Of a stretch of 64,000 nt of DNA, positions 1 to 64,000 are shown one piece after another. This stretch comes from a virus. The DNA lies in the IMG/VR virus record IMGVR_UViG_3300002143_000235, positions 62,001 to 126,000 of that record. One strand, written 5' to 3'. The position numbers and the translations under genes were made by a program. The notes beneath the pieces are model-generated. The model searched no databases, was not told where the DNA came from, and saw only the letters and a program-made list of their open reading frames with translations. How positions within the stretch are numbered: position 1 is the first letter of the stretch; every line of letters begins with the position of its first letter.

Positions 1-1
1 A

Positions 2-1051
2 TTGGTGAAACCAACATCTCAAATTAATGAGAGTTCTGAAAATACATATGCAAAAGGTTTAAGTGATATAAATGAACCGCGTCCATCAAGGATGAAAGCA
101 CCAAGTAGTGAATATCCACATGAATTCCCACTTTTTAATAGTAGAAATCCGCGTGGTGGATTATATATTCAAGATCAAATGAATGACATGTTTATTGATA
201 AATATGGTGAAGAACGTGGAAATGCAATGTTCCAGGGTATTTTAAATGCACCTAAACATGGGGCATTTTTTCAATTAGGAGATAAGATTGCACGTGAAAA
301 ATCAACAATGATTAATGATCTTGGAATTGCATATGGTCCAGGTACAGATTTTAATGGTGATTATTTTATGTATTCATATTTTTCGCTTTGGAAGGCTTGG
401 ATGGATAAGAATGGCTACAAATATGTCATTCCAACTCCGGAGGAAACAGAAGCAAAGAAAGCAATGAAAATTGCAGCTGAAGAACTTGCTAAAGAACAAG
501 AACGTCAAGCAGAAGTAACAAGACGTAATGAGGGCAATAAAAAAATATTTGATAGTAAAATGCAAGCATTAAGACAACGTTTTGGAAAACTACTTGACAT
601 TAAACCTGATGCAAAAGATTTAGATCGCCTTAAAAATATAACTACAAAAAGTCCTTGGTCAATGGAAACTTTTGTTCAGAAGATGTCTAACTCTATTAAA
701 GATGCTACAAAAGCAGCAAGACGTGGAACAGCTATTATTTCATTAATTGGAACAAATGTATCAAAATATAATGCACTTGATCTTGCTGAAATATTTTTTA
801 AAAGAGCATTACAATTAGGAGCTGTAACAGAAGGATTAGTATATGAAGCTATCATGCAATCAACCGATGAATATGATGTAAAAACTATCAATCTTAATAC
901 ACATACCTACATGTATGGTAATTCTAAAATACAAAGAAAAATTGATTCTTATGTCAAAGCCAACAACTTAACACGTTTTGATAATGAATGGCAATATGGT
1001 GCACATCTTGATGGAACATTTAATGTTAATTTCAAAGTTTTAAAACAATGA
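2..1051 (+). CDS. virion-type protein of unknown function, 5' end cut by the window
   Basis: Open from the first bases of the window, with a TTG at position 2 and a GTG next to it. The true start may lie upstream, so the visible 349 residues are treated as partial. The protein is soluble-looking, with an alanine/glutamate-rich helical stretch near residues 145-185 and no membrane segment. I do not recognise the family. Its stop codon overlaps the ATG of the next gene (ATGA at 1048-1051), so the two are translationally coupled. The neighbour's capsid-targeting-like start suggests a virion gene group, but that is inference. Confidence 0.7.
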   Translation: MVKPTSQINESSENTYAKGLSDINEPRPSRMKAPSSEYPHEFPLFNSRNPRGGLYIQDQMNDMFIDKYGEERGNAMFQGILNAPKHGAFFQLGDKIAREKSTMINDLGIAYGPGTDFNGDYFMYSYFSLWKAWMDKNGYKYVIPTPEETEAKKAMKIAAEELAKEQERQAEVTRRNEGNKKIFDSKMQALRQRFGKLLDIKPDAKDLDRLKNITTKSPWSMETFVQKMSNSIKDATKAARRGTAIISLIGTNVSKYNALDLAEIFFKRALQLGAVTEGLVYEAIMQSTDEYDVKTINLNTHTYMYGNSKIQRKIDSYVKANNLTRFDNEWQYGAHLDGTFNVNFKVLKQ

Positions 1052-1332
1052 TAACCTCAATCAACGAATGGCAAAAGATAAATGAGGAATTTCCACCGAG
1101 TAATTTTGATGATGTTGAATCAATATCTGACACAAAGTGTAGTGAATTTACCCCAGAAGAATTGGATCAAGCCTTAGGTTTCTTGGTTAATTATGGAATG
1201 GATTATATTGAGAATGAAGGAAGTGTTTATGAATTTATTCAAAATAGAGATGAAGATAATCTAAATGATGAAAGTGTCAAAAAGATGCTTGACTTATTAA
1301 TACGAATTAGAGCCAAATATGAAGGATCTTAA
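1048..1332 (+). CDS. small acidic protein with capsid-targeting-like N-terminus
   Basis: 94 residues, acidic and mostly helical. The start MITSINEWQKINEE closely matches the start of the gene at 19824 (MITSINEWRKVNEE) although the rest of the two proteins differs. The pattern recalls the T4 capsid-targeting sequence of internal head proteins, followed by a possible gp21-type xxE processing site. It overlaps the preceding stop codon (ATGA) and is followed at once by a strong hairpin terminator. Function unknown; inferred to be an internal head protein. Confidence 0.75.
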   Translation: MITSINEWQKINEEFPPSNFDDVESISDTKCSEFTPEELDQALGFLVNYGMDYIENEGSVYEFIQNRDEDNLNDESVKKMLDLLIRIRAKYEGS

Positions 1333-1336
1333 ATAG

Positions 1337-1364
1337 AAAAGGAGAGCAATTGCTCTCCTTTTTC
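1337..1364. terminator. bidirectional hairpin terminator
   Basis: A 12-bp inverted repeat (AAAGGAGAGCAA / TTGCTCTCCTTT) flanked by A and T runs lies between the convergent genes ending at 1332 (plus) and 1366 (minus). Confidence 0.85.
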
Positions 1365-1365
1365 A

Positions 1366-1743
1366 TTATAGTTTGTCTTTAGTAACATAGACAGTGATTG
1401 TCTTCTCTTTCGGAAAGACTTCAGGACCAATTGTATCAGCAGCTATACCATTATATGATGTGTAATATCCAGAAATTCTGATGAAAACATCGTGACGCTC
1501 AAAATAAAAAACCCCCCACCAATCTTCATTTTCATGAGATCCACTTGAATCCACTTCTTTGAATGGACCAAAGTCTTCAAGTTTTACTGCATTTTCGTCT
1601 TGTTCATCATCATCATCGTCATCAAAACTATGACGATCATCGTAATCTTCATCAGCAATTTCGTTTGCATCGATATCCGAGTTCCATAACAGCTCAAGGA
1701 TTTGATCCCCGGTAAGTTTTCCTTCTGGAATTTTTGTTGACAT
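1366..1743 (-). CDS. paralogue 1 of a three-gene family (HDVxI-GYYTSY motif)
   Basis: 125 residues. Shares with the next two upstream genes (1766-2065 and 2068-2382) a C-terminal block containing H-D/N-V-[FY]-I-[RK] followed by G-[YW]-Y-[ST]-S-Y-[NE]-G. This copy carries an extra very acidic insert (DDDDDDEQDE) around residues 41-50. No known family recognised. Three tandem members point to local duplication, and the aromatic-rich block could be a small beta domain. Last gene of a minus-strand string, followed by the 1337-1364 terminator. Confidence 0.8.
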   Translation of the reverse strand: MSTKIPEGKLTGDQILELLWNSDIDANEIADEDYDDRHSFDDDDDDEQDENAVKLEDFGPFKEVDSSGSHENEDWWGVFYFERHDVFIRISGYYTSYNGIAADTIGPEVFPKEKTITVYVTKDKL

Positions 1744-1765
1744 TGTATTGTTTATTAATTGTTAC

Positions 1766-2065
1766 TTATTCATAAACTGTAATCATTACTTTTTTAGGAC
1801 GAACTTCTTCACCGTATCCATTTTCAAATTCTGCCCCTTCGTATGATGTATAATATCCAGTAGTTTTGATGTAAACATCGTGATCTTCAAAATATTTTAC
1901 AGAGTACCAGTCATCACCTTGACCTTCACCACCATACTGATCAACTTCTTCCCAAAGTCCAAGACCTTCCAGATTTTTGTTGAAATCACACCCTGCAAAT
2001 TCTCTTACAGAAATTCCTGCTTTCTCAATGAGATTAATAATCTCATTTGCTGTTAATTTATTCAT
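1766..2065 (-). CDS. paralogue 2 of a three-gene family
   Basis: 99 residues, with the HDVYIK and GYYTSYEG blocks also seen in both neighbours. It is the most compact copy and probably closest to the minimal fold: an N-terminal helix (NEIINLIEKAG type) followed by the aromatic beta-rich block. Lies 22 bases upstream of paralogue 1 and 2 bases downstream of paralogue 3. Function unknown. Confidence 0.8.
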   Translation of the reverse strand: MNKLTANEIINLIEKAGISVREFAGCDFNKNLEGLGLWEEVDQYGGEGQGDDWYSVKYFEDHDVYIKTTGYYTSYEGAEFENGYGEEVRPKKVMITVYE

Positions 2066-2067
2066 GT

Positions 2068-2382
2068 TTAATTATTTACTTTTTTGTAGTTAATCACAGT
2101 TTCTTCAAATGGCTCAACTTCGTAGACATCATTAAAATTATAACCTTCATATGATGAATACCAACCATCAAATTTGATATAGACATTGTGCTCAACAAAA
2201 TGTAGAATTTTGTTACAATCGTTATCTGCATCAAAAATACTCTTTACGTTACTAACTTCCCCAAGTCCATCTACGAAATGTGAATTTCCTGGATAGATAA
2301 TAGCTGCAATCCCTTTAAGTGAATATTCATTCGGTCTTTTTTCAAAAAAAGCCAAAATTTCGTTATACGATAACTGATTCAT
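2068..2382 (-). CDS. paralogue 3 of a three-gene family
   Basis: 104 residues, with HNVYIKFDGWYSSYEG matching the family block. Its 5' end overlaps the 3' end of the nucleotidyltransferase-like gene by 20 bases, so the four genes probably form one transcript. More diverged than the other two. Function unknown. Confidence 0.8.
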   Translation of the reverse strand: MNQLSYNEILAFFEKRPNEYSLKGIAAIIYPGNSHFVDGLGEVSNVKSIFDADNDCNKILHFVEHNVYIKFDGWYSSYEGYNFNDVYEVEPFEETVINYKKVNN

Positions 2383-3109
2383 ATTTTACTGTATTAATTT
2401 TTTCTATAAAGTTAAAAGGTGCTTTGTGTAATCTTTTATGATTTTCAATAGCATAAAGCGCTATGTATTCCGGAAAATGAGACATGATACATTTTTTAAG
2501 CATCTTACTAAAAGCCGGTTGATGATGCATATTTTTGTACCGTTCGTATGCCATCACCATAACTTCTTCACAAACTACACGATCTTTATCTTTATTTGAC
2601 AAAGCGTGAAATTTAGACTCGTCTAATTCAACTTCTTTTCCATCAGCAAGTACAAGTGTATAAGCTGGAATAGTATGAAGATATGTATGAAGAATATCGT
2701 GCTCATGCTCATCGTAATTGATAGCATTTGTGAAAAATTCTTCCTTATTCAATGCAAGATTACTTCTACGAACTTGTGGCAGTATTGTTTCCCAAAATGC
2801 TCTAAGTTCACGCATAATTGTAATATCAATCACACATCCTTTTTCAAGTAAAAATTGAAGATCAAATATATGTTTACTCCAATTAATATCCCAAAATAAA
2901 TGTGAAGCTTTGAGTGTTACAAGAAGATTTGGTGATAAATATCCTTCATCTTGGTATTTAAGAATAACTGGATTAAGTAAGTATTCAATTTCACGTGATT
3001 GAGGAAGATTGTCAACAGATGCAACAGCATAATCAATGTCTTTCGAGCATCGATTGAAATCTGGGAAGTAATATTTTATAGCTGTTGAACCTATGATAAC
3101 TTTCTTCAT
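2363..3109 (-). CDS. nucleotidyltransferase-like phage protein
   Basis: 248 residues. The N-terminus carries GSTAIKYYFPDF followed by KDIDY, the G-S plus D-x-D arrangement of the polymerase-beta nucleotidyltransferase superfamily. It continues with an LLNP and SHLFWDINW region that I associate with a conserved family in T4-like phages. Substrate unknown. The ATG at 3109 lies only about 5 bases downstream of an ATATTTG box, which suggests a leaderless message. Family placement rests on motif recall, not alignment. Confidence 0.7.
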   Translation of the reverse strand: MKKVIIGSTAIKYYFPDFNRCSKDIDYAVASVDNLPQSREIEYLLNPVILKYQDEGYLSPNLLVTLKASHLFWDINWSKHIFDLQFLLEKGCVIDITIMRELRAFWETILPQVRRSNLALNKEEFFTNAINYDEHEHDILHTYLHTIPAYTLVLADGKEVELDESKFHALSNKDKDRVVCEEVMVMAYERYKNMHHQPAFSKMLKKCIMSHFPEYIALYAIENHKRLHKAPFNFIEKINTVKYESVIV

Positions 3110-3114
3110 GTTGC

Positions 3115-3122
3115 AAATATTC
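3115..3122 (-). promoter_or_regulatory. TATTTG-type promoter, probably leaderless
   Basis: On the minus strand AATATTTG is followed by CAAC and then the ATG of the gene at 3109. The box is one base off the TAnnTTTG consensus. The T-rich stretch upstream is typical of the other promoters here. Confidence 0.45.
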
Positions 3123-3156
3123 GAAAAAAAAACGTATTACAAAAATATTTATAACA

Positions 3157-3387
3157 TTAATGAATTGGTGTCTTTGAAATGTGTGTTACACTTTGATTAG
3201 AAACGTTTATTGATGTTCCTTCAGCTCGTCCTTCTTTGTTATGTTTAATTGTACAATGAGCAGACATAACACGTACATTTTTCATATGATTTGTTTTTGT
3301 CTGAATCAAATAAGTACCATCTTCTGGTATAATGTGATGATCTGCAAAAGCAACCATTTGAATTGTATAATCTGTTAGAGTTTTCAT
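3157..3387 (-). CDS. small hypothetical protein
   Basis: 76 residues, basic, beta-rich in appearance. Its ATG overlaps the stop of the upstream Nudix gene (ATGA), so it is translationally coupled to it. No family recognised. Confidence 0.7.
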   Translation of the reverse strand: MKTLTDYTIQMVAFADHHIIPEDGTYLIQTKTNHMKNVRVMSAHCTIKHNKEGRAEGTSINVSNQSVTHISKTPIH

Positions 3388-3821
3388 AAAATACCGGTTG
3401 TTAAATAGTATGTAAGTACTGTTTTCTGTGTTGCATGAATCTTCTCCAATGCCTCAGTGTAATCAACCCATTTGAAATGATCAATCTCTGGAAACGGAAC
3501 CTCACGTGAAGTTACCATAGAATAACATACAGCATCATGTTCACAATTAGTATATGCAAGAAATGCACAAAGTTTTTTTTTCTTGTGTGCATAAACTTCG
3601 TAGATTGGTTCTAAAGGATGAACAGTAATTGTATGTGAATCAATATCAGTTTCTTCCTTCAATTCTCTAAGCATTGATTCAATTTCTGTTTCACCTTCAT
3701 CCATCAAACCCTTTGGAATTGACCAATCATTTTCAGTATTGGTCACATGTCCTATAAGGATCTTAGAATTACACACCAAGAATACACCACATGTCGTCTT
3801 CATTTCTACTGCTGATTCCAA
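3384..3821 (-). CDS. Nudix hydrolase
   Basis: 145 residues with a full Nudix box: GLMDEGETEIESMLRELKEE fits G-x5-E-x7-R-E-U-x-E-E. Nudix enzymes hydrolyse nucleoside diphosphates linked to another group; the W-S-I-P-K-G run before the box resembles the diadenosine-polyphosphate and mRNA-decapping branches, but the substrate cannot be fixed here. Either the ATG at 3821 (overlapping the upstream gene) or the one at 3803, three bases after the upstream stop, could be the start. The later one removes only six residues and keeps the fold. Second Nudix gene at 11915. Confidence 0.85.
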   Translation of the reverse strand: MESAVEMKTTCGVFLVCNSKILIGHVTNTENDWSIPKGLMDEGETEIESMLRELKEETDIDSHTITVHPLEPIYEVYAHKKKKLCAFLAYTNCEHDAVCYSMVTSREVPFPEIDHFKWVDYTEALEKIHATQKTVLTYYLTTGIL

Positions 3822-4000
3822 TTATAAATGATTTTAATTTTTGTATTCTTAGGAATCATTTTCGCAACATACTCAATTGATTCACATGGTAAATATCTAC
3901 TTTCCCACTGTCGTATTGGAATGATACCAAATAAGTACTTACGTCTCTGTATCTGGTACATCTTATTGTCGAGATGAAGTAGTCTGTATTTGTATTTCAT
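3806..4000 (-). CDS. small basic hypothetical protein
   Basis: 64 residues, strongly basic and aromatic, with a central IRQWESRYLPCESIEYVAK segment. Sits between the Nudix gene and the 138-residue gene with a three-base gap upstream. Function unknown. Confidence 0.65.
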   Translation of the reverse strand: MKYKYRLLHLDNKMYQIQRRKYLFGIIPIRQWESRYLPCESIEYVAKMIPKNTKIKIIYNWNQQ

Positions 4001-4003
4001 AAC

Positions 4004-4420
4004 TTATAGTTCTTTTTCTAATTCAGCAATCTTTGTGTCAATAGCATCAATCTTTTTCTGCCTGTGTTCATTCAAGCCCTTCAATGCAATCCTGATCTGT
4101 TTTTTGTAATGCGCAATACATTCCTTCTCTGTTTTAAAACAATTGATTGGAATACCTTTGTAAGATCGAAAACCAGTATTATCGTATGGAGCAATAATCT
4201 TGCTTGCCACAGGTTCACCTTTTGCATTCAACCCAACAAAATGACTATCTGAATAGTAAATAGTCTTTGAAATTGCATCGTTTGAGCGGACAAGAACCTG
4301 TGTAGGTTTTAAATATCGTGCTGGCTTATTGTCAAAGTCAGTATAACGAAAGTCACACACCCAGACAGTCTGTCCATTCATAGATCCAGATGTGATATTG
4401 TTGATGTCTATTTTACCCAT
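4004..4420 (-). CDS. hypothetical protein coupled to DNA ligase
   Basis: 138 residues: a beta-rich front (VWVCDFRYTDFDNKPARYLKP) and a C-terminal coiled-coil-like tail of K/E/L residues from about residue 110. Its ATG shares a base with the ligase stop at 4420, so it is translated right after the ligase. It may work with DNA metabolism, but no family is recognised. Confidence 0.75.
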   Translation of the reverse strand: MGKIDINNITSGSMNGQTVWVCDFRYTDFDNKPARYLKPTQVLVRSNDAISKTIYYSDSHFVGLNAKGEPVASKIIAPYDNTGFRSYKGIPINCFKTEKECIAHYKKQIRIALKGLNEHRQKKIDAIDTKIAELEKEL

Positions 4421-6336
4421 TATGCGTTTGCTATGATGTTAATGAAATCTTCGTATGTAACAACTTGTGTTCCGTTTTTCATTGCTTTTTGCATTTTTGT
4501 TGTCATTGATGCAAGTGAAGCAGTTACTAAGTATTGTGTTTCTTTACCAAGTGATGTGTGCAATGCTTTACCAGATGATTCGATTTCTAATTTGAACTGT
4601 CCTTTAGATGAATGTGTTGAACAATCCCCACTCATTTCAAAAGTGATAAGACCAGCTTTTGGTTGAACAGGTTCGATAACATTTACATTGTTTGCACGTA
4701 AAACGTCAATCAGTGCTTGTACTTCATCCTGAACATCTTTGTTTTGAATGAAATCCATGATAACTTGTTTCTCAAGACCTTTAAAGTCGTAAGGAATGTT
4801 TGTCATCCAATTTGCAAGTTGTTTTGAAATTGTTTTACCACAGTTTCTGTAACCCATTGCATAGATAACTTGCCATAAATCAACTTGTGTGAAAGCAAAA
4901 AGATCTTCGATAAGAACTTGAAGTTCACGACCTTGTTTGAATTCTCCACTTTGAATTAAAAGCATCTCAAGTCCAAGTGGATTTTGAGACATCAATTCTT
5001 GAAGACCAAGACCAGCTTTAGCAATACGTTCTGAAAGAGCTGGACCAACATTTTTGATTCCTAATGCTGAAATACTATTGTACAATTTCAATGCTGCAAA
5101 TTCAGGTGTTGATTCAAAATCAGCAACCATAAGTTGTACACCATCAAAAACAACAGCGTGACCGTTCCATTCAGTCATTAAATCGTATGTCTCGTTACTT
5201 GGTTCAGTAACTTCAACAATCTTTGGAATGATATCACCAGATTTGATCAAAGATACCTGAGCACCAGGATAACATTTGTTCTTTAACATCCAATCAGCAT
5301 TGTAAACTGATGCACGTTTTACTTCTGTTCCTAAAAGGTCTACAGCTTCTAACAATGCAACTGGTGCTAATTGACCACGTTTACCGAGTGTCCAATCAAT
5401 ACCAATGATACGAGTGTAAACAGCTTGTGTAATAAACTTGATCGCAAGTCCCCAGTTTGGATATTTATCAGATCCACCTAAGTAAGAACGATCTGATTCA
5501 GGCATCTTAGCAACAATACCATCTAATTGATACTTACAATTTTCACGGTAATACTTGAATTCAGCATACATTTTTTCAAATGTTTTCAAATCAAGTTCAG
5601 ATGCGTTGTAGTGTTTGATAAAATCGAGTGTGTTGAATCCCCACTTGATCAATTGATCTTGTGTATTCTCTTTAAAATTAGCAATCTGAAATGCGACAAA
5701 ATCGATATCAGCACAAACTGTTTTATCACCTTTAGTTAATGCACCAGCAACAAAGTTACGTGCATTGGCATATTTCTTAACAGCATTTGAGTTCGGTCCG
5801 TAAACCGTATCAAACAAATACGTATCGATAACAGCTTCTCCACGAATCTCACCAGTAAATCCTTTGATAAATGATGGAACGTTTTGTGCAAAGCTTGCGG
5901 TGTAATCTTGTCCTTCGTAACCATCACCACGAGAAAGGATGTGCTTCAACTCACCATCTACATAAATACAGTTGATTGCATTACCATCCAATTTTGGTGT
6001 AAACTCAACAAGTGCTGATGACAATTGATTCAACCATGCTTGAAATTCCAAGAAAGGAATGTAATCTGGTTTGAACTGAATTTTCTTTAATGATCCCATA
6101 GGAGTCACGTGTTGAACTACAGCAGTCTTACCTTTACTGATAGTTGCTTTATCACCTTTGACCTTCACAGAACCGATGATTTCAACTACGAATGAATCAA
6201 TCTTTACAAGCGTCTCTTCGATGATATCGAATTCTGCATCATCCATGATCGGATTACCATCATAATAAGCTGCTTTTGCTCTTAAGTAAAGAGCTTCATC
6301 TGCTGTGAGTGTTTTAAGATCTATCGTGTTCGCCAT
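4420..6336 (-). CDS. ligA: NAD-dependent DNA ligase
   Basis: 638 residues. The adenylation motif KLDG is at residues 115-118 with the nucleotidyltransferase signatures SRGDGYEGQD (about 135) and GEIRGEAV (about 162). The N-terminal Y-Y-x-G-x-x-x-x-D-x-E-F-D segment is the Ia domain that binds NMN, so the enzyme should use NAD rather than ATP. Then come an OB-fold, helix-hairpin-helix repeats (IKNVGPALSERI, about 435) and a C-terminal BRCT-like domain from about residue 555. The four-cysteine zinc finger normally between OB and HhH is not visible. Seals nicks in replication and repair. T4 instead has an ATP-dependent ligase. Confidence 0.93.
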   Translation of the reverse strand: MANTIDLKTLTADEALYLRAKAAYYDGNPIMDDAEFDIIEETLVKIDSFVVEIIGSVKVKGDKATISKGKTAVVQHVTPMGSLKKIQFKPDYIPFLEFQAWLNQLSSALVEFTPKLDGNAINCIYVDGELKHILSRGDGYEGQDYTASFAQNVPSFIKGFTGEIRGEAVIDTYLFDTVYGPNSNAVKKYANARNFVAGALTKGDKTVCADIDFVAFQIANFKENTQDQLIKWGFNTLDFIKHYNASELDLKTFEKMYAEFKYYRENCKYQLDGIVAKMPESDRSYLGGSDKYPNWGLAIKFITQAVYTRIIGIDWTLGKRGQLAPVALLEAVDLLGTEVKRASVYNADWMLKNKCYPGAQVSLIKSGDIIPKIVEVTEPSNETYDLMTEWNGHAVVFDGVQLMVADFESTPEFAALKLYNSISALGIKNVGPALSERIAKAGLGLQELMSQNPLGLEMLLIQSGEFKQGRELQVLIEDLFAFTQVDLWQVIYAMGYRNCGKTISKQLANWMTNIPYDFKGLEKQVIMDFIQNKDVQDEVQALIDVLRANNVNVIEPVQPKAGLITFEMSGDCSTHSSKGQFKLEIESSGKALHTSLGKETQYLVTASLASMTTKMQKAMKNGTQVVTYEDFINIIANA

Positions 6337-6481
6337 GTTCTTTTTGTTTTATTTCTAAATAAGCTAAAAGTTTTTCACCTTTTTCAATATCATCATCCCA
6401 ACCATCTTGAAACTCACCATTGAGTTCTTTAGTCGCTTCTAGTAATTCTTTGATGATATTAATTTGTTCTTGTAGTGTCAT
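6314..6481 (-). CDS. small helical protein upstream of ligase
   Basis: 55 residues starting at the ATG at 6481, rich in E/K/L and helical. Its 3' end overlaps the ligase start by 23 bases. The promoter box TATATTTG ends about 6 bases upstream of this ATG, which supports 6481 over more upstream starts and implies a very short or absent leader. Function unknown. Confidence 0.65.
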   Translation of the reverse strand: MTLQEQINIIKELLEATKELNGEFQDGWDDDIEKGEKLLAYLEIKQKEHGEHDRS

Positions 6482-6487
6482 ACGGTA

Positions 6488-6495
6488 CAAATATA
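6488..6495 (-). promoter_or_regulatory. TATATTTG promoter for the ligase string
   Basis: A perfect Bacteroidota-type -7 box on the minus strand, preceded by a T-rich run. TATATTTG is followed by TACCGT and the ATG at 6481. Confidence 0.7.
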
Positions 6496-6500
6496 ATAAA

Positions 6501-6539
6501 AAAATTGGTATTGCAAAACACAATACCAATTTTTTTTAT
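6501..6539. terminator. hairpin terminator
   Basis: Inverted repeat TTGGTATTG / CAATACCAA with A and T runs on both sides, downstream of the minus-strand gene ending at 6562. The sequence resembles the terminator at 7163-7200. Confidence 0.75.
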
Positions 6540-6561
6540 TTATTTTTTTAAAAGGTCAATA

Positions 6562-7128
6562 TTAAATAATATCTTTATATTCCTTAAGTATTTGATTTAT
6601 TTCTAAGATTGACTTATTAAATTTAAAACGTAATACCCAACCAGCTTCACTCATTTCAGTCTTAAAATCGATATTTTTATCATTTAGAAAAATTTTCATT
6701 TTTTCTAAATGATTCCTAAACTGTATTTCTGACATTATGAAAATAAATACACCTATTCCGTACAATGTTGTATAATAACCAGAATTAAAAACTCGTTCGT
6801 TTGCTTTTAACTCAGTATAACACTCTTCGCGTGTTTTATTTCGCAAATCATTTGTTATTTTGTCAAATATCAATTGCTTCATCATGAATTTTGAAATATA
6901 TTGAGAAACAAATGATTTAAAGAAACTATCTACATTTTTGCCTGTTTTGAAATCGAAATCAATTGTAGTTCCATCAATACAAATACCGTATTTTTGTTGA
7001 GGTTCAATAGTATTAAAATCTTTTGTATATTCTTGTTCATACCACTTTCCATCTTTAATTTGCAATACTACTCTTACATCCGATTCAGTTACATCTTTTG
7101 CAAATTGTATAAAATCTTCTTTTTTCAT
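6562..7128 (-). CDS. hypothetical protein
   Basis: 188 residues, mixed alpha/beta, with a possible hydrophobic segment at residues 123-135 (LYGIGVFIFIMSE). Preceded by the shared TATATTTG-TA-TTGTTCAATTAA leader, so it is transcribed as its own unit. No family recognised. Confidence 0.75.
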   Translation of the reverse strand: MKKEDFIQFAKDVTESDVRVVLQIKDGKWYEQEYTKDFNTIEPQQKYGICIDGTTIDFDFKTGKNVDSFFKSFVSQYISKFMMKQLIFDKITNDLRNKTREECYTELKANERVFNSGYYTTLYGIGVFIFIMSEIQFRNHLEKMKIFLNDKNIDFKTEMSEAGWVLRFKFNKSILEINQILKEYKDII

Positions 7129-7153
7129 ATCTGTAATTATTAATTGAACAATA

Positions 7154-7161
7154 CAAATATA
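7154..7161 (-). promoter_or_regulatory. TATATTTG promoter with shared TTGTTCAATTAATAA leader
   Basis: One of five near-identical promoter-leader modules (also at 8258, 10484, 30337 and 49641). The box sits about 26 bases upstream of the ATG at 7128. Confidence 0.75.
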
Positions 7162-7162
7162 A

Positions 7163-7200
7163 TAAAAAAATTGGTATCACAAAACGCAATACCAATTTTT
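7163..7200. terminator. hairpin terminator
   Basis: TTGGTAT / ATACCAA stem with flanking A and T runs after the minus-strand gene ending at 7202. The stem is nearly the same as at 6501-6539. Confidence 0.75.
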
Positions 7201-7201
7201 A

Positions 7202-7453
7202 TTAAATTTTTTTAATATCAACAATTTGTTTCCATAATGGTGATATTTGAAATTTTTCAAGAATAAAATTAAAAGCTGTACCACTTTCTATTTTAATATC
7301 AGTTTTGCTATTGTGATTCATAATAATTACATTGAAATAGGTTTCACGATTTGGTTGTAAAACAAATCGTGATTGTTTTACAATTATTGTTACACCTTCA
7401 AAAATAAATTTTTGTGTAATCTCAATATGATTTAATGTATTTTTATCAGACAT
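7202..7453 (-). CDS. small hypothetical protein
   Basis: 83 residues, beta-rich (IEITQKFIFEGVTIIVKQSRF). Twelve bases downstream of the 255-residue gene, so probably co-transcribed with it. Function unknown. Confidence 0.7.
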   Translation of the reverse strand: MSDKNTLNHIEITQKFIFEGVTIIVKQSRFVLQPNRETYFNVIIMNHNSKTDIKIESGTAFNFILEKFQISPLWKQIVDIKKI

Positions 7454-7465
7454 ATAATTTTTTAT

Positions 7466-8233
7466 TTAAAAAAAATAAATTGTATGACGGTCAGAACACT
7501 CTTTGTAGCCATCAAACTGCATCAATTCCTGCCACTGTGTAGTTGAAATGTAGATTGTTTTAGTCGGAAGTGTTTGAAACAACTTGATAAATCCTTTTGT
7601 TTGTTCTACATCAAGAAGTTGTGTTTCAAATGCGATACTTCCAGCCTTTGCAATCATAGCTCCAACAAATCGTTCATCACGTGTTTTTAATTTGTTGATA
7701 GTATATGTACTCTTTGGTTGTGTCAATGTTTTTTCAGATACTTTCTTCTGAAAATTTGCATCAACTACATAACCATTCTCAAGAAACAAAAGATCAACGG
7801 CTACCGGTTCATTATCTTCAGGAAAACCTAAACCAGATTTTTCAAGTTCTTCAACAGTTTCACACTTCCACATTTTTTCAAAACCTGATACATCACAAAA
7901 TCCACCTGTTTGATTAACTTTAAGATCACCAGCACGACGGAAGAAATTGATCATGCTTACAGCTTTATTATCAAGAACTTTACCGATTTCAATAATTGGT
8001 TGAATTTTAGTTCCTTTTGGTGCAGTATGAACTGCTGTATCAATAACAGTTTTAATTAGTTTCTGTTTTGGATTTTTACTTTGTTTATCTCCATGTAACC
8101 ATTCGTTAAATGTTTCTTCATTGTCATGTTTACAATAACGGAGAATTTCTTCTTCTGACCGAAGAATAAGTGACCAATCTTCGTGTGCCGGCGTATTTAA
8201 TAGACCAGCAAATGCGTATTTTCTGAATAACAT
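7466..8233 (-). CDS. hypothetical protein
   Basis: 255 residues from the ATG at 8233, chosen because it lies about 20 bases after the predicted transcription start; an upstream ATG would overlap the promoter leader. Contains a well-formed alpha/beta stretch (AVDLLFLENGYVVDANFQKKV at about 147-167). No motif allows a functional call. Confidence 0.75.
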   Translation of the reverse strand: MLFRKYAFAGLLNTPAHEDWSLILRSEEEILRYCKHDNEETFNEWLHGDKQSKNPKQKLIKTVIDTAVHTAPKGTKIQPIIEIGKVLDNKAVSMINFFRRAGDLKVNQTGGFCDVSGFEKMWKCETVEELEKSGLGFPEDNEPVAVDLLFLENGYVVDANFQKKVSEKTLTQPKSTYTINKLKTRDERFVGAMIAKAGSIAFETQLLDVEQTKGFIKLFQTLPTKTIYISTTQWQELMQFDGYKECSDRHTIYFF

Positions 8234-8257
8234 ATTTTTCTTATTAATTGAACAATA

Positions 8258-8265
8258 CAAATATA
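8258..8265 (-). promoter_or_regulatory. TATATTTG promoter with shared leader
   Basis: TATATTTG followed by TATTGTTCAATTAATAA on the minus strand, upstream of the gene at 7466-8233. Confidence 0.75.
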
Positions 8266-8267
8266 AG

Positions 8268-8297
8268 AAAAAAGGTGATACGTTGTATCACCTTTTT
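8268..8297. terminator. hairpin terminator
   Basis: AAAAAGGTGATAC / GTATCACCTTTTT stem downstream of the minus-strand gene ending at 8311. Confidence 0.8.
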
Positions 8298-8310
8298 AAA
8301 TAATTTCAAT

Positions 8311-8559
8311 TTAATTTTTTAAATCCGAATCATCAAATATGACATTTGTATTGAATAATGTTGGTCCAGTAAAACTGACAGGCATTAATTCAAATACTTG
8401 ATAACACTGTAATCGATACCATACTTCACCGTTGATCTCACATTTTCTATTTTCTATTTTCAATGCAATATAGTCTACGCCAACGGTTTCTTTCAAAAAA
8501 TTCCATCCATCTTGTGTAATTTGGATATATATATGATTGTTTATGTTAAATTTTTTCAT
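8311..8559 (-). CDS. small hypothetical protein
   Basis: 82 residues, beta-rich, with a single W-Y-R-L-Q-C segment in the middle. Eight bases downstream of the 228-residue gene, so part of the same string. Function unknown. Confidence 0.7.
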   Translation of the reverse strand: MKKFNINNHIYIQITQDGWNFLKETVGVDYIALKIENRKCEINGEVWYRLQCYQVFELMPVSFTGPTLFNTNVIFDDSDLKN

Positions 8560-8567
8560 ATTAAAAA

Positions 8568-9254
8568 TTAAATTCGTTCGATTTCGTAAAGCATGTATTT
8601 AGATGATGTAAATACTGTTGCTGATTTATCACCAAGTTCTAATTTAATGTCTTCTGGTCGATCACAGTAATGATTCACATGGATCAGATCTTTGATCTTA
8701 CCATTGTCTTTGATACGGATCTTTGTATTAGACGTACGATGTGCATCGTAATAGAACTCAGCAAGAGCTTCATAAGTGATGCGTTTGCTTTGACTAGAAA
8801 GTCCCTTCTCTTCCAATTCATCAAAATCAAGATTTTTAAAATCAATCTCGTAGATATTGTGTGCATCAAGAACTTCTTTTAACATACGATGGTTGTTTTC
8901 ATTTTTTAGCTTACTATGTTCCTTGTAAAGAAATTTGAGAAGATACATAAAGAACCCATCGTAGTAGACCACAGCAATATCTAATTTCTTACCAGCTTCT
9001 GCTAATTGTAAAAATAAATTAAGGTAACTAGAGAACTGATTTTCAGCACCAACAAACGATGGTGCTGCAAACAATAGTGTATCTTCAGGAATTGAGCCCA
9101 ATCGTTTCATGTTCTCATCACGGCTGTGATAGAATAACCAGATGAAGTTGTACCAATAATCTTTTGGTACATTAACTAATTCCAAAATATGATTGATGTA
9201 TGATGGTACCTCAAGATCATTTTCAAGAACCAATATGTTGTTGAATGCTTTCAT
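8568..9254 (-). CDS. hypothetical protein
   Basis: 228 residues, helical, with aromatic clusters (NVPKDYWYNFIWLFYHSRDE) near residues 28-48. Starts with ATG overlapping the stop of a 58-residue gene (ATGA at 9251-9254). No family recognised. Confidence 0.75.
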   Translation of the reverse strand: MKAFNNILVLENDLEVPSYINHILELVNVPKDYWYNFIWLFYHSRDENMKRLGSIPEDTLLFAAPSFVGAENQFSSYLNLFLQLAEAGKKLDIAVVYYDGFFMYLLKFLYKEHSKLKNENNHRMLKEVLDAHNIYEIDFKNLDFDELEEKGLSSQSKRITYEALAEFYYDAHRTSNTKIRIKDNGKIKDLIHVNHYCDRPEDIKLELGDKSATVFTSSKYMLYEIERI

Positions 9255-9427
9255 TTAATAAATTTTATAGTTGCACCGGTTAATACTAATTGTTCTAAAT
9301 CAATTGTATGTTTATTGTCATTTATTACACGAATTCCCATACGCCATGATTGACATTTATAGTCTTTATTTTCATGAAATCCAATACGAATACTACTTTC
9401 GGTAGACTCAATTATTTTAATAACCAT
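9251..9427 (-). CDS. 58-residue hypothetical protein
   Basis: A short gene from ATG at 9427 to TGA at 9251, starting MVIKIIESTESSIRIGF and ending GATIKFIK. The stop overlaps the next start (ATGA), the same coupling seen elsewhere in this string, and it fills what would otherwise be an empty 180-base gap. Function unknown. Confidence 0.65.
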   Translation of the reverse strand: MVIKIIESTESSIRIGFHENKDYKCQSWRMGIRVINDNKHTIDLEQLVLTGATIKFIK

Positions 9428-9436
9428 CTTAGTAAT

Positions 9437-9778
9437 TTATTTGAATTTTGTAAAATCAACATCAAAATTACAGATCACACTGATCAGCATCTGTTCTAAT
9501 GCGACAGAATCATGTGAGTCACCATAACCAACAATAAATCCGTCGTCATTGTCTTCAGTGATCGGACCAAAGAGATCTACACATTTTACAGCGCAATACA
9601 TTTTAGATTCAGGATTGTTTGAATAACGTTCGATTTCATAACGATATCCATTAGCTTCAAAGATAGACCAAACATCGTCTACCCAAGTCGCATGAGTCCA
9701 GTTTGGAAACCGAGACTTGAAAAGTTTTTCCCAAGCTCGATTTACTGTAAAGTGTGCTTCAATGTGATGTGCTTCCAT
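9437..9778 (-). CDS. hypothetical protein
   Basis: 113 residues, aromatic-rich N-terminal half (WEKLFKSRFPNWTHATWVDDVW). Overlaps the membrane-protein gene upstream by 20 bases. Function unknown. Confidence 0.7.
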   Translation of the reverse strand: MEAHHIEAHFTVNRAWEKLFKSRFPNWTHATWVDDVWSIFEANGYRYEIERYSNNPESKMYCAVKCVDLFGPITEDNDDGFIVGYGDSHDSVALEQMLISVICNFDVDFTKFK

Positions 9779-10016
9779 AATCTAATTGTTCTTTACCAAA
9801 ATATTCTTCATATTCTTTACAGTCGCACAATGTTTTATGATACTCACGACGATATATATTTCCAGCCCAAAAATGTATATCGTGGGGTTTAAAATCTGGT
9901 GTATTGTATTTACATTCTCCAAAACTTCGACCGTGATTCAATTTTGGATTTGACCACATATAAACAGTACAGCATACTGTCAGAATAATAAAAAATAAAA
10001 GAGCTTTTATTTTCAT
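9759..10016 (-). CDS. small secreted or membrane-anchored protein
   Basis: 85 residues from ATG at 10016. The N-terminus is MKIKA followed by a hydrophobic run of about 15 residues ending in CCTVYMW, which looks like a signal peptide or membrane anchor. The exported part has four cysteines. Could act at the cell envelope; no family recognised. Confidence 0.65.
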   Translation of the reverse strand: MKIKALLFFIILTVCCTVYMWSNPKLNHGRSFGECKYNTPDFKPHDIHFWAGNIYRREYHKTLCDCKEYEEYFGKEQLDYGSTSH

Positions 10017-10026
10017 GATTAACAAT

Positions 10027-10458
10027 TTATATACGTGATGTAAATTGTAAACCACCAACTGACATACCAATTGCTTGCTTCACTGAAGTAAGAGATGTGA
10101 TGTATTGTGTACCGCGTTCATTGCGAATGACAATACAATTCTTTGGTTTCTTTGGATTGATGTCCACAATTTTGAACGCAGTTCCTTGAAGAACAACATC
10201 ACGATCGAAGATATCGTCAGGAAGTCCATATGCCGAAGCTGCTCTACGAGCGACAGCGGAGATTGCTACACCGGAAACTGAAACAGTCTCAGATGCTGTC
10301 TTAGCTGTTATCTTTGTGTTGAACTCGTTTCCACTGTAACGAAGACCACCTGATTGAATGGATGCAAGACCGTACTTAGCTGCGATTGCTGCAAGAGCTG
10401 CATCAATTTCTTGGTGGATAGTTTTTACGTTTGCTGCGTTGAATGTTGTAACTTTCAT
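10027..10458 (-). CDS. hypothetical alanine-rich protein
   Basis: 143 residues starting MKVTTFNAANVKTIHQEIDA at 10458. Contains a helical alanine-rich first third and a beta-rich second half. Has its own shared-type promoter and leader. The base composition is slightly richer in G/C than the neighbours, possibly from high expression. Function unknown. Confidence 0.75.
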   Translation of the reverse strand: MKVTTFNAANVKTIHQEIDAALAAIAAKYGLASIQSGGLRYSGNEFNTKITAKTASETVSVSGVAISAVARRAASAYGLPDDIFDRDVVLQGTAFKIVDINPKKPKNCIVIRNERGTQYITSLTSVKQAIGMSVGGLQFTSRI

Positions 10459-10483
10459 ATCTATAATTATTAATTGAACAATA

Positions 10484-10491
10484 CGAATATA
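10484..10491 (-). promoter_or_regulatory. TATATTCG promoter with shared leader
   Basis: TATATTCG followed by TATTGTTCAATTAATAA on the minus strand. The third T of the usual TTTG is C, as at 16701, 49107 and 49641. Confidence 0.7.
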
Positions 10492-10531
10492 GAATAAAAA
10501 AACCAAATATAAAAATATTCGGTATCTTTTT

Positions 10532-10897
10532 TTAGTTATTTTTTATGAACCATTCAATATCCATCACATGTGACTGATATTCAATGGCATCTTTCACCAT
10601 CTCAGCTTTTACTGGATTGAATGATAAGTTGTCAGTCCAGCTTGCTTCACGTTGATTTATGTCAGCAGTATTCGTTACTAGACAATACATACCTGGTTTC
10701 TCGTTATGTTGTATGTAGTAGCGTTCAACAATCTTACCATCGTTCTCAGCTACAGTCATACCAACTAAGACATGTTTATCTGTATTCAATTCTGGAAACT
10801 GTTGAACTAATTGATCGCGATACTGTTGAATATCACTGTAAAAAGAACAGAACGCTTTGTGTGATACACCAATTGTAAATGTGTTTGAAATCTTCAT
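10532..10897 (-). CDS. hypothetical protein
   Basis: 121 residues, alpha/beta, starting three bases downstream of the sigma-factor stop, so co-transcribed with it. No family recognised. Confidence 0.7.
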   Translation of the reverse strand: MKISNTFTIGVSHKAFCSFYSDIQQYRDQLVQQFPELNTDKHVLVGMTVAENDGKIVERYYIQHNEKPGMYCLVTNTADINQREASWTDNLSFNPVKAEMVKDAIEYQSHVMDIEWFIKNN

Positions 10898-10900
10898 AAC

Positions 10901-11872
10901 TTAAAATTCAGCGTATTCTGTATTTTTAACAGCATCAACACTATCAGAATCACCACCAGCAAGAATTTGATACATCAAGTTCTTGTGTTGACTTAATTTT
11001 TCAATTGATTTCTTCAATATCTGACCGATACGTTCACGTGTATAGTTCGTAACTGTTGCAAGATGCTCAGCAGATTTTGGATCATCTGTACCAATTCCAA
11101 ATGTTGAGATTACAATGAATGCTTCTTTTTCAGTAAGAATTGTTTCAATTGCTTTCTTAATTGATACTGTTCGTTCATTTGTATTTACTAATGAATCAGC
11201 TTTGTATTCAGAACCAGCTGCAAATGTTTGTTCTAAAGTAAAAGCACCCTCAGCATCACCTAATGTCATACTACTTGATACAAATCCTTGCTTTTGTGCA
11301 TTGATTTCATTTAACAAAGCAACAGTAAGTGTTGGTTTATTTTTTGCATCAATTGTTTGATATACATCAAAAATGTCTTCACTTGATGGTTCATAATTTC
11401 CTTCACTACGAAGAATATCCGTAGCAACACGAACATATTTTTTAACCATGAATCGACTTCCTGGTTGGGCAATGTCTGAACCTGTTGTATTTGAGAATTC
11501 ATTTAATTCACGACGAATATAGAATGAAGTAAAATACAAAAATCCAGCATTTTGTTCATTATTTGGATTGTATTTATCAAATGCTGTTAAAAGTGCAATG
11601 TTTCCTTCGTTGATAAGATCAGCTAATGTGATCTTTTTTGTTTCATACTGTTTCGCAACAGTTACTACCCATCTCAAATGCGCCATAATTAAACGATGTT
11701 TGATTTCAGGATTTTGAGTTAATATATATTCGTTAAACATTCTTTTTTCAACAGCTTTATCAATCGGATTACATAACGGATTTGTTCGAATCTCTGCTAG
11801 ATATAAATGCAAAGACGTTTGATCTCTTGATGTAATCTTTTGTGTGATATTAATGATTGTACTTTTTGACAT
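10901..11872 (-). CDS. RNA polymerase sigma-70 family factor, primary (RpoD-like) type
   Basis: 323 residues. The N-terminus (ITSRDQTSLHLYLAEIRTNPL) matches region 1.2 of Bacteroidota primary sigma factors. Region 2 is visible as LRWVVTVAKQYETKKITLADLINEGNIALLTAF with a downstream FLYFTSFYIRREL (helix that melts the -10). Region 4 has a C-terminal helix-turn-helix, with TERE replaced by YTRERIGQILKKSIEKL. It probably redirects host RNA polymerase to phage promoters. The fold is the host primary type, unlike the small gp55-like factor at 39274. Confidence 0.88.
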   Translation of the reverse strand: MSKSTIINITQKITSRDQTSLHLYLAEIRTNPLCNPIDKAVEKRMFNEYILTQNPEIKHRLIMAHLRWVVTVAKQYETKKITLADLINEGNIALLTAFDKYNPNNEQNAGFLYFTSFYIRRELNEFSNTTGSDIAQPGSRFMVKKYVRVATDILRSEGNYEPSSEDIFDVYQTIDAKNKPTLTVALLNEINAQKQGFVSSSMTLGDAEGAFTLEQTFAAGSEYKADSLVNTNERTVSIKKAIETILTEKEAFIVISTFGIGTDDPKSAEHLATVTNYTRERIGQILKKSIEKLSQHKNLMYQILAGGDSDSVDAVKNTEYAEF

Positions 11873-11914
11873 TATTAATTGTATTAAGTTATTGAATATT
11901 GTTTTTACTGTTAC

Positions 11915-12307
11915 TTATAGCCACTTGAAGTTGATATTTAAAGCTTTAACGATACGCAATACTTCATTATTATATTCTCCAAATGAACCCTTTGTAAGGG
12001 TTATTCCAGAACCCCAACATACAACATGTGGTTCATTATAATCGATTTCTCCACTGTAAGCCGTTGCCACAAAAGTATAAGATAACGTTCCGTTACAGAT
12101 GTTTGTGTACACATTGATAAGATCTTTAGGATTGACTGTGATGCCTGTTTCTTCTTTCAGTTCACGAACAGCACAGTCTTCAATAGTGATATCACAGTCT
12201 TCCATTTTTCCTCCCGGAATTCCTATATCTAAATGATTATTTTTTCTTGAAACTGATAAAATGAAGCCTTCGTCATTTATCACAATTATTTGTGCGGTTT
12301 TTTTCAT
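11915..12307 (-). CDS. Nudix hydrolase
   Basis: 130 residues with a clear Nudix box (GGKMEDCDITIEDCAVRELK followed by EETGI). Second Nudix enzyme of the window; substrate unknown. The ATG at 12307 is only four bases after a perfect TATATTTG box, so the message is predicted to be leaderless. Located just upstream of the sigma-factor gene on the same strand, with its own promoter. Confidence 0.88.
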   Translation of the reverse strand: MKKTAQIIVINDEGFILSVSRKNNHLDIGIPGGKMEDCDITIEDCAVRELKEETGITVNPKDLINVYTNICNGTLSYTFVATAYSGEIDYNEPHVVCWGSGITLTKGSFGEYNNEVLRIVKALNINFKWL

Positions 12308-12311
12308 AAGA

Positions 12312-12319
12312 CAAATATA
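12312..12319 (-). promoter_or_regulatory. TATATTTG promoter, leaderless spacing
   Basis: TATATTTG-TCTT-ATG on the minus strand: the start codon falls where the first transcribed base is expected. Confidence 0.65.
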
Positions 12320-12370
12320 GAACTTTTTTTCAATCTTGATTTCTTTAAATGAAAAAAAATATGAAATAAA

Positions 12371-12392
12371 AAGCCGGTATTAAAAACCGGCT
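12371..12392. terminator. hairpin terminator
   Basis: AAGCCGGT / ACCGGCTT stem after the minus-strand gene ending at 12411, with an A-rich side at 12361-12370 that becomes U-rich in the minus transcript. Confidence 0.75.
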
Positions 12393-12410
12393 TCAATATC
12401 AATGTGTTAG

Positions 12411-12599
12411 TTAATTAAATTTCTGTACATATGTATAAGCTGATACAGCTAAGGTGTGCTGAAAATCTTGTTTTGTTGCAGCTAATGGTAAATGAAATCC
12501 AATATTAATCCAAATAATGTCATCTTCAAAAGATAATTCACTTTGCCAATAACAAAATCCGTATAAATACCAATGATTCTTAACCAATGCACTTTTCAT
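12411..12599 (-). CDS. small aromatic hypothetical protein
   Basis: 62 residues with many W, Y and F; three bases downstream of the next gene. Function unknown. Confidence 0.6.
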   Translation of the reverse strand: MKSALVKNHWYLYGFCYWQSELSFEDDIIWINIGFHLPLAATKQDFQHTLAVSAYTYVQKFN

Positions 12600-12602
12600 A
12601 TT

Positions 12603-12944
12603 TTACAATTTAATGAGTTCTTCATTCTTTATTGCCTTGCGTACATAACGCATAAGTGTGATTGCTTTAATTTCTGCATCAAATGAAGTAGTTCCTACGT
12701 CTTCTCTGTCATTCATATCAACAGTAAATTGATATGAACCATCAGATGTGTTGACTTGATAATAAAGTACTCCTGCAATAGCATGTGTAATCTTTGCCAT
12801 GTTACCTGCTGTAACAATGGTCTTCAAAATGGTTGTAGTTTCCATTTGGCTATATTTAAAATTTAGCGGAACACACCTGGTAATGATCCAGTTACAACTT
12901 CTCGTTGTGTATTCTATATGTTTATCTATGATAACATGTTTCAT
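12603..12944 (-). CDS. hypothetical protein
   Basis: 113 residues if read from 12944, or 80 residues from the internal ATG at 12845. The first reading overlaps the 3' end of the endonuclease gene by 23 bases. The C-terminal half looks coding, with an ordered alpha/beta pattern. Function unknown. Confidence 0.6.
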   Translation of the reverse strand: MKHVIIDKHIEYTTRSCNWIITRCVPLNFKYSQMETTTILKTIVTAGNMAKITHAIAGVLYYQVNTSDGSYQFTVDMNDREDVGTTSFDAEIKAITLMRYVRKAIKNEELIKL

Positions 12945-13733
12945 AAAAATCTTGCATATTTTTTTTCATGAAACGTTTTACATTAGGATGTGTAATATTT
13001 AAAATTATTGAAACTTTACACATCCAACCAATTTTTAGAAAATCAATTTTTGAATTTAAAATTAATTGAATCCTGTTATTAATTTTTTCTAGTTTATCTT
13101 GTTCTTTTTTATTTTTTTCTTCTCTAGCTTCTCTGATTTTCTGTTCTTTATAATATTGTTTTGTAAGAAATTCAGAAGGTATTTCAATTTTTTTTTTATC
13201 AAGTAATTGTAAAATTTTATTAATAGCTGTATAAATATTATTATTAATATCTTTTGCTGATATTCTTAATGTTTTCCATCCACTACCACGTAAAAAATCA
13301 TCACGTCGTTTATCAATTTCTATAACTTTTTTTTGTAAATGTGTACTTCCATCAATTTCAACACATAATTTATATTCAGGAAAAGCAAAATCAAGTTGAT
13401 ATATTGAAAATTGCATTTGATGAATCCAACCAGTTATATTATACTCTGTAAGATATTTTATCATTGTTAATTCTGGATAACTTATTTTACTACTATGATT
13501 AAGTAAATATGGAACTTTATCTGGATTGTTTTTTAAATATTCTGTCCTTGATTTTGATATTTTTTGTTTATGTTCTTCTGTTAATTTACGACCAGTATTA
13601 AAAATTCGTAATTTTTGTTTTTTTAATTCTAATTTTATAAAATAATTAGGATCACTTTTACAATTTGGTTTATGACCGCCTAATTTTTGTCCTGAAAAAA
13701 TATTAAATTACAATATTCACATATATGACTCAT
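12922..13733 (-). pseudogene. homing endonuclease (NUMOD-like plus Vsr/EDxHD-type nuclease), frameshifted
   Basis: From the ATG at 13733 the reading starts with a C-x2-C motif (CEYC) and then hits TAG. A -1 shift in the six-A run at 13695-13700 (six T in the message) joins it to an open frame reading GQKLGGHKPNC, GRKLTEEHKQKISKSRTEYL (a NUMOD3-like DNA-binding motif) and, from about 13464 down, a nuclease domain with LDFAFPEYKLCVEIDGSTH and RRDDFLRGSGWKTLRI. This layout is that of phage mobile endonucleases of the Vsr-fold (I-Bth0305I) kind. It is either recently inactivated, expressed by frameshifting in the homopolymer, or an assembly error. It sits directly next to the tRNA cluster, a common homing location. 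Confidence 0.75.
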
Positions 13734-13795
13734 AGTTTTTATTATTATATATCAACTATGAACTCTTTCAAAATTAATTAGTAGATTGCTTGTGT

Positions 13796-13866
13796 TCTCC
13801 CACCTGGAGTCGAACCAGGTTCCATAGATTAAAAGTCTATTGCATCACCACCAATGCTTTGAAAGA
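13796..13866 (-). tRNA. tRNA-Lys (UUU)
   Basis: Cloverleaf by hand: acceptor TCTTTCA/TGGGAGA (two G-U pairs), D arm GCAT/ATGC, anticodon arm ATAGA-CTTTTAA-TCTAT, T arm CCTGG-TTCGACT-CCAGG. Anticodon UUU. The 5' part overlaps an inverted repeat with the tRNA half upstream. Confidence 0.8.
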
Positions 13867-13868
13867 TT

Positions 13869-13917
13869 AATATTAGTAGCATTGGTGCGGTGCTTTAACC
13901 AACTAAGCTACGAGGTC
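13869..13917 (-). tRNA. tRNA 5' half (acceptor strand and D arm only)
   Basis: Reads GACCTCG-TA-GCTT-AGTTGGTTA-AAGC-A-CCGCA, a standard tRNA start through the 5' strand of the anticodon stem. No matching 3' half follows; the sequence passes into the tRNA-Lys gene instead. CACCAATGCT here and AGCATTGGTG in tRNA-Lys are perfect inverted repeats. Confidence 0.6.
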
Positions 13918-13923
13918 ATTATA

Positions 13924-13956
13924 ATGCCAACTCCGTAACTTAATTACTGAGCTGGC
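13924..13956. other. structured hairpin between a gene and the tRNA half
   Basis: GCCAACTC / GAGCTGGC stem with an inner GTAA/TTAC stem. No U run follows, so it does not look like a terminator; it could be an RNA-processing signal. Confidence 0.4.
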
Positions 13957-13971
13957 TAAATCTTATATGTC

Positions 13972-14208
13972 TTAATCTTTTTCATTTTTGTATTGTGTTT
14001 TTCTGTTGTGTTTCCAGCTTTGGTACATTCTTTGTTGCCACCGCATTAATCGTTTGTTTGAACTTTTTGCCCATCTATTTGGTATTAGTGGATAAAATGC
14101 TATACATTCATCCCAATAGATTGGATATAATTCGTCCATAAGAATACGTCTGTACTCTTTCCCATTTTGTGCCAAATCAAATTTAGCACGTCTTTTGTTG
14201 ATACTCAT
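13972..14208 (-). CDS. small basic protein inside the tRNA cluster
   Basis: 78 residues, strongly basic with eight tryptophans or tyrosines per half (WDECIAFYPLIPNRWAKSSN). Starts MSINKRRAKFDLAQNGKEYR. Could bind RNA, given charge and location, but that is a guess. No family recognised. Confidence 0.65.
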   Translation of the reverse strand: MSINKRRAKFDLAQNGKEYRRILMDELYPIYWDECIAFYPLIPNRWAKSSNKRLMRWQQRMYQSWKHNRKTQYKNEKD

Positions 14209-14261
14209 TGTGTTGTAGGTTTAATTTACCTTACAACGCATCAAATTTCTTTTTCATCTTG

Positions 14262-14348
14262 GGTGTATAACGAGAATTGCACTCGCAAGCCCTTTCGAGC
14301 ACTTGTTTCACAGACAAGCCAGACTAACTAATATCCTGCTTATACACC
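14262..14348 (-). tRNA. tRNA-like, anticodon GUG, with long variable arm
   Basis: Acceptor GGTGTATA/TATACACC pairs over eight bases, as in tRNA-His with its extra G-1. The anticodon arm is CTTGT-CTGTGAA-ACAAG (GUG, His). Between it and the T arm there is an extra hairpin GCTC-GAAA-GGGC, as in class II tRNAs. The T loop reads TGCAATT, with G at position 55 instead of U. The D stem is only CAG/CTG with a 13-base loop. Confidence 0.6.
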
Positions 14349-14359
14349 ATATATTTAGT

Positions 14360-14431
14360 GGAGAGAAATGGATTTGAACCATTGACCAGAGTCTCCACGA
14401 CTCCTGCTCTACCAGGCTGAGCTACCTCTCC
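14360..14431 (-). tRNA. tRNA-Pro (UGG)
   Basis: Acceptor GGAGAGG/TCTCTCC, D arm GCTC/GAGC, anticodon arm GGAGT-CGTGGAG-ACTCT, T loop TTCAAAT. Anticodon UGG. Position 33, almost always U, is G here. Confidence 0.75.
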
Positions 14432-14441
14432 AATTTAATGC

Positions 14442-14513
14442 TCCCCAAACTGGGTTCGAACCAGTGACCTTACGATTAACAGTCGCATGCTCTACCAACT
14501 GAGCTACTGAGGA
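14442..14513 (-). tRNA. tRNA-Asn (GUU)
   Basis: Acceptor TCCTCAG/TTGGGGA, D arm GCTC/GAGC, anticodon arm TGCGA-CTGTTAA-TCGTA, T arm ACTGG-TTCGAAC-CCAGT. Anticodon GUU; a canonical cloverleaf. Confidence 0.88.
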
Positions 14514-14575
14514 ATATAGCGTCTATGTAGAAGTGCACTTCTTTGTGAGCCATAGACGGCTTTGTTCACATTTGT

Positions 14576-14649
14576 GCGTCCCCAGGGAATCGAACCCTGA
14601 CCGATGGTTTTTCAGACCAACGTGCTCTACCAGTTTACACCAGAGACGC
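14576..14649 (-). tRNA. tRNA-Phe (GAA)
   Basis: Acceptor GCGTCTC/GGGACGC, anticodon arm TTGGT-CTGAAAA-ACCAT, T loop TTCGATT. Anticodon GAA. Confidence 0.85.
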
Positions 14650-14673
14650 ATTTATTATACAAAAATGTCGCGG

Positions 14674-14747
14674 CACACCAGGCAAGACTCGAACTTGCAA
14701 CCAACGGTTTTGGAGACCGTCATTCTACCGATTGAACTACTGATGTG
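14674..14747 (-). tRNA. tRNA-Trp (CCA)
   Basis: Acceptor CACATCA/TGGTGTG, anticodon arm CGGT-CTCCAAA-ACCG, T arm GCAAG-TTCGAGT-CTTGC. Anticodon CCA. A strong terminator lies directly at its 5' end. Confidence 0.85.
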
Positions 14748-14748
14748 T

Positions 14749-14783
14749 ATTAAAAAAAAAAATCCCAGCTTTTCGGCTGGGAT
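14749..14783 (-). terminator. strong terminator directly upstream of tRNA-Trp
   Basis: Stem AATCCCAGC / GCTGGGATT with a short loop, followed on the minus strand by a run of eleven or more T. It would stop transcripts coming from 14818-14955 one base before tRNA-Trp begins. Confidence 0.8.
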
Positions 14784-14817
14784 TCAAATTTCTTTTAGAT
14801 GTGTTTCGTTTTCTAAA

Positions 14818-14895
14818 CTAAATTAATTCTTCCGAGCCTGAGTCGTTTGACCAGAACTTAAAATTGTTATTATTATGTTTATTAAATGTTTTCAT
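14818..14895 (-). CDS. 25-residue small ORF between promoter and terminator
   Basis: ATG at 14895 to TAG at 14818, starting MKTFNKHNNNN and ending SGSEELI. It has a perfect TATATTTG promoter upstream (14948-14955) and the 14749-14783 terminator downstream, so it is the only content of a self-contained transcription unit. It may encode a leader-type peptide or be incidental to a small RNA. Confidence 0.4.
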   Translation of the reverse strand: MKTFNKHNNNNFKFWSNDSGSEELI

Positions 14896-14947
14896 CTTTG
14901 TAATGTTATATATGTAATTTTTGTTTCTCTTTCTTGTAATTATAAGA

Positions 14948-14955
14948 CAAATATA
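14948..14955 (-). promoter_or_regulatory. TATATTTG promoter inside the tRNA cluster
   Basis: TATATTTG on the minus strand, preceded by an A/T-rich stretch, about 53 bases upstream of the small ORF start. Confidence 0.6.
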
Positions 14956-15017
14956 CAGAAAAGTTTTTAATTATAAAAATTTATTTTAAAAACTTTTCTA
15001 TAAAATGTTTTTTTGAA

Positions 15018-15101
15018 GCGCAGGGCCGAGTCGAACGTCCACAAGGGTTATAAGCCTACCATGGTTATGAGCCACGAATGTTACCAATTACATCACCGCG
15101 C
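15018..15101 (-). tRNA. tRNA-like with two anticodon arms (CAU and UAU)
   Basis: 84 bases. Acceptor GCGCGGT/CCTGCGC (last pair mismatched), D arm TGT/ACA with AATTGGTA loop, T loop TTCGACT. Two consecutive anticodon-like hairpins occur: CGTGG-CTCATAA-CCATG (CAU, Met) and AGG-CTTATAA-CCC (UAU, Ile). The second sits where a class II variable arm would be, but its sequence looks like a copy of the first. One T-stem pair is A-G. Confidence 0.6.
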
Positions 15102-15151
15102 AGAACATATAGAAGCAATTCCTCACATCTTTATGTTTATTTGTATGTTAT

Positions 15152-15171
15152 ATATCTTTTTTTAAAAAAAG
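15152..15171. repeat. 20-base A/T palindrome
   Basis: ATCTTTTTTT / AAAAAAAGAT, a perfect palindrome between two tRNA genes; could fold as a weak hairpin or act as a terminator in both directions. Confidence 0.5.
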
Positions 15172-15213
15172 ATTAATATGTTTTAAAAAATACATTAAAC
15201 TTTTTAATTTTGT

Positions 15214-15278
15214 AGGGGTGGATGGAATTTAACCACCGACCTTTCATTCGAACACTCTAACAACTGAGCTACACCCCT
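15214..15278 (-). tRNA. tRNA-like with shortened anticodon arm
   Basis: Acceptor AGGGGTG/CACCCCT is perfect and the D arm GCTC-AGTTGTTA-GAGT is good. The T arm is GGTGG-TTAAATT-CCATC (C56 replaced by A). Only 15 bases lie between D and T arms instead of about 21, so no seven-base anticodon loop can form. Total 65 bases. Confidence 0.55.
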
Positions 15279-15356
15279 ATAATATTTTTCCTTATACGTT
15301 TGCAACCATATAAGGCGACAAGTTTTCGACCGAAGTCTTCGTATCCATTGTTACTA

Positions 15357-15427
15357 ATGATAAATCAGATTCGCACTGACGTCCTCCCGCTTTCTACAGG
15401 CGCTCTACTAGACTGAGCTATTACCCC
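15357..15427 (-). tRNA. tRNA-like with altered anticodon stem and G55 T loop
   Basis: D arm GCTC-AGTCTAGTA-GAGC is canonical. The anticodon stem is reduced to CCTG/CGGG with loop TAGAAAG (A at 33; GAA in the anticodon position). The T arm is GTCAG-TGCGAAT-CTGAT, again with G at 55. Acceptor GGGGTAA/TTATCAT pairs poorly at the end. Confidence 0.5.
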
Positions 15428-15464
15428 TCAAACATAATCAATGAACCGTTTGTTCATCCTTTTG

Positions 15465-15540
15465 GACACATGACAGGATTCGAACCTGTACTCCCTAGCC
15501 CAAATGGCGCAGAGCTCTATCCAGTTGAGCTACATGTGTC
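15465..15540 (-). tRNA. tRNA-His-like body with scrambled anticodon arm
   Basis: Eight-base acceptor GACACATG/CATGTGTC (tRNA-His-type G-1), D arm GCTC-AACTGGATA-GAGC, T arm ACAGG-TTCGAAT-CCTGT are all perfect. The anticodon region CTGCGCCATTTGGGCTAGGG has no five-pair stem with seven-base loop; at best GCC-ATTTG-GGC pairs. Confidence 0.55.
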
Positions 15541-15624
15541 TTTTCATGTAAAAGCTATTCACATACGATTTCGATACTTACCGTGTCAGCAGTTGTCTTA
15601 ATCCGCACGAACTCTTACATTACT

Positions 15625-15663
15625 TTTGTATGCATACAAATTCAGATCCTGCAGGACTCTGAA
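15625..15663. other. two adjacent perfect hairpins
   Basis: TTTGTATG/CATACAAA (a 16-base palindrome) is followed without gap by TTCAGA-TCCTG/CAGGA-C-TCTGAA. No coding potential. Possibly part of a structured RNA or a relic of tRNA-like sequence. Confidence 0.45.
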
Positions 15664-15666
15664 CAA

Positions 15667-15739
15667 AAGCAACATATGGCTCTTTACTCCATATATCTCT
15701 GACTCCACGTCAGCACTTTCCAATTTAAGCTAGATGCTT
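15667..15739 (-). tRNA. cloverleaf-like RNA with five-base anticodon loop and no TTC loop
   Basis: 73 bases fold by hand as acceptor AAGCATC/GTTGCTT (one mismatch), D arm GCTT-AAATTGGA-AAGT, anticodon stem CTGAC/GTCAG with a five-base loop GTGGA, and a third arm ATATGG/CCATAT with loop AGTAAAGAG. The last loop lacks the T-loop consensus. Confidence 0.4.
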
Positions 15740-15742
15740 CGT

Positions 15743-15830
15743 GATAACAAAGGGACTCGAACCCAATTCCCCCGGCTTGCTCTCCCCTGCAAAGGGTACC
15801 ATAGCCAGTGTGCTCCATACACCACTTATC
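15743..15830 (-). tRNA. tRNA-like with expanded anticodon region (UGC visible)
   Basis: Acceptor starts GATAA/TTATC, D arm TGT-ATGGAGC-ACA, T loop TTCGAGT on GGG/CCC. A stem CTGGCT/AGCCGG encloses about 25 bases that contain a second hairpin CCC-TTTGCAG-GGG. That inner loop would present UGC (Ala). Either a class II-like RNA or an anticodon loop with an 18-base insertion. Confidence 0.5.
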
Positions 15831-15832
15831 AA

Positions 15833-15881
15833 TCCCCAGGTTTCGAACCCTGGATTATATTGGGGTAATTAGTCCCAATTT
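15833..15881 (-). tRNA. tRNA 3' half (anticodon hairpin and T arm only)
   Basis: Hairpin TTGGG/CCCAA with loop ACTAATTAC, then CCAGG-GTTCGAAA-CCTGG, a T arm. No D arm or acceptor pairing is present; it lies between two larger tRNA-like genes. Confidence 0.45.
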
Positions 15882-15885
15882 TTGT

Positions 15886-15963
15886 GGCCGGAGTAGGATT
15901 CGAACCTACGACCACAGTTCCGGAAACCCGGTAACTGTTGCTCTCCCACTGAGCTATCCAACC
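15886..15963 (-). tRNA. tRNA-like with ten-pair anticodon hairpin
   Basis: Acceptor GGTTGGA/TCCGGCC, D arm GCTC-AGTGGGA-GAGC and T arm GTAGG-TTCGAAT-CCTAC are canonical. The anticodon stem ACAGTT/AACTGT is closed by 13 bases (ACCGGGTTTCCGG) that pair further as CCGG/CCGG around GTTT. No seven-base loop is available. Confidence 0.6.
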
Positions 15964-15995
15964 GTTAAACACTTATTTGTGTTTGTTTGATGAAG

Positions 15996-16003
15996 CAAAT
16001 ATA
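15996..16003 (-). promoter_or_regulatory. TATATTTG promoter of the tRNA cluster
   Basis: TATATTTG on the minus strand about 33 bases upstream of the first tRNA-like gene; the best candidate promoter for the cluster. Confidence 0.65.
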
Positions 16004-16045
16004 TGTATAATATTTGAATAATAAAAATATTTATTATTTTTTTTT

Positions 16046-16696
16046 TCATTTTCTTTTTCTAAATCCATATTTTGGATCAAAACCTTTTGCAACAACTTTC
16101 TCTTTATCAGTAAGTTGAACTTCAGACATTATTGGACGTAATTGTTCTGATATAAATGTTTGCATTTGAAGAAATGCTGCAAACGGATCTACGCATTTAT
16201 AAAAATCTATATCTTTTAAAAGCGGTTCTAATGATAAATTATGTTTTATAGAAGAAATATTATTACAAAGAATAAAAGATCCTACTTGATGTTCATGAAA
16301 TAATGTGGTAATAGATGTATTATTAAGCTGTTTGATAAATAGATCAAATGTTTCTACATTTTGTTTATTATTTAAGTATCTCCATTTGTAAATCTTTTGA
16401 CAAGTGAATAATTCACTTATAGTAGATTGATCGTAAATCCATTCATATTCAATCACATTAGTTGTTAAATTTTTACGTTCTAATCGTATTGCTGGATACA
16501 CTTTTCCAGCAAATCCAATAATATAAAAGCTACCACTATTATTATTATTAATATAGATATCATTTGGAAAATTAATATTGTTAAGATATACACTAATATT
16601 TTGGCATTCTTTCCGAGTATAAATAATATCTGAATCAATACCTAATGTATGAACTAGTCCATCATAGTAGTCTTTGTTCTTTGCTATAATTTTCAT
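16046..16696 (-). CDS. conserved KDYYD-family protein of unknown function
   Basis: 216 residues from ATG at 16696. The start MKIIAKNKDYYDGLVHTLGID, the IGFAGKVYP block, DIDFYKCVDPFAAFLQMQTF and the end DKEKVVAKGFDPKYGFRKRK match a protein I know from Bacteroidota genomes and their phages. Its function is not established. The start is chosen because TATATTCG ends four bases upstream, again a leaderless arrangement. Confidence 0.8.
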   Translation of the reverse strand: MKIIAKNKDYYDGLVHTLGIDSDIIYTRKECQNISVYLNNINFPNDIYINNNNSGSFYIIGFAGKVYPAIRLERKNLTTNVIEYEWIYDQSTISELFTCQKIYKWRYLNNKQNVETFDLFIKQLNNTSITTLFHEHQVGSFILCNNISSIKHNLSLEPLLKDIDFYKCVDPFAAFLQMQTFISEQLRPIMSEVQLTDKEKVVAKGFDPKYGFRKRK

Positions 16697-16700
16697 AATA

Positions 16701-16708
16701 CGAATATA
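16701..16708 (-). promoter_or_regulatory. TATATTCG promoter, leaderless spacing
   Basis: TATATTCG-TATT-ATG on the minus strand in front of the KDYYD-family gene. Confidence 0.65.
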
Positions 16709-16747
16709 CCGATCAATTTTCAAATACAAAAGACCTTACATGTTTAA

Positions 16748-16755
16748 TATATAAA
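16748..16755 (+). promoter_or_regulatory. ATATATAA-type late promoter candidate
   Basis: TTTAATATATAAAGG about 35 bases upstream of the ATG at 16789; same A/T box as in front of other virion genes. Confidence 0.5.
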
Positions 16756-16788
16756 GGTCAATAGAAACAAAAATAGAATACAAATAAT

Positions 16789-17277
16789 ATGACTAACGAA
16801 CAAGAAACACAAATGGATGCAGAATTTGAAAACTCTGCAGAAGAAACTGTAAACGAAAATGTTTCTGAATCAATTGAAGAGGTTCCTGTAAAAGAAGAAA
16901 AGAAACCGCGTAAACCTGCTAAGCCTCGTGCTAAAAAAGAAAAAGAAGAAACAGTTGTTGAAAAAACAGAGGTTGTTGAAACTATTGATGAAGAAGTGGT
17001 TGTTGAAACTATTGAAGAATTAGAAGTGTTTGAAACTATTGATGATGAAGAAGTGGTTGAAACTATTGATGATGAAGAAGTGGTTGAAACCACTGAACCA
17101 GAAATGTCAAAAAAAGATTGGTTTAAAAGTGAATTACTTAAAGGAGCTTATGCGATCTATCAAAATGGTATTTTAGTGACAACATCAACAAATCCTGAAG
17201 TAATTCATATTGCTGATGCATACTTTCAAGTAAACAACAAAAAATATGCTTACAACGGCATAGAGATTAAACGATAA
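16789..17277 (+). CDS. acidic repeat protein with small C-terminal domain
   Basis: 162 residues. Residues 1-60 are acidic and then lysine-rich; residues 60-103 consist of imperfect repeats of VVETIDDEE type, also visible as direct DNA repeats at 16975-17095. The last 55 residues form a compact alpha/beta domain (DWFKSELLKGAYAIYQNGIL). Three bases upstream of the 581-residue virion-type gene and behind a late-type promoter, so probably a virion or assembly protein. Confidence 0.75.
   Translation: MTNEQETQMDAEFENSAEETVNENVSESIEEVPVKEEKKPRKPAKPRAKKEKEETVVEKTEVVETIDEEVVVETIEELEVFETIDDEEVVETIDDEEVVETTEPEMSKKDWFKSELLKGAYAIYQNGILVTTSTNPEVIHIADAYFQVNNKKYAYNGIEIKR
16975..17095 (+). repeat. in-frame direct repeats (27-base type)
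   Basis: GAAACTATTGATGATGAAGA and close variants recur in phase with codons inside the acidic protein gene; probably the product of slippage. Confidence 0.75.
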
Positions 17278-17280
17278 AAT

Positions 17281-19026
17281 ATGATGAAGAACCTTCTTTC
17301 AAAAGAACGATTACTGATCCGAGAGGCTGCTGTTCACTGGGATGATTCTATAATTGGGATGTTATCAAAAGTGATAACATCCCCACTTTCTTGGTTGAAA
17401 GGTTCCATTAAAAAAGGTATCCGACGTCAACAAGTAAATAATTTGATTGTTCAATGGGGTATGGAGTATGTCAAAGCAATTAAAAATGTAGATCTTCCAG
17501 AAGAAGGTTCATCAACCGATGATCAAACTGACAATACTCAATCAACTGATGGCACTCAATCAACTGAATTGACTGCTGAAGATCGTGCAAGATATATCGA
17601 ATCTTTAAATTCTTCTTTTGAAATACTTAAAAAAATCAAACAAACAATCTCGCCAATGAGATCGTGGAGATTTCTTGATACACAAGGAGAAGCTTACTCA
17701 AAAATATATCAAACATTATCTAATATAACATTTGATGCAAGTGATCTTGCAAGTGTTCTTAAGGTTGTAAAAATTAATGAAGACATATCTAAGCTAGGTG
17801 AATATATTAGTACAATAAATTCATTTATTTCTACTATTAAGAAATCTGAAAATGTACGTGAATTTACTTTAAATATCAGAGATATTCAAAATTTTCAATT
17901 GACTATAAAAAAAATTATGTCAGTTATTCCAATACTTGAAGACATTTATGAACTTACTATTCGTGAACTTCAAGGTGATACAGAAGAAGAATTACTAGAA
18001 GAGCCTGTGCAGGAATCTATGATTTTTGAAGCAAGTGAATATTCTCTTCCTGGTAAAATTGAAGATCTATTTAATGCTGATATGTTAGAAGAAATCAAAC
18101 AAGTTGATGGTATCAAATTGAAAACTCGTAAGACAATCAATATTGTTCGACTCAATACTATTCGATATGAAGCAAATTATGTTATTGAAAAAGCTGGTAA
18201 ATCAGAAAAAGCAGATAATCAAGCTAAATTAAAAAAGATTTGGGAACAAGGAATTCTTAACACAAATGATTACTTTCAAGATGTTATAGATGTTGATTAT
18301 GTAATGGAACATGCTACTGGAAATGTTGATGCAAAAACTACAGAAACAATTCAACAACAACAAGGTACAATTGATCAAGTAATACAACTTGGGCTCAGTG
18401 AAATACTTCAAATAGGAACTAAATTTGATGTAAAGGCGATTTATGCTTTTCAAGGTGTTTTGCGTGGTCAAAACGGTAAGTCAAGTAGTCAAGTATTATT
18501 TATGTCGCCTACTGATGATTTTACAGAACAAACAAACGGAAGCAAATATTTTGTATTTAAACTTCTTGGAAGTTATAGATATAATCGCAAAACAAAACTC
18601 ATAGAACGTTTCAATACTTTTGCTGGATTAACAAGTAATGCTAAAATGATGAATAATTTTAATAATATAGAAAATAATTATTATGTAATGATGTCATCTC
18701 TTAGACCCGGAACAATGACAGATATGTTTATTTATTCCAACACTGGTAAATATTTTTTTAAGCAAGATATTGTACCAGATGTAGCAAATGTTGCAGATAG
18801 TATACGTAAGTTTAAACAAAATACTTTAGCACTTACATTAAAACAATTAGGACCAGTATCTAATGTCTTCAGATTTAAAATAAATCAAAGATTTATAGTT
18901 GATTCAAATGAAATATTAAACAAACGTTATCCAGGTGTTCAACTATCTGATGGTACAACAGATAAAGATGTTGTAACAGCTAAAACTAATCATGTTAAGT
19001 TAATGAATATCATAGGAGATGTATAA
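17281..19026 (+). CDS. virion-type protein, probable head or neck component
   Basis: 581 residues. The N-terminus MMKNLLSKERLLIREAAVHW includes LIRE, a candidate gp21-type processing site. A T/S/Q/D-rich linker lies near 75-95, helical segments follow, and another candidate cleavage site (IFE-A) is near 247. Four bases after the acidic repeat gene and two before the next gene, so translated in a block. I do not recognise the family; a structural role is inferred from context. Confidence 0.75.
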   Translation: MMKNLLSKERLLIREAAVHWDDSIIGMLSKVITSPLSWLKGSIKKGIRRQQVNNLIVQWGMEYVKAIKNVDLPEEGSSTDDQTDNTQSTDGTQSTELTAEDRARYIESLNSSFEILKKIKQTISPMRSWRFLDTQGEAYSKIYQTLSNITFDASDLASVLKVVKINEDISKLGEYISTINSFISTIKKSENVREFTLNIRDIQNFQLTIKKIMSVIPILEDIYELTIRELQGDTEEELLEEPVQESMIFEASEYSLPGKIEDLFNADMLEEIKQVDGIKLKTRKTINIVRLNTIRYEANYVIEKAGKSEKADNQAKLKKIWEQGILNTNDYFQDVIDVDYVMEHATGNVDAKTTETIQQQQGTIDQVIQLGLSEILQIGTKFDVKAIYAFQGVLRGQNGKSSSQVLFMSPTDDFTEQTNGSKYFVFKLLGSYRYNRKTKLIERFNTFAGLTSNAKMMNNFNNIENNYYVMMSSLRPGTMTDMFIYSNTGKYFFKQDIVPDVANVADSIRKFKQNTLALTLKQLGPVSNVFRFKINQRFIVDSNEILNKRYPGVQLSDGTTDKDVVTAKTNHVKLMNIIGDV

Positions 19027-19028
19027 AA

Positions 19029-19784
19029 ATGGATAGTAGATTAACACTTGATGAATTGATTGATGTAGTACGTAATAACGTTACTATGAACTGTCGTTTA
19101 CCATATACATTAGGAAATGAAAACATAGAACGTATTATTACTTTTGATGCACTTAGATGGTTTTATCGTAATTATAAATATGCACTACACATGACCTACT
19201 ATTACGTAGATCTAATGTCGTTCTATAAGAATGCTAAAAGTGGTGTAAAGTTCATTACACTTCCAGATGAAATTGAAGCTGTTAGATGGGTTTATATGGT
19301 GAATTACAATGATATGCGTAACCTTGGTTATATTATGCCACCAGGAACACTTGCTTTATCTAATACAGCTATGCCTTTTGTAGCATCTATTAATGTTGGT
19401 GAATATGCTCAAGCTGTAACAGTTCAGCAAGCAATGTATGATGCAATTGCAACATTTAGTAAGAATACAAAAAAATATAGATTTGATCCAAATAGTAAAC
19501 GTTTAGAAATTCAAACAGATTTACATTGTAATCTTGTTCTTGAAGTTTGGGCACAAATTCCAGCAGAAGCATTATTTGGTGATCCGTTGTTTATACGTTA
19601 TGTAACTGGAATGGCTATGTTAGATTACGCAACACATTTATCGTTTACTGATGTTACTCTTGCAGGTAATACAAAAATTAATGTTGATCGTATTTACACA
19701 CGTGGTGAAGCACTGATTACAAAAACAGAAGAAGCAATAGCAAAAATGTCGAAGACTAGCTTCTTTTTCAATAGAACAAGATAA
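19029..19784 (+). CDS. probable neck / head-tail connector protein
   Basis: 251 residues, about the length of T4 gp14 (256). N-terminal helix LTLDELIDVVRNN, aromatic stretch FYRNYKYALHMTYYYVD, then a beta-rich middle and a helix-rich end. The neighbouring genes are virion-type. A neck role is inferred from size, order and general look, not from clear motifs. Confidence 0.55.
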   Translation: MDSRLTLDELIDVVRNNVTMNCRLPYTLGNENIERIITFDALRWFYRNYKYALHMTYYYVDLMSFYKNAKSGVKFITLPDEIEAVRWVYMVNYNDMRNLGYIMPPGTLALSNTAMPFVASINVGEYAQAVTVQQAMYDAIATFSKNTKKYRFDPNSKRLEIQTDLHCNLVLEVWAQIPAEALFGDPLFIRYVTGMAMLDYATHLSFTDVTLAGNTKINVDRIYTRGEALITKTEEAIAKMSKTSFFFNRTR

Positions 19785-19823
19785 CATAACACATTAAATA
19801 TCAATTAATTGAGAAACAAAAAT

Positions 19824-20228
19824 ATGATAACTTCAATAAACGAATGGCGTAAGGTTAATGAAGAACTGGTAAGTCCAGATCTCAATTCTGATAAGAGTGT
19901 TAAGTTAAAAGCTTATCAGGACAATCTTGCTTACTATAATAAAAATAAAAATAGATTTGATCAAATTTTAGCTGTTGATGAAGAGAAACAGGAAGAATTG
20001 GCAAACAAACTTATAAATGGAAATGCATACCTCGGTATTGCATGGAAGATGGCAAAGATGGAACACAGTATTGAAAAAGCTGAAGAAGATATTCGTGGTG
20101 AATTAACAGAAGAGGAAAAGACTGAAATCAACAATACAAATAATGAGAATAAGAATAAACTGCGTGAATTGCAGTATGAACTGCAAAAGATGATCAAAAA
20201 AGATCTCGAGACCATAAAAAAACTATAA
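19824..20228 (+). CDS. helical protein with capsid-targeting-like N-terminus
   Basis: 134 residues from ATG at 19824. Start MITSINEWRKVNEEL is nearly the same as in the gene at 1048. The rest is a charged, coiled-coil-like helical protein. An in-frame upstream ATG at 19809 would add five residues that spoil the match, so 19824 is preferred. Inferred internal head protein. A terminator follows immediately. Confidence 0.75.
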   Translation: MITSINEWRKVNEELVSPDLNSDKSVKLKAYQDNLAYYNKNKNRFDQILAVDEEKQEELANKLINGNAYLGIAWKMAKMEHSIEKAEEDIRGELTEEEKTEINNTNNENKNKLRELQYELQKMIKKDLETIKKL

Positions 20229-20230
20229 AA

Positions 20231-20258
20231 TAAAGGCTGTCATATGACAGCCTTTTTC
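20231..20258 (+). terminator. hairpin terminator
   Basis: AAAGGCTGTCAT / ATGACAGCCTTT stem followed by TT, after the gene ending at 20228. Confidence 0.85.
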
Positions 20259-20270
20259 AATATATAAAGC

Positions 20271-22958
20271 ATGGCATCAGGTAAAGAGGAAGTATATATT
20301 GAATCACTACAGAATTTTTCAAAATCATTTGAAGCTGTTGTTGAAGCTATTAAAAATCAGGTTGAATCGCAAAAACAAGCATTCTCTGATGCTATTGGTA
20401 ATTCAAAAGAAGAAATAAAACATCTTGCAGAAATTGCTGTTCAACTTCAAAAAGTATCTGAAGATGTAACTACAACTAAAGACAATACAGAACAAATTCT
20501 TCAACATGTACGTGGATTAAGACGCCAAAAAGAAACCGGATTCTTTTCTAACTTATCATTCAAAAATAAACAGACAGGTGTTGCAGATGGTATCAAATCT
20601 ATGGTTCTTATGGCCGGTGCTATTATGTCTATTGGTTTGGCATTTAAAGTAGTTGGTGATGTTGATTTTAAATCAGTAATTGCATTATCAATTGCTCTAC
20701 CATTAGTTGCAATGGCTTTTAATAAAGTTGCTGAAAACAGTCTTAGTCCGAAGGAAGCATTACAAGTTGGTTTAGTTACTATTATTATGGGTGCTGCTAT
20801 GAGCGGAGCTGGTTTAATGTTATCGTTAATGCCTGAACTTTCATTAATGCAACTTATTACAACAATCGGTGTTGCCGCGGCAATGGGTATTGCAATGTAT
20901 AGTTTGGCTGAAGCCACACAAAATTTAGGACGTGGTAAGATAAAAAATCTTTATGCAATGGTTCCTATTCTACCATTTGTAGCTGCTGGTATTACTGGAG
21001 CCGGTTTTATTTTAGCTGAAATGCCTACAATTACATTCGACCAATTTATGTCAGCTTTAGGTGTTGGTGTTGCAATGGGTGCAAGTATGATACCACTTGC
21101 TCTTGCAGCAAGTTTCATGAAAGGTAAAGCAACAGATGTATTGATGCTTGCAGTATTAATGCCTGTAATAGCTGGAGCTATTCTTGCATCAGCTTACATA
21201 TTACAAGATATTCCTGATATTGATACACTAGGTGTCATTGAAACATCATTTGCTATAACTGCTGCTACCACAATTATGGGCACAGGTTTATGGGCACTTG
21301 GAAAAATGGGTCTCAGCACAAAAGATATTATTCTTGGAACACTTGGAATGATTGTTATTTCGGCTGGTATCATGGCTATTTCACACATTTTAGGATTAGG
21401 TGATTATACGAACTACCCGCCTATTGAATGGGCTAAAGGCGTTGGTATGTCATTTCTTGTATCACTTCCAGCTGTATTAATACTTGGAGCATTGGGTGCA
21501 ACAGGTTTTGGATTTCTTGTTATTGCTGCTGGTATTGCTGGTATGCTTATGATGGCTGGAGCACTTGTTGCTGTAGGTGATATTCTTTCTACCGGTAATT
21601 TTTCTGGAGGTCCAAGCGTAGAATGGGCAAGAGGTGTTGGTATATCGTTAATTGCATTTACATCAGCACTTGGAGCATTGAGTCCTGGTTTATTTGGTTG
21701 GTTGATGGGTGATACATTTGAAAGTAACTTAGCTAACATTATAAAAATTGCTGAAGCTTTAAATGATGTTGGTGAGATAGTTAGTAAAGGAACATATACT
21801 GGTGGACCAAGTCCAGAATGGGCAAGAGGTGTTGGTATGTCTATGATGTACTTTGCTGATGCTTTATCTGCATTCAAACCTGGTGTTTGGGGATTTTTAA
21901 TGGGTGATACTTTTGATAGTAATATAGCTGGTCTTATTAAATTAGCAATGCTTATGCCAAAACTTCCTAAAATTTTAGGACCAAGTTCAGATTATGATGG
22001 AACTGGACCTAAAAAAGAATGGGCTGAAGGTGTTGGTATGTCTATGAAATATTTTGCACAAGCACTTGAATCATTTAAACCTGGTGTTTGGGATTTTCTA
22101 ATGGGAACTACGTTTGATGATAATATTGAAGGAATTAAAAAACTTGCACGATTAATGCCACAATTACCAGCATTATTAGGTCCAAGTGGGATATATGAAG
22201 GAACTGGCCCAAGTAAAAAATGGGCTGAAGGTGTTGGTGCAGCATTAGTTGCTATTGGTACAACTGTTGCAACATTAGCTGATGAAGTAGATCCAGAAGA
22301 TGTATATGCTTGGATTAATCCAATTAAACACTTAAGTGCACTCATTCCATTCTTTGCAATGAAAATGAACGGAATGAAATTTGATTCATACCCATCTAAA
22401 CGTTGGTCTGAAGGTGTACTAGCATTTCTAAACGGTTTTGCAGAATATGAAGGATCAGATGGTGATGTACAACAGACAGCAAAAGACGTACGTGTACTTG
22501 CAAGTTCTTATTTTAAATTAGCAAAAGCTATAATGGCTCTTGGATCAGCACTCAGTAAATTGAAAAATGTACCAGATCTTACCAATCTTTATGGTGGTCT
22601 TGTGACATTATCTCTTATCGATAATGATAATTTATCTATTGTAATGGATAATATACATGCTCGTGATTCGGAATTTGCAGCAGTTATCAACAAGCTTAAA
22701 AGTAATACAGGAAATATAACAGCACCATCAAATAAATCATTTGGTGATAACATTCCAAAAGGTAAAGGTGGTAAAGTTATGGTTACAAATAATCAAACTA
22801 AAGGTGTAGTAAATAAACCAGCTATTCAACGAGTAAATCCAGTATATAGAACAAATGATTTACTTGCTAAACATTATTTCATTCTAAAAAATATAGAGAA
22901 GGCTATTAATGAAGTTGCAGATAATACTACAGTTAGTCGTTCGTCACACATTGGTTAA
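20271..22958 (+). CDS. probable tape measure / long hydrophobic tail protein with internal repeats
   Basis: 895 residues. Residues 1-85 are a coiled coil (KNQVESQKQAF, EIAVQLQKVSEDV). Residues about 110-480 form a series of hydrophobic glycine/alanine-rich helices. From about 380 to 710 a roughly 60-80-residue unit recurs with the core [KE]-E-W-A-[RE]-G-V-G followed by an F-K-P-G-[VL]-[WF]-x-F-L-M-G block. Long, helical and membrane-active sequences of this sort are typical of tape measure proteins, which set tail length and enter the host membrane. No direct gp29 match is seen, so this stays inference. Confidence 0.65.
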   Translation: MASGKEEVYIESLQNFSKSFEAVVEAIKNQVESQKQAFSDAIGNSKEEIKHLAEIAVQLQKVSEDVTTTKDNTEQILQHVRGLRRQKETGFFSNLSFKNKQTGVADGIKSMVLMAGAIMSIGLAFKVVGDVDFKSVIALSIALPLVAMAFNKVAENSLSPKEALQVGLVTIIMGAAMSGAGLMLSLMPELSLMQLITTIGVAAAMGIAMYSLAEATQNLGRGKIKNLYAMVPILPFVAAGITGAGFILAEMPTITFDQFMSALGVGVAMGASMIPLALAASFMKGKATDVLMLAVLMPVIAGAILASAYILQDIPDIDTLGVIETSFAITAATTIMGTGLWALGKMGLSTKDIILGTLGMIVISAGIMAISHILGLGDYTNYPPIEWAKGVGMSFLVSLPAVLILGALGATGFGFLVIAAGIAGMLMMAGALVAVGDILSTGNFSGGPSVEWARGVGISLIAFTSALGALSPGLFGWLMGDTFESNLANIIKIAEALNDVGEIVSKGTYTGGPSPEWARGVGMSMMYFADALSAFKPGVWGFLMGDTFDSNIAGLIKLAMLMPKLPKILGPSSDYDGTGPKKEWAEGVGMSMKYFAQALESFKPGVWDFLMGTTFDDNIEGIKKLARLMPQLPALLGPSGIYEGTGPSKKWAEGVGAALVAIGTTVATLADEVDPEDVYAWINPIKHLSALIPFFAMKMNGMKFDSYPSKRWSEGVLAFLNGFAEYEGSDGDVQQTAKDVRVLASSYFKLAKAIMALGSALSKLKNVPDLTNLYGGLVTLSLIDNDNLSIVMDNIHARDSEFAAVINKLKSNTGNITAPSNKSFGDNIPKGKGGKVMVTNNQTKGVVNKPAIQRVNPVYRTNDLLAKHYFILKNIEKAINEVADNTTVSRSSHIG

Positions 22959-23009
22959 TCATTTTTTACTTTGATCTAAACATTGATCAGCTGATCATGT
23001 ATAAGTTGC

Positions 23010-23426
23010 ATGAAGTACATTCGCAACTACATACGATACAGACGATTCTTCAAACTATACAAGACGGCAATCATTGAGAATCAAGCATACCTATTACAAA
23101 AGTATGGACTGGAATACAATTTCTGGTACGAACTATATGCCACGGTTAATTTTTCAGATGCACCTGAAGATTTAAAACGTAGTATTGGTAATACTTTTAT
23201 AGCAAAGGAATTGACAAAATACGTCAACCAGGTATTATTAGACATGGATAGATTAGATCTCAGAGAGCTTGTTAAACGCATCGATTACAAACGTATTGAT
23301 GAGAACAATTATGGTATTGCATTCGGTTTTGCACCAGCTTCTAACCGGTCTATAATTGGAACAAAAATAGGAATCATTGGTGGACTGATTACAATAGGAG
23401 CAATTCTGTTGCTTATTTTTTTATAA
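23010..23426 (+). CDS. C-terminally membrane-anchored protein
   Basis: 138 residues, basic N-terminus (MKYIRNYIRYRRFFKLYK) and a strongly hydrophobic last 25 residues (GIIGGLITIGAILLLIFL), so a tail-anchored membrane protein. A ribosome-proximal A/T-rich leader precedes it. Could be a holin-type or superinfection-exclusion factor, but no motif supports a choice. Confidence 0.7.
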   Translation: MKYIRNYIRYRRFFKLYKTAIIENQAYLLQKYGLEYNFWYELYATVNFSDAPEDLKRSIGNTFIAKELTKYVNQVLLDMDRLDLRELVKRIDYKRIDENNYGIAFGFAPASNRSIIGTKIGIIGGLITIGAILLLIFL

Positions 23427-23454
23427 CATTAAAATAACAAATAAATATACATCA

Positions 23455-23955
23455 ATGGCAAATCAAGCAAACGACGCGCTTTCGGAAACAGAAAGCAAAT
23501 TTTATGACCTCGGAGAGGACACACTCGAACTCATAACAAATTTGATAGATAAGATGGCTTTACCATTTAATCTTAAGATCAAATTTATTGGAGTTACAAA
23601 ACAAAAACAACTCATCAAATTACAGAAGACAAGTGATGTCGTATCACATCTTACTAGTATTGACATGTTCATGTTCATTAATGAGGATTATCTTATTACC
23701 TTTGATGATACAAACGCTGAAATTCTTATCTACCAAGAACTCGATCGTCTTCAATTTGATATCAACAAAGGTACATTTAAGATCACAAAGTATCAATTGC
23801 AAACAAATCCTGGGGTTTTAAAGAAATACGGTATCGATGCAGTTGCTCAAGCAAATCAACTTGTTGAACTTCTTAAGGAGCAGAAAGAGGACGCAGCGGA
23901 GAATGATGAAGAAAACAAACGCACAATTAAGCGTAATACAACGTTTTTGAATTAA
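23455..23955 (+). CDS. phage metallopeptidase-like protein with degenerate active site
   Basis: 166 residues. The order of blocks (MFMFINEDYLITFDD, then a helix, then a segment ending in GVLKKYGIDAVAQANQL) follows the putative phage metallopeptidase family. Where family members have HELxH, this one has QELDR at residues 94-98, so both zinc-binding histidines are gone. It may be a structural or regulatory descendant. Placed between virion-type genes; family call is from recall. Confidence 0.6.
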   Translation: MANQANDALSETESKFYDLGEDTLELITNLIDKMALPFNLKIKFIGVTKQKQLIKLQKTSDVVSHLTSIDMFMFINEDYLITFDDTNAEILIYQELDRLQFDINKGTFKITKYQLQTNPGVLKKYGIDAVAQANQLVELLKEQKEDAAENDEENKRTIKRNTTFLN

Positions 23956-24014
23956 TTCTTTAAACATTTAGCTGAGCAAGCAGTATAACTTGTATCAAAA
24001 ATAGCATTTATAAA

Positions 24015-24695
24015 ATGAGTACAAAAATTCAAGAAGAAACAGCTTTAGATTTCGTATCTAAATTGTCTGATATCACAATCGGATCACATGAACCAAATTT
24101 CGATCTACTGACAGGTGACTCGCGTGAGAAACTTGACGGAAAAGCAGAAGAAATTCGTGAATTCATGATAACAAATAAATCAATAGGGCTTACAGATACT
24201 GAGAAAACTGAACTTTTTACAACAGTTGTTGCAAAATGGAATGAATTACGTGAGCTTGTTAAAACTGCAGTATGTACAGTAAACCTTACCGGTGTTGAAC
24301 AAAAAATTCTTGATAGTAAATTACGTCAAAGTGTTGAATATAATTCAGAGACTATTTTTTACGGAATTCATATCAAGAAATATATTCTTGAAACATTGAA
24401 CCGTGATAACTTTGCAAAAACTGCAACGCAGCCAATTGAGATCTCTTTTTCACATTCAATCATCATTCACAACTTGTTGAGCACTGTAACAGTTAAAGGT
24501 TTAAATCCTGATACATTTGCATTTGGTCACTTAGTTTACAATCTTGGTGAAGTCATCAAACTTTATAGTCATTACAATGACTTAACTCAGCGTGTAAACG
24601 CTGAGATGGCACAGTGGAATATGGGACTTGATGCAGAGATTACTGAACAACTTGAAACGCTTGTTAGTGAGCAAGTTGCTCAGGAAGAAGGATAA
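24015..24695 (+). CDS. hypothetical helical protein
   Basis: 226 residues, mostly alpha-helical, acidic C-terminus (LVSEQVAQEEG). Follows the metallopeptidase-like gene by 59 bases and is followed by a terminator. No family recognised; could be a head or tail assembly factor. Confidence 0.7.
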   Translation: MSTKIQEETALDFVSKLSDITIGSHEPNFDLLTGDSREKLDGKAEEIREFMITNKSIGLTDTEKTELFTTVVAKWNELRELVKTAVCTVNLTGVEQKILDSKLRQSVEYNSETIFYGIHIKKYILETLNRDNFAKTATQPIEISFSHSIIIHNLLSTVTVKGLNPDTFAFGHLVYNLGEVIKLYSHYNDLTQRVNAEMAQWNMGLDAEITEQLETLVSEQVAQEEG

Positions 24696-24716
24696 ACACC
24701 TAACACCTATCAAACC

Positions 24717-24750
24717 AACGGGATCATCTGGTAAATCGGTTGATCCCGTT
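24717..24750 (+). terminator. hairpin terminator
   Basis: AACGGGATCA / TGATCCCGTT stem followed by CTATTT, between 24695 and 24779. Confidence 0.7.
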
Positions 24751-24778
24751 CTATTTAAACATAATAATAACAAGCATA

Positions 24779-25249
24779 ATGGCAAACACAGACAACACAT
24801 GTAAAGATCTTGAGATCAAAAATCTCTATACTGAGAGTACAGACACACTTGGTGATATTTTGAACCTCCAAGCTGAAACACAGGAAAATATCTACGGATA
24901 CGATTTTAAAAATATGTCATTACGTGATGTAATGAATTTTTGGCATATGAATACACATGCAATGATTGATGAAATTCATGAGGCAACCGATGCACTTGGC
25001 GGTGTAAAAGATGGATCAGGTAGTGCAGTTTGGAAACGTTGGAAGAAAGATTTTGCATCATTCGAAAACAAAAAATTTTCAGACCTTTCAGAAGGTGATC
25101 AACTCGAATGTAAATTTGAGATCATTGATATGCTTCACTTCTTCATGAACTACGCAGCATCTATTGGTATGTCTGCTGAGGAAATGTACAACATGTACAT
25201 GGCAAAAAATGTAGAAAATAGAAATCGTCAGGCACGAGGAAATTATTAA
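24779..25249 (+). CDS. all-alpha dUTPase (dUTPase_2 / MazG-like)
   Basis: 156 residues from ATG at 24779, chosen over upstream non-ATG starts. Visible signatures: DEIHEATDALGG (metal-binding E-x2-E/D type), KFEIIDMLHFFMNYAASIGM (the E-x2-D motif) and the C-terminal N-R-x-R-Q-x-R-G-N-Y end typical of dimeric dUTPases. Converts dUTP to dUMP, preventing uracil incorporation and feeding dTMP synthesis. Confidence 0.85.
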   Translation: MANTDNTCKDLEIKNLYTESTDTLGDILNLQAETQENIYGYDFKNMSLRDVMNFWHMNTHAMIDEIHEATDALGGVKDGSGSAVWKRWKKDFASFENKKFSDLSEGDQLECKFEIIDMLHFFMNYAASIGMSAEEMYNMYMAKNVENRNRQARGNY

Positions 25250-25267
25250 TCATATGCTGTTAAAAAA

Positions 25268-25317
25268 TATAAAAATCCGGCCCATGTTCGCATGGTATGA
25301 CATATGGGTCGGATTTT
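25268..25317. terminator. terminator-like hairpin overlapping a coding segment
   Basis: AAAAATCCGGCCCAT / ATGGGTCGGATTTTT, 15 pairs with one G-U, with A and T runs on both sides. Confidence 0.7.
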
Positions 25318-25544
25318 TATCGATAAGGCAAAGAGTACAGCTTATTTCTTTCCAATCCCAACATTGGGATTGAAGATCAAGTGGGAGAAGCCAGTCGTGA
25401 TTGAACCAGTAATTCCTATCACACCTGATGATATTCGTACCAAATTTCTTCATTATATTGAAGAAATTTCAACACGTGAAACAGACCGACCGGATGCAAT
25501 TTCTGTATCTAGTGGTGTTGGAGTAGAATTCTTTAACATGCCTG

Positions 25545-25610
25545 AATTTAGACATAATGGTGTATTTGGAGCAGTGTGATATGCCTTAGATATACCATTA
25601 TGTCTAAATT
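25545..25610. repeat. perfect 17-bp inverted repeat with TGA in the loop
   Basis: AATTTAGACATAATGGT at 25545-25561 and its exact complement at 25594-25610; the 32-base loop holds the in-frame TGA and can pair further. Confidence 0.85.
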
Positions 25611-25768
25611 TTGATGTGTGGCAGTTATGCGGACAGTACAAGTGTATCAATATCTATATAAATCCATACCAAATAGGTGATAGTATCATCCACGAATGGA
25701 CGGATGGAAAACATATAAATACTGTTCCAGACCTCTTCACAGAAGAAAAAAAAATATAATTTTATAAT

Positions 25769-26683
25769 ATGAACAATTCAAACGTAACCGACTGGGGCAA
25801 AGTAAGACAACTATTTGAAATTGAAGTATCAAAGCTTTTCAAACGAAACAAAGCAATAGAAGTCATTCCAGAACATTTTTATGATCTATTTGATAAAATT
25901 CAGATGTATGGAACTAAATTCACTGCCAAGTCATACAGCATGACAGTTGTAAGACTTTCTTGCACATATTATGCTGATGGTTCTGCAAATTTTGGTGAAG
26001 GTAAAACACACAGATATAATCTGTATTTTACAAATCCTGATGCTGAATTTCAACTGATGGCTGAACAGTTATCAAACGATGAATTTTATTCTACTTTTCA
26101 TCATAATTATATTGATCTATGTGATGAACCTGGAGATAATTATGGCGGAAAAACAATCACACAAGCATCAATACCCGTAGCTAATTTTGAGCTATGTACT
26201 GGTTGTATAATCAAAGATGGTAATTCTATTATAAGTGAATATCATCTATCCGATGCAGAGATTGATAAAATGAAAATTAAATATGGTGGATTTGAACAGC
26301 ATAAACAATCTGTTTATACTAAAACTATAACTGCAGAGAATATTAAACAAAAAGTTTTAGAATTATTTGAATATACATTTGGACAAAGACTTTTTGTTGA
26401 TAAATTAACTGCTAAAGTAATTAAAGAATTACCTGAATTTCATACAAATTTTTGTGAAATGGAAGGTATTGATTCTACTATGGCAGAAAATCATATAGGT
26501 TATTATAAAGATATTCGTATTTATGAATTTCTTGAAGATGATCTTCAAAATTCTACGGGTCCTGAACCATTAGGATCAGGATTTTTTAATTGGTATGATG
26601 AAAACAAAGAAGACTCACAGCAATGTTGTGGATATATATTTGATGAGGATTATACTGAAGCATTAAAATTAATTTATGAATAA
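25769..26683 (+). CDS. hypothetical protein
   Basis: 304 residues, acidic, mixed alpha/beta, with a C-terminal FFNWYDENKEDSQQCCGYIF stretch. No family recognised. Its stop region overlaps the next start by eight bases. Confidence 0.75.
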   Translation: MNNSNVTDWGKVRQLFEIEVSKLFKRNKAIEVIPEHFYDLFDKIQMYGTKFTAKSYSMTVVRLSCTYYADGSANFGEGKTHRYNLYFTNPDAEFQLMAEQLSNDEFYSTFHHNYIDLCDEPGDNYGGKTITQASIPVANFELCTGCIIKDGNSIISEYHLSDAEIDKMKIKYGGFEQHKQSVYTKTITAENIKQKVLELFEYTFGQRLFVDKLTAKVIKELPEFHTNFCEMEGIDSTMAENHIGYYKDIRIYEFLEDDLQNSTGPEPLGSGFFNWYDENKEDSQQCCGYIFDEDYTEALKLIYE

Positions 26684-26930
26684 TTTTATGATAATTAAAC
26701 CTACTTCACCTGGATGTTATGAAGTAATTTATAGTGAAGATGATACAACAATTATTGGATACCAAGCAATTGATATAAATACAATAACTTATTGGTCTAG
26801 TATTTATTTTCAATTCTGTAACAAGCCCGAACAACGTGTTTTAAAAATAAAACAAATTCTTATCATTAATGAAGATGGAACAGAATACGATCCCATTGAA
26901 GAAGAAAGAAAAGAACGTCAATTTCGTTAA
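26676..26930 (+). CDS. small hypothetical protein
   Basis: 84 residues. Start at 26676 inside the end of the previous gene, or at the ATG at 26688 four codons later. Beta-rich. Followed by a terminator. Function unknown. Confidence 0.65.
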   Translation: MNNFMIIKPTSPGCYEVIYSEDDTTIIGYQAIDINTITYWSSIYFQFCNKPEQRVLKIKQILIINEDGTEYDPIEEERKERQFR

Positions 26931-26934
26931 ATAG

Positions 26935-26965
26935 AAAAGTCTACCAAACATTGGTAGACTTTTTC
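26935..26965 (+). terminator. hairpin terminator
   Basis: AAAAGTCTACCA / TGGTAGACTTTT stem between 26930 and the polymerase gene. Confidence 0.8.
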
Positions 26966-27001
26966 ATTATAATAAGCAATTAAAGCATTATAAGGCATCA
27001 A

Positions 27002-28489
27002 ATGATAGTAGATTACGAATACCTCAATGGCAAACTAATAGTGTCATACATTGACCCTAAAGGTAATATCAAATTCAAAAATTATCCATGGATGAATCCA
27101 ATGGATTGGAGAGTATGTTCCAATACTGATCCAGGAAGATCTGATAACTTCCGCACCTGGGATAAGAAACCAGTGAAATTAATGAGCACACGAAATCCTA
27201 CACGTTATGCTGTTTACGAATACTTCCACAAACTCAAACAAGAAGAGAAAGATGAAATATTCGCCTACAATGAGCCAAAGACTTATTTCTGTGATATTGA
27301 GGTAGAAATTACAAATGGTTTTCCTGAAGCTCATTTAGCTGAAAATAGAGTTACCGCGATCTGTTTTGTATTCGATCAGAAAATTCTATTAATGGGTATA
27401 AAAGAGATGCCTGATAGTTGGATTACTAAGATGGAAAAAGATATCAATGAATACTTTAAAGCATTTGATACCAAGTACACAATCGATTGGCAATTCTACA
27501 ATACAGAAAAAGAGATGCTTTTAGAGTTATTCAACGATCTTATTCCAAAAATGCCTGTAATTACTGGATGGAATTTCATTAACTATGACTGGGTTTATTT
27601 AGTAACACGTGCACGTAAATTAGGAATCAATCCAAACGTTGCATCACCAACCGGTAAATTGATCAAACCATGGAAAAAGAATGCTAACGAATTCAAACCA
27701 ACATTTGAAGAACTTCCTATGCATAGACTAGTAGTCGATTACATGGATATCTTTGGTAAATGGGATACATCAATCAAAATACGTGAAGCTGAAACATTAG
27801 ACTTTACCTCATCAAAAGTATTAGGAGTTAAGAAACTTGAATATAAAGGTTCACTTAAGGATTTATACGTAAACGATTACTATGGTTATATGCTTTATAA
27901 CTGTGTTGATACCGCGCTCGTACAATTGATACATAAGAAGCAACGTACATTAGATATCATGTTATCAATATCTAATCTTGCAAATATACAAATAGGCCAA
28001 TCACTTTCAGCTATTCGTGTAACCGAAGGTGTTTTCTTCCGAGAGTATTACGAACACGGAATTGTGATGTGTCGTCAAACAAGTATGTTCTCTGAATCTG
28101 GAAATGATCAAGCTGAGGAAATGGATGATTACGATGGTGGTTACGTTAAATTTCCAACTATTGGACTTTTTAGATGGATTTCAGTATTCGATTTTGCCTC
28201 GCTGTATCCTACTACTATGCGTCAGTTCAATATCGCACCTGAATCCTTCAAAGGACTCAAAATAAGCGATTCTGAGTCACTTTTAAACGGTGTGCGATAT
28301 CCATTAGAGAAAGATGATATTGTGCTCTTAAATGGAGCCGTATTCAAAAATGAAGAATCTAAAACTAAGATGAAGATTACACAAATCTTTAAAGATAGAA
28401 AAGTGAACAAAAATAGTGGTCTTGACTACAAGAAACAAGAACAACTCATGAAGATGTATCTACAAGATCGTAAAAAGAAAAGAGCATAA
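27002..28489 (+). CDS. 43: family B DNA polymerase, N-terminal half (T4 gp43-like)
   Basis: 495 residues. Exonuclease motifs: Exo I DIEVE (98-102), Exo II in GWNFINYDW (about 190), Exo III YNCVDTALV (about 300). Palm motif A is VFDFASLYPT (about 395) followed by RQFNIAPE as in T4 gp43 (RQVNISPE). The protein ends at QDRKKKRA, before the fingers motif B (NSLYG) and the catalytic motif C (DTDS), which are not found in the rest of this window. It is therefore half a polymerase; the C-terminal half is probably a separate gene elsewhere, as in the split gp43A/gp43B of some Aeromonas T4-like phages. Confidence 0.9.
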   Translation: MIVDYEYLNGKLIVSYIDPKGNIKFKNYPWMNPMDWRVCSNTDPGRSDNFRTWDKKPVKLMSTRNPTRYAVYEYFHKLKQEEKDEIFAYNEPKTYFCDIEVEITNGFPEAHLAENRVTAICFVFDQKILLMGIKEMPDSWITKMEKDINEYFKAFDTKYTIDWQFYNTEKEMLLELFNDLIPKMPVITGWNFINYDWVYLVTRARKLGINPNVASPTGKLIKPWKKNANEFKPTFEELPMHRLVVDYMDIFGKWDTSIKIREAETLDFTSSKVLGVKKLEYKGSLKDLYVNDYYGYMLYNCVDTALVQLIHKKQRTLDIMLSISNLANIQIGQSLSAIRVTEGVFFREYYEHGIVMCRQTSMFSESGNDQAEEMDDYDGGYVKFPTIGLFRWISVFDFASLYPTTMRQFNIAPESFKGLKISDSESLLNGVRYPLEKDDIVLLNGAVFKNEESKTKMKITQIFKDRKVNKNSGLDYKKQEQLMKMYLQDRKKKRA

Positions 28490-28490
28490 T

Positions 28491-28967
28491 ATGAAAACAC
28501 AAAAAATTGCAATGAATATTGTTAATCAATTGTATGATCTTGCAGACGTATCAGTTGATAAGAGACAAGCAATAAATGATCAAGCTGATAAATTTGTATC
28601 TGAAATGCTTGTTCAATTTTTACAATCTATTGTTAGTACAAAAGAGAAACCAAAAGAAGGTAAATATACCGATGTTGAATGCGCTGAAATAATGCAATCA
28701 CGTGGTTATACAAAACACCATACAGCAGGTACCACAACCGGTTGGAGTAAGTTAGTTGGTGAAATAGATGACCTTGATAGTATGTGGATATTTGCTGATG
28801 TTAATCATATAAATTCTACCATTGAATTGTCATGTGATCCTTTTAAAGGACTAATTCATTTGCGAAGTCCAGATCTTGCATTAGATCATCCACGATTTCA
28901 TTATTTTGAAGACAAATTGATTAGTTACATGAATGCTTGCAGATCAGTTCAACATGATCGATGTTAG
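28491..28967 (+). CDS. hypothetical protein with replaced C-terminus
   Basis: 158 residues, one base after the polymerase stop. The block HLRSPDLALDHPRFHYFE followed by DKLISYM recurs as a diverged remnant at 29787-29868. There the frame ends right after SYM, suggesting that the native end was SYM-stop and the last residues (NACRSVQHDRC) come from inserted DNA. Function unknown. Confidence 0.7.
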   Translation: MKTQKIAMNIVNQLYDLADVSVDKRQAINDQADKFVSEMLVQFLQSIVSTKEKPKEGKYTDVECAEIMQSRGYTKHHTAGTTTGWSKLVGEIDDLDSMWIFADVNHINSTIELSCDPFKGLIHLRSPDLALDHPRFHYFEDKLISYMNACRSVQHDRC

Positions 28968-29474
28968 GCGATTGTGCCTTTATTTAGATTTTTAAACTTT
29001 AAATTAATATAAAAATGAGTACAGAAAAACAAGATGGTGCAATTGATTTAACACCTAAAACAATTAAAGACAAGTCAAAATACAAATTGACAAATGCTGA
29101 TATTTCGGCAAATTATTTGAATGATAAATTTCATTTAATGATTAATGATTTCAAAGGCGCTTTTGTGTGTTGGGCTACAAAACAAAATCCAAATGAAACT
29201 TATGATGTAATTGCTGATGCTACACAAGCATACACAAAATACTTACAACAGCGATATTTCAAAACAAAGGATACTGTTATTGAAATGGATTGTGATTTAA
29301 TTAAAAAACTTACTGATGAAGATTTATTCATTGCTATTCCTGAAATATTAGCATTAAATGAAATGGAACCCGATTTTATTTGTTTGGGTGCTTTGTCAAG
29401 AAATGTGTTTTATGACATACTTCGCAGCCAAATCACTCAACCATTGTAGGGTGTCGCTTGGCATATCGCCTAAC
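28963..29474 (+). mobile_element. cassette-like insertion bounded by 10-bp inverted repeats
   Basis: GTTAGGCGAT at 28963-28972 and its exact complement ATCGCCTAAC at 29465-29474 enclose one gene. The two ends fit the GTTRRRY and RYYYAAC core sites of integron attC elements, and the following CGTTTTGCAACTTGGC is of a type I associate with Bacteroidota intergenic cassettes. No integrase is present. The inserted stretch as a whole probably extends to about 29786. Confidence 0.5.
29015..29449 (+). CDS. cassette-borne hypothetical protein
   Basis: 144 residues starting MSTEKQDGAIDL. Helical, with CDLIKKLTDEDLFIAIPEIL in the second half. Lies inside the inverted-repeat-bounded segment. No family recognised; possibly an accessory gene carried in from a host. 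Confidence 0.7.
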   Translation: MSTEKQDGAIDLTPKTIKDKSKYKLTNADISANYLNDKFHLMINDFKGAFVCWATKQNPNETYDVIADATQAYTKYLQQRYFKTKDTVIEMDCDLIKKLTDEDLFIAIPEILALNEMEPDFICLGALSRNVFYDILRSQITQPL

Positions 29475-29534
29475 GTTTTGCAACTTGGCTTAGTGCCGTT
29501 TAAACAGATAAATTAAATTAATAACACAAATATT

Positions 29535-29783
29535 ATGAGTACAGAAAATGATTGCGAAAAAGAAGAAACTAAGGCATTGAGCCAAATTGCTGTTAGCGGT
29601 AGTACTTGCTTTAGTAAAGATGCTTTTATGTTGGTAGAACATATTAACAACGATTCTGATGAAAAAGAATATGGCGATGTAATTGGAGAAACACAAGGTT
29701 ATTTTATTGTTAAACCACACCTAAGAAAAGAACAGAATCGTTGGTTAAAAGTGGATTGTAATGTGTTGGAGTATTACCGCTAA
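29535..29783 (+). CDS. second cassette-borne hypothetical protein
   Basis: 82 residues starting MSTENDCEKEE, similar in its first four residues to the previous gene. It ends at CGCTAAC, another near-RYYYAAC end, right before the remnant copy of the interrupted gene. Function unknown. Confidence 0.6.
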   Translation: MSTENDCEKEETKALSQIAVSGSTCFSKDAFMLVEHINNDSDEKEYGDVIGETQGYFIVKPHLRKEQNRWLKVDCNVLEYYR

Positions 29784-29785
29784 CT

Positions 29786-29868
29786 AATCCATTTACGTAG
29801 TCCAGATCTTGCATTAGACCATCCACGATTTAATTATTTTGAAAACAAACTGATTAGTTACATGTAGA
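29786..29868 (+). pseudogene. diverged 3' remnant of the gene at 28491
   Basis: In frame it reads HLRSPDLALDHPRFNYFENK and then LISYM-stop, matching residues 121-147 of the 28491 gene. Differences are mainly at third codon positions, so both copies evolved under selection before or after separation. No start codon. Confidence 0.8.
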
Positions 29869-29893
29869 ACTGTTTAACATCAATAAATTTATA

Positions 29894-30301
29894 ATGCAGA
29901 TTAAAAAAGGAACAACACGGATTGTATTTCTAATTGGTAAATACGCAATCAAATTTCCACGCATTCATCATAAATATCCTGGACATCGTTACAAAATGTT
30001 TTTACGCGGATTACTAGCCAATATAGATGAAAATTTTTGGTGGAAAAGCACATACAAGCGTGATAAATTATGTCCAGTTAAATTCAAATCACCTCTTGGA
30101 TTTTTTCTTGTAATGGATAGAGCTATCCCACTTAAAGAATCGGAATACAACAAAGAACAATTTGAAAAAGATTTTTTTGGTTTACCACTTGATAACAAGA
30201 TTGTAAATTTTGGAAAGATCGATAATCGCATTGTGTTAATTGATTATGCTGATAGTCGATATATGTGTAGTGATTGTTCTATGTGTTTCAAAAATAAATA
30301 A
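29894..30301 (+). CDS. small kinase-fold-like phage protein
   Basis: 135 residues. TTRIVFLIGKYAIKFPR (a beta hairpin ending in a lysine like the kinase N-lobe), GFFLVMDRAIPL (hinge-like) and NFGKIDNRIVLIDYAD (a D-Y-A/G turn like the kinase DFG) are in the order of a minimal protein-kinase fold. The catalytic loop is not visible, so activity is doubtful. Related small proteins occur in T4-like phages by recall. A terminator follows. Confidence 0.5.
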   Translation: MQIKKGTTRIVFLIGKYAIKFPRIHHKYPGHRYKMFLRGLLANIDENFWWKSTYKRDKLCPVKFKSPLGFFLVMDRAIPLKESEYNKEQFEKDFFGLPLDNKIVNFGKIDNRIVLIDYADSRYMCSDCSMCFKNK

Positions 30302-30306
30302 TTTTT

Positions 30307-30334
30307 AAAAAAGATGCCGCGGCATCTTTTTTTT
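30307..30334 (+). terminator. hairpin terminator
   Basis: AAAAAAGATGCC / GGCATCTTTTTT stem; the T run merges into the next promoter. Confidence 0.85.
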
Positions 30335-30336
30335 AT

Positions 30337-30344
30337 TATATTTG
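30337..30344 (+). promoter_or_regulatory. TATATTTG promoter with shared leader
   Basis: TATATTTG-TACTGTTCAATTAATAA in front of the GNAT gene; plus-strand member of the shared module. Confidence 0.75.
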
Positions 30345-30364
30345 TACTGTTCAATTAATAAATT

Positions 30365-30922
30365 ATGCATATAAAAGTAGTAACACTCGATGGTATTGAT
30401 GCTGTAAAATTTCTTTACAATGGTGGAATGCCAAAAGATATATCACTAAATGATCGAATCCGTTTCTTCTCTTTTAGAGAAATGTCATGTCTAGGTAAGG
30501 ACCAAGAATTTTATTCTTTTTTGATGACTGGAAAAAAAATTATTGGTATTGCACATGTTGGTTATTATTCTATGAATGCTAAGAATAAAAATAATTGGTC
30601 TATTAGTTATCTTAGTATAGACAAAGACTATCGAATGAAAGGTTATTCTACATTGCTAGTAGAAGAAGTATTTTGTGAAGCACAAAAACGAGATTTAGAA
30701 ATATCTACTTCGTCATATACTGTTTTAGGAAAAGAACACCTTCAAAAAAGATTTAATGCTGCAGCAATTAAATTTGATGTAACATTTTATGATAAAACAA
30801 ATGAAGCTAGCCTTATAGATGCTGATTGGATGTATACTATTATTGATGGCAAAAAACTTCATAATGATGAATGTAATGGATGGGATAAGAAAAAGAAAAA
30901 GAAAATTGGTATTGTGTTTTAA
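30365..30922 (+). CDS. GNAT-family acetyltransferase
   Basis: 185 residues. ISYLSIDKDYRMKGYSTLLV (79-98) is GNAT motif A, with the acetyl-CoA pyrophosphate-binding R-x-x-G-x-[SG] at R90-S95, preceded by the beta strand IIGIAHVGYY. Transfers acetyl from acetyl-CoA to an amine of unknown identity. Early-type promoter; the gene converges on the capsid gene. Confidence 0.75.
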   Translation: MHIKVVTLDGIDAVKFLYNGGMPKDISLNDRIRFFSFREMSCLGKDQEFYSFLMTGKKIIGIAHVGYYSMNAKNKNNWSISYLSIDKDYRMKGYSTLLVEEVFCEAQKRDLEISTSSYTVLGKEHLQKRFNAAAIKFDVTFYDKTNEASLIDADWMYTIIDGKKLHNDECNGWDKKKKKKIGIVF

Positions 30923-30924
30923 AT

Positions 30925-30957
30925 AAAAAACCCACTCGAAAGAGTGGGTTTCTATAT
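30925..30957. terminator. bidirectional terminator between GNAT and capsid genes
   Basis: AAACCCACTC-GAAA-GAGTGGGTTT with A and T runs on both sides; serves the convergent genes ending at 30922 and 30970. Confidence 0.9.
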
Positions 30958-30969
30958 TTTTGGGCCTTA

Positions 30970-32721
30970 TTAGTTAAGGATACCGTTGTTGTCTTCAACT
31001 TTGATTGCCATGTACTGTTTTTCCGGAAACCACCCGAACTCTGCGACAGCAAATCGTGAGTACATGTAAAGGTGTGGAGCCATAGTCTTTTCAGACACAA
31101 CATCAACGCTTTCTGCAAGCATATAAGCGAAGAATTTGATACCTGGTTCGTCAGCTTTACCAACACGTCCTAAGTAGATAGTTAAATCTTCTGGACGTTG
31201 GTAAGGGTCAACGTATACTTTGATACCGTTGATTGTACCAGCTGGTTGAAGTTGTCCTTCACCGAATTTCGCGTTGAATGGGTTAATGATATAACCAGCG
31301 ATGTCGTTGAAAAGAGCAGCAATACCTCCAGATGTTACGATGTAATCAGCAGTACCGATACGACCGTCAGTCTTGATGTAGAAAGAAGCTTTCGTAATCG
31401 TAGACCAGATCTTACGTGCAAGTGAAGCGTAGTTTTCACCACCAAGAGCACCAGACACAGCTGTTACAGAAACGTCATAGATCTTACCGTCAGTGATACC
31501 AGCAGCAGTTAATGCAGCTAATGAAGCACCTGTAGCAGAAGCAAGAGATGCACGGTTTTTAAGTCCGAATTCTTTTACTTTATTAACGATCTCAACAGAG
31601 ATTTTTTGTTGGATTTGGTTAACTAATTGAGCTTTTGTTTGTTCAACTAAGTCAATGTTGTACATTCTTTTGAAATCACCAAGCTCAGAAAGACGAAGTG
31701 CTCCAGATACGTGTACGTGACCAATTTGAATTGTAGCAACACGCATTTCAGGTCCAACTTTACCAGCTTGTGAAACATCCCACTCACCACGGTTCATTAA
31801 TCCGTCTTTACCTGAAGAAGTAAAGTCAAGAACTAAGTCTTCGTTAAGTGATACTGGAAGTACAGTATTAACAGCACCTACAGCGTTATCAACAAGTCCA
31901 CCATTTGTTGGAGCTTCAAAAGTTGCAGCACCAAGGTGTGTTAAGATATCACCAGTATTAGGGAATGTGTTAAGTGCAGCGTTGAATCCCCAACCACCTG
32001 ACGATGCAGAGTTTTGTTGAGTGAAGAAACGCAAGATTGGAAGACCATCGATACGAGAGAAACCTTCAAACTTAACAACTCCTGTTTTAGTAGCAGGTTC
32101 AACAGTTGGATCATAACCACCTACAGCAGCAGGTAATGCACCACCAGAAAGTTGGAAGTAAAGTCCTTTTGAAACACCACCACGTGTTTCAGTTACACCG
32201 TATGCTGTCATTGCTGTACGAATCCAAACCTTAAGGTCTGCTAAGTCAGCATCAGCTGTTGGACGGAATTTGATAACCGAACCACGTTCATCTGTTTGAC
32301 CAGTTGTAACGTTGTCATACTGCCAGTCAAAGAATGGGTAATCGATACGGTTAGAGTTTACGTTGATCACAGGAACAAGATCAAGACCTGGTGTGTGAGC
32401 AGCGATTTTTAATGATGGAGGAAGCATTTGTTGTGCCAAGTCACCTGAACCGAATGAACCATTTTGTCCTGGGATTGGGTTAACACCTGGATTAACTACA
32501 GCACCCATACCTTGTGTATTTGCACCATTAGCATACATTGCATTCTCATTTACACCACCGAAACCAGCAGCAATAGAAGTTGAGTGCATTTCAGCGTATT
32601 CACAAAGTGAACGTAATTTAGCAGGGTCAGTTAACTCAGTAACACCTAAACGTTCAACGATTGGTTTCCAACGTGTGATCGCACGATCCATGTCAACTAC
32701 CAAATTTGAATTTTTTATCAT
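30970..32721 (-). CDS. 23: major capsid protein (T4 gp23-like)
   Basis: 583 residues. N-terminal ITRWKPIVERLG parallels T4 gp23 (NKWKPLLEG). A first section of about 60-70 residues before the GANTQGMGAV stretch is probably a removed propeptide: candidate protease site V-N-E near residue 60. The body has the alternating beta strands and the IGHVHVSGALRLSELGDFKR block expected for the HK97 fold, and ends ARFAVAEFGWFPEKQYMAIK. Forms the hexamers of the head. Codons are G/C-richer than in neighbours, consistent with high expression. Late-type promoter upstream. Confidence 0.9.
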   Translation of the reverse strand: MIKNSNLVVDMDRAITRWKPIVERLGVTELTDPAKLRSLCEYAEMHSTSIAAGFGGVNENAMYANGANTQGMGAVVNPGVNPIPGQNGSFGSGDLAQQMLPPSLKIAAHTPGLDLVPVINVNSNRIDYPFFDWQYDNVTTGQTDERGSVIKFRPTADADLADLKVWIRTAMTAYGVTETRGGVSKGLYFQLSGGALPAAVGGYDPTVEPATKTGVVKFEGFSRIDGLPILRFFTQQNSASSGGWGFNAALNTFPNTGDILTHLGAATFEAPTNGGLVDNAVGAVNTVLPVSLNEDLVLDFTSSGKDGLMNRGEWDVSQAGKVGPEMRVATIQIGHVHVSGALRLSELGDFKRMYNIDLVEQTKAQLVNQIQQKISVEIVNKVKEFGLKNRASLASATGASLAALTAAGITDGKIYDVSVTAVSGALGGENYASLARKIWSTITKASFYIKTDGRIGTADYIVTSGGIAALFNDIAGYIINPFNAKFGEGQLQPAGTINGIKVYVDPYQRPEDLTIYLGRVGKADEPGIKFFAYMLAESVDVVSEKTMAPHLYMYSRFAVAEFGWFPEKQYMAIKVEDNNGILN

Positions 32722-32742
32722 GATTGTGTTTTTTTATTTTTT

Positions 32743-32750
32743 TTATATAT
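32743..32750 (-). promoter_or_regulatory. late promoter of the capsid gene
   Basis: GTTGATATATAAAAA on the minus strand, about 25 bases upstream of the ATG. The same 15 bases occur in front of the gene at 50898-51383. Confidence 0.65.
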
Positions 32751-32925
32751 CAACTGTTTTTAGTCTTTTTTTTCCAATTTTTGAATCTTCTTGTTTTTTG
32801 TTCAAATGGATATTAAGTCCGTTAGTTACTAACCCACTCTCTCTGTTTATTAGAGTTAGATAGTTTTTTGATACAATTATATATGTATCGTAAAACGTCA
32901 AAAAAATCCAATTTTATACAAATAA

Positions 32926-32950
32926 GAAAGGGACCATTAAGGTCCCTTTC
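32926..32950 (-). terminator. terminator after protease-scaffold gene
   Basis: GAAAGGGACC-ATTAA-GGTCCCTTTC stem, followed on the minus strand by TTATTT. Confidence 0.8.
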
Positions 32951-32970
32951 TATCTGATAATCAATATTAT

Positions 32971-35340
32971 TTAGTATTGATTAATCTTGCTCATGAAAGC
33001 ATCTACGTAGTCAGTAGTGAAATCAGCCGTTGTATTTGCTGCTGATTCTTTGATTAAAACAGCATCTGTTCCTGTAACTACTTTCGCAAACGAACGCGTG
33101 TTCCAGAATGATTTAACATCTGTTTTAGAAGACAGGTGGAAATATTTTGACTCAGCAATAAGCGAAAGCTTGTTTTCCTGTGGCAAAGCATTCCATGCTT
33201 CTTTTAATGATGCAGGGATATTTTCAATAAGATTATCTTCATATGAAACATTTGTCTTATTCATCTGCTCACCAATAAGTGCAAGAACATCAGATGCAGA
33301 GAAATACTCAGCATTTTCCATCGCAAGGATGATATCGTTCTGAACCTCTGGTTCCATCAATTTGAAGTTTGTAATCTGTGCTTCATCCAAGAATGACATG
33401 AAATGCGGACGTTGATTAGCTAATGCACGTGATTTTTTAATTTCATCAAGCATAGTTGTAACAGTTTCAGTAATATTTGTATCCTCAGAATTGTTTAATA
33501 ATTCATATTCACCGTCACCAACTTCAACAGTTTCTTCAGAACCCGATTTTTGAATGATAAGTTTGTTATCTGGAGTTATTTCCATTACAATACCTGTTTC
33601 ATCAGTTGTAAGTATTTTAACAAGTTGTTGTAAAAGAGTTGCTTCAAAAGAAACATTATCAATTGGTAGTTCTGATCCTAATTCTGTATTATCCATTGCT
33701 GGATCCATTACAGGTACCATTACAGGTTCAGTTTCAGTTTCGCCTTCAACCCCCATTTCAGCACCAAAATTAGTGTCCATGCCACCATCAAGGTTTGCAG
33801 GTTCTTCTTGAACTTCTGCTGTATTATCAGTAGAATCTTCTTCTTCTTCTTCTTCTTCACCTGATGTTAAATCTTCAGCTGCCGGATCTTCTGTAATGAT
33901 GTTAGAAAATTCTTCATCATTTCCAAGGAATTCGTTGATGTCAGCAATACCGTGAATACTGTCTTCGTCAGAAACTGACTCAAGAACTGGTGTTGTTGCT
34001 TTTAAACGTGTAACCAATTCGGTATTATATCCAACAATACCATCAACTTGCTCAGCAATGTAACTTAAATAAATTTCATCTTTGTTAGATTCATTAGCAA
34101 CGTATTCAATAAAACCTTGAACTGTATGTGCTTCATTTGCAACATATTCAGCAAATTCACGTGTGTTTTTACTTTCATTTGCGATATATTCACTGAATTC
34201 ACGTGTAAGTTTAGCTTCATTTGCAATATGCTCACTAAATCCTTGTGTAATTTTAGTTTCATTTGCAACATATTCAGCAAATTTTTGTGCAATTTCAGTT
34301 TCACGTGCAACACTTTCAGTGAAAAGTATATTAGCTTGTGTATTTTCAGCAACATGTTCAACAAAACCTTCAGTATCAGAAACACGTGTTTCGATTTTAG
34401 TAAGATCTTCTTTAATGTTATTAAGTCCTGATGCAATGTGATTATTATATGCATTTGTCTCATTCAACTCAGAAGTTAATTTCTGGTTGTTATCAGAAAG
34501 TTTTTTATTTTCTTGCATGAGGTGAGTGATTTTCTTTTGAAATTCACCAAGATATTTCTTAACTTGTTCCAATTCTTCTTTCACCATAGCATGTTCGTTA
34601 ACAAGTGCTTTAACATCCTCAGGTGAAGATGTTCCTTCTTGAATAGAAGCAAAAATTTTAGCTTCCAATTTAGCCACTTCGTCAGTTAAGAGAAGACGCA
34701 TTTCGTTGATGTCCATATGTGTTCTTTGATCGTTTTTGTTGTCTTTAAACAAATTGTTTACTTGTGAATCATTCATTTCATAGATACGATAAGCAACATC
34801 GTCTCCTATTGAATGACCATATGATTCGTTAACACTCATAACAGAAGTTGCAAACCCTGGATCAAGTACAATATCGTATGTGAAAAGTTCTTTAAGTGCA
34901 ACTACACCACTAGCATTTGTTACACCAGCAGCACGAGAAGATACAAAGATTGGTTCACCATCTTCAATAATTGCTTGAGCATCTTTACCAAGTCTTGTGT
35001 TTAATAACTTAATAGTACCATCAATACAGTTGTTTGCCTCATTGTAAACAAGGTTATCAATTGTATGTGATACATTCTTACCAGCAATATCAAATACATC
35101 TGGGTGATCGAATTCACCGTATAATACACCTAAAGTTTGTTTCTTTTCGAGAAGTCTGTTCATTACAGGAACGAAGTTCTCAGCTGTATAGTAACGTTTA
35201 TTTCTGTTCTCAACATCAAATTGAGTAAAGTTACCACTAAGCTTAGGTCTGTGTCGACCGAGAGTAGCAGGTTCCTGAATACTTTCTTGAACCAGCTTAC
35301 CTCCACCTCGTTCAACTATAAGCACGTGTTTTTGTTCCAT
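32971..35340 (-). CDS. 21: prohead protease fused to scaffold-like region (gp21/gp22 type)
   Basis: 789 residues, against about 212 for T4 gp21. Residues 25-200 are the serine protease: GVLYGEFDHPD with catalytic H79 and EPIFVSSRAAGV with S134 or S135. Then come a coiled coil (about 235-310), a stretch of 14-residue repeats built on F-x-E-[YH]-[VI]-A-N-E (about 320-430), an acidic region with a run of glutamates (about 497) and a C-terminal domain with ESKYFHLSSKTDVKSFWNTR. The helical acidic middle resembles a scaffold, so one gene may supply both the core and the enzyme that degrades it. N-terminal LVQE and IQE are possible self-cleavage sites. Confidence 0.85.
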   Translation of the reverse strand: MEQKHVLIVERGGGKLVQESIQEPATLGRHRPKLSGNFTQFDVENRNKRYYTAENFVPVMNRLLEKKQTLGVLYGEFDHPDVFDIAGKNVSHTIDNLVYNEANNCIDGTIKLLNTRLGKDAQAIIEDGEPIFVSSRAAGVTNASGVVALKELFTYDIVLDPGFATSVMSVNESYGHSIGDDVAYRIYEMNDSQVNNLFKDNKNDQRTHMDINEMRLLLTDEVAKLEAKIFASIQEGTSSPEDVKALVNEHAMVKEELEQVKKYLGEFQKKITHLMQENKKLSDNNQKLTSELNETNAYNNHIASGLNNIKEDLTKIETRVSDTEGFVEHVAENTQANILFTESVARETEIAQKFAEYVANETKITQGFSEHIANEAKLTREFSEYIANESKNTREFAEYVANEAHTVQGFIEYVANESNKDEIYLSYIAEQVDGIVGYNTELVTRLKATTPVLESVSDEDSIHGIADINEFLGNDEEFSNIITEDPAAEDLTSGEEEEEEEDSTDNTAEVQEEPANLDGGMDTNFGAEMGVEGETETEPVMVPVMDPAMDNTELGSELPIDNVSFEATLLQQLVKILTTDETGIVMEITPDNKLIIQKSGSEETVEVGDGEYELLNNSEDTNITETVTTMLDEIKKSRALANQRPHFMSFLDEAQITNFKLMEPEVQNDIILAMENAEYFSASDVLALIGEQMNKTNVSYEDNLIENIPASLKEAWNALPQENKLSLIAESKYFHLSSKTDVKSFWNTRSFAKVVTGTDAVLIKESAANTTADFTTDYVDAFMSKINQY
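34060..34385 (-). repeat. tandem 42-base coding repeats in the scaffold region
   Basis: Imperfect repeats encoding 14-residue units (FAEYVANETKITQG, FSEHIANEAKLTRE and similar), about seven copies. Fourteen residues equal two heptads, so a continuous coiled coil is possible. Confidence 0.85.
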
Positions 35341-35364
35341 AATAGTTAAAACATTTTTTATTAT

Positions 35365-35372
35365 CTATATAT
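35365..35372 (-). promoter_or_regulatory. late promoter of the protease-scaffold gene
   Basis: TTCAATATATAGATAATAAA on the minus strand about 28 bases upstream of the ATG. Confidence 0.5.
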
Positions 35373-35404
35373 TGAACCCAAACGACCATATTTTTCCTAA
35401 AAAC

Positions 35405-35430
35405 AAAGGGACACTAATAGTGTCCCTTTT
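35405..35430 (-). terminator. terminator after the portal gene
   Basis: AAAGGGACAC-TAATA-GTGTCCCTTT stem with flanking A/T runs. Confidence 0.8.
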
Positions 35431-35456
35431 ATATTTTTGTTTGTTTTATATTTTGT

Positions 35457-37175
35457 TTATTGAACTGGTTCTTCAGTCGGAGCTTCTCCTTCTGGTTGCG
35501 CTCCAGCAGTGTCATCAGCACCTAAATCAGGTTGAGCTCCCATATCACCACCTTCCATATCACCAAGGTCTCCACCCATATCACCGCCGCCAAGACCGCC
35601 TCCGCCACCACTTGTATCGCCTGGTGTTCCACCACCACCTCCAGGAGATTCTTGCCACATTTTTTCATTAAGCTTAAGATCTTCTTCAGATAACCCAAGG
35701 TATTTCATAGCTAAGAAATCATGGTGAAAGAATGATTTATCTTCATCACGTTTAAATGCATTTTGTAGTTCACCAACAATGTTTACTTTAGCTTGTAAAT
35801 TTGCTAATGCTTTTGCTTCAATAATTTCCGAATTACCATAAAACGTAATGTCTACATCACTATCAAAATCTTTTTTCTTTTCAAGTTCTGGAAAATTTAA
35901 ACAAAGTTGTGTGCGTAATGGCTTTACAAGAATTTCTTTGAAAATCTCTTGAACACGGTCGATAAACTGGTCAAAGTTTTTATCATCATGTGTCATATCT
36001 CCACCAATCATGTAAATGTTACCACCACCTATTGATTTATCAAGTCTAGTTAATGGAAATTTAGTAGCATCTTTAAATGCATTCTTAAACCAATTAAGTA
36101 TATCACTTTCATTAAGATCTGCTCCACCTGGTTGTAGAATCTCCATCTCTGGTGAATTATCTTCACCTTTAGGGAACCAATACTCTTTTGAGTATGGAAG
36201 GTCCTTAGAACCGTCGATATAGATCTCTCCGGTTGTATCATCAAACACAACGTAATCTTTGTAATCTGCAATTAATGTTGCGATTTCCTGTTCTGCTTGT
36301 GCTTGACTTAAACCCGTTGTTGGAATACCGAATTTTTTATGCATTGTCGCATTAATAAGGTTGAACATCAAACGTGAGCGTTCAATACTTTTCAATTCGT
36401 TATATGGTCTAATAAGTGGTTCAACATAAGATGTTTCCATATAAGTAGATCCACCAGCATATGAAATATAAATAACTTCGGCATCAATAAGTAAACGTCG
36501 AACATTACTTTCAGGAATTGTTTGTAGCCAAAATATGATTTTTGTTTCAGGATCTGAAATAGGCATTAATGTACGTGGATCTAATTTCTGAAATCCTATA
36601 ATGTTTTTTCGCTTGTCATCATAGATAATTTCATACGATATGTAACCTTCTACAAGCCAGTCGCGGCAAATATCCCAAGCTTGTGTTTTAATATTAAAAC
36701 CAAACATATCATAAATATTATCGAAGATATCACGAGCAGATTCACGAACTGTTTCAGGATATTCTTTTGGCATATCAACCATATCACAGAAACGTTTATT
36801 TTTACCATAAACTATAAGTTCATTTGTCATTTTTGTAACAAATGTACTAATGTCACCTTTCTTAGCATATTCTTGTAAAATTGGTAACTTTGTTGCATAA
36901 TCTGCTGACAATGATGCAATAGAAGTTTTCTCTTGCATAATTGCATTCATTTTACTTGAGAAACGTGCATAACTAAAACCATCAGAATCGGTGATCATAG
37001 ATCGCTCTTCGTTAGCATGTATACCTTTAGCATTAGTCAAAATAGCATCACCGTAACGTCTACTAAATTTTGATAGTCGTGTAAGTGCATTACCAAAAAA
37101 TCCTGACCCTTGTTGTGGTACAAGACCCGCCAGCATATTTGTATTTTGTTGTCTATATGGATTATGTCCTGCCAT
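35457..37175 (-). CDS. 20: portal vertex protein (T4 gp20-like)
   Basis: 572 residues (T4 gp20: 524). Recognisable portal segments: a wing with WDICRDWLVEGYISYEIIYD and GFQKLDPRTLMPI, a stem/clip with RSRLMFNLINATMHKKFGIP, and DATKFPLTRLDKSIGGGNIY as in T4-like portals. The last 60 residues are a low-complexity G/D/E/P-rich tail. Forms the dodecameric DNA gate of the head and nucleates capsid assembly. Located between the gp4/247-residue genes and the protease, as in T4-like head modules. Confidence 0.9.
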   Translation of the reverse strand: MAGHNPYRQQNTNMLAGLVPQQGSGFFGNALTRLSKFSRRYGDAILTNAKGIHANEERSMITDSDGFSYARFSSKMNAIMQEKTSIASLSADYATKLPILQEYAKKGDISTFVTKMTNELIVYGKNKRFCDMVDMPKEYPETVRESARDIFDNIYDMFGFNIKTQAWDICRDWLVEGYISYEIIYDDKRKNIIGFQKLDPRTLMPISDPETKIIFWLQTIPESNVRRLLIDAEVIYISYAGGSTYMETSYVEPLIRPYNELKSIERSRLMFNLINATMHKKFGIPTTGLSQAQAEQEIATLIADYKDYVVFDDTTGEIYIDGSKDLPYSKEYWFPKGEDNSPEMEILQPGGADLNESDILNWFKNAFKDATKFPLTRLDKSIGGGNIYMIGGDMTHDDKNFDQFIDRVQEIFKEILVKPLRTQLCLNFPELEKKKDFDSDVDITFYGNSEIIEAKALANLQAKVNIVGELQNAFKRDEDKSFFHHDFLAMKYLGLSEEDLKLNEKMWQESPGGGGGTPGDTSGGGGGLGGGDMGGDLGDMEGGDMGAQPDLGADDTAGAQPEGEAPTEEPVQ

Positions 37176-37182
37176 TTATAGT

Positions 37183-37926
37183 TTAAAACAATTTGTTTAT
37201 TAACGCAAGTGATTCCTGTAGGTTCTCATTACGTTTGTCAAGTGATTCATATGTTGAATTTAATTCTTTATTCATTTTTCCATAATCATTTAATAATTCT
37301 GCTATTATTTTCTTATGACGTGCTTCTTGTTCCATTATTTTTTTCTTCCAAATCTGAACAAGTTTTCCATCATCAACACCAGTAAAACGAGATGTTGACA
37401 TAGTTAAGAATTCTGTCAAAATATTTGTTGATACATGATAAATTTTATTGACTAATTTGATATCAAATTCACGTATAGCCCATTCAAATCCAATTGCACC
37501 TAGTAGTTTATATATATTTGCAAAGTTTATTGAGTCAAGTGTTAATTCATTTTCTATTTTTCTTGTTGTATTTTTTTCAATTATACTAAGATTAAAATTC
37601 AATACATTATTAAAAAACATAACACGAATAGCTACTGGTATAAAATTGATAGATAAACCATACAATTTTCTTGTTCCATCACGATCAATCCAATCAATCA
37701 ATAAAATTGGATTAAATTTTTCCATCTTAGATGTCTTACCACTTAAATCGTAGAACATAAAATAAAAATTACCCTTTAACAATTTATTTGCACGAACTTG
37801 TTGCACAACTACACTGTTAGAATTGTTAATTTCATTTGAAAAAAACTCCATACTTTTTAAGTACAAATCTGTTCCATATTCTTTGTGTTTTTCTTTAACA
37901 CCTTTAATAAAAAAATCATTCTTCAT
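37183..37926 (-). CDS. conserved T4-like phage protein of unknown function
   Basis: 247 residues. The block GNFYFMFYD, then ILLIDWIDRDGTRKLYGLSI and NFIPVAIRVMFF, follows a pattern found in unannotated T4-like proteins (Y-F-x-Y then L-x-G-L-N-x-x-Y-L-P). A coiled coil fills the last 50 residues. Seven bases upstream of the portal gene in the head operon, so probably a head assembly or DNA-end protein. Confidence 0.6.
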   Translation of the reverse strand: MKNDFFIKGVKEKHKEYGTDLYLKSMEFFSNEINNSNSVVVQQVRANKLLKGNFYFMFYDLSGKTSKMEKFNPILLIDWIDRDGTRKLYGLSINFIPVAIRVMFFNNVLNFNLSIIEKNTTRKIENELTLDSINFANIYKLLGAIGFEWAIREFDIKLVNKIYHVSTNILTEFLTMSTSRFTGVDDGKLVQIWKKKIMEQEARHKKIIAELLNDYGKMNKELNSTYESLDKRNENLQESLALINKLF

Positions 37927-37927
37927 A

Positions 37928-38413
37928 TCATTGCTTGTACATGTTCAAATGTTTTTCAGTTACAAGCCAAAATTTCATATCACGTGTTTTACACCACTCA
38001 ACAGCATGTACCCATTTGTATTTATTTTTTTGCCACGTTGCTAATTGGTACTCAAGTTGCTTTAATTTTTTTTGTGATATATTTTTTGGAATCTCTGGTT
38101 CACGTATTTCCTGTTCAGGTTTAATTTCAACAATATATCGATTAATAAGATCAGGAATCTTTGTGTTACGCGTTTCAAGATAAAAATCTGGTATGTATGT
38201 ACGTCCGTGACCAACATAATCTGTATAAGGTATTTTAAATACCTCAGATCCCCAACGTAATACGTATTCATTCATATCACAATATACCATGAATTTATAT
38301 TCCCATGAAGAACGAAAAACAATATCAGTTGGATCTCCAATATATTTTTGTGGATTTTGTATTTTATACTTACCTTGGTGATACTTACCAGGATTATTTG
38401 GTTTCTGTGCCAT
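37928..38413 (-). CDS. 4: head completion protein (T4 gp4-like)
   Basis: 161 residues (T4 gp4: 150). KYIGDPTDIVFRSSWEYKFM and VLRWGSEVFKIPY match T4 gp4 (KYRGDPKKITYRSNWE, IIAWGSE.AVIPY); RYIVEIKPEQEIREPE matches FIEIKPKKETQPP; DMKFWLVTEKHL matches GIKFRILTEDGL. The fold is nuclease-like (E-x-K). Needed late in head assembly, before tail joining. Overlaps neither neighbour but is one base from each. Confidence 0.92.
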   Translation of the reverse strand: MAQKPNNPGKYHQGKYKIQNPQKYIGDPTDIVFRSSWEYKFMVYCDMNEYVLRWGSEVFKIPYTDYVGHGRTYIPDFYLETRNTKIPDLINRYIVEIKPEQEIREPEIPKNISQKKLKQLEYQLATWQKNKYKWVHAVEWCKTRDMKFWLVTEKHLNMYKQ

Positions 38414-38414
38414 C

Positions 38415-39254
38415 TTATTTTATCATGTTATTATTAATGTAGCTTTTACAAGCGTCAAGTCCCTGATCATATGTCGTAGGACCTTTTATACCCATTTTGT
38501 ATACACCTTCTTGAAGTACTGTAAAGTAAAACTTCTGCTGATCTTTCGTCTTTGCATTGATAGTGAATCCTTCATACATAATCTGTTCAACTGTAGTTTC
38601 TTCTTGAAGTTCTTTTTTTTCTTCTGAAGTAGCTGTACGAAGTTCTTCAATATAAACATCATCAGCTTTTGGTGCATGAATAGCAATTTTTTTACCATCA
38701 GCTTTAGAGTAAACCCAAATATCAATTTGTTTTTGTACTGGTGTGTCAAGTACCTTTGTATATTTCTTACCTGTACCCGATTTCATGTATGCAATCGTTT
38801 CATGTGCGTGGTATTCTGGATATTCATTTTCATTAGGAAATGTAGCAGAAATTGCTTTATTCAAGATGTTAAGAGCCGGTGATTCAATATCCCATTTCAA
38901 TACATCAAAATCATCATTTTCAAATAATGACGACTGTTTTAATACTACTTGTGGAAGAGCTAAATGAGATAAAAATTCAATCATCTCATCTTCATCAATT
39001 TCATCATCTTTAAGACCATACAAAAGAGTAACATGTGGTGCAATTTCGCGTCCAAACTCATTTTCTTCATTGTTGTAAATATCTTCTTCATCAAGCTCTA
39101 CATCAATTGTATCACCTGTGCTAAAATATCCCATTACGCAACCGTATGAATACGACTGGTCTTCAGATTTTTCGTTTATTGCTTTTGCTCTTAGTTTTGC
39201 TCTTAGTTTTGCTCTTAGTTCTTCTCTGAACTGTTCAAATGTTGGAAAATTCAT
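38415..39254 (-). CDS. 2H phosphoesterase-like protein with capsid-targeting-like start
   Basis: 279 residues from ATG at 39254; a longer reading from 39431 overlaps the sigma gene and adds no recognisable sequence. The start MNFPTFEQFREEL looks like a capsid-targeting sequence. A tandem R-A-K-L repeat follows, then the two H-x-T motifs of 2H phosphoesterases: HVTLLYG (H74, T76) and HETIAYM (H151, T153). Such enzymes cut 2',3'-cyclic or 2'-5' phosphates; the anti-CBASS protein Acb1 of T4 belongs to this superfamily. The C-terminal 50 residues form a separate small domain. Sits in the head operon. Confidence 0.75.
   Translation of the reverse strand: MNFPTFEQFREELRAKLRAKLRAKAINEKSEDQSYSYGCVMGYFSTGDTIDVELDEEDIYNNEENEFGREIAPHVTLLYGLKDDEIDEDEMIEFLSHLALPQVVLKQSSLFENDDFDVLKWDIESPALNILNKAISATFPNENEYPEYHAHETIAYMKSGTGKKYTKVLDTPVQKQIDIWVYSKADGKKIAIHAPKADDVYIEELRTATSEEKKELQEETTVEQIMYEGFTINAKTKDQQKFYFTVLQEGVYKMGIKGPTTYDQGLDACKSYINNNMIK
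39183..39222 (-). repeat. 12-base tandem repeat coding for RAKL
   Basis: CTTAGTTTTGCT occurs about three times in a row on the plus strand, giving R-A-K-L-R-A-K-L-R-A-K in the protein. Confidence 0.85.
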
Positions 39255-39273
39255 ATTTACATAGTGTGGTATT

Positions 39274-39672
39274 TTAAAGGTTGTAGAGTCCCTGACCGTT
39301 ATTCGATGAGTTAATACTAACTGTTCGAATCGTATCTTGTTCCTCTTTTTTGAGGCCTTTCTTATTATACCATGTACCAATGAATTCTGTAGTTGATCGT
39401 TTATGTACTTCGGTAATGTATGCGAAGGCACTGTTTGTTTTATCTGGATTGAACGACTGCCAGTTTTGTAGAATGTTCAGGTAAGATGTTTGGATGGAAT
39501 CTTTTTTATCGTCTTCATTGAAGAACTTACTTTCATTCTTACGAATGGCGTTTTGAACAAGCACATAAATTTGCTGTTCAGCAACTCTGGTTAATCTCCC
39601 AAGTCCTTTAGAAAGGATAATGTTATACGTCAGTTCAACATCATTAACTGGATTTTTCTTTGCTTGTACCAT
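39274..39672 (-). CDS. 55: late sigma factor (T4 gp55-like)
   Basis: 132 residues. DSIQTSYLNILQNWQSFNPD followed by KTNSAFAYITEVHKRSTTEF corresponds to sigma region 2 of T4 gp55 ([20 protein letters not shown] then HAYITQACFNAFVQ). No region 4 is present, as in gp55. It should direct host core polymerase to A/T-rich late promoters; such boxes are seen before most virion genes here. Its own promoter also carries a TATATAAA box (39706). Confidence 0.82.
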   Translation of the reverse strand: MVQAKKNPVNDVELTYNIILSKGLGRLTRVAEQQIYVLVQNAIRKNESKFFNEDDKKDSIQTSYLNILQNWQSFNPDKTNSAFAYITEVHKRSTTEFIGTWYNKKGLKKEEQDTIRTVSINSSNNGQGLYNL

Positions 39673-39705
39673 CTAGGCTTCATATCTCGTGTTTTTATAC
39701 ACAGT

Positions 39706-39713
39706 TTATATAT
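39706..39713 (-). promoter_or_regulatory. late promoter candidate of the gp55-like gene
   Basis: TTCATATATAAACTG on the minus strand about 35 bases upstream of the ATG. Confidence 0.5.
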
Positions 39714-39743
39714 GAAATACACAGACTTGTTTGAGCTATATAA

Positions 39744-39772
39744 AAAAAGTGCTTGGTTAACCAAGCACTTTT
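39744..39772. terminator. hairpin terminator
   Basis: AAAAGTGCTTGG-TTAA-CCAAGCACTTTT with flanking A and T runs, after the gene ending at 39796. Confidence 0.85.
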
Positions 39773-39795
39773 CATATTAATGTGTTATAGTGTTC

Positions 39796-41073
39796 TTAAA
39801 TGAACTTTATCTTCTCGTTTTTTACGATTTTAATTTGTTCAGAAATTTGATGACGTTTGCTTAAAAGTCCATTATAAACTTTTTGAACTTGAGTACTTTC
39901 TTTAAGAATAATTCCTTCGTTTTTGATTGCAATAATTGCGTTCTCAACGTCAGTAAGTTTTTCCATTAATACACGTTCTTGTTTTTCAAGATCTGTACGT
40001 TTTTTAAGTTCACCATCAAGTACCGATTCAAAGAAGAATGTAATATCAGCTCCAAGTTCATGCATTACATTTTCAATAAGCGGAAGTGCATTATCAAAAG
40101 TTCTGTAAGACTCACCGATGTGACGGTCGATTCTATACTGTGCAAGTTTTCCTTTATAGTTGAATACGAAACACTCGAATGCAGCATTACCAATGTTGTA
40201 GATGTGTTTCACTGTATCAACCTTCATGAACTTGTCAAGGTTGTTGTACGTCTCTTTCAAGATCGGGTAGTAAGCTTTACCCATAAAAGGGATAAGCGGT
40301 GAGTTGAAAAGTGTTTCAAGTGTTGCATCTTTGTCAGCCTCATCACCGTTCAAGAAGATCTTCTTAGTATCTGTTTCAAATGTTACAGTTAATTCTTCAG
40401 CAATTTTAAATGTAATATGATTCTCAGTAATCTTAGAACGTTTCATAGCATCTTCAAGCGTACGTATCTTACGAAGCGTATCTTGATCGTTAATATGATT
40501 TTCAAGAAGTGTTGCACCAATACCTTGGTCATTCATTAAGAACCATTTCTCAGCAATATATGTTGCATATTCACCAGCATTTACTTCTAATACAATTGAA
40601 AATACATCATCAATTTTACCACCTTTTGACAAATAGTTTTGTTTTGTTTGTGGATTTGTTGCAAGTTCACTAAGAAACATTTTAACCTCAAAGATCCACT
40701 CATACATTTTCAAATCATTAAGAATCTTGATCTTGCGATCTTCATCGTTAGTGACATTAATACACTCTATGAGAGTAGTCAATGCTGATTCATAAAGAAA
40801 ACCATTAGGCATACGATTAATTTTCGCATATAGGTCCTTTAAATTATACAATAGTGTATTATTCTTAAGTTCAGAATCAATTGATTCTAATAACACTGGA
40901 ACAGAATCATAGAATGAATACTGGTTTAATGTAGAAGAAAGTGAGTTGAATATCTCATGCTCAGAATATGAATCGCATAGATTGATGTGTTCAGATACAA
41001 TTGCATCAACTTCCGACTGTTCGTCCTTAAGACCAATACGGTATTCCAACAGTTTTAATTTTAATGATTTCAT
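39796..41073 (-). CDS. virion-type protein of unknown function
   Basis: 425 residues, helical, starting MKSLKLKLLEYRIGLKDEQ (a possible L-L-E processing site) and ending in a long coiled coil (KKRTDLEKQERVLMEKLTDV). Late-type promoter and flanking head genes suggest an internal or structural head protein. No family recognised. Confidence 0.7.
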   Translation of the reverse strand: MKSLKLKLLEYRIGLKDEQSEVDAIVSEHINLCDSYSEHEIFNSLSSTLNQYSFYDSVPVLLESIDSELKNNTLLYNLKDLYAKINRMPNGFLYESALTTLIECINVTNDEDRKIKILNDLKMYEWIFEVKMFLSELATNPQTKQNYLSKGGKIDDVFSIVLEVNAGEYATYIAEKWFLMNDQGIGATLLENHINDQDTLRKIRTLEDAMKRSKITENHITFKIAEELTVTFETDTKKIFLNGDEADKDATLETLFNSPLIPFMGKAYYPILKETYNNLDKFMKVDTVKHIYNIGNAAFECFVFNYKGKLAQYRIDRHIGESYRTFDNALPLIENVMHELGADITFFFESVLDGELKKRTDLEKQERVLMEKLTDVENAIIAIKNEGIILKESTQVQKVYNGLLSKRHQISEQIKIVKNEKIKFI

Positions 41074-41100
41074 ATAACCAAAGTCGGTTTGTAATTTTTA

Positions 41101-41108
41101 TTATATAT
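41101..41108 (-). promoter_or_regulatory. late promoter candidate
   Basis: TTAATATATAATAAAAA on the minus strand about 30 bases upstream of the ATG at 41073. Confidence 0.55.
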
Positions 41109-41131
41109 TAATGCTTTTCTGTAGAAAATAA

Positions 41132-41896
41132 TCACTGTACACCATTCATTCCAGGAAGATTTGGATTTGCGCCAAATTGATTGATACCTACGTCCCAGCG
41201 GTGTACATCGTTAGCAAATAATTTACTTGTTGGATCAATAATAGGAAAATATGTATTAATTTCAAAGTTATACGTTGAAACTAATAATTCCTTTTGTGTA
41301 CCATAATTTGATTCTAATACTACAGGATTATCATTTGTTCCAATGAAATTAAAGTTGGCTGTTAATGGCATTCTTTCAAAGGTATAGTTGAAGTACTTAT
41401 ACATAAAGAATACTTTCATCATATTTTGCCATGCTTTAAACACATCACCAACGTTATCCAAAAGAACATCAACTTTGATAGTCAGTTTTAATGGAACCCA
41501 TTTAATTTGTGAGGCAATCTGTATAAGTTCTTCTTCACCTTCTTCTAATTCAGGACTATCCGATAATACAAGAATGTTGTGCCAAACATTGGGATTACTA
41601 AAATCTTCATTCAAAACATCCCAATTTGTTACAGACATTACAGCACGCGGTATTTGATCGGTGTTCATATTCACACGTTTATCAGGAACATCATCAAAAA
41701 ATGCATCCAGAATATAACGTTCATCACCTAATAGTGCATAATTAACTGGTAATACTACATCATATGTTCCATTCTCTTGTGAATGATTCTTCCACGTGAG
41801 CTTATCTTTGATGAAAGCACAAAATCCTACAGCGACATTTCGCAAGTAAACATCTGAAAAATTGTATGGATCGTTAAAATTTGGTTGTTCTGCCAT
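41132..41896 (-). CDS. 15: tail completion / sheath terminator protein (T4 gp15-like)
   Basis: 254 residues (T4 gp15: 272). IKWVPLKLTIKVDVLLDNVG followed by DVFKAWQNMMKVFFMYKYF parallels gp15 (PIKMIYELSIFTRYEDDMFQ then IVEQILPYFQPHF), and VSTYNFEINTYFPIIDP parallels WSLTFEVNGWMYPPVD. Caps the tail and joins it to the head neck. Upstream of the head operon on the same strand. Confidence 0.75.
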   Translation of the reverse strand: MAEQPNFNDPYNFSDVYLRNVAVGFCAFIKDKLTWKNHSQENGTYDVVLPVNYALLGDERYILDAFFDDVPDKRVNMNTDQIPRAVMSVTNWDVLNEDFSNPNVWHNILVLSDSPELEEGEEELIQIASQIKWVPLKLTIKVDVLLDNVGDVFKAWQNMMKVFFMYKYFNYTFERMPLTANFNFIGTNDNPVVLESNYGTQKELLVSTYNFEINTYFPIIDPTSKLFANDVHRWDVGINQFGANPNLPGMNGVQ

Positions 41897-42013
41897 AAAC
41901 TATATACCAGAAATCTTCTTCTATACGTGCACTATGTGCTTATAATACATATGTGGCATAAAAAAATAATTAATTATTTCTAAACACTTTCTTGTTTTAG
42001 ATGTAAAAGCAAC

Positions 42014-42979
42014 ATGAGTGATACAATTGTAAAAAAATTATACTGGGCGCGTTATCGCCCAAAAACTATCGAGGCAATGATCTTATTACCTCGAATTAGA
42101 AAAGAATTGCTTGATAAAGACGAAAATGTTGTTCTTTCAGGAAATTATCTTTTTGTTGGAACTTCTGGAAATGGTAAATCATCTTTAGCTAATATTATCG
42201 CTGGTGATCATGCATTAAAAGTAAATGCTAGTTTTAACTCTTCTGTAGAAGATTTAAAAGATCGTGTTATGGATTTTTGCCGTACAGGTGATATTTTCAG
42301 CGACAATGGTACTAAGATTGTTTGGCTAGAAGAATTTGATGGTGTATCGGCAAAATATCAAGAAGCTCTTCGTGCATTCATTGAAGATCATGAAGATAAT
42401 GTACGTTTTATTGCAACATGTAATAATCTTAGCAAAATATCACCAGCAATGCTTTCACGTTTTACGACAATTAAATTTGATCCAGAAAACGAAATAGAAG
42501 CAAATTTCTTGAAAGATGAATACTTTGAACGTTGTATGCTCATTGTTGATAAAAACAACCTCGAGATCAACGAGGATCAAGTAAAATCACTGATCAATAT
42601 TAATTTTCCTGATCTTAGAAGTGTGCTCAAAGCATTGCAACGTGTGGAAAAAGTTGGAGGCTACAACCAAGGTGTAAATACATCATTGAATGTTGATTTC
42701 TATAATATTGTTTTCTCGGGTATAGATACAGAGAAAACATATAATTGGGTAATTGAATCATTCGGTGATAGTATTGATAATTTGCTCAAATTATGCGGAC
42801 GACCACTTTGTCAATATATTTTCAAAGAAAAAACAGAATATATTGGAGCAATTACAAAGCTAACAGATCTTTACAAAGAATACTCAGCATTATTTGCTTC
42901 AGGTAATATTTTAGATCCAGTTGTTCTTGCTGTTTCTTATATCTATCAGATTCAAGAAACTATTAAAAATTCAAAATAA
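42014..42979 (+). CDS. 44: sliding clamp loader ATPase (T4 gp44-like)
   Basis: 321 residues (T4 gp44: 319). N-terminal WARYRPKTIEAMILLPRIR is the RFC box; Walker A GTSGNGKSS (49-57); Walker B IVWLEEFDG (102-110), where the usual D before E-F-D is E; sensor FIATCNNLSKISPAMLSRFT. AAA+ subunit that opens the clamp and loads it on DNA. First gene of a plus-strand replication group. Confidence 0.9.
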   Translation: MSDTIVKKLYWARYRPKTIEAMILLPRIRKELLDKDENVVLSGNYLFVGTSGNGKSSLANIIAGDHALKVNASFNSSVEDLKDRVMDFCRTGDIFSDNGTKIVWLEEFDGVSAKYQEALRAFIEDHEDNVRFIATCNNLSKISPAMLSRFTTIKFDPENEIEANFLKDEYFERCMLIVDKNNLEINEDQVKSLININFPDLRSVLKALQRVEKVGGYNQGVNTSLNVDFYNIVFSGIDTEKTYNWVIESFGDSIDNLLKLCGRPLCQYIFKEKTEYIGAITKLTDLYKEYSALFASGNILDPVVLAVSYIYQIQETIKNSK

Positions 42980-42985
42980 ATTAAC

Positions 42986-43294
42986 ATGGCACACAAAGAT
43001 GCATGGACTGAAATCATCAGCACCAACGTTCAGGAATATATTAGTACTGTTAAATTTTCACATCCAGATTTTTCTGTAAAAGAATTTAAAAAAGAATTAC
43101 AAAACATTGTAGGAATGATTCCCGCTGTTGACCTTAAATGGAAAACTGAAACAGTTGTTAATGAATTAAAACGAGATGCTGGTGTAAAAGATTATACAAC
43201 AATTACAGACAAAGTGACTGATGTAAAAGTATATTTTACTTACGTTGATAATAACGGTAAAACACAACCAGTATCATTACATTATATTATTTAA
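42986..43294 (+). CDS. hypothetical protein
   Basis: 102 residues, alpha/beta, seven bases after gp44. In T4 the small clamp-loader subunit gp62 follows gp44, but this protein does not look like gp62. Function unknown. Confidence 0.7.
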   Translation: MAHKDAWTEIISTNVQEYISTVKFSHPDFSVKEFKKELQNIVGMIPAVDLKWKTETVVNELKRDAGVKDYTTITDKVTDVKVYFTYVDNNGKTQPVSLHYII

Positions 43295-43300
43295 GTAAGT

Positions 43301-44284
43301 ATGTGGATAATTTTTGATGGAAATTATTTGCTTATGAAGGCAGTATTTGCACTTCATAAAGCAAACCAAATATATGGTAATCTTGAACAACTGTTGACAA
43401 ACAACATTGATAAATATATTGCACTGAATAAGTGGGATAAAATCATTATTGTTTCTGATTCAAGAAAAAAATCATGGAGAAAAGAATACCTTAACAAGTA
43501 TAAAGAGAACCGTGTAAAACAAGAAGATATTGACTGGGAATATGTATTTACCATTTATGCTGAATGGAAAGCTGAAATGACTAAAAAATATTTAGTATTT
43601 GAAGGTGATAATATTGAAGGTGATGATTGGATTGCTTTTACAGCACAATATGGAAACAAACATGGAAATAACACTGTTGTTATTTCTTCTGACCAGGATA
43701 TGTATCAGCTTGTAAATTTCAAAGTAAATGACAAGCGTACAACTATTCATATTCAAGTAGCTGATACAATGGGTTCTGAACTTGTTGTTTTACCTGAAGG
43801 TTGGGAAATTTGGCGTGACGCATTTGGTAAAAATACCGGTAACGATGTATTCAAACTTGACAATTCGGTAGCAAATGTACAGTTCTTCGATCGGATAGTT
43901 GCTAATTGGCAGAATGTTGAGGTCAATCATCACCAACGATTGTTTGAGAAAATAGTTATGGGTGATAAGGGTGACAATATTGATTCAGTTTATCAAACAC
44001 TTACAAAAACTAGCAAGATTGTTGGAATTGGAAAAGCAGGAGCACGTAAGATTTGGGAATTTTACAATGCTAATGTTAATACACATTACATAATTGATGA
44101 AGAATTTTTTGATGATGTTGTGATGTGTTTAGAGCGTGTTAAAAACATTGAACTGCCTCATGGCGTTCGTAGAACAGTACGAGACAATATCAAATTAAAT
44201 TCTAAATTAATTGAACTTAAGTGGACAAATTACCCAGACTGGGTGATGAACGAAATTGTTGAAAAGATTGAAGATTATTTATAA
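43301..44284 (+). CDS. rnh: RNase H / 5'-3' flap exonuclease (T4 Rnh-like)
   Basis: 327 residues (T4 RNase H: 305). Acidic metal-binding motifs in order: IIFDGNYLL (D5), SDSRKKSWRKEYLNKYKENR, EGDNIEGDDWI, SSDQDMYQL, MGDKGDNID, then a helix-hairpin-helix GIGKAGARKIW. Removes RNA primers from lagging-strand fragments. Its stop overlaps the next ATG (TAATGG). Confidence 0.88.
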   Translation: MWIIFDGNYLLMKAVFALHKANQIYGNLEQLLTNNIDKYIALNKWDKIIIVSDSRKKSWRKEYLNKYKENRVKQEDIDWEYVFTIYAEWKAEMTKKYLVFEGDNIEGDDWIAFTAQYGNKHGNNTVVISSDQDMYQLVNFKVNDKRTTIHIQVADTMGSELVVLPEGWEIWRDAFGKNTGNDVFKLDNSVANVQFFDRIVANWQNVEVNHHQRLFEKIVMGDKGDNIDSVYQTLTKTSKIVGIGKAGARKIWEFYNANVNTHYIIDEEFFDDVVMCLERVKNIELPHGVRRTVRDNIKLNSKLIELKWTNYPDWVMNEIVEKIEDYL

Positions 44285-44490
44285 TGGTTAATTTCAATCA
44301 CTCTAAACCTATTGATTTACGTAAGTCTAAACAAAGGCAGGAAAACCAAGTATATAGTACAGAGACATGGATGCTGGAACTTGTCACTTTTGATATTGTT
44401 CCAAATCGAAGTTTTTCTTCTGCAAAAATGCAAGATATGATGGATACATTTTTGAATACATACGACAGCGTAAATCGCTTTAACAAATGA
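44284..44490 (+). CDS. small hypothetical protein
   Basis: 68 residues, coupled at both ends: its start overlaps the RNase H stop and its ATGA end overlaps the nuclease start at 44487. Basic first half. Function unknown, presumably in DNA metabolism. Confidence 0.7.
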   Translation: MVNFNHSKPIDLRKSKQRQENQVYSTETWMLELVTFDIVPNRSFSSAKMQDMMDTFLNTYDSVNRFNK

Positions 44491-45155
44491 CTGAATCAGA
44501 ACTCACAGAATACGTCAGAGGTGATCTGAACGAGCTTGGATACACTACGTATGCTGAGGTTTGCATGAAAGGTGGTGGAAGCAAACGCTGCGATATGTAT
44601 GCACGTGTTGAAGATGTTAATCATCCAAATCATAATCACACAATTGTATTTGAAGCAAAGCTTTCATTTACATTTAAAGTACTTGAACAGGCTTATTACT
44701 GGAAAAATCGTGCACATGATTGTTACATTATTGTTCCAGCAACTTACAAGAACATGTCTTCACGAAAATTTGCTCGTGAAGTATGTAAATTATTAGGTAT
44801 TGGCGTAATGGAAGTCAATGTAACTCGTGGTAAATACCATGTAACTGTTAAACCAACAAGATGTGATCATCCAAAATTTCCTACATTGTATGACGAGCAA
44901 AAATTAACATTAGCATCTAATGCACAGAATGAGTATGTTACACCGTTTAAGATTACTGTTAAAAATATTAATGAATACATGGAACACAAGGATCAGGAAT
45001 ACCTGACAGCACTTGTGAAGAATATCAAACATCATTACAAAGGCGATATCGGTGCAACAAGAACAATTCGTTATTTGATTGATCAAGGCGTTATAAAAGG
45101 ATACCACATAATTAAAGAAAAGAACAAACTTTTATTAAAAAAACATGGATTTTAA
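44487..45155 (+). CDS. PD-(D/E)xK nuclease-like protein
   Basis: 222 residues. N-terminal SELTEYVRGDLNELGYTTYA then KRCDMYARVED and TIVFEAKLSF give the E...D...E-x-K core of the restriction-endonuclease fold. The second half (residues 140-222) has a helical domain with GATRTIRYLIDQGVIKGY. Could be a nuclease in host DNA degradation or recombination. Overlaps the next gene by 11 bases. Confidence 0.65.
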   Translation: MTESELTEYVRGDLNELGYTTYAEVCMKGGGSKRCDMYARVEDVNHPNHNHTIVFEAKLSFTFKVLEQAYYWKNRAHDCYIIVPATYKNMSSRKFAREVCKLLGIGVMEVNVTRGKYHVTVKPTRCDHPKFPTLYDEQKLTLASNAQNEYVTPFKITVKNINEYMEHKDQEYLTALVKNIKHHYKGDIGATRTIRYLIDQGVIKGYHIIKEKNKLLLKKHGF

Positions 45156-45540
45156 AACTATAGTGAACTGTATGTTCCAAAATAAAATACAATGGAATTC
45201 ATTAAGTGATAAAGATAAAGAAGATTTTTTCTTTATTATCAATCGCTATATGTCTAAAAAATATCCAATCCATGCACAAAAATTTAATGATAAAAATATT
45301 GATAAAGCTACAGCAATGGATATATGGTTTATGTTTATGAAACGTGAATCACGTGTTCCATTTTGGTTTTGGAAAGGCCCAACAAAAAAGAAAGATCCAG
45401 AAATTAAAGGTTGGCAATCAGTAATGGAGTTCAATGATATGAATATGCAGGATATATACACATTATGTGAAATGTTTCCAAATGACGTCAAAGAAGAAGT
45501 TAAACGTATTGAACTTATTAGAAAGGAGACAGAAAAATGA
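45145..45540 (+). CDS. possible clamp loader small subunit (gp62-like)
   Basis: 131 residues. DFFFIINRYMSKKYPIHAQK and VPFWFWKGPTKKKD recall the N-R-x-L-S and K-x-F-x-K-W blocks of T4-like gp62 proteins, and the gene is in the same string as gp44. The resemblance is weak and it is shorter than T4 gp62 (187). Ends with ATGA overlap to the next gene. Confidence 0.5.
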   Translation: MDFKTIVNCMFQNKIQWNSLSDKDKEDFFFIINRYMSKKYPIHAQKFNDKNIDKATAMDIWFMFMKRESRVPFWFWKGPTKKKDPEIKGWQSVMEFNDMNMQDIYTLCEMFPNDVKEEVKRIELIRKETEK

Positions 45541-45935
45541 TTATTGATTTTTGGGAAAATGTGCATCTATTTAATGATGCCAAAACATTGAAAGAAAAAG
45601 CACGCGAATACTATACAGAAGATTTTATATCTGATTATACAAAATGGAAAAAAAACTTATCAATGTTTAATTCACTTGTTTACGACGATATGCTTGATAA
45701 TGATATGGATCCTACTGTATGGGTGGATATGACATATGATGTATTCTGTCAATCTGTTAATGATGGTATTGAAGCATGTATCGAAGCTAATGGAACAATT
45801 GTTCCAACAGATGTAACAAATGTATTAAATGACATGCGTGTGAATCATCTTTACGTAATGCTTGAGGCAACAAATCATAAACGATTTACACTTGGGTCAA
45901 TCATGAGTAGTATAAAAACAGTAAAATTCTTGTAA
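45537..45935 (+). CDS. hypothetical protein
   Basis: 132 residues, acidic and helical. Coupled by overlap to both neighbours (ATGA at 45537, TAATG at 45933). Function unknown. Confidence 0.7.
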   Translation: MIIDFWENVHLFNDAKTLKEKAREYYTEDFISDYTKWKKNLSMFNSLVYDDMLDNDMDPTVWVDMTYDVFCQSVNDGIEACIEANGTIVPTDVTNVLNDMRVNHLYVMLEATNHKRFTLGSIMSSIKTVKFL

Positions 45936-46279
45936 TGCCATTAATTCCTTTTAATTTAGAATTAAAACTCAAATCAGAGTTTGAAAAGTTAGAAAATAAA
46001 TTATTTGAAGCACTCAAAGATAAAGCTGACGGAATTTATCATATCCAAGAACAATTAGATAAAGTAATGTCAAAAAATATACCAAAAGGTAATTTTGATG
46101 CCGAGGCATACAAGAAAAAACTGTGGGAAGTCATTGCCCGTGAATGGGCTACAGCTCTTGCAAAACAACACACAAAAATTCTGGCTGAAGATGTATCAAA
46201 AATTCTAGCTAACGAAATAACTGCTTATATCAAAACTGCAACAGTTGCAGTTTCAGGAACTACCGGAATAATTACTTAA
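45935..46279 (+). CDS. probable virion-associated helical protein
   Basis: 114 residues: a charged helix at 8-45, then AREWATALAKQHTKILAEDV and a beta/hydrophobic end (ATVAVSGTTGIIT). The overall pattern (helical, ending T-x-V-x-V-x-x-T-T-G) resembles small virion-associated proteins of other phages. It overlaps the minus-strand lysozyme gene by eight bases at the 3' end. Confidence 0.6.
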   Translation: MPLIPFNLELKLKSEFEKLENKLFEALKDKADGIYHIQEQLDKVMSKNIPKGNFDAEAYKKKLWEVIAREWATALAKQHTKILAEDVSKILANEITAYIKTATVAVSGTTGIIT

Positions 46280-47192
46280 TTGCAAGTAGCTGATCAAGTT
46301 TGACAGCAACTTTTTGACCAAATAAGAATGCTTCTTTCTTACGTCTCTTAACATGTCCTGGATAAGTAACGTTTTGTACAAGAATTTGCTTTGTAGCACC
46401 TTCAATATCGCCTGCCTTGAGTTTCTTTAAGAAATCAGATTTACGCATGTTACCGATACCCATATTGTACGTAAGCGAGATCATAGCATCATACATGTTT
46501 TGTGATACAAACACTTTACACTTTTCATCTTTCATATCACGCATAATACGGTCTACACCTTTTTGTGCATCTTTAATATCTTCTAAAAGTAAATCTAATG
46601 CTTGATCTTCTGTAATAGTTGTAACATTTGCTCGCATTTTTGTAATTGATTTACGTTCAGCATGACCATATCCAATAGTAATCATACCATCTTTAATATC
46701 GTATGCTGTAAGTACAGGTTTACCACTACGACCTTCTTCATGTTTTAGAAAATCTATAAGTGTATCAGAATATGTTGTTGGAGTTTTAAACTGTGTCATA
46801 TCTATATCTTCCATTGAACCGATCTTAAGATCACTAAATAGTGAAATTGTATCTTTTTTTAATTTTGTATAATCATTACTTGTTGCTTCTTTTGTAGAAC
46901 CAAAAGCGTAACTAATATCAGAAAGTGCAATTGATCCAGCAAAAGCTACCAAAGCATACTTCACTATATCACGTTTCATTGTGTATGGAAGCGTTACAAT
47001 CTTATCAAGTACTTCAGCAAAGACTTTCTTAAAACTTACATTCTTTTTACTTTCTTCCTGAATATCATTCTTAATCATCAATACGTCTTCACGCATACCA
47101 TATGGTAATGTATCAAGATAGCCAGTTTCAAACGATGAATTGAATTCACGGATGAGTTGATATTTTTTAAATTCAAGAAAATCTGTAATCAT
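46272..47192 (-). CDS. virion lysozyme (GH24, T4 lysozyme-like) with targeting and membrane segment
   Basis: 306 residues. Residues 140-306 are a T4-type lysozyme: E153 in LKHEEG, D165 in AYDIKDG, T172 in ITIGYGHAE, then a C-terminal domain with SLTYNMGIGNMRKSDFLKKL. The first 140 residues are extra: a capsid-targeting-like start MITDFLEFKKYQLIREF and a hydrophobic segment (IVKYALVAFAGSIALSDISY, 77-96). A late-type box is just upstream. Degrades peptidoglycan, either at entry or at lysis. Confidence 0.88.
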   Translation of the reverse strand: MITDFLEFKKYQLIREFNSSFETGYLDTLPYGMREDVLMIKNDIQEESKKNVSFKKVFAEVLDKIVTLPYTMKRDIVKYALVAFAGSIALSDISYAFGSTKEATSNDYTKLKKDTISLFSDLKIGSMEDIDMTQFKTPTTYSDTLIDFLKHEEGRSGKPVLTAYDIKDGMITIGYGHAERKSITKMRANVTTITEDQALDLLLEDIKDAQKGVDRIMRDMKDEKCKVFVSQNMYDAMISLTYNMGIGNMRKSDFLKKLKAGDIEGATKQILVQNVTYPGHVKRRKKEAFLFGQKVAVKLDQLLAIK

Positions 47193-47195
47193 ACA

Positions 47196-47203
47196 TTATA
47201 TAT
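47196..47203 (-). promoter_or_regulatory. late promoter candidate of the lysozyme gene
   Basis: GGATATATAATG on the minus strand, very close to the ATG at 47192. Confidence 0.45.
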
Positions 47204-47216
47204 CCAGAATTTTTAC

Positions 47217-47224
47217 TATATTTG
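47217..47224 (+). promoter_or_regulatory. TATATTTG promoter
   Basis: TTTTTACTATATTTGTAATC in front of 47237; the same ACTATATTTGTAATCTAAA-type module recurs at 47524. Confidence 0.7.
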
Positions 47225-47236
47225 TAATCTAAACAA

Positions 47237-47515
47237 ATGTGTATGGGAACTATTTTAGTATGTCTTATCATGATTGGTGGTGGTTACAGCATGTATCGAA
47301 TAATGAAAATTGCTGAAAAAATCTTTACTACAATCAGAGATATTGAGACACGAGCAAATGCGACAAACGATCTTACCGAGCTAGAAGGATTATGGGATGA
47401 GCTGATTACTATCAGTAAAGAATCATTTCATAAAACAACTGGCGCACGAGTAAAAGAAGTCGCGGTGATGCTAAAAACAAAATATAAAGTACTAAAAGAA
47501 GTACAAGGTAAATAA
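47237..47515 (+). CDS. small membrane-anchored protein
   Basis: 92 residues. MCMGTILVCLIMIGGGYSMY is a membrane anchor with the rest a charged helix on the inner side. The leader is only about eight bases long. Function unknown; early-expressed membrane proteins of this form often act in superinfection exclusion. Confidence 0.7.
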   Translation: MCMGTILVCLIMIGGGYSMYRIMKIAEKIFTTIRDIETRANATNDLTELEGLWDELITISKESFHKTTGARVKEVAVMLKTKYKVLKEVQGK

Positions 47516-47523
47516 ATTTTACC

Positions 47524-47531
47524 TATATTTG
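47524..47531 (+). promoter_or_regulatory. TATATTTG promoter
   Basis: CCTATATTTGTAATCTAAAT, 22 bases upstream of the ATG at 47554. Confidence 0.7.
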
Positions 47532-47553
47532 TAATCTAAATAAGAAACAAAAC

Positions 47554-48075
47554 ATGGAAGGTTCACAAAATGAATTTCAATCATTTAAGGATTTATGTGC
47601 TGAGATTGATTATCAATCTGTGTACACATATGAGCAGCGTGTAGATTTCTTTAATAAATATAAACTTTCAACTGCAAAAAAATTCATCAATCCTGTAATG
47701 TTACTTACAGAACACTTATTGAAAGCTGGTGGTCAATATACTGAATATTCTGGATTTGAATTCAATGGTATATCACATTCCGGTGCCGTTCAATCTGCTT
47801 TCAATAAAAAATTAGAAGAAGGTGTAAATGATTTTGTAACCATTGATCAAAAAGGTGAAACAACTTGGGTGTATCGTGTTTTCCATCATCCATATAATAA
47901 CAGTTTACAAAAAAGAGAAAAACTTGAAAGAATAATGTTTATTGAAAAAAAAACATTGGTAACTTTCAAAATTTCTAATTTTACATTTTTTCCAGTTCCA
48001 AATTATTGTTTTTATCGAGCGGCTATTGAATTTTGTAAAGATTTTGGGTTCAATATTAATTTTAAAAATTTTTAA
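47554..48075 (+). CDS. hypothetical protein
   Basis: 173 residues, aromatic-rich, with a beta hairpin ITTWVYRVFHHPY-like region. No family recognised. Fourteen bases upstream of the nucleotidyltransferase gene, so co-transcribed with it. Confidence 0.7.
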   Translation: MEGSQNEFQSFKDLCAEIDYQSVYTYEQRVDFFNKYKLSTAKKFINPVMLLTEHLLKAGGQYTEYSGFEFNGISHSGAVQSAFNKKLEEGVNDFVTIDQKGETTWVYRVFHHPYNNSLQKREKLERIMFIEKKTLVTFKISNFTFFPVPNYCFYRAAIEFCKDFGFNINFKNF

Positions 48076-48089
48076 AAACAATTATAAAA

Positions 48090-49091
48090 ATGGGCGGTCA
48101 AGCACTAAAAAATACATTTACTAGACGATATCAAAAAGATGAGTTCGACAAAATCGCACCAGTGATTAAAGAGAAATTATTGAAGGTATTTCCAAAAGTA
48201 GATATGCCAAAATATTTTCGATTTAAACCTAGTTTTGGTGATGCAGATTTTGTATGTATGGCTACGGATAAAAATATAGACTTTGAGAAATTCTTTGTTG
48301 ATGAATTTCAATCGAAAGAAATTTTTAAGAATGGTCATGTTTATTCAATTGAATATAAAGAATTACAAGTAGACATTATCATAACACCAGAAAAAGCATA
48401 TGAAACATCTTTATCATATTTTGCTTGGAACGATTGTGGAAATTTAATTGGAAAGGTTGCACATCGTTTCGGTTTGAAATGGGGTTACAAGGGATTGGTG
48501 TACAAATACACAATCGATGGTAAGAAACTCGGTGAATTTGTTATCACTACTGATTACCGTAAAGCCCTTGCATTTCTTGGATTTGATGTTGCGAGATACG
48601 ATGAAGGATTCGACAATCTGCAAGAGATCTTTGACTTTGTTACATCTTCAAAATATTTCAATCCTTGGATGTTTGATTTTGAAACATTGAATCGTATCAA
48701 CCGTGAACGTGATCAGAAACGTGCAACTTATGCGGCATTCGTTGAACACGTTGCACCAATGAAAGAAATCGGTAGAGAACAATACCATTATTTCTATCAT
48801 GATAAGAAAGCGTACCTTGCACTTATTGATGCATCTTTTCCAGGGTTTTTTAGAAAATATAGAGGCCTTGAGAAAAAAGAAGAACGTAAACGTGCAGTTC
48901 ATGCTTTGTACAATGGTAGATTGATTATGGAAGCCTACCCGACATTATCAGGTAAATTTCTTGGAACAGCAATGCACGCATTTTCTGATTCATTCGCAAA
49001 CCTTGAAGCAATGGAGGATTGGATTCTTGAAACAAATGATACAGAAAAAATTCTGGAACATTTCGCAAATATTACACGACTTACGCTTTAA
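48090..49091 (+). CDS. polymerase-beta-type nucleotidyltransferase
   Basis: 333 residues. GGQAL (2-6), GDADF (D51 and D53) and VDIIITP (D95) make up the G-[GS]...D-x-D...D catalytic set of the superfamily that includes CCA-adding enzymes, poly(A) polymerases and antibiotic or toxin transferases. A helical C-terminal part follows. Substrate unknown. The next gene is a 2H phosphoesterase, a pairing that suggests RNA end processing or repair. Confidence 0.7.
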   Translation: MGGQALKNTFTRRYQKDEFDKIAPVIKEKLLKVFPKVDMPKYFRFKPSFGDADFVCMATDKNIDFEKFFVDEFQSKEIFKNGHVYSIEYKELQVDIIITPEKAYETSLSYFAWNDCGNLIGKVAHRFGLKWGYKGLVYKYTIDGKKLGEFVITTDYRKALAFLGFDVARYDEGFDNLQEIFDFVTSSKYFNPWMFDFETLNRINRERDQKRATYAAFVEHVAPMKEIGREQYHYFYHDKKAYLALIDASFPGFFRKYRGLEKKEERKRAVHALYNGRLIMEAYPTLSGKFLGTAMHAFSDSFANLEAMEDWILETNDTEKILEHFANITRLTL

Positions 49092-49106
49092 GTCAATTAT
49101 TTTTAC

Positions 49107-49114
49107 TATATTCG
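49107..49114 (+). promoter_or_regulatory. TATATTCG promoter, leaderless spacing
   Basis: ACTATATTCG-AGAC-ATG: the box ends four bases before the ATG at 49119. Confidence 0.65.
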
Positions 49115-49118
49115 AGAC

Positions 49119-49580
49119 ATGCAAATGCAACTTCAAAAGATACAAGATATTTTAGGTAATGATTACATCGCGATCGTTATTGATGGTGATTTCATAAAAG
49201 AAATTATCACAGGACTTACTGATAAGATCTCTGATTTTGACAAGTACAATGAGAAGTTGCTTGCACGTAATCATGGAACATACCACATCACTGTGTTCAA
49301 CGTAATGGAATGTCAAAAGAATATTGATTGTTTACATTATGCTGGTACCACTATTGATGATGTAGTTTTCAAAGGTGTTGGATCAATTGAGAAGAACGAA
49401 CAGACAACAATGTTTGTCGTTGTTAATTCTGATACCATTCAGAAAATACGTTGTGATGCTGGATTTGCTGACAAAGATCTTCATATAACAGTTGGATTTA
49501 CTGACAAAGATCTATTCCATGCACGAAAAAATGAGTGCAATGTTGTAACCTTTGCTGGTTATTTACGATCGCTTGGATAA
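49119..49580 (+). CDS. 2H phosphoesterase-like protein
   Basis: 153 residues with two H-x-T motifs, HITVF (H56, T58) and LHITVGF (H122, T124), spaced as in 2H phosphoesterases such as LigT and RNA-repair-type enzymes. Predicted leaderless message. Likely acts on 2',3'-cyclic phosphate or cyclic oligonucleotide substrates. Adjacent to the nucleotidyltransferase. Confidence 0.75.
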   Translation: MQMQLQKIQDILGNDYIAIVIDGDFIKEIITGLTDKISDFDKYNEKLLARNHGTYHITVFNVMECQKNIDCLHYAGTTIDDVVFKGVGSIEKNEQTTMFVVVNSDTIQKIRCDAGFADKDLHITVGFTDKDLFHARKNECNVVTFAGYLRSLG

Positions 49581-49640
49581 ATTAATTGATGTTTTTTTGA
49601 AAAAAACGCGGTAAAAGTTTTTTTATATCAAATACTTTGC

Positions 49641-49648
49641 TATCTTCG
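49641..49648 (+). promoter_or_regulatory. TATCTTCG promoter with shared leader
   Basis: TATCTTCG-TATTGTTCAATTAATAA, the fifth copy of the promoter-leader module. Confidence 0.65.
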
Positions 49649-49672
49649 TATTGTTCAATTAATAAATACAAT

Positions 49673-50098
49673 ATGTCAGTTACTTATTTTAAAATTCAAA
49701 ATCTCGATAACAATACACAAGAAGATAAAATCTTCGCTATTGGGAAAGCTATGTTAGAGTTTTTAACTGAAGACGAAATTGATGAATTAGTATTTGATAC
49801 TTACAAAGACAATGAGATTGCAATAGCATTCTTACCTGAGTACAAAATTAATCGTCTTCGTACTGTATTTGTTGATGCAGAAATTCTTATTGAAGAAATC
49901 GATATCACTGATTTCATCTTAACTGGAGAAATTCAAAAAAACAAATTCATGAGTGATATTTTCAAAGATGAAAACGCATTGGTATCACTTGAAAAATTCT
50001 TACGTAATAATTTAACAGCTGATTTAATCTTGGATAAAATCAGTGATTTGGGTGTAGAGTTTTTAACTGAATTAGATAAAGAAATTTTAAGCGCATAA
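49673..50098 (+). CDS. hypothetical acidic protein
   Basis: 141 residues from ATG at 49673, acidic and helical. An upstream in-frame start would run through the promoter and is rejected. Followed by a terminator. Function unknown. Confidence 0.75.
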   Translation: MSVTYFKIQNLDNNTQEDKIFAIGKAMLEFLTEDEIDELVFDTYKDNEIAIAFLPEYKINRLRTVFVDAEILIEEIDITDFILTGEIQKNKFMSDIFKDENALVSLEKFLRNNLTADLILDKISDLGVEFLTELDKEILSA

Positions 50099-50130
50099 AA
50101 AAAGCCGATCAAATTTGATCGGCTTTGCTT
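50099..50130. terminator. bidirectional terminator
   Basis: AAAGCCGATCAAATTTGATCGGCTTT stem with A and T runs between convergent genes. Confidence 0.88.
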
Positions 50131-50149
50131 TTATTTAATTTTGTAGAAC

Positions 50150-50854
50150 TTACGCTCCAGCTGTTTGGCTTGTTGTACCAGCAGCAAGTTTGTTAAGACC
50201 TTTAGCACCTTCTTTGTACATTACAATAATTTTATCACCTTGATTAAATGTTGATAATGTTCCTAAATAATTATTTTTTGCTGCAACTTTGTTGACAATA
50301 TCTGCAGAGTAAGGAACTGTTTTATTATCTCCGTGTTGTTTGAAAAGAAGAGTCTTTCCAGAGAATTTACTTTCAATTTCTTTAATACGTGCATCAAATG
50401 CTGTTTTCTTTTCAGCAATTTCTTCTTTTGTACCACCTTTAAAGAATGAACCTAATCCTTCTTCAAGAGCTGTAGCATCCATTTCTTGTGCACCTGGTTG
50501 AGCATCCATACCCATACCCATACCCATACCGTCACCATCTTGAACGTCAGTTTCAGAAGTTTCTTCAAGTGAGTTCATTACATCAAAGATCATTTCTAAT
50601 TGCGCGTCGCTGAGTACTGGCTCTGCATCCTGACCTTCTTCAAGTTCAGCTGTATAGTCATTGTATTTTGCCATGTAAGCATCCTTAAACGCATCAAAAG
50701 TAAGTTCGTCAGATACTTCTTCTTCTTGTGCTCCAGGTTGTACATCAGTATCAATCGGTTGCGCTGTTGCATCACCGTCGACACCATCAAGGATGTTTTC
50801 GTTGAGACGCGCATTTTTGCGTTCAGCGATAAACTGATTAACTGTAGTGTACAT
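50150..50854 (-). CDS. acidic head-associated protein with capsid-targeting-like start
   Basis: 234 residues. Start MYTTVNQFIAERKNARLNE is the closest match in this window to the T4 internal-protein start MKTYQEFIAEA. The first 130 residues are very acidic with an M-G-M-G-M-G-M-D run; the last 100 contain a small beta-rich domain (SGKTLLFKQHGDNKTVPYSA). Late-type promoter. Inferred scaffold-like or packaged protein. Confidence 0.75.
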   Translation of the reverse strand: MYTTVNQFIAERKNARLNENILDGVDGDATAQPIDTDVQPGAQEEEVSDELTFDAFKDAYMAKYNDYTAELEEGQDAEPVLSDAQLEMIFDVMNSLEETSETDVQDGDGMGMGMGMDAQPGAQEMDATALEEGLGSFFKGGTKEEIAEKKTAFDARIKEIESKFSGKTLLFKQHGDNKTVPYSADIVNKVAAKNNYLGTLSTFNQGDKIIVMYKEGAKGLNKLAAGTTSQTAGA

Positions 50855-50872
50855 ATTTTTTTGTTTTTCTTT

Positions 50873-50880
50873 TTATATAG
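50873..50880 (-). promoter_or_regulatory. late promoter candidate
   Basis: ACTATATAAAAAG on the minus strand about 22 bases upstream of the ATG at 50854. Confidence 0.55.
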
Positions 50881-50897
50881 TATTATTATAAACTGGA

Positions 50898-51383
50898 TTA
50901 TTGTACAGGTTGTGTCTGAACTCCTGGTTGAGCTTGAGCTTGAACTTGAACTCCTGGTTGTGCTAATGGCTCTTCAGTTTGAACAGGTACGAGAGGTTGC
51001 GCAGCTGGTTCATTTATTTCACCTGTAACAGTACCGGTATTATCTGGTTCTTCTTGTACTAATGGTTGTGCTGGTTCAATTGTGTCTGTTGCCTCACTTG
51101 GAGCTGCACTCATTTCACCTATAATTTTAGCAACAGGAATAGATTCAATATTCAAATATGTTGATTTAATAAAAGATATAAAAAGCTCAGCCATTTCCAT
51201 GTCACTAAACATTTCACGTGGATCTACACCATTTTCTTTTTTAGCTTTGCTTACGAAAGCATTAATAAGTGATCTAGGAACTTCAAATGTAGCACGGACA
51301 TTCCACATATCACCCATCTTAAATGTTGATTCGTTAATTGAACCAAGTCGTTCTACAAGGATTTGTTCTTTTGTTTTTAACAT
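50898..51383 (-). CDS. head-associated protein, P/Q-rich tail
   Basis: 161 residues from ATG at 51383, which fits the late promoter better than the ATG at 51413. Start MLKTKEQILVERLGSINE carries possible xxE processing sites. A folded part (MWNVRATFEVPRSLINAFVS) is followed by a long P/Q/V/E-rich tail with repeats of QPGVQ type. Probable small head or core protein. Confidence 0.65.
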   Translation of the reverse strand: MLKTKEQILVERLGSINESTFKMGDMWNVRATFEVPRSLINAFVSKAKKENGVDPREMFSDMEMAELFISFIKSTYLNIESIPVAKIIGEMSAAPSEATDTIEPAQPLVQEEPDNTGTVTGEINEPAAQPLVPVQTEEPLAQPGVQVQAQAQPGVQTQPVQ

Positions 51384-51402
51384 GATTGTTATATTTTTGT
51401 TT

Positions 51403-51410
51403 TTATATAT
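51403..51410 (-). promoter_or_regulatory. late promoter candidate, identical to capsid promoter core
   Basis: GTTGATATATAAAAA on the minus strand, about 22 bases upstream of the ATG at 51383; the same 15 bases precede the capsid gene. Confidence 0.65.
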
Positions 51411-51424
51411 CAACGGTCAATACT

Positions 51425-52159
51425 TTATTTTGCTAGACTGTAACCGGTAATACCACCACCAACAAAAATAAGTCCACCTGCAGTCATGAATATAGGTTTT
51501 TTGTTTTTTTGAAACCATTTTCCAAATTTTGACTTGGGTTGATCTGTTGGTATGATATAATTTTGCATAGAATTAATTTTTAAATCTGGATCATCAATTT
51601 TATATTTTACAAGTATTGATTTATCTTTTTGTCTTTCATATGTTGTTTGAATATTAAACCTGTAATCATAATCAAAAGTAAAAACTATAGATTCATCTAA
51701 TTTTATTGATGATTTCCATTGTAGATTCTTACTGGTGTCAGCTTCAGCAAAAGTAAGTTCAGTACCCTTTGCAAATAATATAGAGTCACCAATCATCCTT
51801 CCTGGGTTTGTTTCAAGTGTTTCAAGAATAAATCCTTGACGTTGAAGTTCTGCTTGTGATGATGCAATTAGACCTTTGATCTTTGTTAATTCATTATAAT
51901 ACGCTTGTTGTTCTTTTGATAATGTTTTAAAATAAGCGGAATTTACAAGATCATTAATATCAATCTCAGGTGACTGTTTTGACCACACTAATTTACCATC
52001 TTCAAACTCTTTATGAATTGAATCATTAAGAGCTGTGATTGTTTGTTCATATCGATCAAATCGTTCGTTCACATTATTATTGTTATTCCACATATAGGCT
52101 CCAATTAAGCCCATAACGACTATTGCAAGTATGTAGATTATTTCTCTTGTTTTGTTCAT
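51425..52159 (-). CDS. two-membrane-segment protein
   Basis: 244 residues with an N-terminal membrane segment (IIYILAIVVMGLIGAYMW) and a C-terminal one (PIFMTAGGLIFVGGGITGYS); the part between is a coiled coil followed by beta strands. The topology would place the middle in the periplasm with both ends anchored. Possible spanin-like or virion membrane protein; no family recognised. Late-type box at 52211. Confidence 0.65.
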   Translation of the reverse strand: MNKTREIIYILAIVVMGLIGAYMWNNNNNVNERFDRYEQTITALNDSIHKEFEDGKLVWSKQSPEIDINDLVNSAYFKTLSKEQQAYYNELTKIKGLIASSQAELQRQGFILETLETNPGRMIGDSILFAKGTELTFAEADTSKNLQWKSSIKLDESIVFTFDYDYRFNIQTTYERQKDKSILVKYKIDDPDLKINSMQNYIIPTDQPKSKFGKWFQKNKKPIFMTAGGLIFVGGGITGYSLAK

Positions 52160-52210
52160 TGTCTGTGTTCAGTTTTTAAATTCAATTATGTATATGTTTG
52201 ACTATAGTAT

Positions 52211-52218
52211 TTATATAT
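52211..52218 (-). promoter_or_regulatory. late promoter candidate
   Basis: ATGATATATAAATAC on the minus strand about 52 bases upstream of the ATG at 52159. Confidence 0.45.
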
Positions 52219-52310
52219 CATATGTGGCACACTTTTAAGCCATTTTTATTTCAGCCTAGAAATTAGTGATACAATATATACTTTAAAGTCAATAACCAAA
52301 CAATTACACA

Positions 52311-54161
52311 ATGGCTGTTAATTCACGTTTCATACAAGTAAATCCAGATGCTCTAATTGAGTTTATTCAAGATGATCAATTATTCTACGAAGACGAGTAT
52401 TCAATTATTCGTGATGTAAAGAATAATACAACTTCTTTTGCATTTAGTGCATCAGCAACGGATCCGGATAATTATAACAAAATTCCTGATCAACTTTATT
52501 TAATTGATAGTTTAATTAATCGATATGGTGTTGCAGATCCTACAACTAAATCATTTTTACAGGAATCACAGTTTGTAAACAATCAGCCATCACGTTTTGA
52601 TAAGATCAAGATTTGGTTTCCCATTCATTATGTATTTCCAAATGCTACTGGGTTCTATTTACGTTTGTCAACAATGGATTATAGTAATCAAACGTCATAT
52701 AATCTTGCAAACTTCTTTTTAGATACATCTCTTCCTGGTTCTCAATCTAAGATTGTCAATGAAACAAAACCATTTAGATTAAATCAAAAACTTTGGGGAA
52801 AAAGTATTACACTTTATGTACCAAGTGTTTATGATGAATCACGTCTTAGAACTGGTAATTTTCCAGATCCTGGAACGATTAATACCAATTTAACATCAGG
52901 TGTTGGTTTATCACAAACAAGTCCAGTATATTTTGATTTTAGGTTTTTATCAAGTAAATCTATTATTCTTGGTGAGACAACATATATTACAACACCACAA
53001 TTGATTACAAATTTATCTCAAGCTCCTGAATATAATACATTAGGTGTTAAGATAGAACACGCAGATGATGGAGATTACTTTAAAATTAATGGACTTTACA
53101 ATGGTTCAGCTGGTGATTTTGAAGTATTTATGAATACGCTTGAAGAAAGTGGTCGTAGAAGTTATATTATGTATTCAATTACAGTATATGAAGAAAATAT
53201 TCCTCAAACACCACAAGAAATGTATGTTTATCAAGATTTTCTTCGAGGAATTGAAACATACAGACCAGTGCTTAGACATACAAATACTGTAGCAAGTATC
53301 AGAGTTGATATGAAACTTATTAATGCTGTAGATGGATCTGTTATTACAAAAACAGCAGAACTTACACTTACGGGGAATGAAGTTGCTAAATATGGTAAAT
53401 ATGTTACACCTATTAATGTAACCAATGCAATCAAACCTAAATTATATAACTCTAAACCAAGTCAACTAACATTACCAGCAAATGACGTACTTAGTGCACA
53501 TTTAAAACGTAGACCACAAAAGAAAACAGAAATCAAATTTGTTCCATATCCTGTTCTTACAGATAGAAATAATATTGTAGCACAAGAAGTCACAACATTA
53601 AAAAATGGATCTACTTTTGCTGGATTTGGTGATTTAACAATTAAGCTCACACCATTTGATAATGTGTTACGTTTTGCGATATACAAACAGGGTTCAAGTA
53701 GTGATGTTTCACCATTTGAGATTCCAATTGCTAATACAACTGTAAATTTTATCATTAAGACAACCTCTAAGGAAGTTAGAGTTCCATTGTATATCAATTC
53801 TAATGAAGTTAATTTAGGAGGTGGTGTGGTAGTCTTTAAACTCACGTCAGCTGATATGACTTTGATTAATACACTTCAGGCACAAACAAATGTATTTTAT
53901 ATAACGCTTACAACAAACGGTATTGAAACGGCTTTATATGATGGTAAGTTTGAATTATTATCTAATGCACCACGTAAACCAATTACACAAGTTCTTTCAC
54001 AAATTAATGGTAGATCACTTGTAAAACGTCCTACATTTAATAAAGGCGTAGATGATGTTAGAGTTACAAATATTGTTTCACAGTTTTCATTAAAACAAGA
54101 TGTGATATCACAGCTTAAGAATGTTAGTTTAACAACAAATCAATTAAAAAGATTAAAGTAA
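52311..54161 (+). CDS. large virion structural protein, probably tail or baseplate
   Basis: 616 residues, almost entirely beta-structure in appearance, with repeated N/T-rich strands and no membrane segment. One base upstream of the tube-like gene. It may be a baseplate or tail-fibre connector; no T4 counterpart recognised. An ACAATATATAC box lies about 35 bases upstream. Confidence 0.65.
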   Translation: MAVNSRFIQVNPDALIEFIQDDQLFYEDEYSIIRDVKNNTTSFAFSASATDPDNYNKIPDQLYLIDSLINRYGVADPTTKSFLQESQFVNNQPSRFDKIKIWFPIHYVFPNATGFYLRLSTMDYSNQTSYNLANFFLDTSLPGSQSKIVNETKPFRLNQKLWGKSITLYVPSVYDESRLRTGNFPDPGTINTNLTSGVGLSQTSPVYFDFRFLSSKSIILGETTYITTPQLITNLSQAPEYNTLGVKIEHADDGDYFKINGLYNGSAGDFEVFMNTLEESGRRSYIMYSITVYEENIPQTPQEMYVYQDFLRGIETYRPVLRHTNTVASIRVDMKLINAVDGSVITKTAELTLTGNEVAKYGKYVTPINVTNAIKPKLYNSKPSQLTLPANDVLSAHLKRRPQKKTEIKFVPYPVLTDRNNIVAQEVTTLKNGSTFAGFGDLTIKLTPFDNVLRFAIYKQGSSSDVSPFEIPIANTTVNFIIKTTSKEVRVPLYINSNEVNLGGGVVVFKLTSADMTLINTLQAQTNVFYITLTTNGIETALYDGKFELLSNAPRKPITQVLSQINGRSLVKRPTFNKGVDDVRVTNIVSQFSLKQDVISQLKNVSLTTNQLKRLK

Positions 54162-54162
54162 G

Positions 54163-54750
54163 ATGAGTAATTTAACAACCCTCAATAATCAATTTGAATT
54201 TACACTCTCACCTTCTTTCATTCCAGAAAGATTAGAGAAGCGTTATCTAGGACTTCTTGGGTCTAAAAGAAAATTGTATAGAAGTGTGATTGATTATATT
54301 AATTCATCTATACTCACAATTACAATGCCATCATTTACAATGGATGTTGCAGCTAATCCACAAGTTACTAGAAGAAAAGAAATTCAATACAAGGCTGTAG
54401 GTAATGTATATGATATGTTTGACAAATCTGTCACAATAACTTTTAAAAATGTCGATTCAAATCTAAATTATTTAATGATACTTGACATATTAACAAATCA
54501 TTATCTAAATACAAAACGTGTATATGATGATAATATTGTAGTTACTGTTGTTGACGAAAACAGATCAGCATTATATCATATACAGTTCAGAGAAGTTATT
54601 TTTACTGGACTCAGTGATAATACTTTTGCATACAATGATGCGGTGATTGGATCCAAAACTTTTACAATGACCTTCACTTACAACTTCTTAGATGTTGAAT
54701 TTGTCAAAGATAAGGTCGATATTATTTCAGGAAACAATTACCAGATGTAA
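54163..54750 (+). CDS. tail tube-like protein (gp19/gp54 type)
   Basis: 195 residues. The pattern of a short helix, ITMPSFTMDV, then VTITFKNVDSNLNYLMILDI and the final strand FTMTFTYNFLDVEFV is that of the tube fold (T4 gp19 ends FEVTLALDYWE). Could be the tube itself or the tube initiator; the single-base gap to the upstream structural gene favours a tail role. Confidence 0.6.
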   Translation: MSNLTTLNNQFEFTLSPSFIPERLEKRYLGLLGSKRKLYRSVIDYINSSILTITMPSFTMDVAANPQVTRRKEIQYKAVGNVYDMFDKSVTITFKNVDSNLNYLMILDILTNHYLNTKRVYDDNIVVTVVDENRSALYHIQFREVIFTGLSDNTFAYNDAVIGSKTFTMTFTYNFLDVEFVKDKVDIISGNNYQM

Positions 54751-54816
54751 ATATTTTAGTATTTTTTTAAACTTTCATTAGTTGGCACTGTATAAATCAT
54801 ACTTAAATATTTATAC

Positions 54817-55896
54817 ATGATAAACACAGCAACAGGTACAAACATTGGGTTTGAAGACGAGACGGCACAATCAATGGAATTTGCGATAGCTTATGCAACT
54901 TATAATGCAAAGAATCCATCATCAGTCGTTCTATCAGACTCAGTAGTCACAGGCATATTGGTGTCGAAAGATGGCAGATTAGCCATTATCGATATCAATA
55001 ATAAGGCACAGGTATCCGTACCAGTGGACTCAATGGAGAAGTCTATCTTAGATGGACTCGAGGTGGGTAGTTCTACTCAAGTGTACATCACATCTATTAC
55101 TGATAGTAAACGTGAGTACACTATTACTGGTTCGTTGCACCGAATCCGTATGATCGAGGTTGACAATGTGCTGCGTTCAGCATACGAAAACCGTACGATC
55201 ATGACCGGTACACCAACCGAATACAATGACGCAGGTTACACTGTCCTCGTCTATGTAAATGACGAAGAGGTGGCAATGTTTATGCCACACATTCTTACAG
55301 ATGTTAACAAATTACCAGATCCAGCATCAATCATTGGACAAGAGATCAACTTCTTCATTGAAAAATCGATTGAGAACAAGACCTCAATGCTGGCTTCCCG
55401 TAAAGCTTACCTCAAAACACTGATCTCAGCTGAAATCAAGAAACTTGTTAAAAAGGAACTTTACAACGGCCACGTAACAGGAACAGCACCATTCGGTGTA
55501 TTCGTTCAGTTCAACGAGGCACTTACAGGTATGATTCACAAATCAAATCTGTCGGCACAAGCACAGGAATTGCTTGAGAAAGGAGAGATTTCAAACGGAA
55601 CAACAATCGAATTCTTTGTAAAAGATATCGACGTTGAGAAAAAGAAAATTTTCTTGACACAAGTACTTCGTGAATCACTTTGGGATTCAATTCAAATTGA
55701 TGACATCCTTCCAGGAAAAGTTATTAGTGTTAAACAATTTGGTCTACTTGTTGAGCTTGATTACGATACAAAAGGGTTTGTATATGAAACACAATTAAAC
55801 AAACCATTATCAAGTTACAAACCAGGTATGGAATTTGATGTTTATGTTAGAAGCATAGACAAAAACAAACGCCAAATCGCTTTAGGTCTGAACTAA
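54817..55896 (+). CDS. four-S1-domain RNA-binding protein (ribosomal protein S1-like)
   Basis: 359 residues forming four S1-type OB folds at about 40-106, 125-195, 213-285 and 293-358. The last two are clear: NGHVTGTAPFGVFVQF...GMIHKSNLS and PGKVISVKQFGLLVEL...GFVYETQL. Ribosomal protein S1 and its relatives bind mRNA and help translation initiation. The gene sits between tail and terminase genes and uses noticeably more G/C-rich codons than its neighbours. It may favour phage mRNAs or counter host control; role is inferred. Confidence 0.8.
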   Translation: MINTATGTNIGFEDETAQSMEFAIAYATYNAKNPSSVVLSDSVVTGILVSKDGRLAIIDINNKAQVSVPVDSMEKSILDGLEVGSSTQVYITSITDSKREYTITGSLHRIRMIEVDNVLRSAYENRTIMTGTPTEYNDAGYTVLVYVNDEEVAMFMPHILTDVNKLPDPASIIGQEINFFIEKSIENKTSMLASRKAYLKTLISAEIKKLVKKELYNGHVTGTAPFGVFVQFNEALTGMIHKSNLSAQAQELLEKGEISNGTTIEFFVKDIDVEKKKIFLTQVLRESLWDSIQIDDILPGKVISVKQFGLLVELDYDTKGFVYETQLNKPLSSYKPGMEFDVYVRSIDKNKRQIALGLN

Positions 55897-55912
55897 AAAA
55901 GTTCAAAAAATT

Positions 55913-56428
55913 ATGGAACAGCACACAAACCGTTTTCATGACATCAATAAAGAAATGGCATCTTATATTAAAGGTGCCATTCATGATGTTGCTACGGAAA
56001 ATTCAGGAATTTACGAAAGACTTTTCTTCGGTGAAGGTGAAGTGCTCCAAAAGTACGCCTTCAATTTCAACTTCGGATTGAATTATAACCCACAGCTTGA
56101 TTCACTTGAAAAAGGATACGATGACATCGCTGAAGACATTAAGTTCTTTCTTGATAATATCGTAGCCAAGATCATTGAGATCAACATGAATGTGAACTAC
56201 CGCAAGACTACTCGTCTCGGTGGATCCATCAAAGTTGATGGAGTGACAATTGAAAATCATTATCTGGTTGACGATTATACTCTTGATAGCGATGCAGGAA
56301 TAGCAGATCTTGAAAATTATGTAAATGATTTACAAGTAGTTATCTCAGAATCACCTAACGGTTACCGGTACACACTCTCCTTAGAGATCCCTATATATGA
56401 CGTAAAAGAATTGTTCCTACAAGACTGA
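55913..56428 (+). CDS. hypothetical protein upstream of terminase
   Basis: 171 residues, helical first half and beta-rich second half. The length is near that of the small terminase gp16 (164) and the position (just before gp17) fits, but the coiled-coil core of gp16 is not visible, so no assignment is made. Followed by a terminator. Confidence 0.65.
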   Translation: MEQHTNRFHDINKEMASYIKGAIHDVATENSGIYERLFFGEGEVLQKYAFNFNFGLNYNPQLDSLEKGYDDIAEDIKFFLDNIVAKIIEINMNVNYRKTTRLGGSIKVDGVTIENHYLVDDYTLDSDAGIADLENYVNDLQVVISESPNGYRYTLSLEIPIYDVKELFLQD

Positions 56429-56448
56429 TTCTGGATTACATGTCAATT

Positions 56449-56482
56449 AAATGCCTGCTTCTTAGTTGAAGTGGGCATTTTT
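56449..56482 (+). terminator. hairpin terminator overlapping the next promoter
   Basis: AAATGCC.. / ..GGGCATTT stem with a bulged inner part, followed by TTT. Confidence 0.65.
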
Positions 56483-56483
56483 C

Positions 56484-56491
56484 ATATATAA
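56484..56491 (+). promoter_or_regulatory. late promoter of the terminase gene
   Basis: TTTCATATATAATCC about 28 bases upstream of the ATG at 56518. Confidence 0.6.
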
Positions 56492-56517
56492 TCCACACAA
56501 ACCGTATTAATTTTAAC

Positions 56518-58671
56518 ATGGCTACAAAACAGAAATTAGCCGTTCCAGATAAACAGTTTGTCTTCAACTCAGATAATATCGAAGATATCATAGATAAACA
56601 GTCGCAGGGTTTCGCACTGCCACGTTACATGAATCCATGGTTTAAGAACCAAATAGGTGTGAGAAAGGCAGGCGTTGTTTACGGATGGACACAACACGAA
56701 GTGGATGAATTCACTAAATGTGCACTTGATATACACTATTTTGCAAACACATACTGTAAAATTAAATCAGAAGATGGACAAGTCCGTCAAATGAAATTAC
56801 GTGATTATCAGTACAAAGTACTTGATACCTATACCAAGAACAGATTTACACTTAATATGTCTTCCAGACAAACAGGAAAGACTATAACCGCAGCAATTAC
56901 ATTATTACATTATTGTATTTTTAATACAAATAAAGGGGTGATGGTCGTAGCAAATAAAGGTGAAACTGTTATAGAAATTCTTGATAAAATTAAAAACATT
57001 TATAAACTACTTCCGTTCTTTCTTAAACCAGGTATTATAAACTGGAACAGTAAAGCTATTGTATTTGACAATGGATGTCGTATTAAATCACAAGCACGTT
57101 CTAAAGAACCAGCGATTGGTTTTACTATTGATTTTCTTTATATGGATGAGTTTGCACACATTCCACCTAATACAATTAATCACTATTATAAAGCAGCGAT
57201 TCCGACAGTTTCATCCATCAAAGGATCAAAGATTGTCATTACATCGACACCGAATGGTGCCAACCTTTTCAAGGATTTGGTCATGGGGGCACAACTTCCA
57301 GAAGGTCATCCGGACAAGAACATGTACAAACTTATCAAAGTATACTGGCATCAGGTTCCTGATGGTAAATTCGAAGACGGATCCTCGGGAACTAGGATGG
57401 ATGCCAAACTATATCCATCCGTATTTGAAATGCGTAATCATGACCTAACATTGCATGAGGTTTACCAAGAACTGAAATCATTTGGATTTAAGGTAGCTAA
57501 AGAATCAGAACAAACTGAAACTGGTGATAAACAACTGATTAGAATTTTTCATGAACCCAATAAAACAGATATTGAACTAATTAGAGAACTGAAGATAAAA
57601 GGTGAAATTCCTATTATTCAGTTGATGAATATTAGTAACTGGAAAGAACAAGAAGTTAAATTGATTGGTGGTGAAGAAGCATTTAATCAAGAATACAATA
57701 TTCAATTCATTGCTGGTTCAAAACGTGTACTTTCTGTAAAGAAAGCTAAAGAGCTTGAAGATCGTTGTATTAAGTATACGAATGTTGAAATTGATGCTTT
57801 TAAACGATTGAGATTTAAAACACCCGAGTTTAGATGGCATCCAGAATTTCAACCATCTCCAGAAATGTTAGGAGACTATTATTGGATGACATCTACAGAT
57901 GTTTCTGAAGGATTAGAGTTAGATGATAGTGTTATTAATGGTTTCAGACTGATGGTAAGAAGTCCTGAATGGCTTATTGAAAATAAAGTAAAATCGTTAT
58001 ATGACGCATTTTATTTAAAACAAACATTTATTTATCATACAAATTTTTTAGATCCAAAAAAAGAGCTTCCAGAGTTATTTTACATTTTACATTTTGAGGT
58101 ACTTGATCCAGAACGTGTTAAAGCTGTTGTCGAGTACAATGGACCTGGTTCCACTATGCTTGCAGCGCTTCCTGGAGTTTTTGAAAGTAACAATGATTAT
58201 GCAACACATATAATGGTTCGTTATAAACATAATAAGGAAAATAAAAAGCGTAAGATTGGTTTAAAAGTAACAAAGAACAAAAAAGAATTTGTTAAAAGTT
58301 ATATTGGCTGTGTAGATTCGGATAAGATGTATATTGATGAGGAAATGACACTAGGACAGGTTGAAAACTTTATTAAGGTTCCAACACCGTCTGGAGATAT
58401 TACTTATAAGGCTGATTCAGGTCATGATGATGTTGTGATGACATTGGTAGATGGATGTACGTTTTTTGATACACAAGAGTATAAAAATATGTGTCATTCT
58501 TATTATGAAGAACTTCCTTACGAAATACAATATTTAATAGATGGTGCAATTGATCTTGAGTATAATCCAAACGGTGTATCTTATAAAGCACTTAGTGGAA
58601 TACTTGCAAAAAATAAAGGTAACGGTGTTCGTGCAAATCGATATAGCGGCGGTCAACGCAGACATAGGTAA
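56518..58671 (+). CDS. 17: large terminase, ATPase and nuclease (T4 gp17-like)
   Basis: 717 residues (T4 gp17: 610). Walker A SRQTGKT (116-122, T4: SRQLGKT), Walker B FLYMDE (206-211), coupling motif VITSTPNG (about 240). The C-terminal RNase H-fold nuclease has STDVSEG (first acid), AVVEYNGPG and DSGHDDVVM (last acids). Drives DNA into the prohead and cuts headful ends. An extra 60-70 residues around 330-390 (EVYQELKSFGFKVAKESEQT) appear inserted relative to T4. Confidence 0.95.
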   Translation: MATKQKLAVPDKQFVFNSDNIEDIIDKQSQGFALPRYMNPWFKNQIGVRKAGVVYGWTQHEVDEFTKCALDIHYFANTYCKIKSEDGQVRQMKLRDYQYKVLDTYTKNRFTLNMSSRQTGKTITAAITLLHYCIFNTNKGVMVVANKGETVIEILDKIKNIYKLLPFFLKPGIINWNSKAIVFDNGCRIKSQARSKEPAIGFTIDFLYMDEFAHIPPNTINHYYKAAIPTVSSIKGSKIVITSTPNGANLFKDLVMGAQLPEGHPDKNMYKLIKVYWHQVPDGKFEDGSSGTRMDAKLYPSVFEMRNHDLTLHEVYQELKSFGFKVAKESEQTETGDKQLIRIFHEPNKTDIELIRELKIKGEIPIIQLMNISNWKEQEVKLIGGEEAFNQEYNIQFIAGSKRVLSVKKAKELEDRCIKYTNVEIDAFKRLRFKTPEFRWHPEFQPSPEMLGDYYWMTSTDVSEGLELDDSVINGFRLMVRSPEWLIENKVKSLYDAFYLKQTFIYHTNFLDPKKELPELFYILHFEVLDPERVKAVVEYNGPGSTMLAALPGVFESNNDYATHIMVRYKHNKENKKRKIGLKVTKNKKEFVKSYIGCVDSDKMYIDEEMTLGQVENFIKVPTPSGDITYKADSGHDDVVMTLVDGCTFFDTQEYKNMCHSYYEELPYEIQYLIDGAIDLEYNPNGVSYKALSGILAKNKGNGVRANRYSGGQRRHR

Positions 58672-58712
58672 AAATGTACTACTAACCAGCGGATTTGAGT
58701 CAGATTTGCTTA

Positions 58713-58720
58713 ATATATAA
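58713..58720 (+). promoter_or_regulatory. late promoter of the tail sheath gene
   Basis: GCTTAATATATAATAAAAAA about 22 bases upstream of the ATG at 58742; matches the box at 41101. Confidence 0.65.
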
Positions 58721-58741
58721 TAAAAAAGTTTTCAAAGACAA

Positions 58742-61700
58742 ATGGATTTTAACATGTCTGACTATAACCGTACAGGTGTATTCATAGAAGAAGTTAACGG
58801 TTCGCAGTTTGAAACACAGGCTCCACAGGAGACTATTATCAACTTCGTTCCAGGATTTTCTCGTAAGGGTACAGTATTTAACCGTCCGGTAGTTATTAAA
58901 AGTACTGCCGACCGCAAAAACACGTTCGGTGACATCGATCGTTTTCTTGAAAAGAAAGGTTCATACTTTCATCGAACAATAGATATTGCACTACAGACTG
59001 CGCCTGTTCAAGCTATGAACTTGCTCAAGACAACATCACTCGATCAATTAAATTATGCATCAATTTCATTATCAGCACAATATGATAATGAAGCAATTGC
59101 AACACGACAGTATGACGATTTCTTTAACAAAGCCGGTTTTTGGCAGCGTGATACGGATTCGTTCCTTGCTTTTGCTAAAGATACTGAACATATGATTCAC
59201 TTTACAAACGTATCAGACAAAAAGATTAGTTTCTTTTTGTTCAAATCAGCTGCATCAGGATTTGATATCACTGCTGAGACATGGTATGGTGGTAAAGACA
59301 ATGTTCCTACATGGATGAATTATAATGACTTAATTTCAGATTACATGGTTCGACTTGTTGTTGTTGGTGGTGACTGGTCTAATTACCCAATGCTTGGTGC
59401 AGATACTAATTGGTCTAAGTATTTTAATGGTAGTGGTCTTCGTAAGAATAAAGTTGATGATTTTATTCGTGATCGTAATGTATCGCTTCTTGCTGATTAC
59501 ACAGCATCGCTTATACCATACTTTACAGTAAATAATCGTAACATTTTCATCGAGACATTGGTGAATACACAAACTGATAAAACTGGTCTTTTTTGTTCAT
59601 TCGATATTACAGCAGTTGAAACAGATCTTCCTAATGGAAATATTGATATAATTGGTCAAACACTTGTTGGATTAGAAAAGTCTAAAATTAATTTTATGTC
59701 TTACCAAGATACAATTGAAGAAGTTGATAGCTATGAAACAACTGCGCTTGATACACTTGGAAATGTAATCGGTATCGATTCAATCTCTGGTAGAACAGCT
59801 GTTAATACAAACGGTAACATCTCAGGTATGGTGAACGTTGCTCTTGTTGGTCCAACAACTGCTACACCGTCTATGACATTTGTATCACTTGGTTCAGCAA
59901 TCATTAATAATGCATCTGTTGCAATTACTGGTACCGTAGCATTTACAGCAATCACTGGTACTGTTGGTGTTGGTAACTCATTCTATCGTATTGATACTGT
60001 GTATGTAGCTCCTACGGGTGCACTCACTGTGTTAGATGGAACTCCAGTAGAGTTTGTGTCAGGTACAGCAATTGGAGCTGTTACAGGTCTTACGTTCCCA
60101 GCTAATTACCCAAATAATTCTATTGTTCTTGGATATATTTTCCGTGAAAAAGATGATGCTGGTGTTTATTCAGCTGCTTACTCTGCTGTTGCTATTCAAA
60201 CTGGTGTATCAAACAACTTTGTACCATTGACTATTGGTACAGTTGGTACAGATATTATTGTAGCAGCAACGGCTACAAATATCTTAGATATGACATTTAC
60301 TGGTACTGCTGCGGCTACTAAAGCACAATACATTGAATATAGACGATTACAATTTTTTACGGAACTTGTTACAAAATATGTACTTGCAAATTCAATAATT
60401 ATTGGAGCTGCTGGTATTAAAGTTGATCTTACATCTGCTTCAATTACACACAATATGACTTCAATTATTGGTGATAAAAATATTGTAATTACTGTAACAA
60501 GTACAGATATCAGAACAGCTCCGGCTGCTGGTGACTTTGTATTCTACTACAACGATAACGAGTTTACAATTGGTCAACTTGGTATTGAAACACGTCAAAC
60601 AGTAACTGGTACTTCTGGTTATGGTGTTGTTTCAAAAAACTCTGAGTTCTACCAAGATTTTTACAATGGTATGATTAATACTAGCGATTATTTCTACGAG
60701 AAAGCTGCTGTTTCTACACAACCATTTACTTTTATACATTTTACAGATCTTACATATCCATTAGCTATTGGTAATTATATTGTAATGCATAACACTGATG
60801 CTGCTGCAATTGGAATTGGTGCTGGTGCAAATACATTCAATGCTCGTTTCGATGCTAATATTGTAAACAAAGGTGTATTTACAATTGGTGAAGGTTATGC
60901 AAATGGTGTTGTTGGTCCTATCCAAACAGCTCTTGGTGTAGCACTTCCACTTAACCACATTGCATTCTCTGTTACTGAGCTTGTTTCTAACGAAACTGTT
61001 GCATTAGGACTTGATATTTTTAATCAAGATCGTAAAGCATATTTGAAAATGTACAGTATTGGTAAAAATATCAAAGTAGATTTCTGTAATGATGCGACAC
61101 TTACTGCACCATTCTCAATTGCTGGTGGTCTTGCTGCTATTAACACGACTATCAATGTATATTCAGGAGAAGCTAGTTATGAACAAACACTCGAGATTGA
61201 ACAACACGTATCATATGTAATGACAGATAACAAGGCTCTTATTGATTCAGTACGTTATCCTGAAGTTAAAGTTGGATCTTATGTTCGCGCTTACTTTGAT
61301 AACTCTGAACTTGAGCCTGGTGAATATCCTAAGAAATTTGCTCGTATTATTAAAAAAACTCCGTGGTCTGGAAACGCAACAAACGGTGTTCAGTATTCTG
61401 AGATTACAACTGATGTTAAGATTGATATTGCTGATTACTCTGGTGACCTTCAAACAACTTGGTATACAACACTTGAAAGTTATGTTGATACATACAAAAC
61501 TGTAACACTTAATGGATTCAATGTTCAAGCAACTTCGGTTCCTAATAATACTGAAACACGTCAAGAAGAAATTCTTAATATTATTGCTAAAGACACACCT
61601 CTTTACAAAGCAATTACCAATAAGAATACGTTCAACTTCCGTTACCTTATTGACTCTTTTGGACTTGGTTTGTCAGAATTTTCTAAGCAACAACTTGCTG

Positions 61701-62548
61701 ATATTACAGGTAAACGTAAGAACTGTATAGCATTCTTAAATATGCCAAGTGCTAAGATGTTCCGTGATTCAAGCAATCCTTCATTCATCAATGATGATAA
61801 CACGCTTAACCTTGAATACGTTCGTTTAGGTGGTAATCCAGATCAAAACCCTGCATTCCTTTACTCGTTTGCTCAAGGTGATGGTAATGATGATGGTCGT
61901 GATACAGTTGGTTACTTCTTCCCATATGTTGGAATCAGTGACAACGGACGTCCTATGGATTTCCCACCAGCTGCTTACGTATGTAATACATACATGCGCA
62001 AAAATAACTCTGCAATCCCAGGTAAGTACAACTTTACAGTTGCTGCTGGTACTGAAGATGGACGCGTTCTTGGAATCGCTGGTACTGAAATGAACTTCAC
62101 TGAAGATGATTACGTATCAATGAATCAAATGGGATCAAACCCAATCTCTTACGCTAAGAACATTGGATGGTATATTGAAACTGAATACACAGCTTCTCAA
62201 GCACCTAAATCAGCATTGTCTTACTTACACGTACGTGAGATCTTGATTGACCTTGAGAACGAGCTTTACGCAATGTTGTTCAAGTACCAATACAAGTTCA
62301 ACATTCCAGCTGTAAGAGCTAAAATCAAACGTGAGGCTGATGACATCTGTCAGAAATACCTTGATCGTTCTGCAATCACTGCGTTCACGAACGTAATTGA
62401 TGATACGAATAACACTGCCGATCTTATCGACAACCAATTCGGTCTATTGAATACATACATCACACCGGTACGAGCTATGGCAACTATCGTCAACGTGATC
62501 GGTATCCAATCAAACGGAGCAGTTGGTACAAGTACAGGATTCAACTAA
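58742..62548 (+). CDS. 18: tail sheath protein (T4 gp18-like), greatly enlarged
   Basis: 1268 residues, against 659 for T4 gp18. The N-terminus (SDYNRTGVFIEEVNGSQF) and the C-terminal 250 residues are sheath-like: LGLSEFSKQQLADITGKRKN, then SALSYLHVREILIDLENELY, then FGLLNTYITPVRAMATIVNV. Residues about 320-800 are T/V/G-rich beta repeats without similarity to the core; they are probably domains exposed on the tail surface. Contracts to drive the tube into the host. An alternative start at the second ATG (58754) is possible. Confidence 0.9.
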   Translation: MDFNMSDYNRTGVFIEEVNGSQFETQAPQETIINFVPGFSRKGTVFNRPVVIKSTADRKNTFGDIDRFLEKKGSYFHRTIDIALQTAPVQAMNLLKTTSLDQLNYASISLSAQYDNEAIATRQYDDFFNKAGFWQRDTDSFLAFAKDTEHMIHFTNVSDKKISFFLFKSAASGFDITAETWYGGKDNVPTWMNYNDLISDYMVRLVVVGGDWSNYPMLGADTNWSKYFNGSGLRKNKVDDFIRDRNVSLLADYTASLIPYFTVNNRNIFIETLVNTQTDKTGLFCSFDITAVETDLPNGNIDIIGQTLVGLEKSKINFMSYQDTIEEVDSYETTALDTLGNVIGIDSISGRTAVNTNGNISGMVNVALVGPTTATPSMTFVSLGSAIINNASVAITGTVAFTAITGTVGVGNSFYRIDTVYVAPTGALTVLDGTPVEFVSGTAIGAVTGLTFPANYPNNSIVLGYIFREKDDAGVYSAAYSAVAIQTGVSNNFVPLTIGTVGTDIIVAATATNILDMTFTGTAAATKAQYIEYRRLQFFTELVTKYVLANSIIIGAAGIKVDLTSASITHNMTSIIGDKNIVITVTSTDIRTAPAAGDFVFYYNDNEFTIGQLGIETRQTVTGTSGYGVVSKNSEFYQDFYNGMINTSDYFYEKAAVSTQPFTFIHFTDLTYPLAIGNYIVMHNTDAAAIGIGAGANTFNARFDANIVNKGVFTIGEGYANGVVGPIQTALGVALPLNHIAFSVTELVSNETVALGLDIFNQDRKAYLKMYSIGKNIKVDFCNDATLTAPFSIAGGLAAINTTINVYSGEASYEQTLEIEQHVSYVMTDNKALIDSVRYPEVKVGSYVRAYFDNSELEPGEYPKKFARIIKKTPWSGNATNGVQYSEITTDVKIDIADYSGDLQTTWYTTLESYVDTYKTVTLNGFNVQATSVPNNTETRQEEILNIIAKDTPLYKAITNKNTFNFRYLIDSFGLGLSEFSKQQLADITGKRKNCIAFLNMPSAKMFRDSSNPSFINDDNTLNLEYVRLGGNPDQNPAFLYSFAQGDGNDDGRDTVGYFFPYVGISDNGRPMDFPPAAYVCNTYMRKNNSAIPGKYNFTVAAGTEDGRVLGIAGTEMNFTEDDYVSMNQMGSNPISYAKNIGWYIETEYTASQAPKSALSYLHVREILIDLENELYAMLFKYQYKFNIPAVRAKIKREADDICQKYLDRSAITAFTNVIDDTNNTADLIDNQFGLLNTYITPVRAMATIVNVIGIQSNGAVGTSTGFN

Positions 62549-62573
62549 AAACAAATACAATGAGAAAGGCATC

Positions 62574-62592
62574 CAATTGGATGCCTTTTTTT
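62574..62592. terminator. bidirectional terminator
   Basis: AAAGGCATCC-AATT-GGATGCCTTT with T run, between the sheath gene and the minus-strand gene at 62591. Confidence 0.85.
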
Positions 62593-62782
62593 ATGCTTCT
62601 ACTTTTTCAGTTTCAGCAGTAAGTACATGTTGAATTTGTGGAAGAATCATTTTCTGAAACTTCATACTCACAAATTTAATTCGTTGATGCTTATTATCAC
62701 CTACTGCTTGTCTAAATACAAGACCAGATAAGTGATCTGCTAATTTTGCGTAGTTCTCGTTTGTGATGAGGTATGTCAGCAT
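62591..62782 (-). CDS. small hypothetical protein
   Basis: 63 residues, helical, starting MLTYLITNENYAKLADHLSG. Seventeen bases downstream of the lipoprotein-like gene. Function unknown. Confidence 0.6.
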   Translation of the reverse strand: MLTYLITNENYAKLADHLSGLVFRQAVGDNKHQRIKFVSMKFQKMILPQIQHVLTAETEKVEA

Positions 62783-62799
62783 TTCGTTTTATATTTTTT

Positions 62800-63102
62800 T
62801 TATTTTATAGTGAATACAAAAGTAACTGTTCCAGCCATTGAACCTACGCCAGTCCATGCAAAATCAGCAAAGCTCGGTTGACCTTTTCCAGTTGTTTTGT
62901 CATAAATTTCTTTTCCAAGTCCAGCAAGAATTGCTGTTCCAAATCCTATAAATATTGCTTGTTTTTTACTTGCACCAAGTTTATACGATACAAAAGATGA
63001 TGTATAGGATATTACTGTACCTGCTACAAAATGCTTAACCTTATCTGGTTGAATTTGAGATTGTGATAAAAAAGGTATTAAAAAAAATAATAAGAATTTC
63101 AT
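62800..63102 (-). CDS. exported DUF2279/YfiM-like protein
   Basis: 100 residues. Signal peptide MKFLLFFLIPFLSQSQ, then DKVKHFVAGTVISYTSSFV, KKQAIFIGFGTAILAGLGKE and a glycine-rich C-terminal segment with two short hydrophobic helices. This arrangement is that of the small YfiM/DUF2279 envelope proteins found in Bacteroidota and their phages. Possibly acts at the envelope during lysis. TATATTTG promoter upstream. Confidence 0.7.
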   Translation of the reverse strand: MKFLLFFLIPFLSQSQIQPDKVKHFVAGTVISYTSSFVSYKLGASKKQAIFIGFGTAILAGLGKEIYDKTTGKGQPSFADFAWTGVGSMAGTVTFVFTIK

Positions 63103-63118
63103 AAAAAATATTTAATAG

Positions 63119-63126
63119 CAAATATA
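63119..63126 (-). promoter_or_regulatory. TATATTTG promoter
   Basis: TATTATATTTGCTATTAAAT on the minus strand, about 17 bases of leader before the ATG at 63102. Confidence 0.65.
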
Positions 63127-63133
63127 ATAAAAA

Positions 63134-63159
63134 AAAGGACACCATTGCTGATGTCCTTT
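63134..63159. terminator. hairpin terminator
   Basis: AAAGGACA / TGTCCTTT stem after the minus-strand gene ending at 63194, with T runs downstream on that strand. Confidence 0.7.
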
Positions 63160-63193
63160 AAAAATTTACCTAAAAGTATGAAAAAAGTATCTA

Positions 63194-63499
63194 TTAACCG
63201 TTTTTACGGAAAGTTGATACACGTTGTGAACGGATGTTAGAGATGTTTGTTCCTACGATTTTTGACATCGCGTTACGTACCTCGTCACGTGTGAAACTCA
63301 TAGAGAACACAAGTCCGTTTGATGTTTGACCTGCAGGGAATGCAACCCATAGGTTTTTGTTTGTACGATTAGTGATTTGACTCACTGTGTACATTGCTTT
63401 GATCGTTGCACCTTTAACAACTGCAGAGTTAACTGGAGTCTTTGGTGTTACAGATTTCGCTTTTGATGCTGTTTGTGTTTTTGATGCTTTAGTTGCCAT
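63194..63499 (-). CDS. small basic protein
   Basis: 101 residues from ATG at 63499, preceded by a typical A-rich leader (AAACAGTTACAATT). K/T/S-rich N-terminal tail of 40 residues, then a compact alpha/beta domain (TNKNLWVAFPAGQTSNGLVF). A longer reading from 63634 adds 45 residues with no clear structure; it is possible but less likely. Could be a nucleic-acid-binding protein. Confidence 0.65.
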   Translation of the reverse strand: MATKASKTQTASKAKSVTPKTPVNSAVVKGATIKAMYTVSQITNRTNKNLWVAFPAGQTSNGLVFSMSFTRDEVRNAMSKIVGTNISNIRSQRVSTFRKNG

Positions 63500-63652
63500 A
63501 ATTGTAACTGTTTGATTTTGATTTGAATTATATTCTTTAGGACTATTATAGTCAGGTGTTTTAGGAAAGTTTAAACCAGTGCTTAAAATTAGTTCATGTT
63601 TCTTACGAGATGGATTTTTTTCAAAGTAATCCATAGCTTTTAGTACATTACT

Positions 63653-63733
63653 TTAAAAAGTACCTGTTGTAATAAATTTATCATTGATATACAAATCAGA
63701 CCATGGATAATACATTTGAATCTCAATCGTCAT
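63653..63733 (-). CDS. 26-residue small ORF
   Basis: ATG at 63733, one base after the upstream stop, to TAA at 63653: MTIEIQMYYPWSDLYINDKF and a short end. The reading is plausible by codon content, but so short that it may be chance. Confidence 0.3.
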   Translation of the reverse strand: MTIEIQMYYPWSDLYINDKFITTGTF

Positions 63734-63734
63734 A

Positions 63735-63959
63735 TTATCGAATATTTGAGAGTTCAAGACCAATCATGAGCGCCACATTGTCTTCTTTAAATAAAAGAAA
63801 CTGGTCAAACATGTGAATGGTAATGTGATCCGAAGGCGTGATGCTCTTCAGGTACTTATTATTAAAAGTCCAGATTTCATCTTCAACTGTTGGAAGATCT
63901 GCAACATGTACTGACCATCTTGTATCAAAGAATTCAAGTTTACCTTTTTTTACTCGCAT
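63735..63959 (-). CDS. small hypothetical protein
   Basis: 74 residues starting MRVKKGKLEFFDTRWSVHV. The start is close to the window end but an in-frame continuation upstream (codons SARNE-type) is also open, so the gene could be longer. Function unknown. Confidence 0.55.
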   Translation of the reverse strand: MRVKKGKLEFFDTRWSVHVADLPTVEDEIWTFNNKYLKSITPSDHITIHMFDQFLLFKEDNVALMIGLELSNIR

Positions 63960-64000
63960 CGAGATTGTTTCACTCTTATTAAGAGCAGATAGTTTCTTGA

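What the first reader, a model, noticed from the sequence alone, without database searches (positions are those of the whole stretch)
13796..15963. tRNA cluster in which anticodon arms are selectively remodelled
Of about thirteen tRNA or tRNA-like units, at least six keep good acceptor, D and T arms but have an abnormal anticodon arm: expanded (15743, 15886), duplicated (15018), shortened (15214, 15357) or scrambled (15465). Random decay should hit all arms alike. Retention of the body with loss of decoding suggests RNAs selected for something other than translation, for example decoys or resistant substrates for anticodon nucleases, or regulators that use tRNA processing. Plain erosion of an unused array is the main alternative.
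Basis: partly seen in the sequence, partly recalled or inferred. Interest (0 to 1): 0.85.

Follow-up and report, generated by a model that had tools for sequence, protein, structure and literature searches.

The report
Phage tRNA operon with attenuator leader
The misshapen tRNA-like genes are real but probably mostly worn spare copies; beside them sits a switch, repeated before tRNA gene groups of huge phages, in which a tiny peptide spelled with the very amino acids those tRNAs carry appears to turn the tRNAs on when the matching host tRNAs run short.

Summary
On the minus strand, six units (15016-15963) have abnormal anticodon arms and six (13794-14746) are ordinary Trp, Phe, Asn, Pro, His and Lys tRNAs. 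The two sets are separate blocks. The abnormal block has no leader and starts behind a consensus promoter. Three abnormal units also have acceptor or T-stem defects, so the remodelling is biased to the anticodon arm, not exclusive to it. Anticodon nuclease decoys are not supported. Relaxed constraint is the likeliest cause, with one caveat: a 10-nt mini-arm unit recurs in a distant phage.

The larger result lies between the blocks. A 25-codon leader ORF (MKTFNKHNNNNFKFWSNDSGSEELI), rich in codons that the downstream tRNAs read, is followed by an intrinsic terminator directly before tRNA-Trp; its tail can pair with the terminator as an antiterminator. The same layout stands at 43 tRNA operons in 11 huge-phage genomes and at 7 in four unrelated jumbo phages. 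All 20 amino acids are enriched in leaders whose operon encodes the matching tRNA; 0 of 20,000 permutations reach the observed match (43-operon set). Best reading: trp-type attenuation that releases phage tRNAs when matching host tRNAs are scarce. I found no earlier report in the library searched.

The parts
15996..16003 (-). promoter -7 element TATATTTG of Bacteroidetes type upstream of the abnormal array
   Evidence: consensus TANNTTTG from general knowledge
15885..15963 (-). tRNA-like unit, 15-nt anticodon loop (8-nt tandem duplication), other arms intact
   Evidence: Rfam tRNA 53.4 bits
15743..15831 (-). degenerate Ala-UGC-like unit with about 25 nt inserted in the anticodon arm; T stem poor
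   Evidence: read from sequence; not found by ARAGORN or Rfam
15465..15539 (-). tRNA-like unit, mismatched anticodon stem, other arms intact
   Evidence: 44.7 bits
15356..15427 (-). tRNA-like unit, 4-bp anticodon stem, A33, weak acceptor
   Evidence: 32.0 bits
15213..15278 (-). 66-nt tRNA-like unit with 10-nt mini anticodon arm; U19:A56 in place of G19:C56
   Evidence: 49.8 bits; counterpart L073:947-1011
15016..15102 (-). tRNA-Met-like unit with two tandem anticodon arms (CAT, TAT)
   Evidence: 32.5 bits
14948..14955 (-). promoter -7 element TATATTTG of the leader transcript
14818..14895 (-). leader ORF MKTFNKHNNNNFKFWSNDSGSEELI; control codons Lys, Phe, Asn, His, Trp
14830..14839 (-). antiterminator strand (AGGCTCGGAA) in the leader tail, complementary to the terminator 5' arm
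   Evidence: z -2.2; fold -14.0 kcal/mol before the 3' arm is made
14749..14785 (-). intrinsic terminator, 10-bp stem plus T run, directly before tRNA-Trp
14672..14746 (-). tRNA-Trp (CCA), first tRNA of the attenuated operon
14574..14649 (-). tRNA-Phe (GAA)
14440..14513 (-). tRNA-Asn (GTT)
14358..14431 (-). tRNA-Pro (TGG), position 33 is G
14261..14345 (-). tRNA-His (GTG) with long variable arm; similar His genes in G008, G004 and G005
13794..13866 (-). tRNA-Lys (TTT), last tRNA of the operon

Best explanation
The region holds two adjacent blocks of tRNA genes on the minus strand. The downstream one (13794-14955) is a trp-type attenuated operon. A ribosome follows RNA polymerase along a 25-codon leader rich in the codons that the operon's own tRNAs read. 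If host tRNAs for Lys, Phe, Asn, His and Trp are plentiful, the ribosome reaches the stop codon and covers the leader tail, so the terminator forms and the tRNAs are not made. If any of those tRNAs is scarce, the ribosome stalls early, the leader tail pairs with the terminator's 5' arm, and transcription runs into Trp-Phe-Asn-Pro-His-Lys. Shown by sequence: the codon match, its recurrence at 50 operons, the terminator, and matching antiterminator complementarity. Inferred: actual termination, actual stalling, and that the natural trigger is depletion of host tRNAs, for example by tRNA-cleaving defences. The upstream array (15016-15963) has its own promoter and no leader; its remodelled anticodon arms most likely record relaxed constraint on surplus copies (this part about 0.6).
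For: Leader, then terminator, then tRNAs in five operons of this genome, with matching content: K/F/N/H/W; V/A/Q/G; Q; L/I/T/C/M; S/R. A fixed rule gives 43 leader-operon pairs (43 of 46 terminators) in 11 genomes, including LR745206, LR756502, LR756504 and LR756501; mean cognate fraction 0.411 against 0.199 +/- 0.022 for within-genome permutations, 0 of 20,000 as high. The same position holds an ORF at 32 of 101 other terminators. With 7 operons of four unrelated jumbo phages added, all 20 amino acids are enriched in leaders whose operon encodes that tRNA, ratios 1.6-9.0. Isoacceptor level: leaders of operons with tRNA-Ile(TAT) use ATA 16/24, those with Ile(GAT) use ATY 11/13; Arg AGR 7/8 against CGN 6/9. 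Leader tails match their own terminator arm better than shuffles (mean z -2.84, 30/43 below -2) and better than other operons' arms (-12.3 against -7.4 kcal/mol, Wilcoxon p 1.5e-8).
Against: No expression data. The full-length thermodynamic fold favours the terminator even with the tail free, so antitermination must be co-transcriptional, as in classical attenuators. Leaders within the clade are related, so pairs are not independent. The window leader contains no Pro codon although tRNA-Pro is in the operon. By the same rule KVP40 shows only one ORF inside its array, and XacN1, Brizo, PAU, GAP32, CBB, RaK2, T5 and T4 show no leader, so it is not general to phage tRNAs. In Bacillus phage G the codon match is clear but no antiterminator was detected (z -0.8).
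Confidence: 0.88

Rival explanations
1. Abnormal array as surplus, decaying tRNA genes: copies made redundant by the leader-controlled operons collect slippage and repair indels, possibly helped by endonucleases that cut tRNA genes near the anticodon arm.
For: Abnormal arms 27/207 in leader-controlled operons against 27/72 elsewhere, Fisher p 2e-5; 15885 and 15016 are tandem duplications; T and acceptor defects in three units; DUF559/NUMOD3, HNH and GIY-YIG endonuclease-like genes lie beside or in such arrays, and the HNH gene in L010 follows a truncated tRNA-Leu right after its D arm.
Against: Consensus promoter kept; three bodies nearly perfect; the mini-arm unit recurs in a distant phage; the leaderless class contains some false hits; the G000-only comparison is p 0.06.
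Confidence: 0.6
2. Abnormal array as tRNA-shaped RNAs with a non-decoding function (substrate or decoy for tRNA-binding proteins other than anticodon nucleases, or a processing signal).
For: Promoter; intact bodies; U19:A56 elbow change in 15213; mini-arm counterpart with covarying 3-bp stem and G3:U70, A73 (alanine identity) in L073:947-1011.
Against: The strict mini-arm pattern matched only two IMG/VR contigs, one of them the near-identical sister contig; a looser pattern gave 11 scattered short-arm tRNAs without a common form; no shared anticodon-arm design among the six.
Confidence: 0.25
3. The leader senses charged tRNA in general (amino-acid starvation) or acts as a homeostat of tRNA supply, not as a detector of tRNA cleavage by host defences.
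For: Classical attenuators respond to aminoacyl-tRNA level (established knowledge); the sequence cannot tell depletion from starvation.
Against: Making more tRNA does not help when the amino acid itself is lacking; the output here is tRNA, not biosynthesis.
Confidence: 0.35
4. The short ORFs are unrelated small proteins and the terminators simply end upstream genes.
For: Short ORFs occur upstream of 32 of 101 other terminators.
Against: Permutation and 20-of-20 amino-acid tests; antiterminator match.
Confidence: 0.02

Closest known systems
Leader-peptide transcription attenuators of amino-acid operons (trp, his, phe, thr, leu, ilv)
   Same: Short leader ORF with control codons, antiterminator in the leader tail, intrinsic terminator before the first gene.
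   Different: The regulated genes are tRNA genes of a phage, not biosynthetic genes; one leader covers several amino acids and matches the operon's own tRNA set, down to isoacceptor codons for Ile and Arg.
Phage tRNAs with anticodon-loop mutations that evade tRNases (van den Berg et al. 2023, PMC10264068)
   Same: Phage tRNAs as replacements for host tRNAs destroyed by defence; altered anticodon loops.
   Different: There the arm still decodes; here six arms are rebuilt or lost. That paper proposes insensitive tRNAs; the attenuator found here would add regulated supply.
tRNA sets of huge phages (Al-Shayeb et al. 2020, PMC7162821)
   Same: Four of the genomes tested here match the lengths of its four largest complete genomes; many tRNAs per genome reported.
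   Different: The passages on tRNAs that I read there do not mention leaders, terminators or operon control.
Phage tRNAs that overcome retrons and other defences (PMC11555353)
   Same: Phage tRNA supply counters tRNA-targeting defence.
   Different: I read only the start of its abstract; nothing there on transcription attenuation of the tRNA genes.

Membership tests
Leader-peptide (trp-type) attenuator | Short ORF with codons matching the regulated function | tested here: met
Leader-peptide (trp-type) attenuator | Intrinsic terminator between leader and first gene | tested here: met
   14749-14785; 43 of 46 such terminators have a leader ORF
Leader-peptide (trp-type) attenuator | Mutually exclusive antiterminator that a ribosome at the stop codon would mask | tested here: met
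   median position -26 to -14 from the stop end, mean z -2.84; own against foreign arm p 1.5e-8
Leader-peptide (trp-type) attenuator | Readthrough changes with cognate charged tRNA | not testable with these tools
   needs expression or reporter data
T-box riboswitch | T-box RNA structure that binds tRNA directly | tested here: not met
   no T-box match in Rfam up to E 10 over window 13000-17000
tRNA gene with group I intron | Intron of 200 nt or more with group I core in the anticodon loop | tested here: not met
   inserts of 8-25 nt; no intron family match
Functional decoding tRNA (six abnormal units) | 5-bp anticodon stem, 7-nt loop, U33 | tested here: not met
   read from sequence; for the scanned units; 15016 has one normal arm followed by a second
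Anticodon-loop escape tRNAs (van den Berg type) | Decoding arm kept, with substitutions that block tRNases | tested here: not met
   arms are expanded, shortened or mismatched

The most novel reading that the evidence does not exclude
Huge phages watch the supply of every class of host tRNA during infection with codon-specific leader peptides, and release pre-sorted sets of replacement tRNAs only when that class is destroyed: an inducible counter-defence against tRNA-cleaving immunity. It would have arisen or spread independently in phages of Bacteroidetes, Bacillus, Agrobacterium, Caulobacter and Salicola.
Probability: 0.45. Interest if true: 0.95.

Novelty: new variant of a known kind. Interest (0 to 1): 0.87.

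Why it matters
Why phages carry tRNA genes has been debated for over 50 years. If each tRNA operon has its own sensor for scarcity of exactly the tRNAs it encodes, the genes are likely kept for supply on demand, not for constant codon compensation. This is testable in cultured phages (CcrColossus, phage G). It would extend attenuation from amino-acid biosynthesis to tRNA supply and give codon-specific reporters of tRNA cleavage during infection.

Tried and rejected
RtcB for intron splicing: no match in this genome. Short-arm tRNA patterns across IMG/VR: the strict pattern found only G007 and the sister contig; the looser one found 11 unrelated short-arm tRNAs. DNA similarity of the cluster to phage records gave only generic tRNA matches; protein 17281-19026 had no match in phages. 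Unbiased missing-arm scan: too few units to decide. Rfam leader-peptide hits (Phe_leader, Thr_leader) are far below gathering and were not used as evidence. Accessions NC_005859, NC_004687, LR745207 and AY129337 are not in the collection. Nine literature searches found no paper on leader-peptide attenuation of tRNA operons; only openly licensed PMC papers were searched.
Full report
WHAT THE REGION IS. The window is positions 62001-126000 of a 313,708-bp virus record. It encodes phage head and packaging proteins (portal, terminase, head maturation protease), and its terminase is related to those of the largest known phages: LR745206, LR756502, LR756504 and LR756501 (36-42% identity). Their lengths of 634, 642, 636 and 735 kb match the four largest complete genomes of Al-Shayeb et al. 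2020 (PMC7162821).

THE OBSERVATION. ARAGORN, Rfam and inspection give 12 tRNA or tRNA-like units between 13794 and 15963, all on the minus strand. They are not mixed among the normal ones: all six lie at 15016-15963, and the six ordinary tRNAs (Trp, Phe, Asn, Pro, His, Lys) lie at 13794-14746. A near-identical second assembly (99.91% over 3.5 kb) has the same abnormal units. Three of the six also have other defects, so 'selective' is only partly true. A scan that treats all arms alike found two units lacking only the anticodon arm and none lacking only T or D, too few to decide.

THE ATTENUATOR. Between the two blocks, on the same strand, lie a TATATTTG promoter element (14948-14955), a 25-codon ORF (14818-14895, MKTFNKHNNNNFKFWSNDSGSEELI), and an intrinsic terminator (hairpin 14760-14785 plus T run to 14749) directly before tRNA-Trp. 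The ORF is rich in Lys, Phe, Asn, His and Trp codons, and the operon behind it encodes Trp, Phe, Asn, Pro, His and Lys tRNAs. The other tRNA operons of this genome follow the same plan: MKTITNISSSSRSRRSSSRRSGYVLSEVF before Ser and Arg tRNAs (Ser genes read by eye, Arg by ARAGORN), MKNLITLTIITLCTLMCNGLVVS before Leu, Ile, Thr, Cys and Met, MKTIFNIVVAQAVQGQAGRLPSQIILC before Val, Val, Gly and an Ala-like gene, and a leader ending MSTYQQLQQQQFSD before Gln.

TEST IN RELATIVES. I fixed a rule that does not look at amino acids: a terminator less than 450 nt before the first tRNA, and an ATG ORF of 11-60 codons ending 15-50 nt before the terminator. In 11 genomes it found 46 terminators, 43 with a leader. 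The mean fraction of leader residues that are cognate to the operon's tRNAs is 0.411. Permuting operons within genomes gives 0.199 +/- 0.022 and permuting over all gives 0.181 +/- 0.017; none of 20,000 permutations of either kind reaches the observed value. Some leaders found this way include extra 5' codons (for example the 51-residue Gln leader of L009), which only dilutes the match. Isoacceptors match too: ATA codons in leaders before tRNA-Ile(TAT), ATT or ATC before tRNA-Ile(GAT); AGR or CGN for the matching tRNA-Arg. When tRNA-Asn sits in the W/F/H/K operon (G000, G008, G004, G005) that leader is Asn-rich; when it sits in the L/T/V/I/M operon (G007, W01, W02) that other leader is Asn-rich.

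ANTITERMINATORS. In each case the leader tail was tested for pairing with the terminator's 5' arm. Mean z against dinucleotide shuffles is -2.84, 30 of 43 are below -2, and the pairing lies at about -26 to -14 from the end of the stop codon, where a terminating ribosome would cover much of it. Own arms pair better than foreign ones (-12.3 against -7.4 kcal/mol, p 1.5e-8). For the window leader the antiterminator folds at -14.0 kcal/mol before the terminator's 3' arm exists.

UNRELATED PHAGES. The same rule finds leaders in Bacillus phage G (MMKCSWFEFDTDFTDVFYCEYTFYSLYTF... before Cys, Asp, Phe, Tyr, Glu, Thr, Ser), Agrobacterium phage Atu_ph07, Salicola phage SCTP-2 (four operons) and Caulobacter phage CcrColossus (MMTYRNNVRQIRVRQFNLAG... 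before Val, Ile, Gln, Asn, Arg). Antiterminator complementarity is strong in six of these seven (z -3.5 to -5.9) and absent in phage G. T4, T5, Brizo, XacN1, GAP32, CBB, RaK2 and PAU give no leader; KVP40 gives only an ORF inside a 27-tRNA array. Over all 50 pairs, every one of the 20 amino acids is more frequent in leaders whose operon carries its tRNA.

HOW IT LIKELY WORKS. By analogy with the trp and his operons (established knowledge): full translation lets the terminator form; a ribosome stalled for lack of a cognate tRNA leaves the tail free to pair with the terminator's 5' arm and lets polymerase pass. The output is the very tRNAs that were lacking. Since more tRNA is of no use when the amino acid itself is missing, I infer that the natural signal is loss of host tRNA, as caused by tRNA-cleaving defences (abstracts of PMC10264068 and PMC11555353). 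This last step is not shown.

THE ABNORMAL ARRAY. It has its own promoter element (15996-16003) and no leader. Across 11 genomes, units with intact acceptor, D and T arms have abnormal anticodon arms in 27 of 207 cases inside leader-controlled operons and 27 of 72 outside (p 2e-5; G000 alone p 0.06; the second class contains some false hits). This favours relaxed constraint. Duplications (15885, 15016) and deletions (15213, 15356) look like slippage or break repair. Endonuclease-like genes (DUF559 with NUMOD3 at about 12922-13707; HNH and GIY-YIG in other arrays) offer a possible source of breaks (inference). A remainder is not explained by decay: unit 15213 changes G19:C56 to U19:A56, and a unit of the same spacing, 48/66 identical, exists in a 508-kb phage with a G3:U70 acceptor pair. 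I leave about one chance in four that some of these RNAs have a non-decoding role.

VERDICT. The main finding is a leader-peptide attenuator in front of the normal tRNAs, part of a system found at tRNA operons of huge phages. I found no report of it in the papers that could be searched.

Noticed in passing
L013:1265-1355 (G000 310.8 kb): tRNA-like sequence in permuted order: T arm and 3' acceptor strand first, then 5' acceptor strand and D arm (YrlA-like hit, 35.6 bits, below gathering). Nearby are several hairpins with a TTACAGCAA motif resembling Dictyostelium class I RNA (37.3 bits, below gathering).
   Followed up: partly
L012:3720-3990, 4775-4958, 5056-5135: tRNA-like ends with matching acceptor strands that enclose about 180-215 nt, and one with a hairpin inserted in the T loop; a second leaderless abnormal array behind its own TATATTTG promoter.
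   Followed up: no
L010:2221-2754: HNH endonuclease-like gene right after the D arm of a truncated tRNA-Leu inside an attenuated operon.
   Followed up: partly
window 12922-13735 (-): DUF559/NUMOD3 endonuclease-like gene downstream of the tRNA cluster; the sister contig has one extra base at 13701, so the frame differs between copies.
   Followed up: partly
window 14261-14345; L064:1009-1094; L066:644-729; L067:1620-1705: tRNA-His genes of about 85 nt; those of the window and L064 were read and have a long, class II-like variable arm. Long-arm tRNA-Asn and tRNA-Lys occur in G007 and G008.
   Followed up: no
window 14358-14431; L009:2822-2893: tRNA-Pro with G33 and tRNA-Val with C33 in place of the nearly invariant U33, in leader-controlled operons; possible tRNase escape changes.
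   Followed up: no
L064:4281-7760 (G008): Orthologous-looking leaderless array with a 61-nt tRNA-like unit lacking an anticodon arm behind a promoter and a CAATC..GATTG hairpin also seen at L012:4580-4600, and a GIY-YIG gene inside the array.
   Followed up: partly
L073:1131-1203, L120 (W04): tRNAs with anticodon CTA (amber suppressor type) in G007 and, as two copies, in the 735-kb phage.
   Followed up: no

Follow-up and report, generated by a model that had tools for sequence, protein, structure and literature searches.

In T4 gene 60, ribosome bypass involves matched take-off and landing codons separated by a gap of about 50 nt, with a stop following the take-off codon and a KKYK nascent-peptide signal about 30 residues before take-off (PMC11194080). 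Programmed -1 frameshifting requires a tandem slippery heptamer of the form X_XXY_YYZ, with a stimulatory structure that begins a few nucleotides past it, and the runs given in a review for bacterial transcriptional slippage are of 9 A or T (PMC5009743). The start codons of T4 e, soc, 49 and I-TevI sit in helices, and late transcripts of gene e that begin inside the structure escape it (PMC3014915). The first observations of quasipalindrome template switching, a mutational process, came from yeast CYC1 and T4 rIIB (PMC7202029), and template switching is also able to make hairpins de novo (PMC8794818).

The locus studied here, at 25254-25759 on the + strand, lies in a 64,000-nt window (bases 62001-126000) on a contig of 313,708 bp from a giant bacterial virus. 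The first-pass annotation had described a gene with a -1 frameshift and an in-frame TGA, each framed by a hairpin, and had raised both decay and recoding as explanations. We think it probable that the locus is a damaged, decaying or truncated copy of a widespread small phage gene, and that its palindromes arose by templated inverted-repeat mutation rather than as ribosome signals.

The locus and the FAWYD protein family

The locus is situated between a dCTP pyrophosphatase gene (24779-25249, + strand; T4 gp56/MazG-like, phrog_173 E 1.9e-19, and 1397 phage records by tblastn) and a gene for a 304-aa orphan protein (25769-26683), which is itself upstream of the DNA polymerase gene. The polymerase of this phage is split, with its N-terminal half at 27002-28489 in the window and its C-terminal half approximately 150 kb away, at G000:C1:241574-242827. 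A sister contig from IMG sample 3300002138, IMGVR_UViG_3300002138_000147, showed no difference from the window across 25200-25800, and the identity between the two runs for 8.4 kb and covers the whole locus. It was also the sole match with synteny through the next gene. From 28718 on (compared over 28718-30250), the sister contig (L001) shows several per cent divergence and indels, which marks a mosaic boundary. As the second contig is identical across the locus, a one-off assembly error is unlikely, and assembly error was set aside as the source of the lesions. The 8.4 kb of identity indicates that the assembly is reproducible, but it is silent on the age of the lesions.

The readings PMFAWYDIWVGF and, downstream of it, FIDKAKSTAYFFPIP, both within 25254-25759, were found to be members of one small phage protein family of about 45 aa. 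The first match to this family was a 49-aa protein of Chryseobacterium phage MA9V-3 (E 1e-4), and 65 further IMG/VR loci, sister contig excluded, carry members of it, with a best identity to the window copy of 57-59%. The conserved core of the family is MKIRPIFAWYDLWIGAFYDRxKRRLYVFPIPxxG, its motif can be written M-K-I-[RK]-P-[IM]-FAWYD-x-W-[IV]-G-x-[FY]-x-D-[KR], and most relatives stop shortly past the core. Searches with the family (L024-L089; 25254-25403 in the window) found no model for it in Pfam, NCBIfam or PHROGs, and the analysis thus exposes a small, very conserved phage protein family that is missing from the libraries searched.

The window copy (25254-25403) carries the family core, but split over two frames, and an uninterrupted frame from an ATG through the core was not found in it. 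Frame 0, from the ATG at 25254, reads MLLKNIKIRPMFAWYDIWVGF and then continues out of frame (LSIRQ...) as far as a TGA at 25371, so that the sequence and the family alignment define a 39-aa ORF1 (25254-25373, + strand). Homology to the family resumes in the -1 frame, with FIDKAKSTAYFFPIPTLGLKIKW, and this frame is open until the TGA at 25577-25579. In addition, the ATG with which the family starts is ATA in the window (25269), where an alternative ATG is located 15 nt upstream. Nearly all of the 65 relatives are unbroken at the point where the window copy breaks, and their alignment showed the window copy to be one base short there, within GGA TTTTT (25311-25318, + strand). The first-pass annotation had placed a -1 shift in the T5 run (25314-25318). 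The family match in two frames upholds the break itself, but not the T5 run as its exact site, since relatives show both GFF(Y/W)D and GIFID (L025, L026) and the lost base may have been anywhere in GGA-TTTTT, 25311-25318.

Two other members of the family, L078 (~3000-3123) and L089 (~2875-2995), were found to have an in-frame TAG without any hairpin, and the genes adjoining these two loci gave no sign that TAG is read as sense. These TAG codons indicate that the family gene has been broken in other phages too. Taken together, an altered start codon (ATG to ATA) and a lost base within a conserved 45-aa family, along with nonsense codons in two of its members, support decay or truncation, in line with the earlier view that two lesions suggest a decaying gene.

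Hairpin 1 and the start of ORF2

Hairpin 1 (25269-25320, + strand) is a terminator-like structure with 17-nt arms and an 18-nt spacer, and it takes in the ORF2 ATG and the frame break as well as the beginning of the family motif. Its arms, at 25269-25285 and 25304-25320, are complementary at 16 of 17 positions and fold with -26.4 kcal/mol (z -6.3), in agreement with the original description of a terminator-like hairpin enclosing the frame break. Six inverted repeats of such quality were counted in the 64 kb, two of them at this locus, and four shuffles yielded 0, 0, 2 and 0, which places the two hairpins beyond chance. When the same 69 nt were folded in about 55 distinct relatives, z was approximately 0 in most, compared with -6.5 in the window, and the best relative (z -3.9) owed its value to a different fold. 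No N-terminal hairpin conserved across the FAWYD family was found among these relatives and, as none of them had a matching structure, hairpin 1 is specific to this lineage.

The 5' arm of hairpin 1 contains CGG CCC, two codons that are among the rarest in the phage (0.4 and 0.5 per 1000 codons), which suggests that pairing, and not codon choice, shaped this arm. Selection as a transcription terminator would explain these rare codons too. The hairpin has features of an intrinsic terminator, with a G+C stem that ends in T5AT and begins 20 nt past the dCTPase stop, and is thus a putative terminator; it was not listed by the terminator scan because its 18-nt spacer is longer than the loop limit of the scan.

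These features bear on the main rival to decay, namely that the 91-aa ORF2 works and carries a terminator at its beginning. ORF2 (25304-25579, + strand; MGRIFIDKAK...GVFGAV) would then be an intact, shortened gene, hairpin 1 would end transcription of the dCTPase gene as an intrinsic terminator that overlaps the start of ORF2, hairpin 2 would be a 3'-end structure at the ORF2 stop, and there would be no coding after the TGA. The distance of hairpin 1 from the dCTPase stop fits this arrangement, as do its G+C stem and A/T tracts, which resemble those of the other putative terminators in the window. The codon usage of ORF2 is typical of the phage (41st percentile of coding windows), so that a working truncated gene is possible, and the 91-aa product from the ATG at 25304 may still be made. 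However, the most strongly conserved stretch of the family, FAWYDxWxG, is missing from ORF2, whose ATG is enclosed in hairpin 1. Moreover, the hairpin arms encode the family motif, which argues that they were formerly coding. On balance, we regard an intact ORF2 as unlikely, though worth serious consideration.

The location of the ATG at 25304 in the 3' arm, with TATAAAAA in the 5' arm, also brings to mind a start-codon switch. Early transcripts that read through would have the ORF2 start hidden by hairpin 1, and a shorter, hairpin-free mRNA would come from a late promoter in the 5' arm. The T4 genes e, soc, 49 and I-TevI are a precedent for such a switch (PMC3014915), and the window resembles them in having a start codon within a stable helix; in addition, head genes of the phage are preceded by a TTRATATATAAWAA motif. 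Unlike in the T4 genes, the match in the window to a promoter that would start transcripts within the 5' arm is weak, as the site upstream of ORF2 scores 6.0, a value also reached by 6% of random 70-nt stretches, whereas the 11 defining sites of the motif score 11.9-16.4. We hold a switch of this type to be very improbable.

The putative late-promoter motif TTRATATATAAWAA was identified upstream of 32721, 41073 and 51383 (-) and of 16789 and 58742 (+), mostly 30-45 nt ahead of the start codon and including several head genes; 11 of 73 genes have it, versus 0.7% of random stretches of 70 nt. Another promoter-like block, longer than this motif and reading TATATTTGTATTGTTCAATTAATAA, is present upstream of 7128, 8233 and 10458 (-) and of 30365 and 49673 (+), sometimes after a terminator-like hairpin. 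Its likeness to the Bacteroidota TAnnTTTG -7 element suggests a Bacteroidota host.

Hairpin 2 and the in-frame TGA

Hairpin 2 (25543-25612, + strand) has 29 RNA pairs and an 8-nt loop, with 21-nt arms at 95% and a folding energy of -35.4 kcal/mol (z -9.6). The in-frame TGA (25577-25579, + strand) is in its loop, as had been reported, but the perfect 17-bp repeat to which that loop was assigned proved to be just the core of the longer 29-pair helix. A search of Rfam returned nothing but a chance microRNA match (E 0.44). Past the TGA, the frame does stay open for 59 codons to a TAA, as the first reading of the sequence had it (25580-25759, + strand). An extension of this length has a chance of roughly 1% at this composition, by a rough estimate, which counts against ORF2 as an intact gene. 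Unlike ORF2, this frame is only weakly coding-like, with a codon score under that of every coding window of its length and reached by 2.2% of off-frame windows. Based on this poor score, the TGA may be the true end, as an intact ORF2 would require, and TGA serves this phage as a normal stop, ending 7 of 65 genes with short in-frame extensions. An alternative code with TGA reassigned was ruled out by these same genes. Neither the ORF2 C-terminus nor the post-TGA part was present in any relative from phages, IMG/VR or GTDB genomes, and AlphaFold modeling of the read-through frame, without relatives, gave a pLDDT of 33 and was unusable.

The combination of the two breaks with two stems had led to the suggestion of programmed recoding, in which the hairpins would guide ribosomes through a -1 shift at the T5 run and later past the TGA, by read-through or bypass. 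The -1 frame does carry the homologous continuation, and the TGA is right after a GTG (25574), with a second GTG (25616) past the hairpin and a 39-nt gap between them. The locus is therefore like T4 gene 60 in having a stop right after a possible take-off codon, in a stem-loop, and a matching codon past a gap. However, A_TTT_TTA, the slip site, does not have the tandem heptamer form, and the P-site codon would re-pair on ATT. Hairpin 1 contains this slip site, ending at 25320, rather than lying downstream of it, and T5 is too short for transcriptional slippage. By a rough estimate, chance alone would place a GTG within 20 nt of the hairpin in about one case out of six, and the GTG pair is likely fortuitous. 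The region ahead of the take-off reads IEEISTRETDRPDAIS and has no basic motif resembling KKYK. The locus also differs from gene 60 in that its stop is in the loop of a long A+U-rich helix, its gap is 39 nt, it is without the nascent-peptide signal, its downstream frame is poorly coding and the arrangement is conserved in no relative. The first-pass annotation had named beforehand homologues lacking the downstream part as evidence against recoding, and no relative was found to have that part or either hairpin. With no slippery heptamer, a short T5 run, TGA as a normal stop and no conserved hairpin among the ~55 distinct relatives, recoding or bypass was not borne out, and we consider it very improbable.

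The 5' arm of hairpin 2 was found to be common to another gene of this phage, at G000:C1:159855. This sister segment is in frame within a 1004-aa ORF (G000:C1:157361-160373) that probably encodes a virion protein, judging by its repetitive composition and its neighbours; the ORF had no family match, and its relatives were confined to the sister contig. The codon of the putative virion gene aligned with the TGA is GGA. The 5' arms of the two segments have 28 of 29 bases the same, 12 mismatches and two gaps were counted over the loop and 3' arm, and almost all of the 3'-arm changes within the stem strengthen pairing in the window copy. The virion-gene sister keeps 25 of the 29 pairs in register, which was matched by 2 of 2000 shuffles, and this makes a quasipalindrome plausible as the starting point. 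Further matches to hairpin 2 in the genome were weaker (14-17 nt) and were not matching hairpins.

A single phage thus has the 70-nt palindromic segment twice, at 25543-25612 and at G000:C1:159855, in genes that are unrelated but read it in the same frame, and the hairpin 2 3' arm could base-pair with the virion-gene mRNA over 27 of 30 nt. We considered two roles for the segment, as a small mobile coding palindrome comparable to the Rickettsia palindromic elements or as an RNA that regulates the virion gene through pairing of its 3' arm, and find either role improbable.

Proposed template switching and its precedents

The favored explanation, a decaying or truncated copy with palindromes produced by template switching, would involve a small FAWYD gene that became fused, in the window lineage, to an orphan C-terminal region. 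Its lesions would be the change of the family start from ATG to ATA, the one-base loss at 25311-25318 and the in-frame TGA at 25577. In quasipalindrome-associated template switching, a partial inverted repeat would be replicated with one arm as template for the other, turning the second arm into the reverse complement of the first; such an event would perfect the palindrome and could alter frame or codons. Both hairpins look derived, and the one-sided divergence of hairpin 2 towards better pairing is the trace that arm-to-arm copying would be expected to leave. Mutations of this kind also occur in E. coli thyA and lacZ reporters. Since no ancestor or intact close relative of the gene was found in phages, IMG/VR or GTDB genomes, we infer the template-switch step and the order of events, rather than observe them, and the same applies to the loss of function.

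If this explanation is correct, stems at gene lesions need not mean recoding, as a palindrome and a broken frame can both come from one mutational process. Signals of the type "hairpin plus frameshift" in phage genomes should be checked against relatives.

The locus shares with the quasipalindrome mutations of T4 rIIB and yeast CYC1 the near-perfect short inverted repeats at a one-base frame change with clustered substitutions, and the changes in one arm that follow the other arm. It differs from them in that the ancestral quasipalindrome was not recovered, and hairpin 2 was compared with a sister segment in another gene and not with an allele. The de novo template-switch hairpins of Monttinen and Loytynoja (2022) are similar in that they, too, are long new stems formed by reverse-complement repeats and missing from relatives; those hairpins are in mammalian microRNA loci and rRNA, whereas the hairpins described here are in a phage protein-coding gene.
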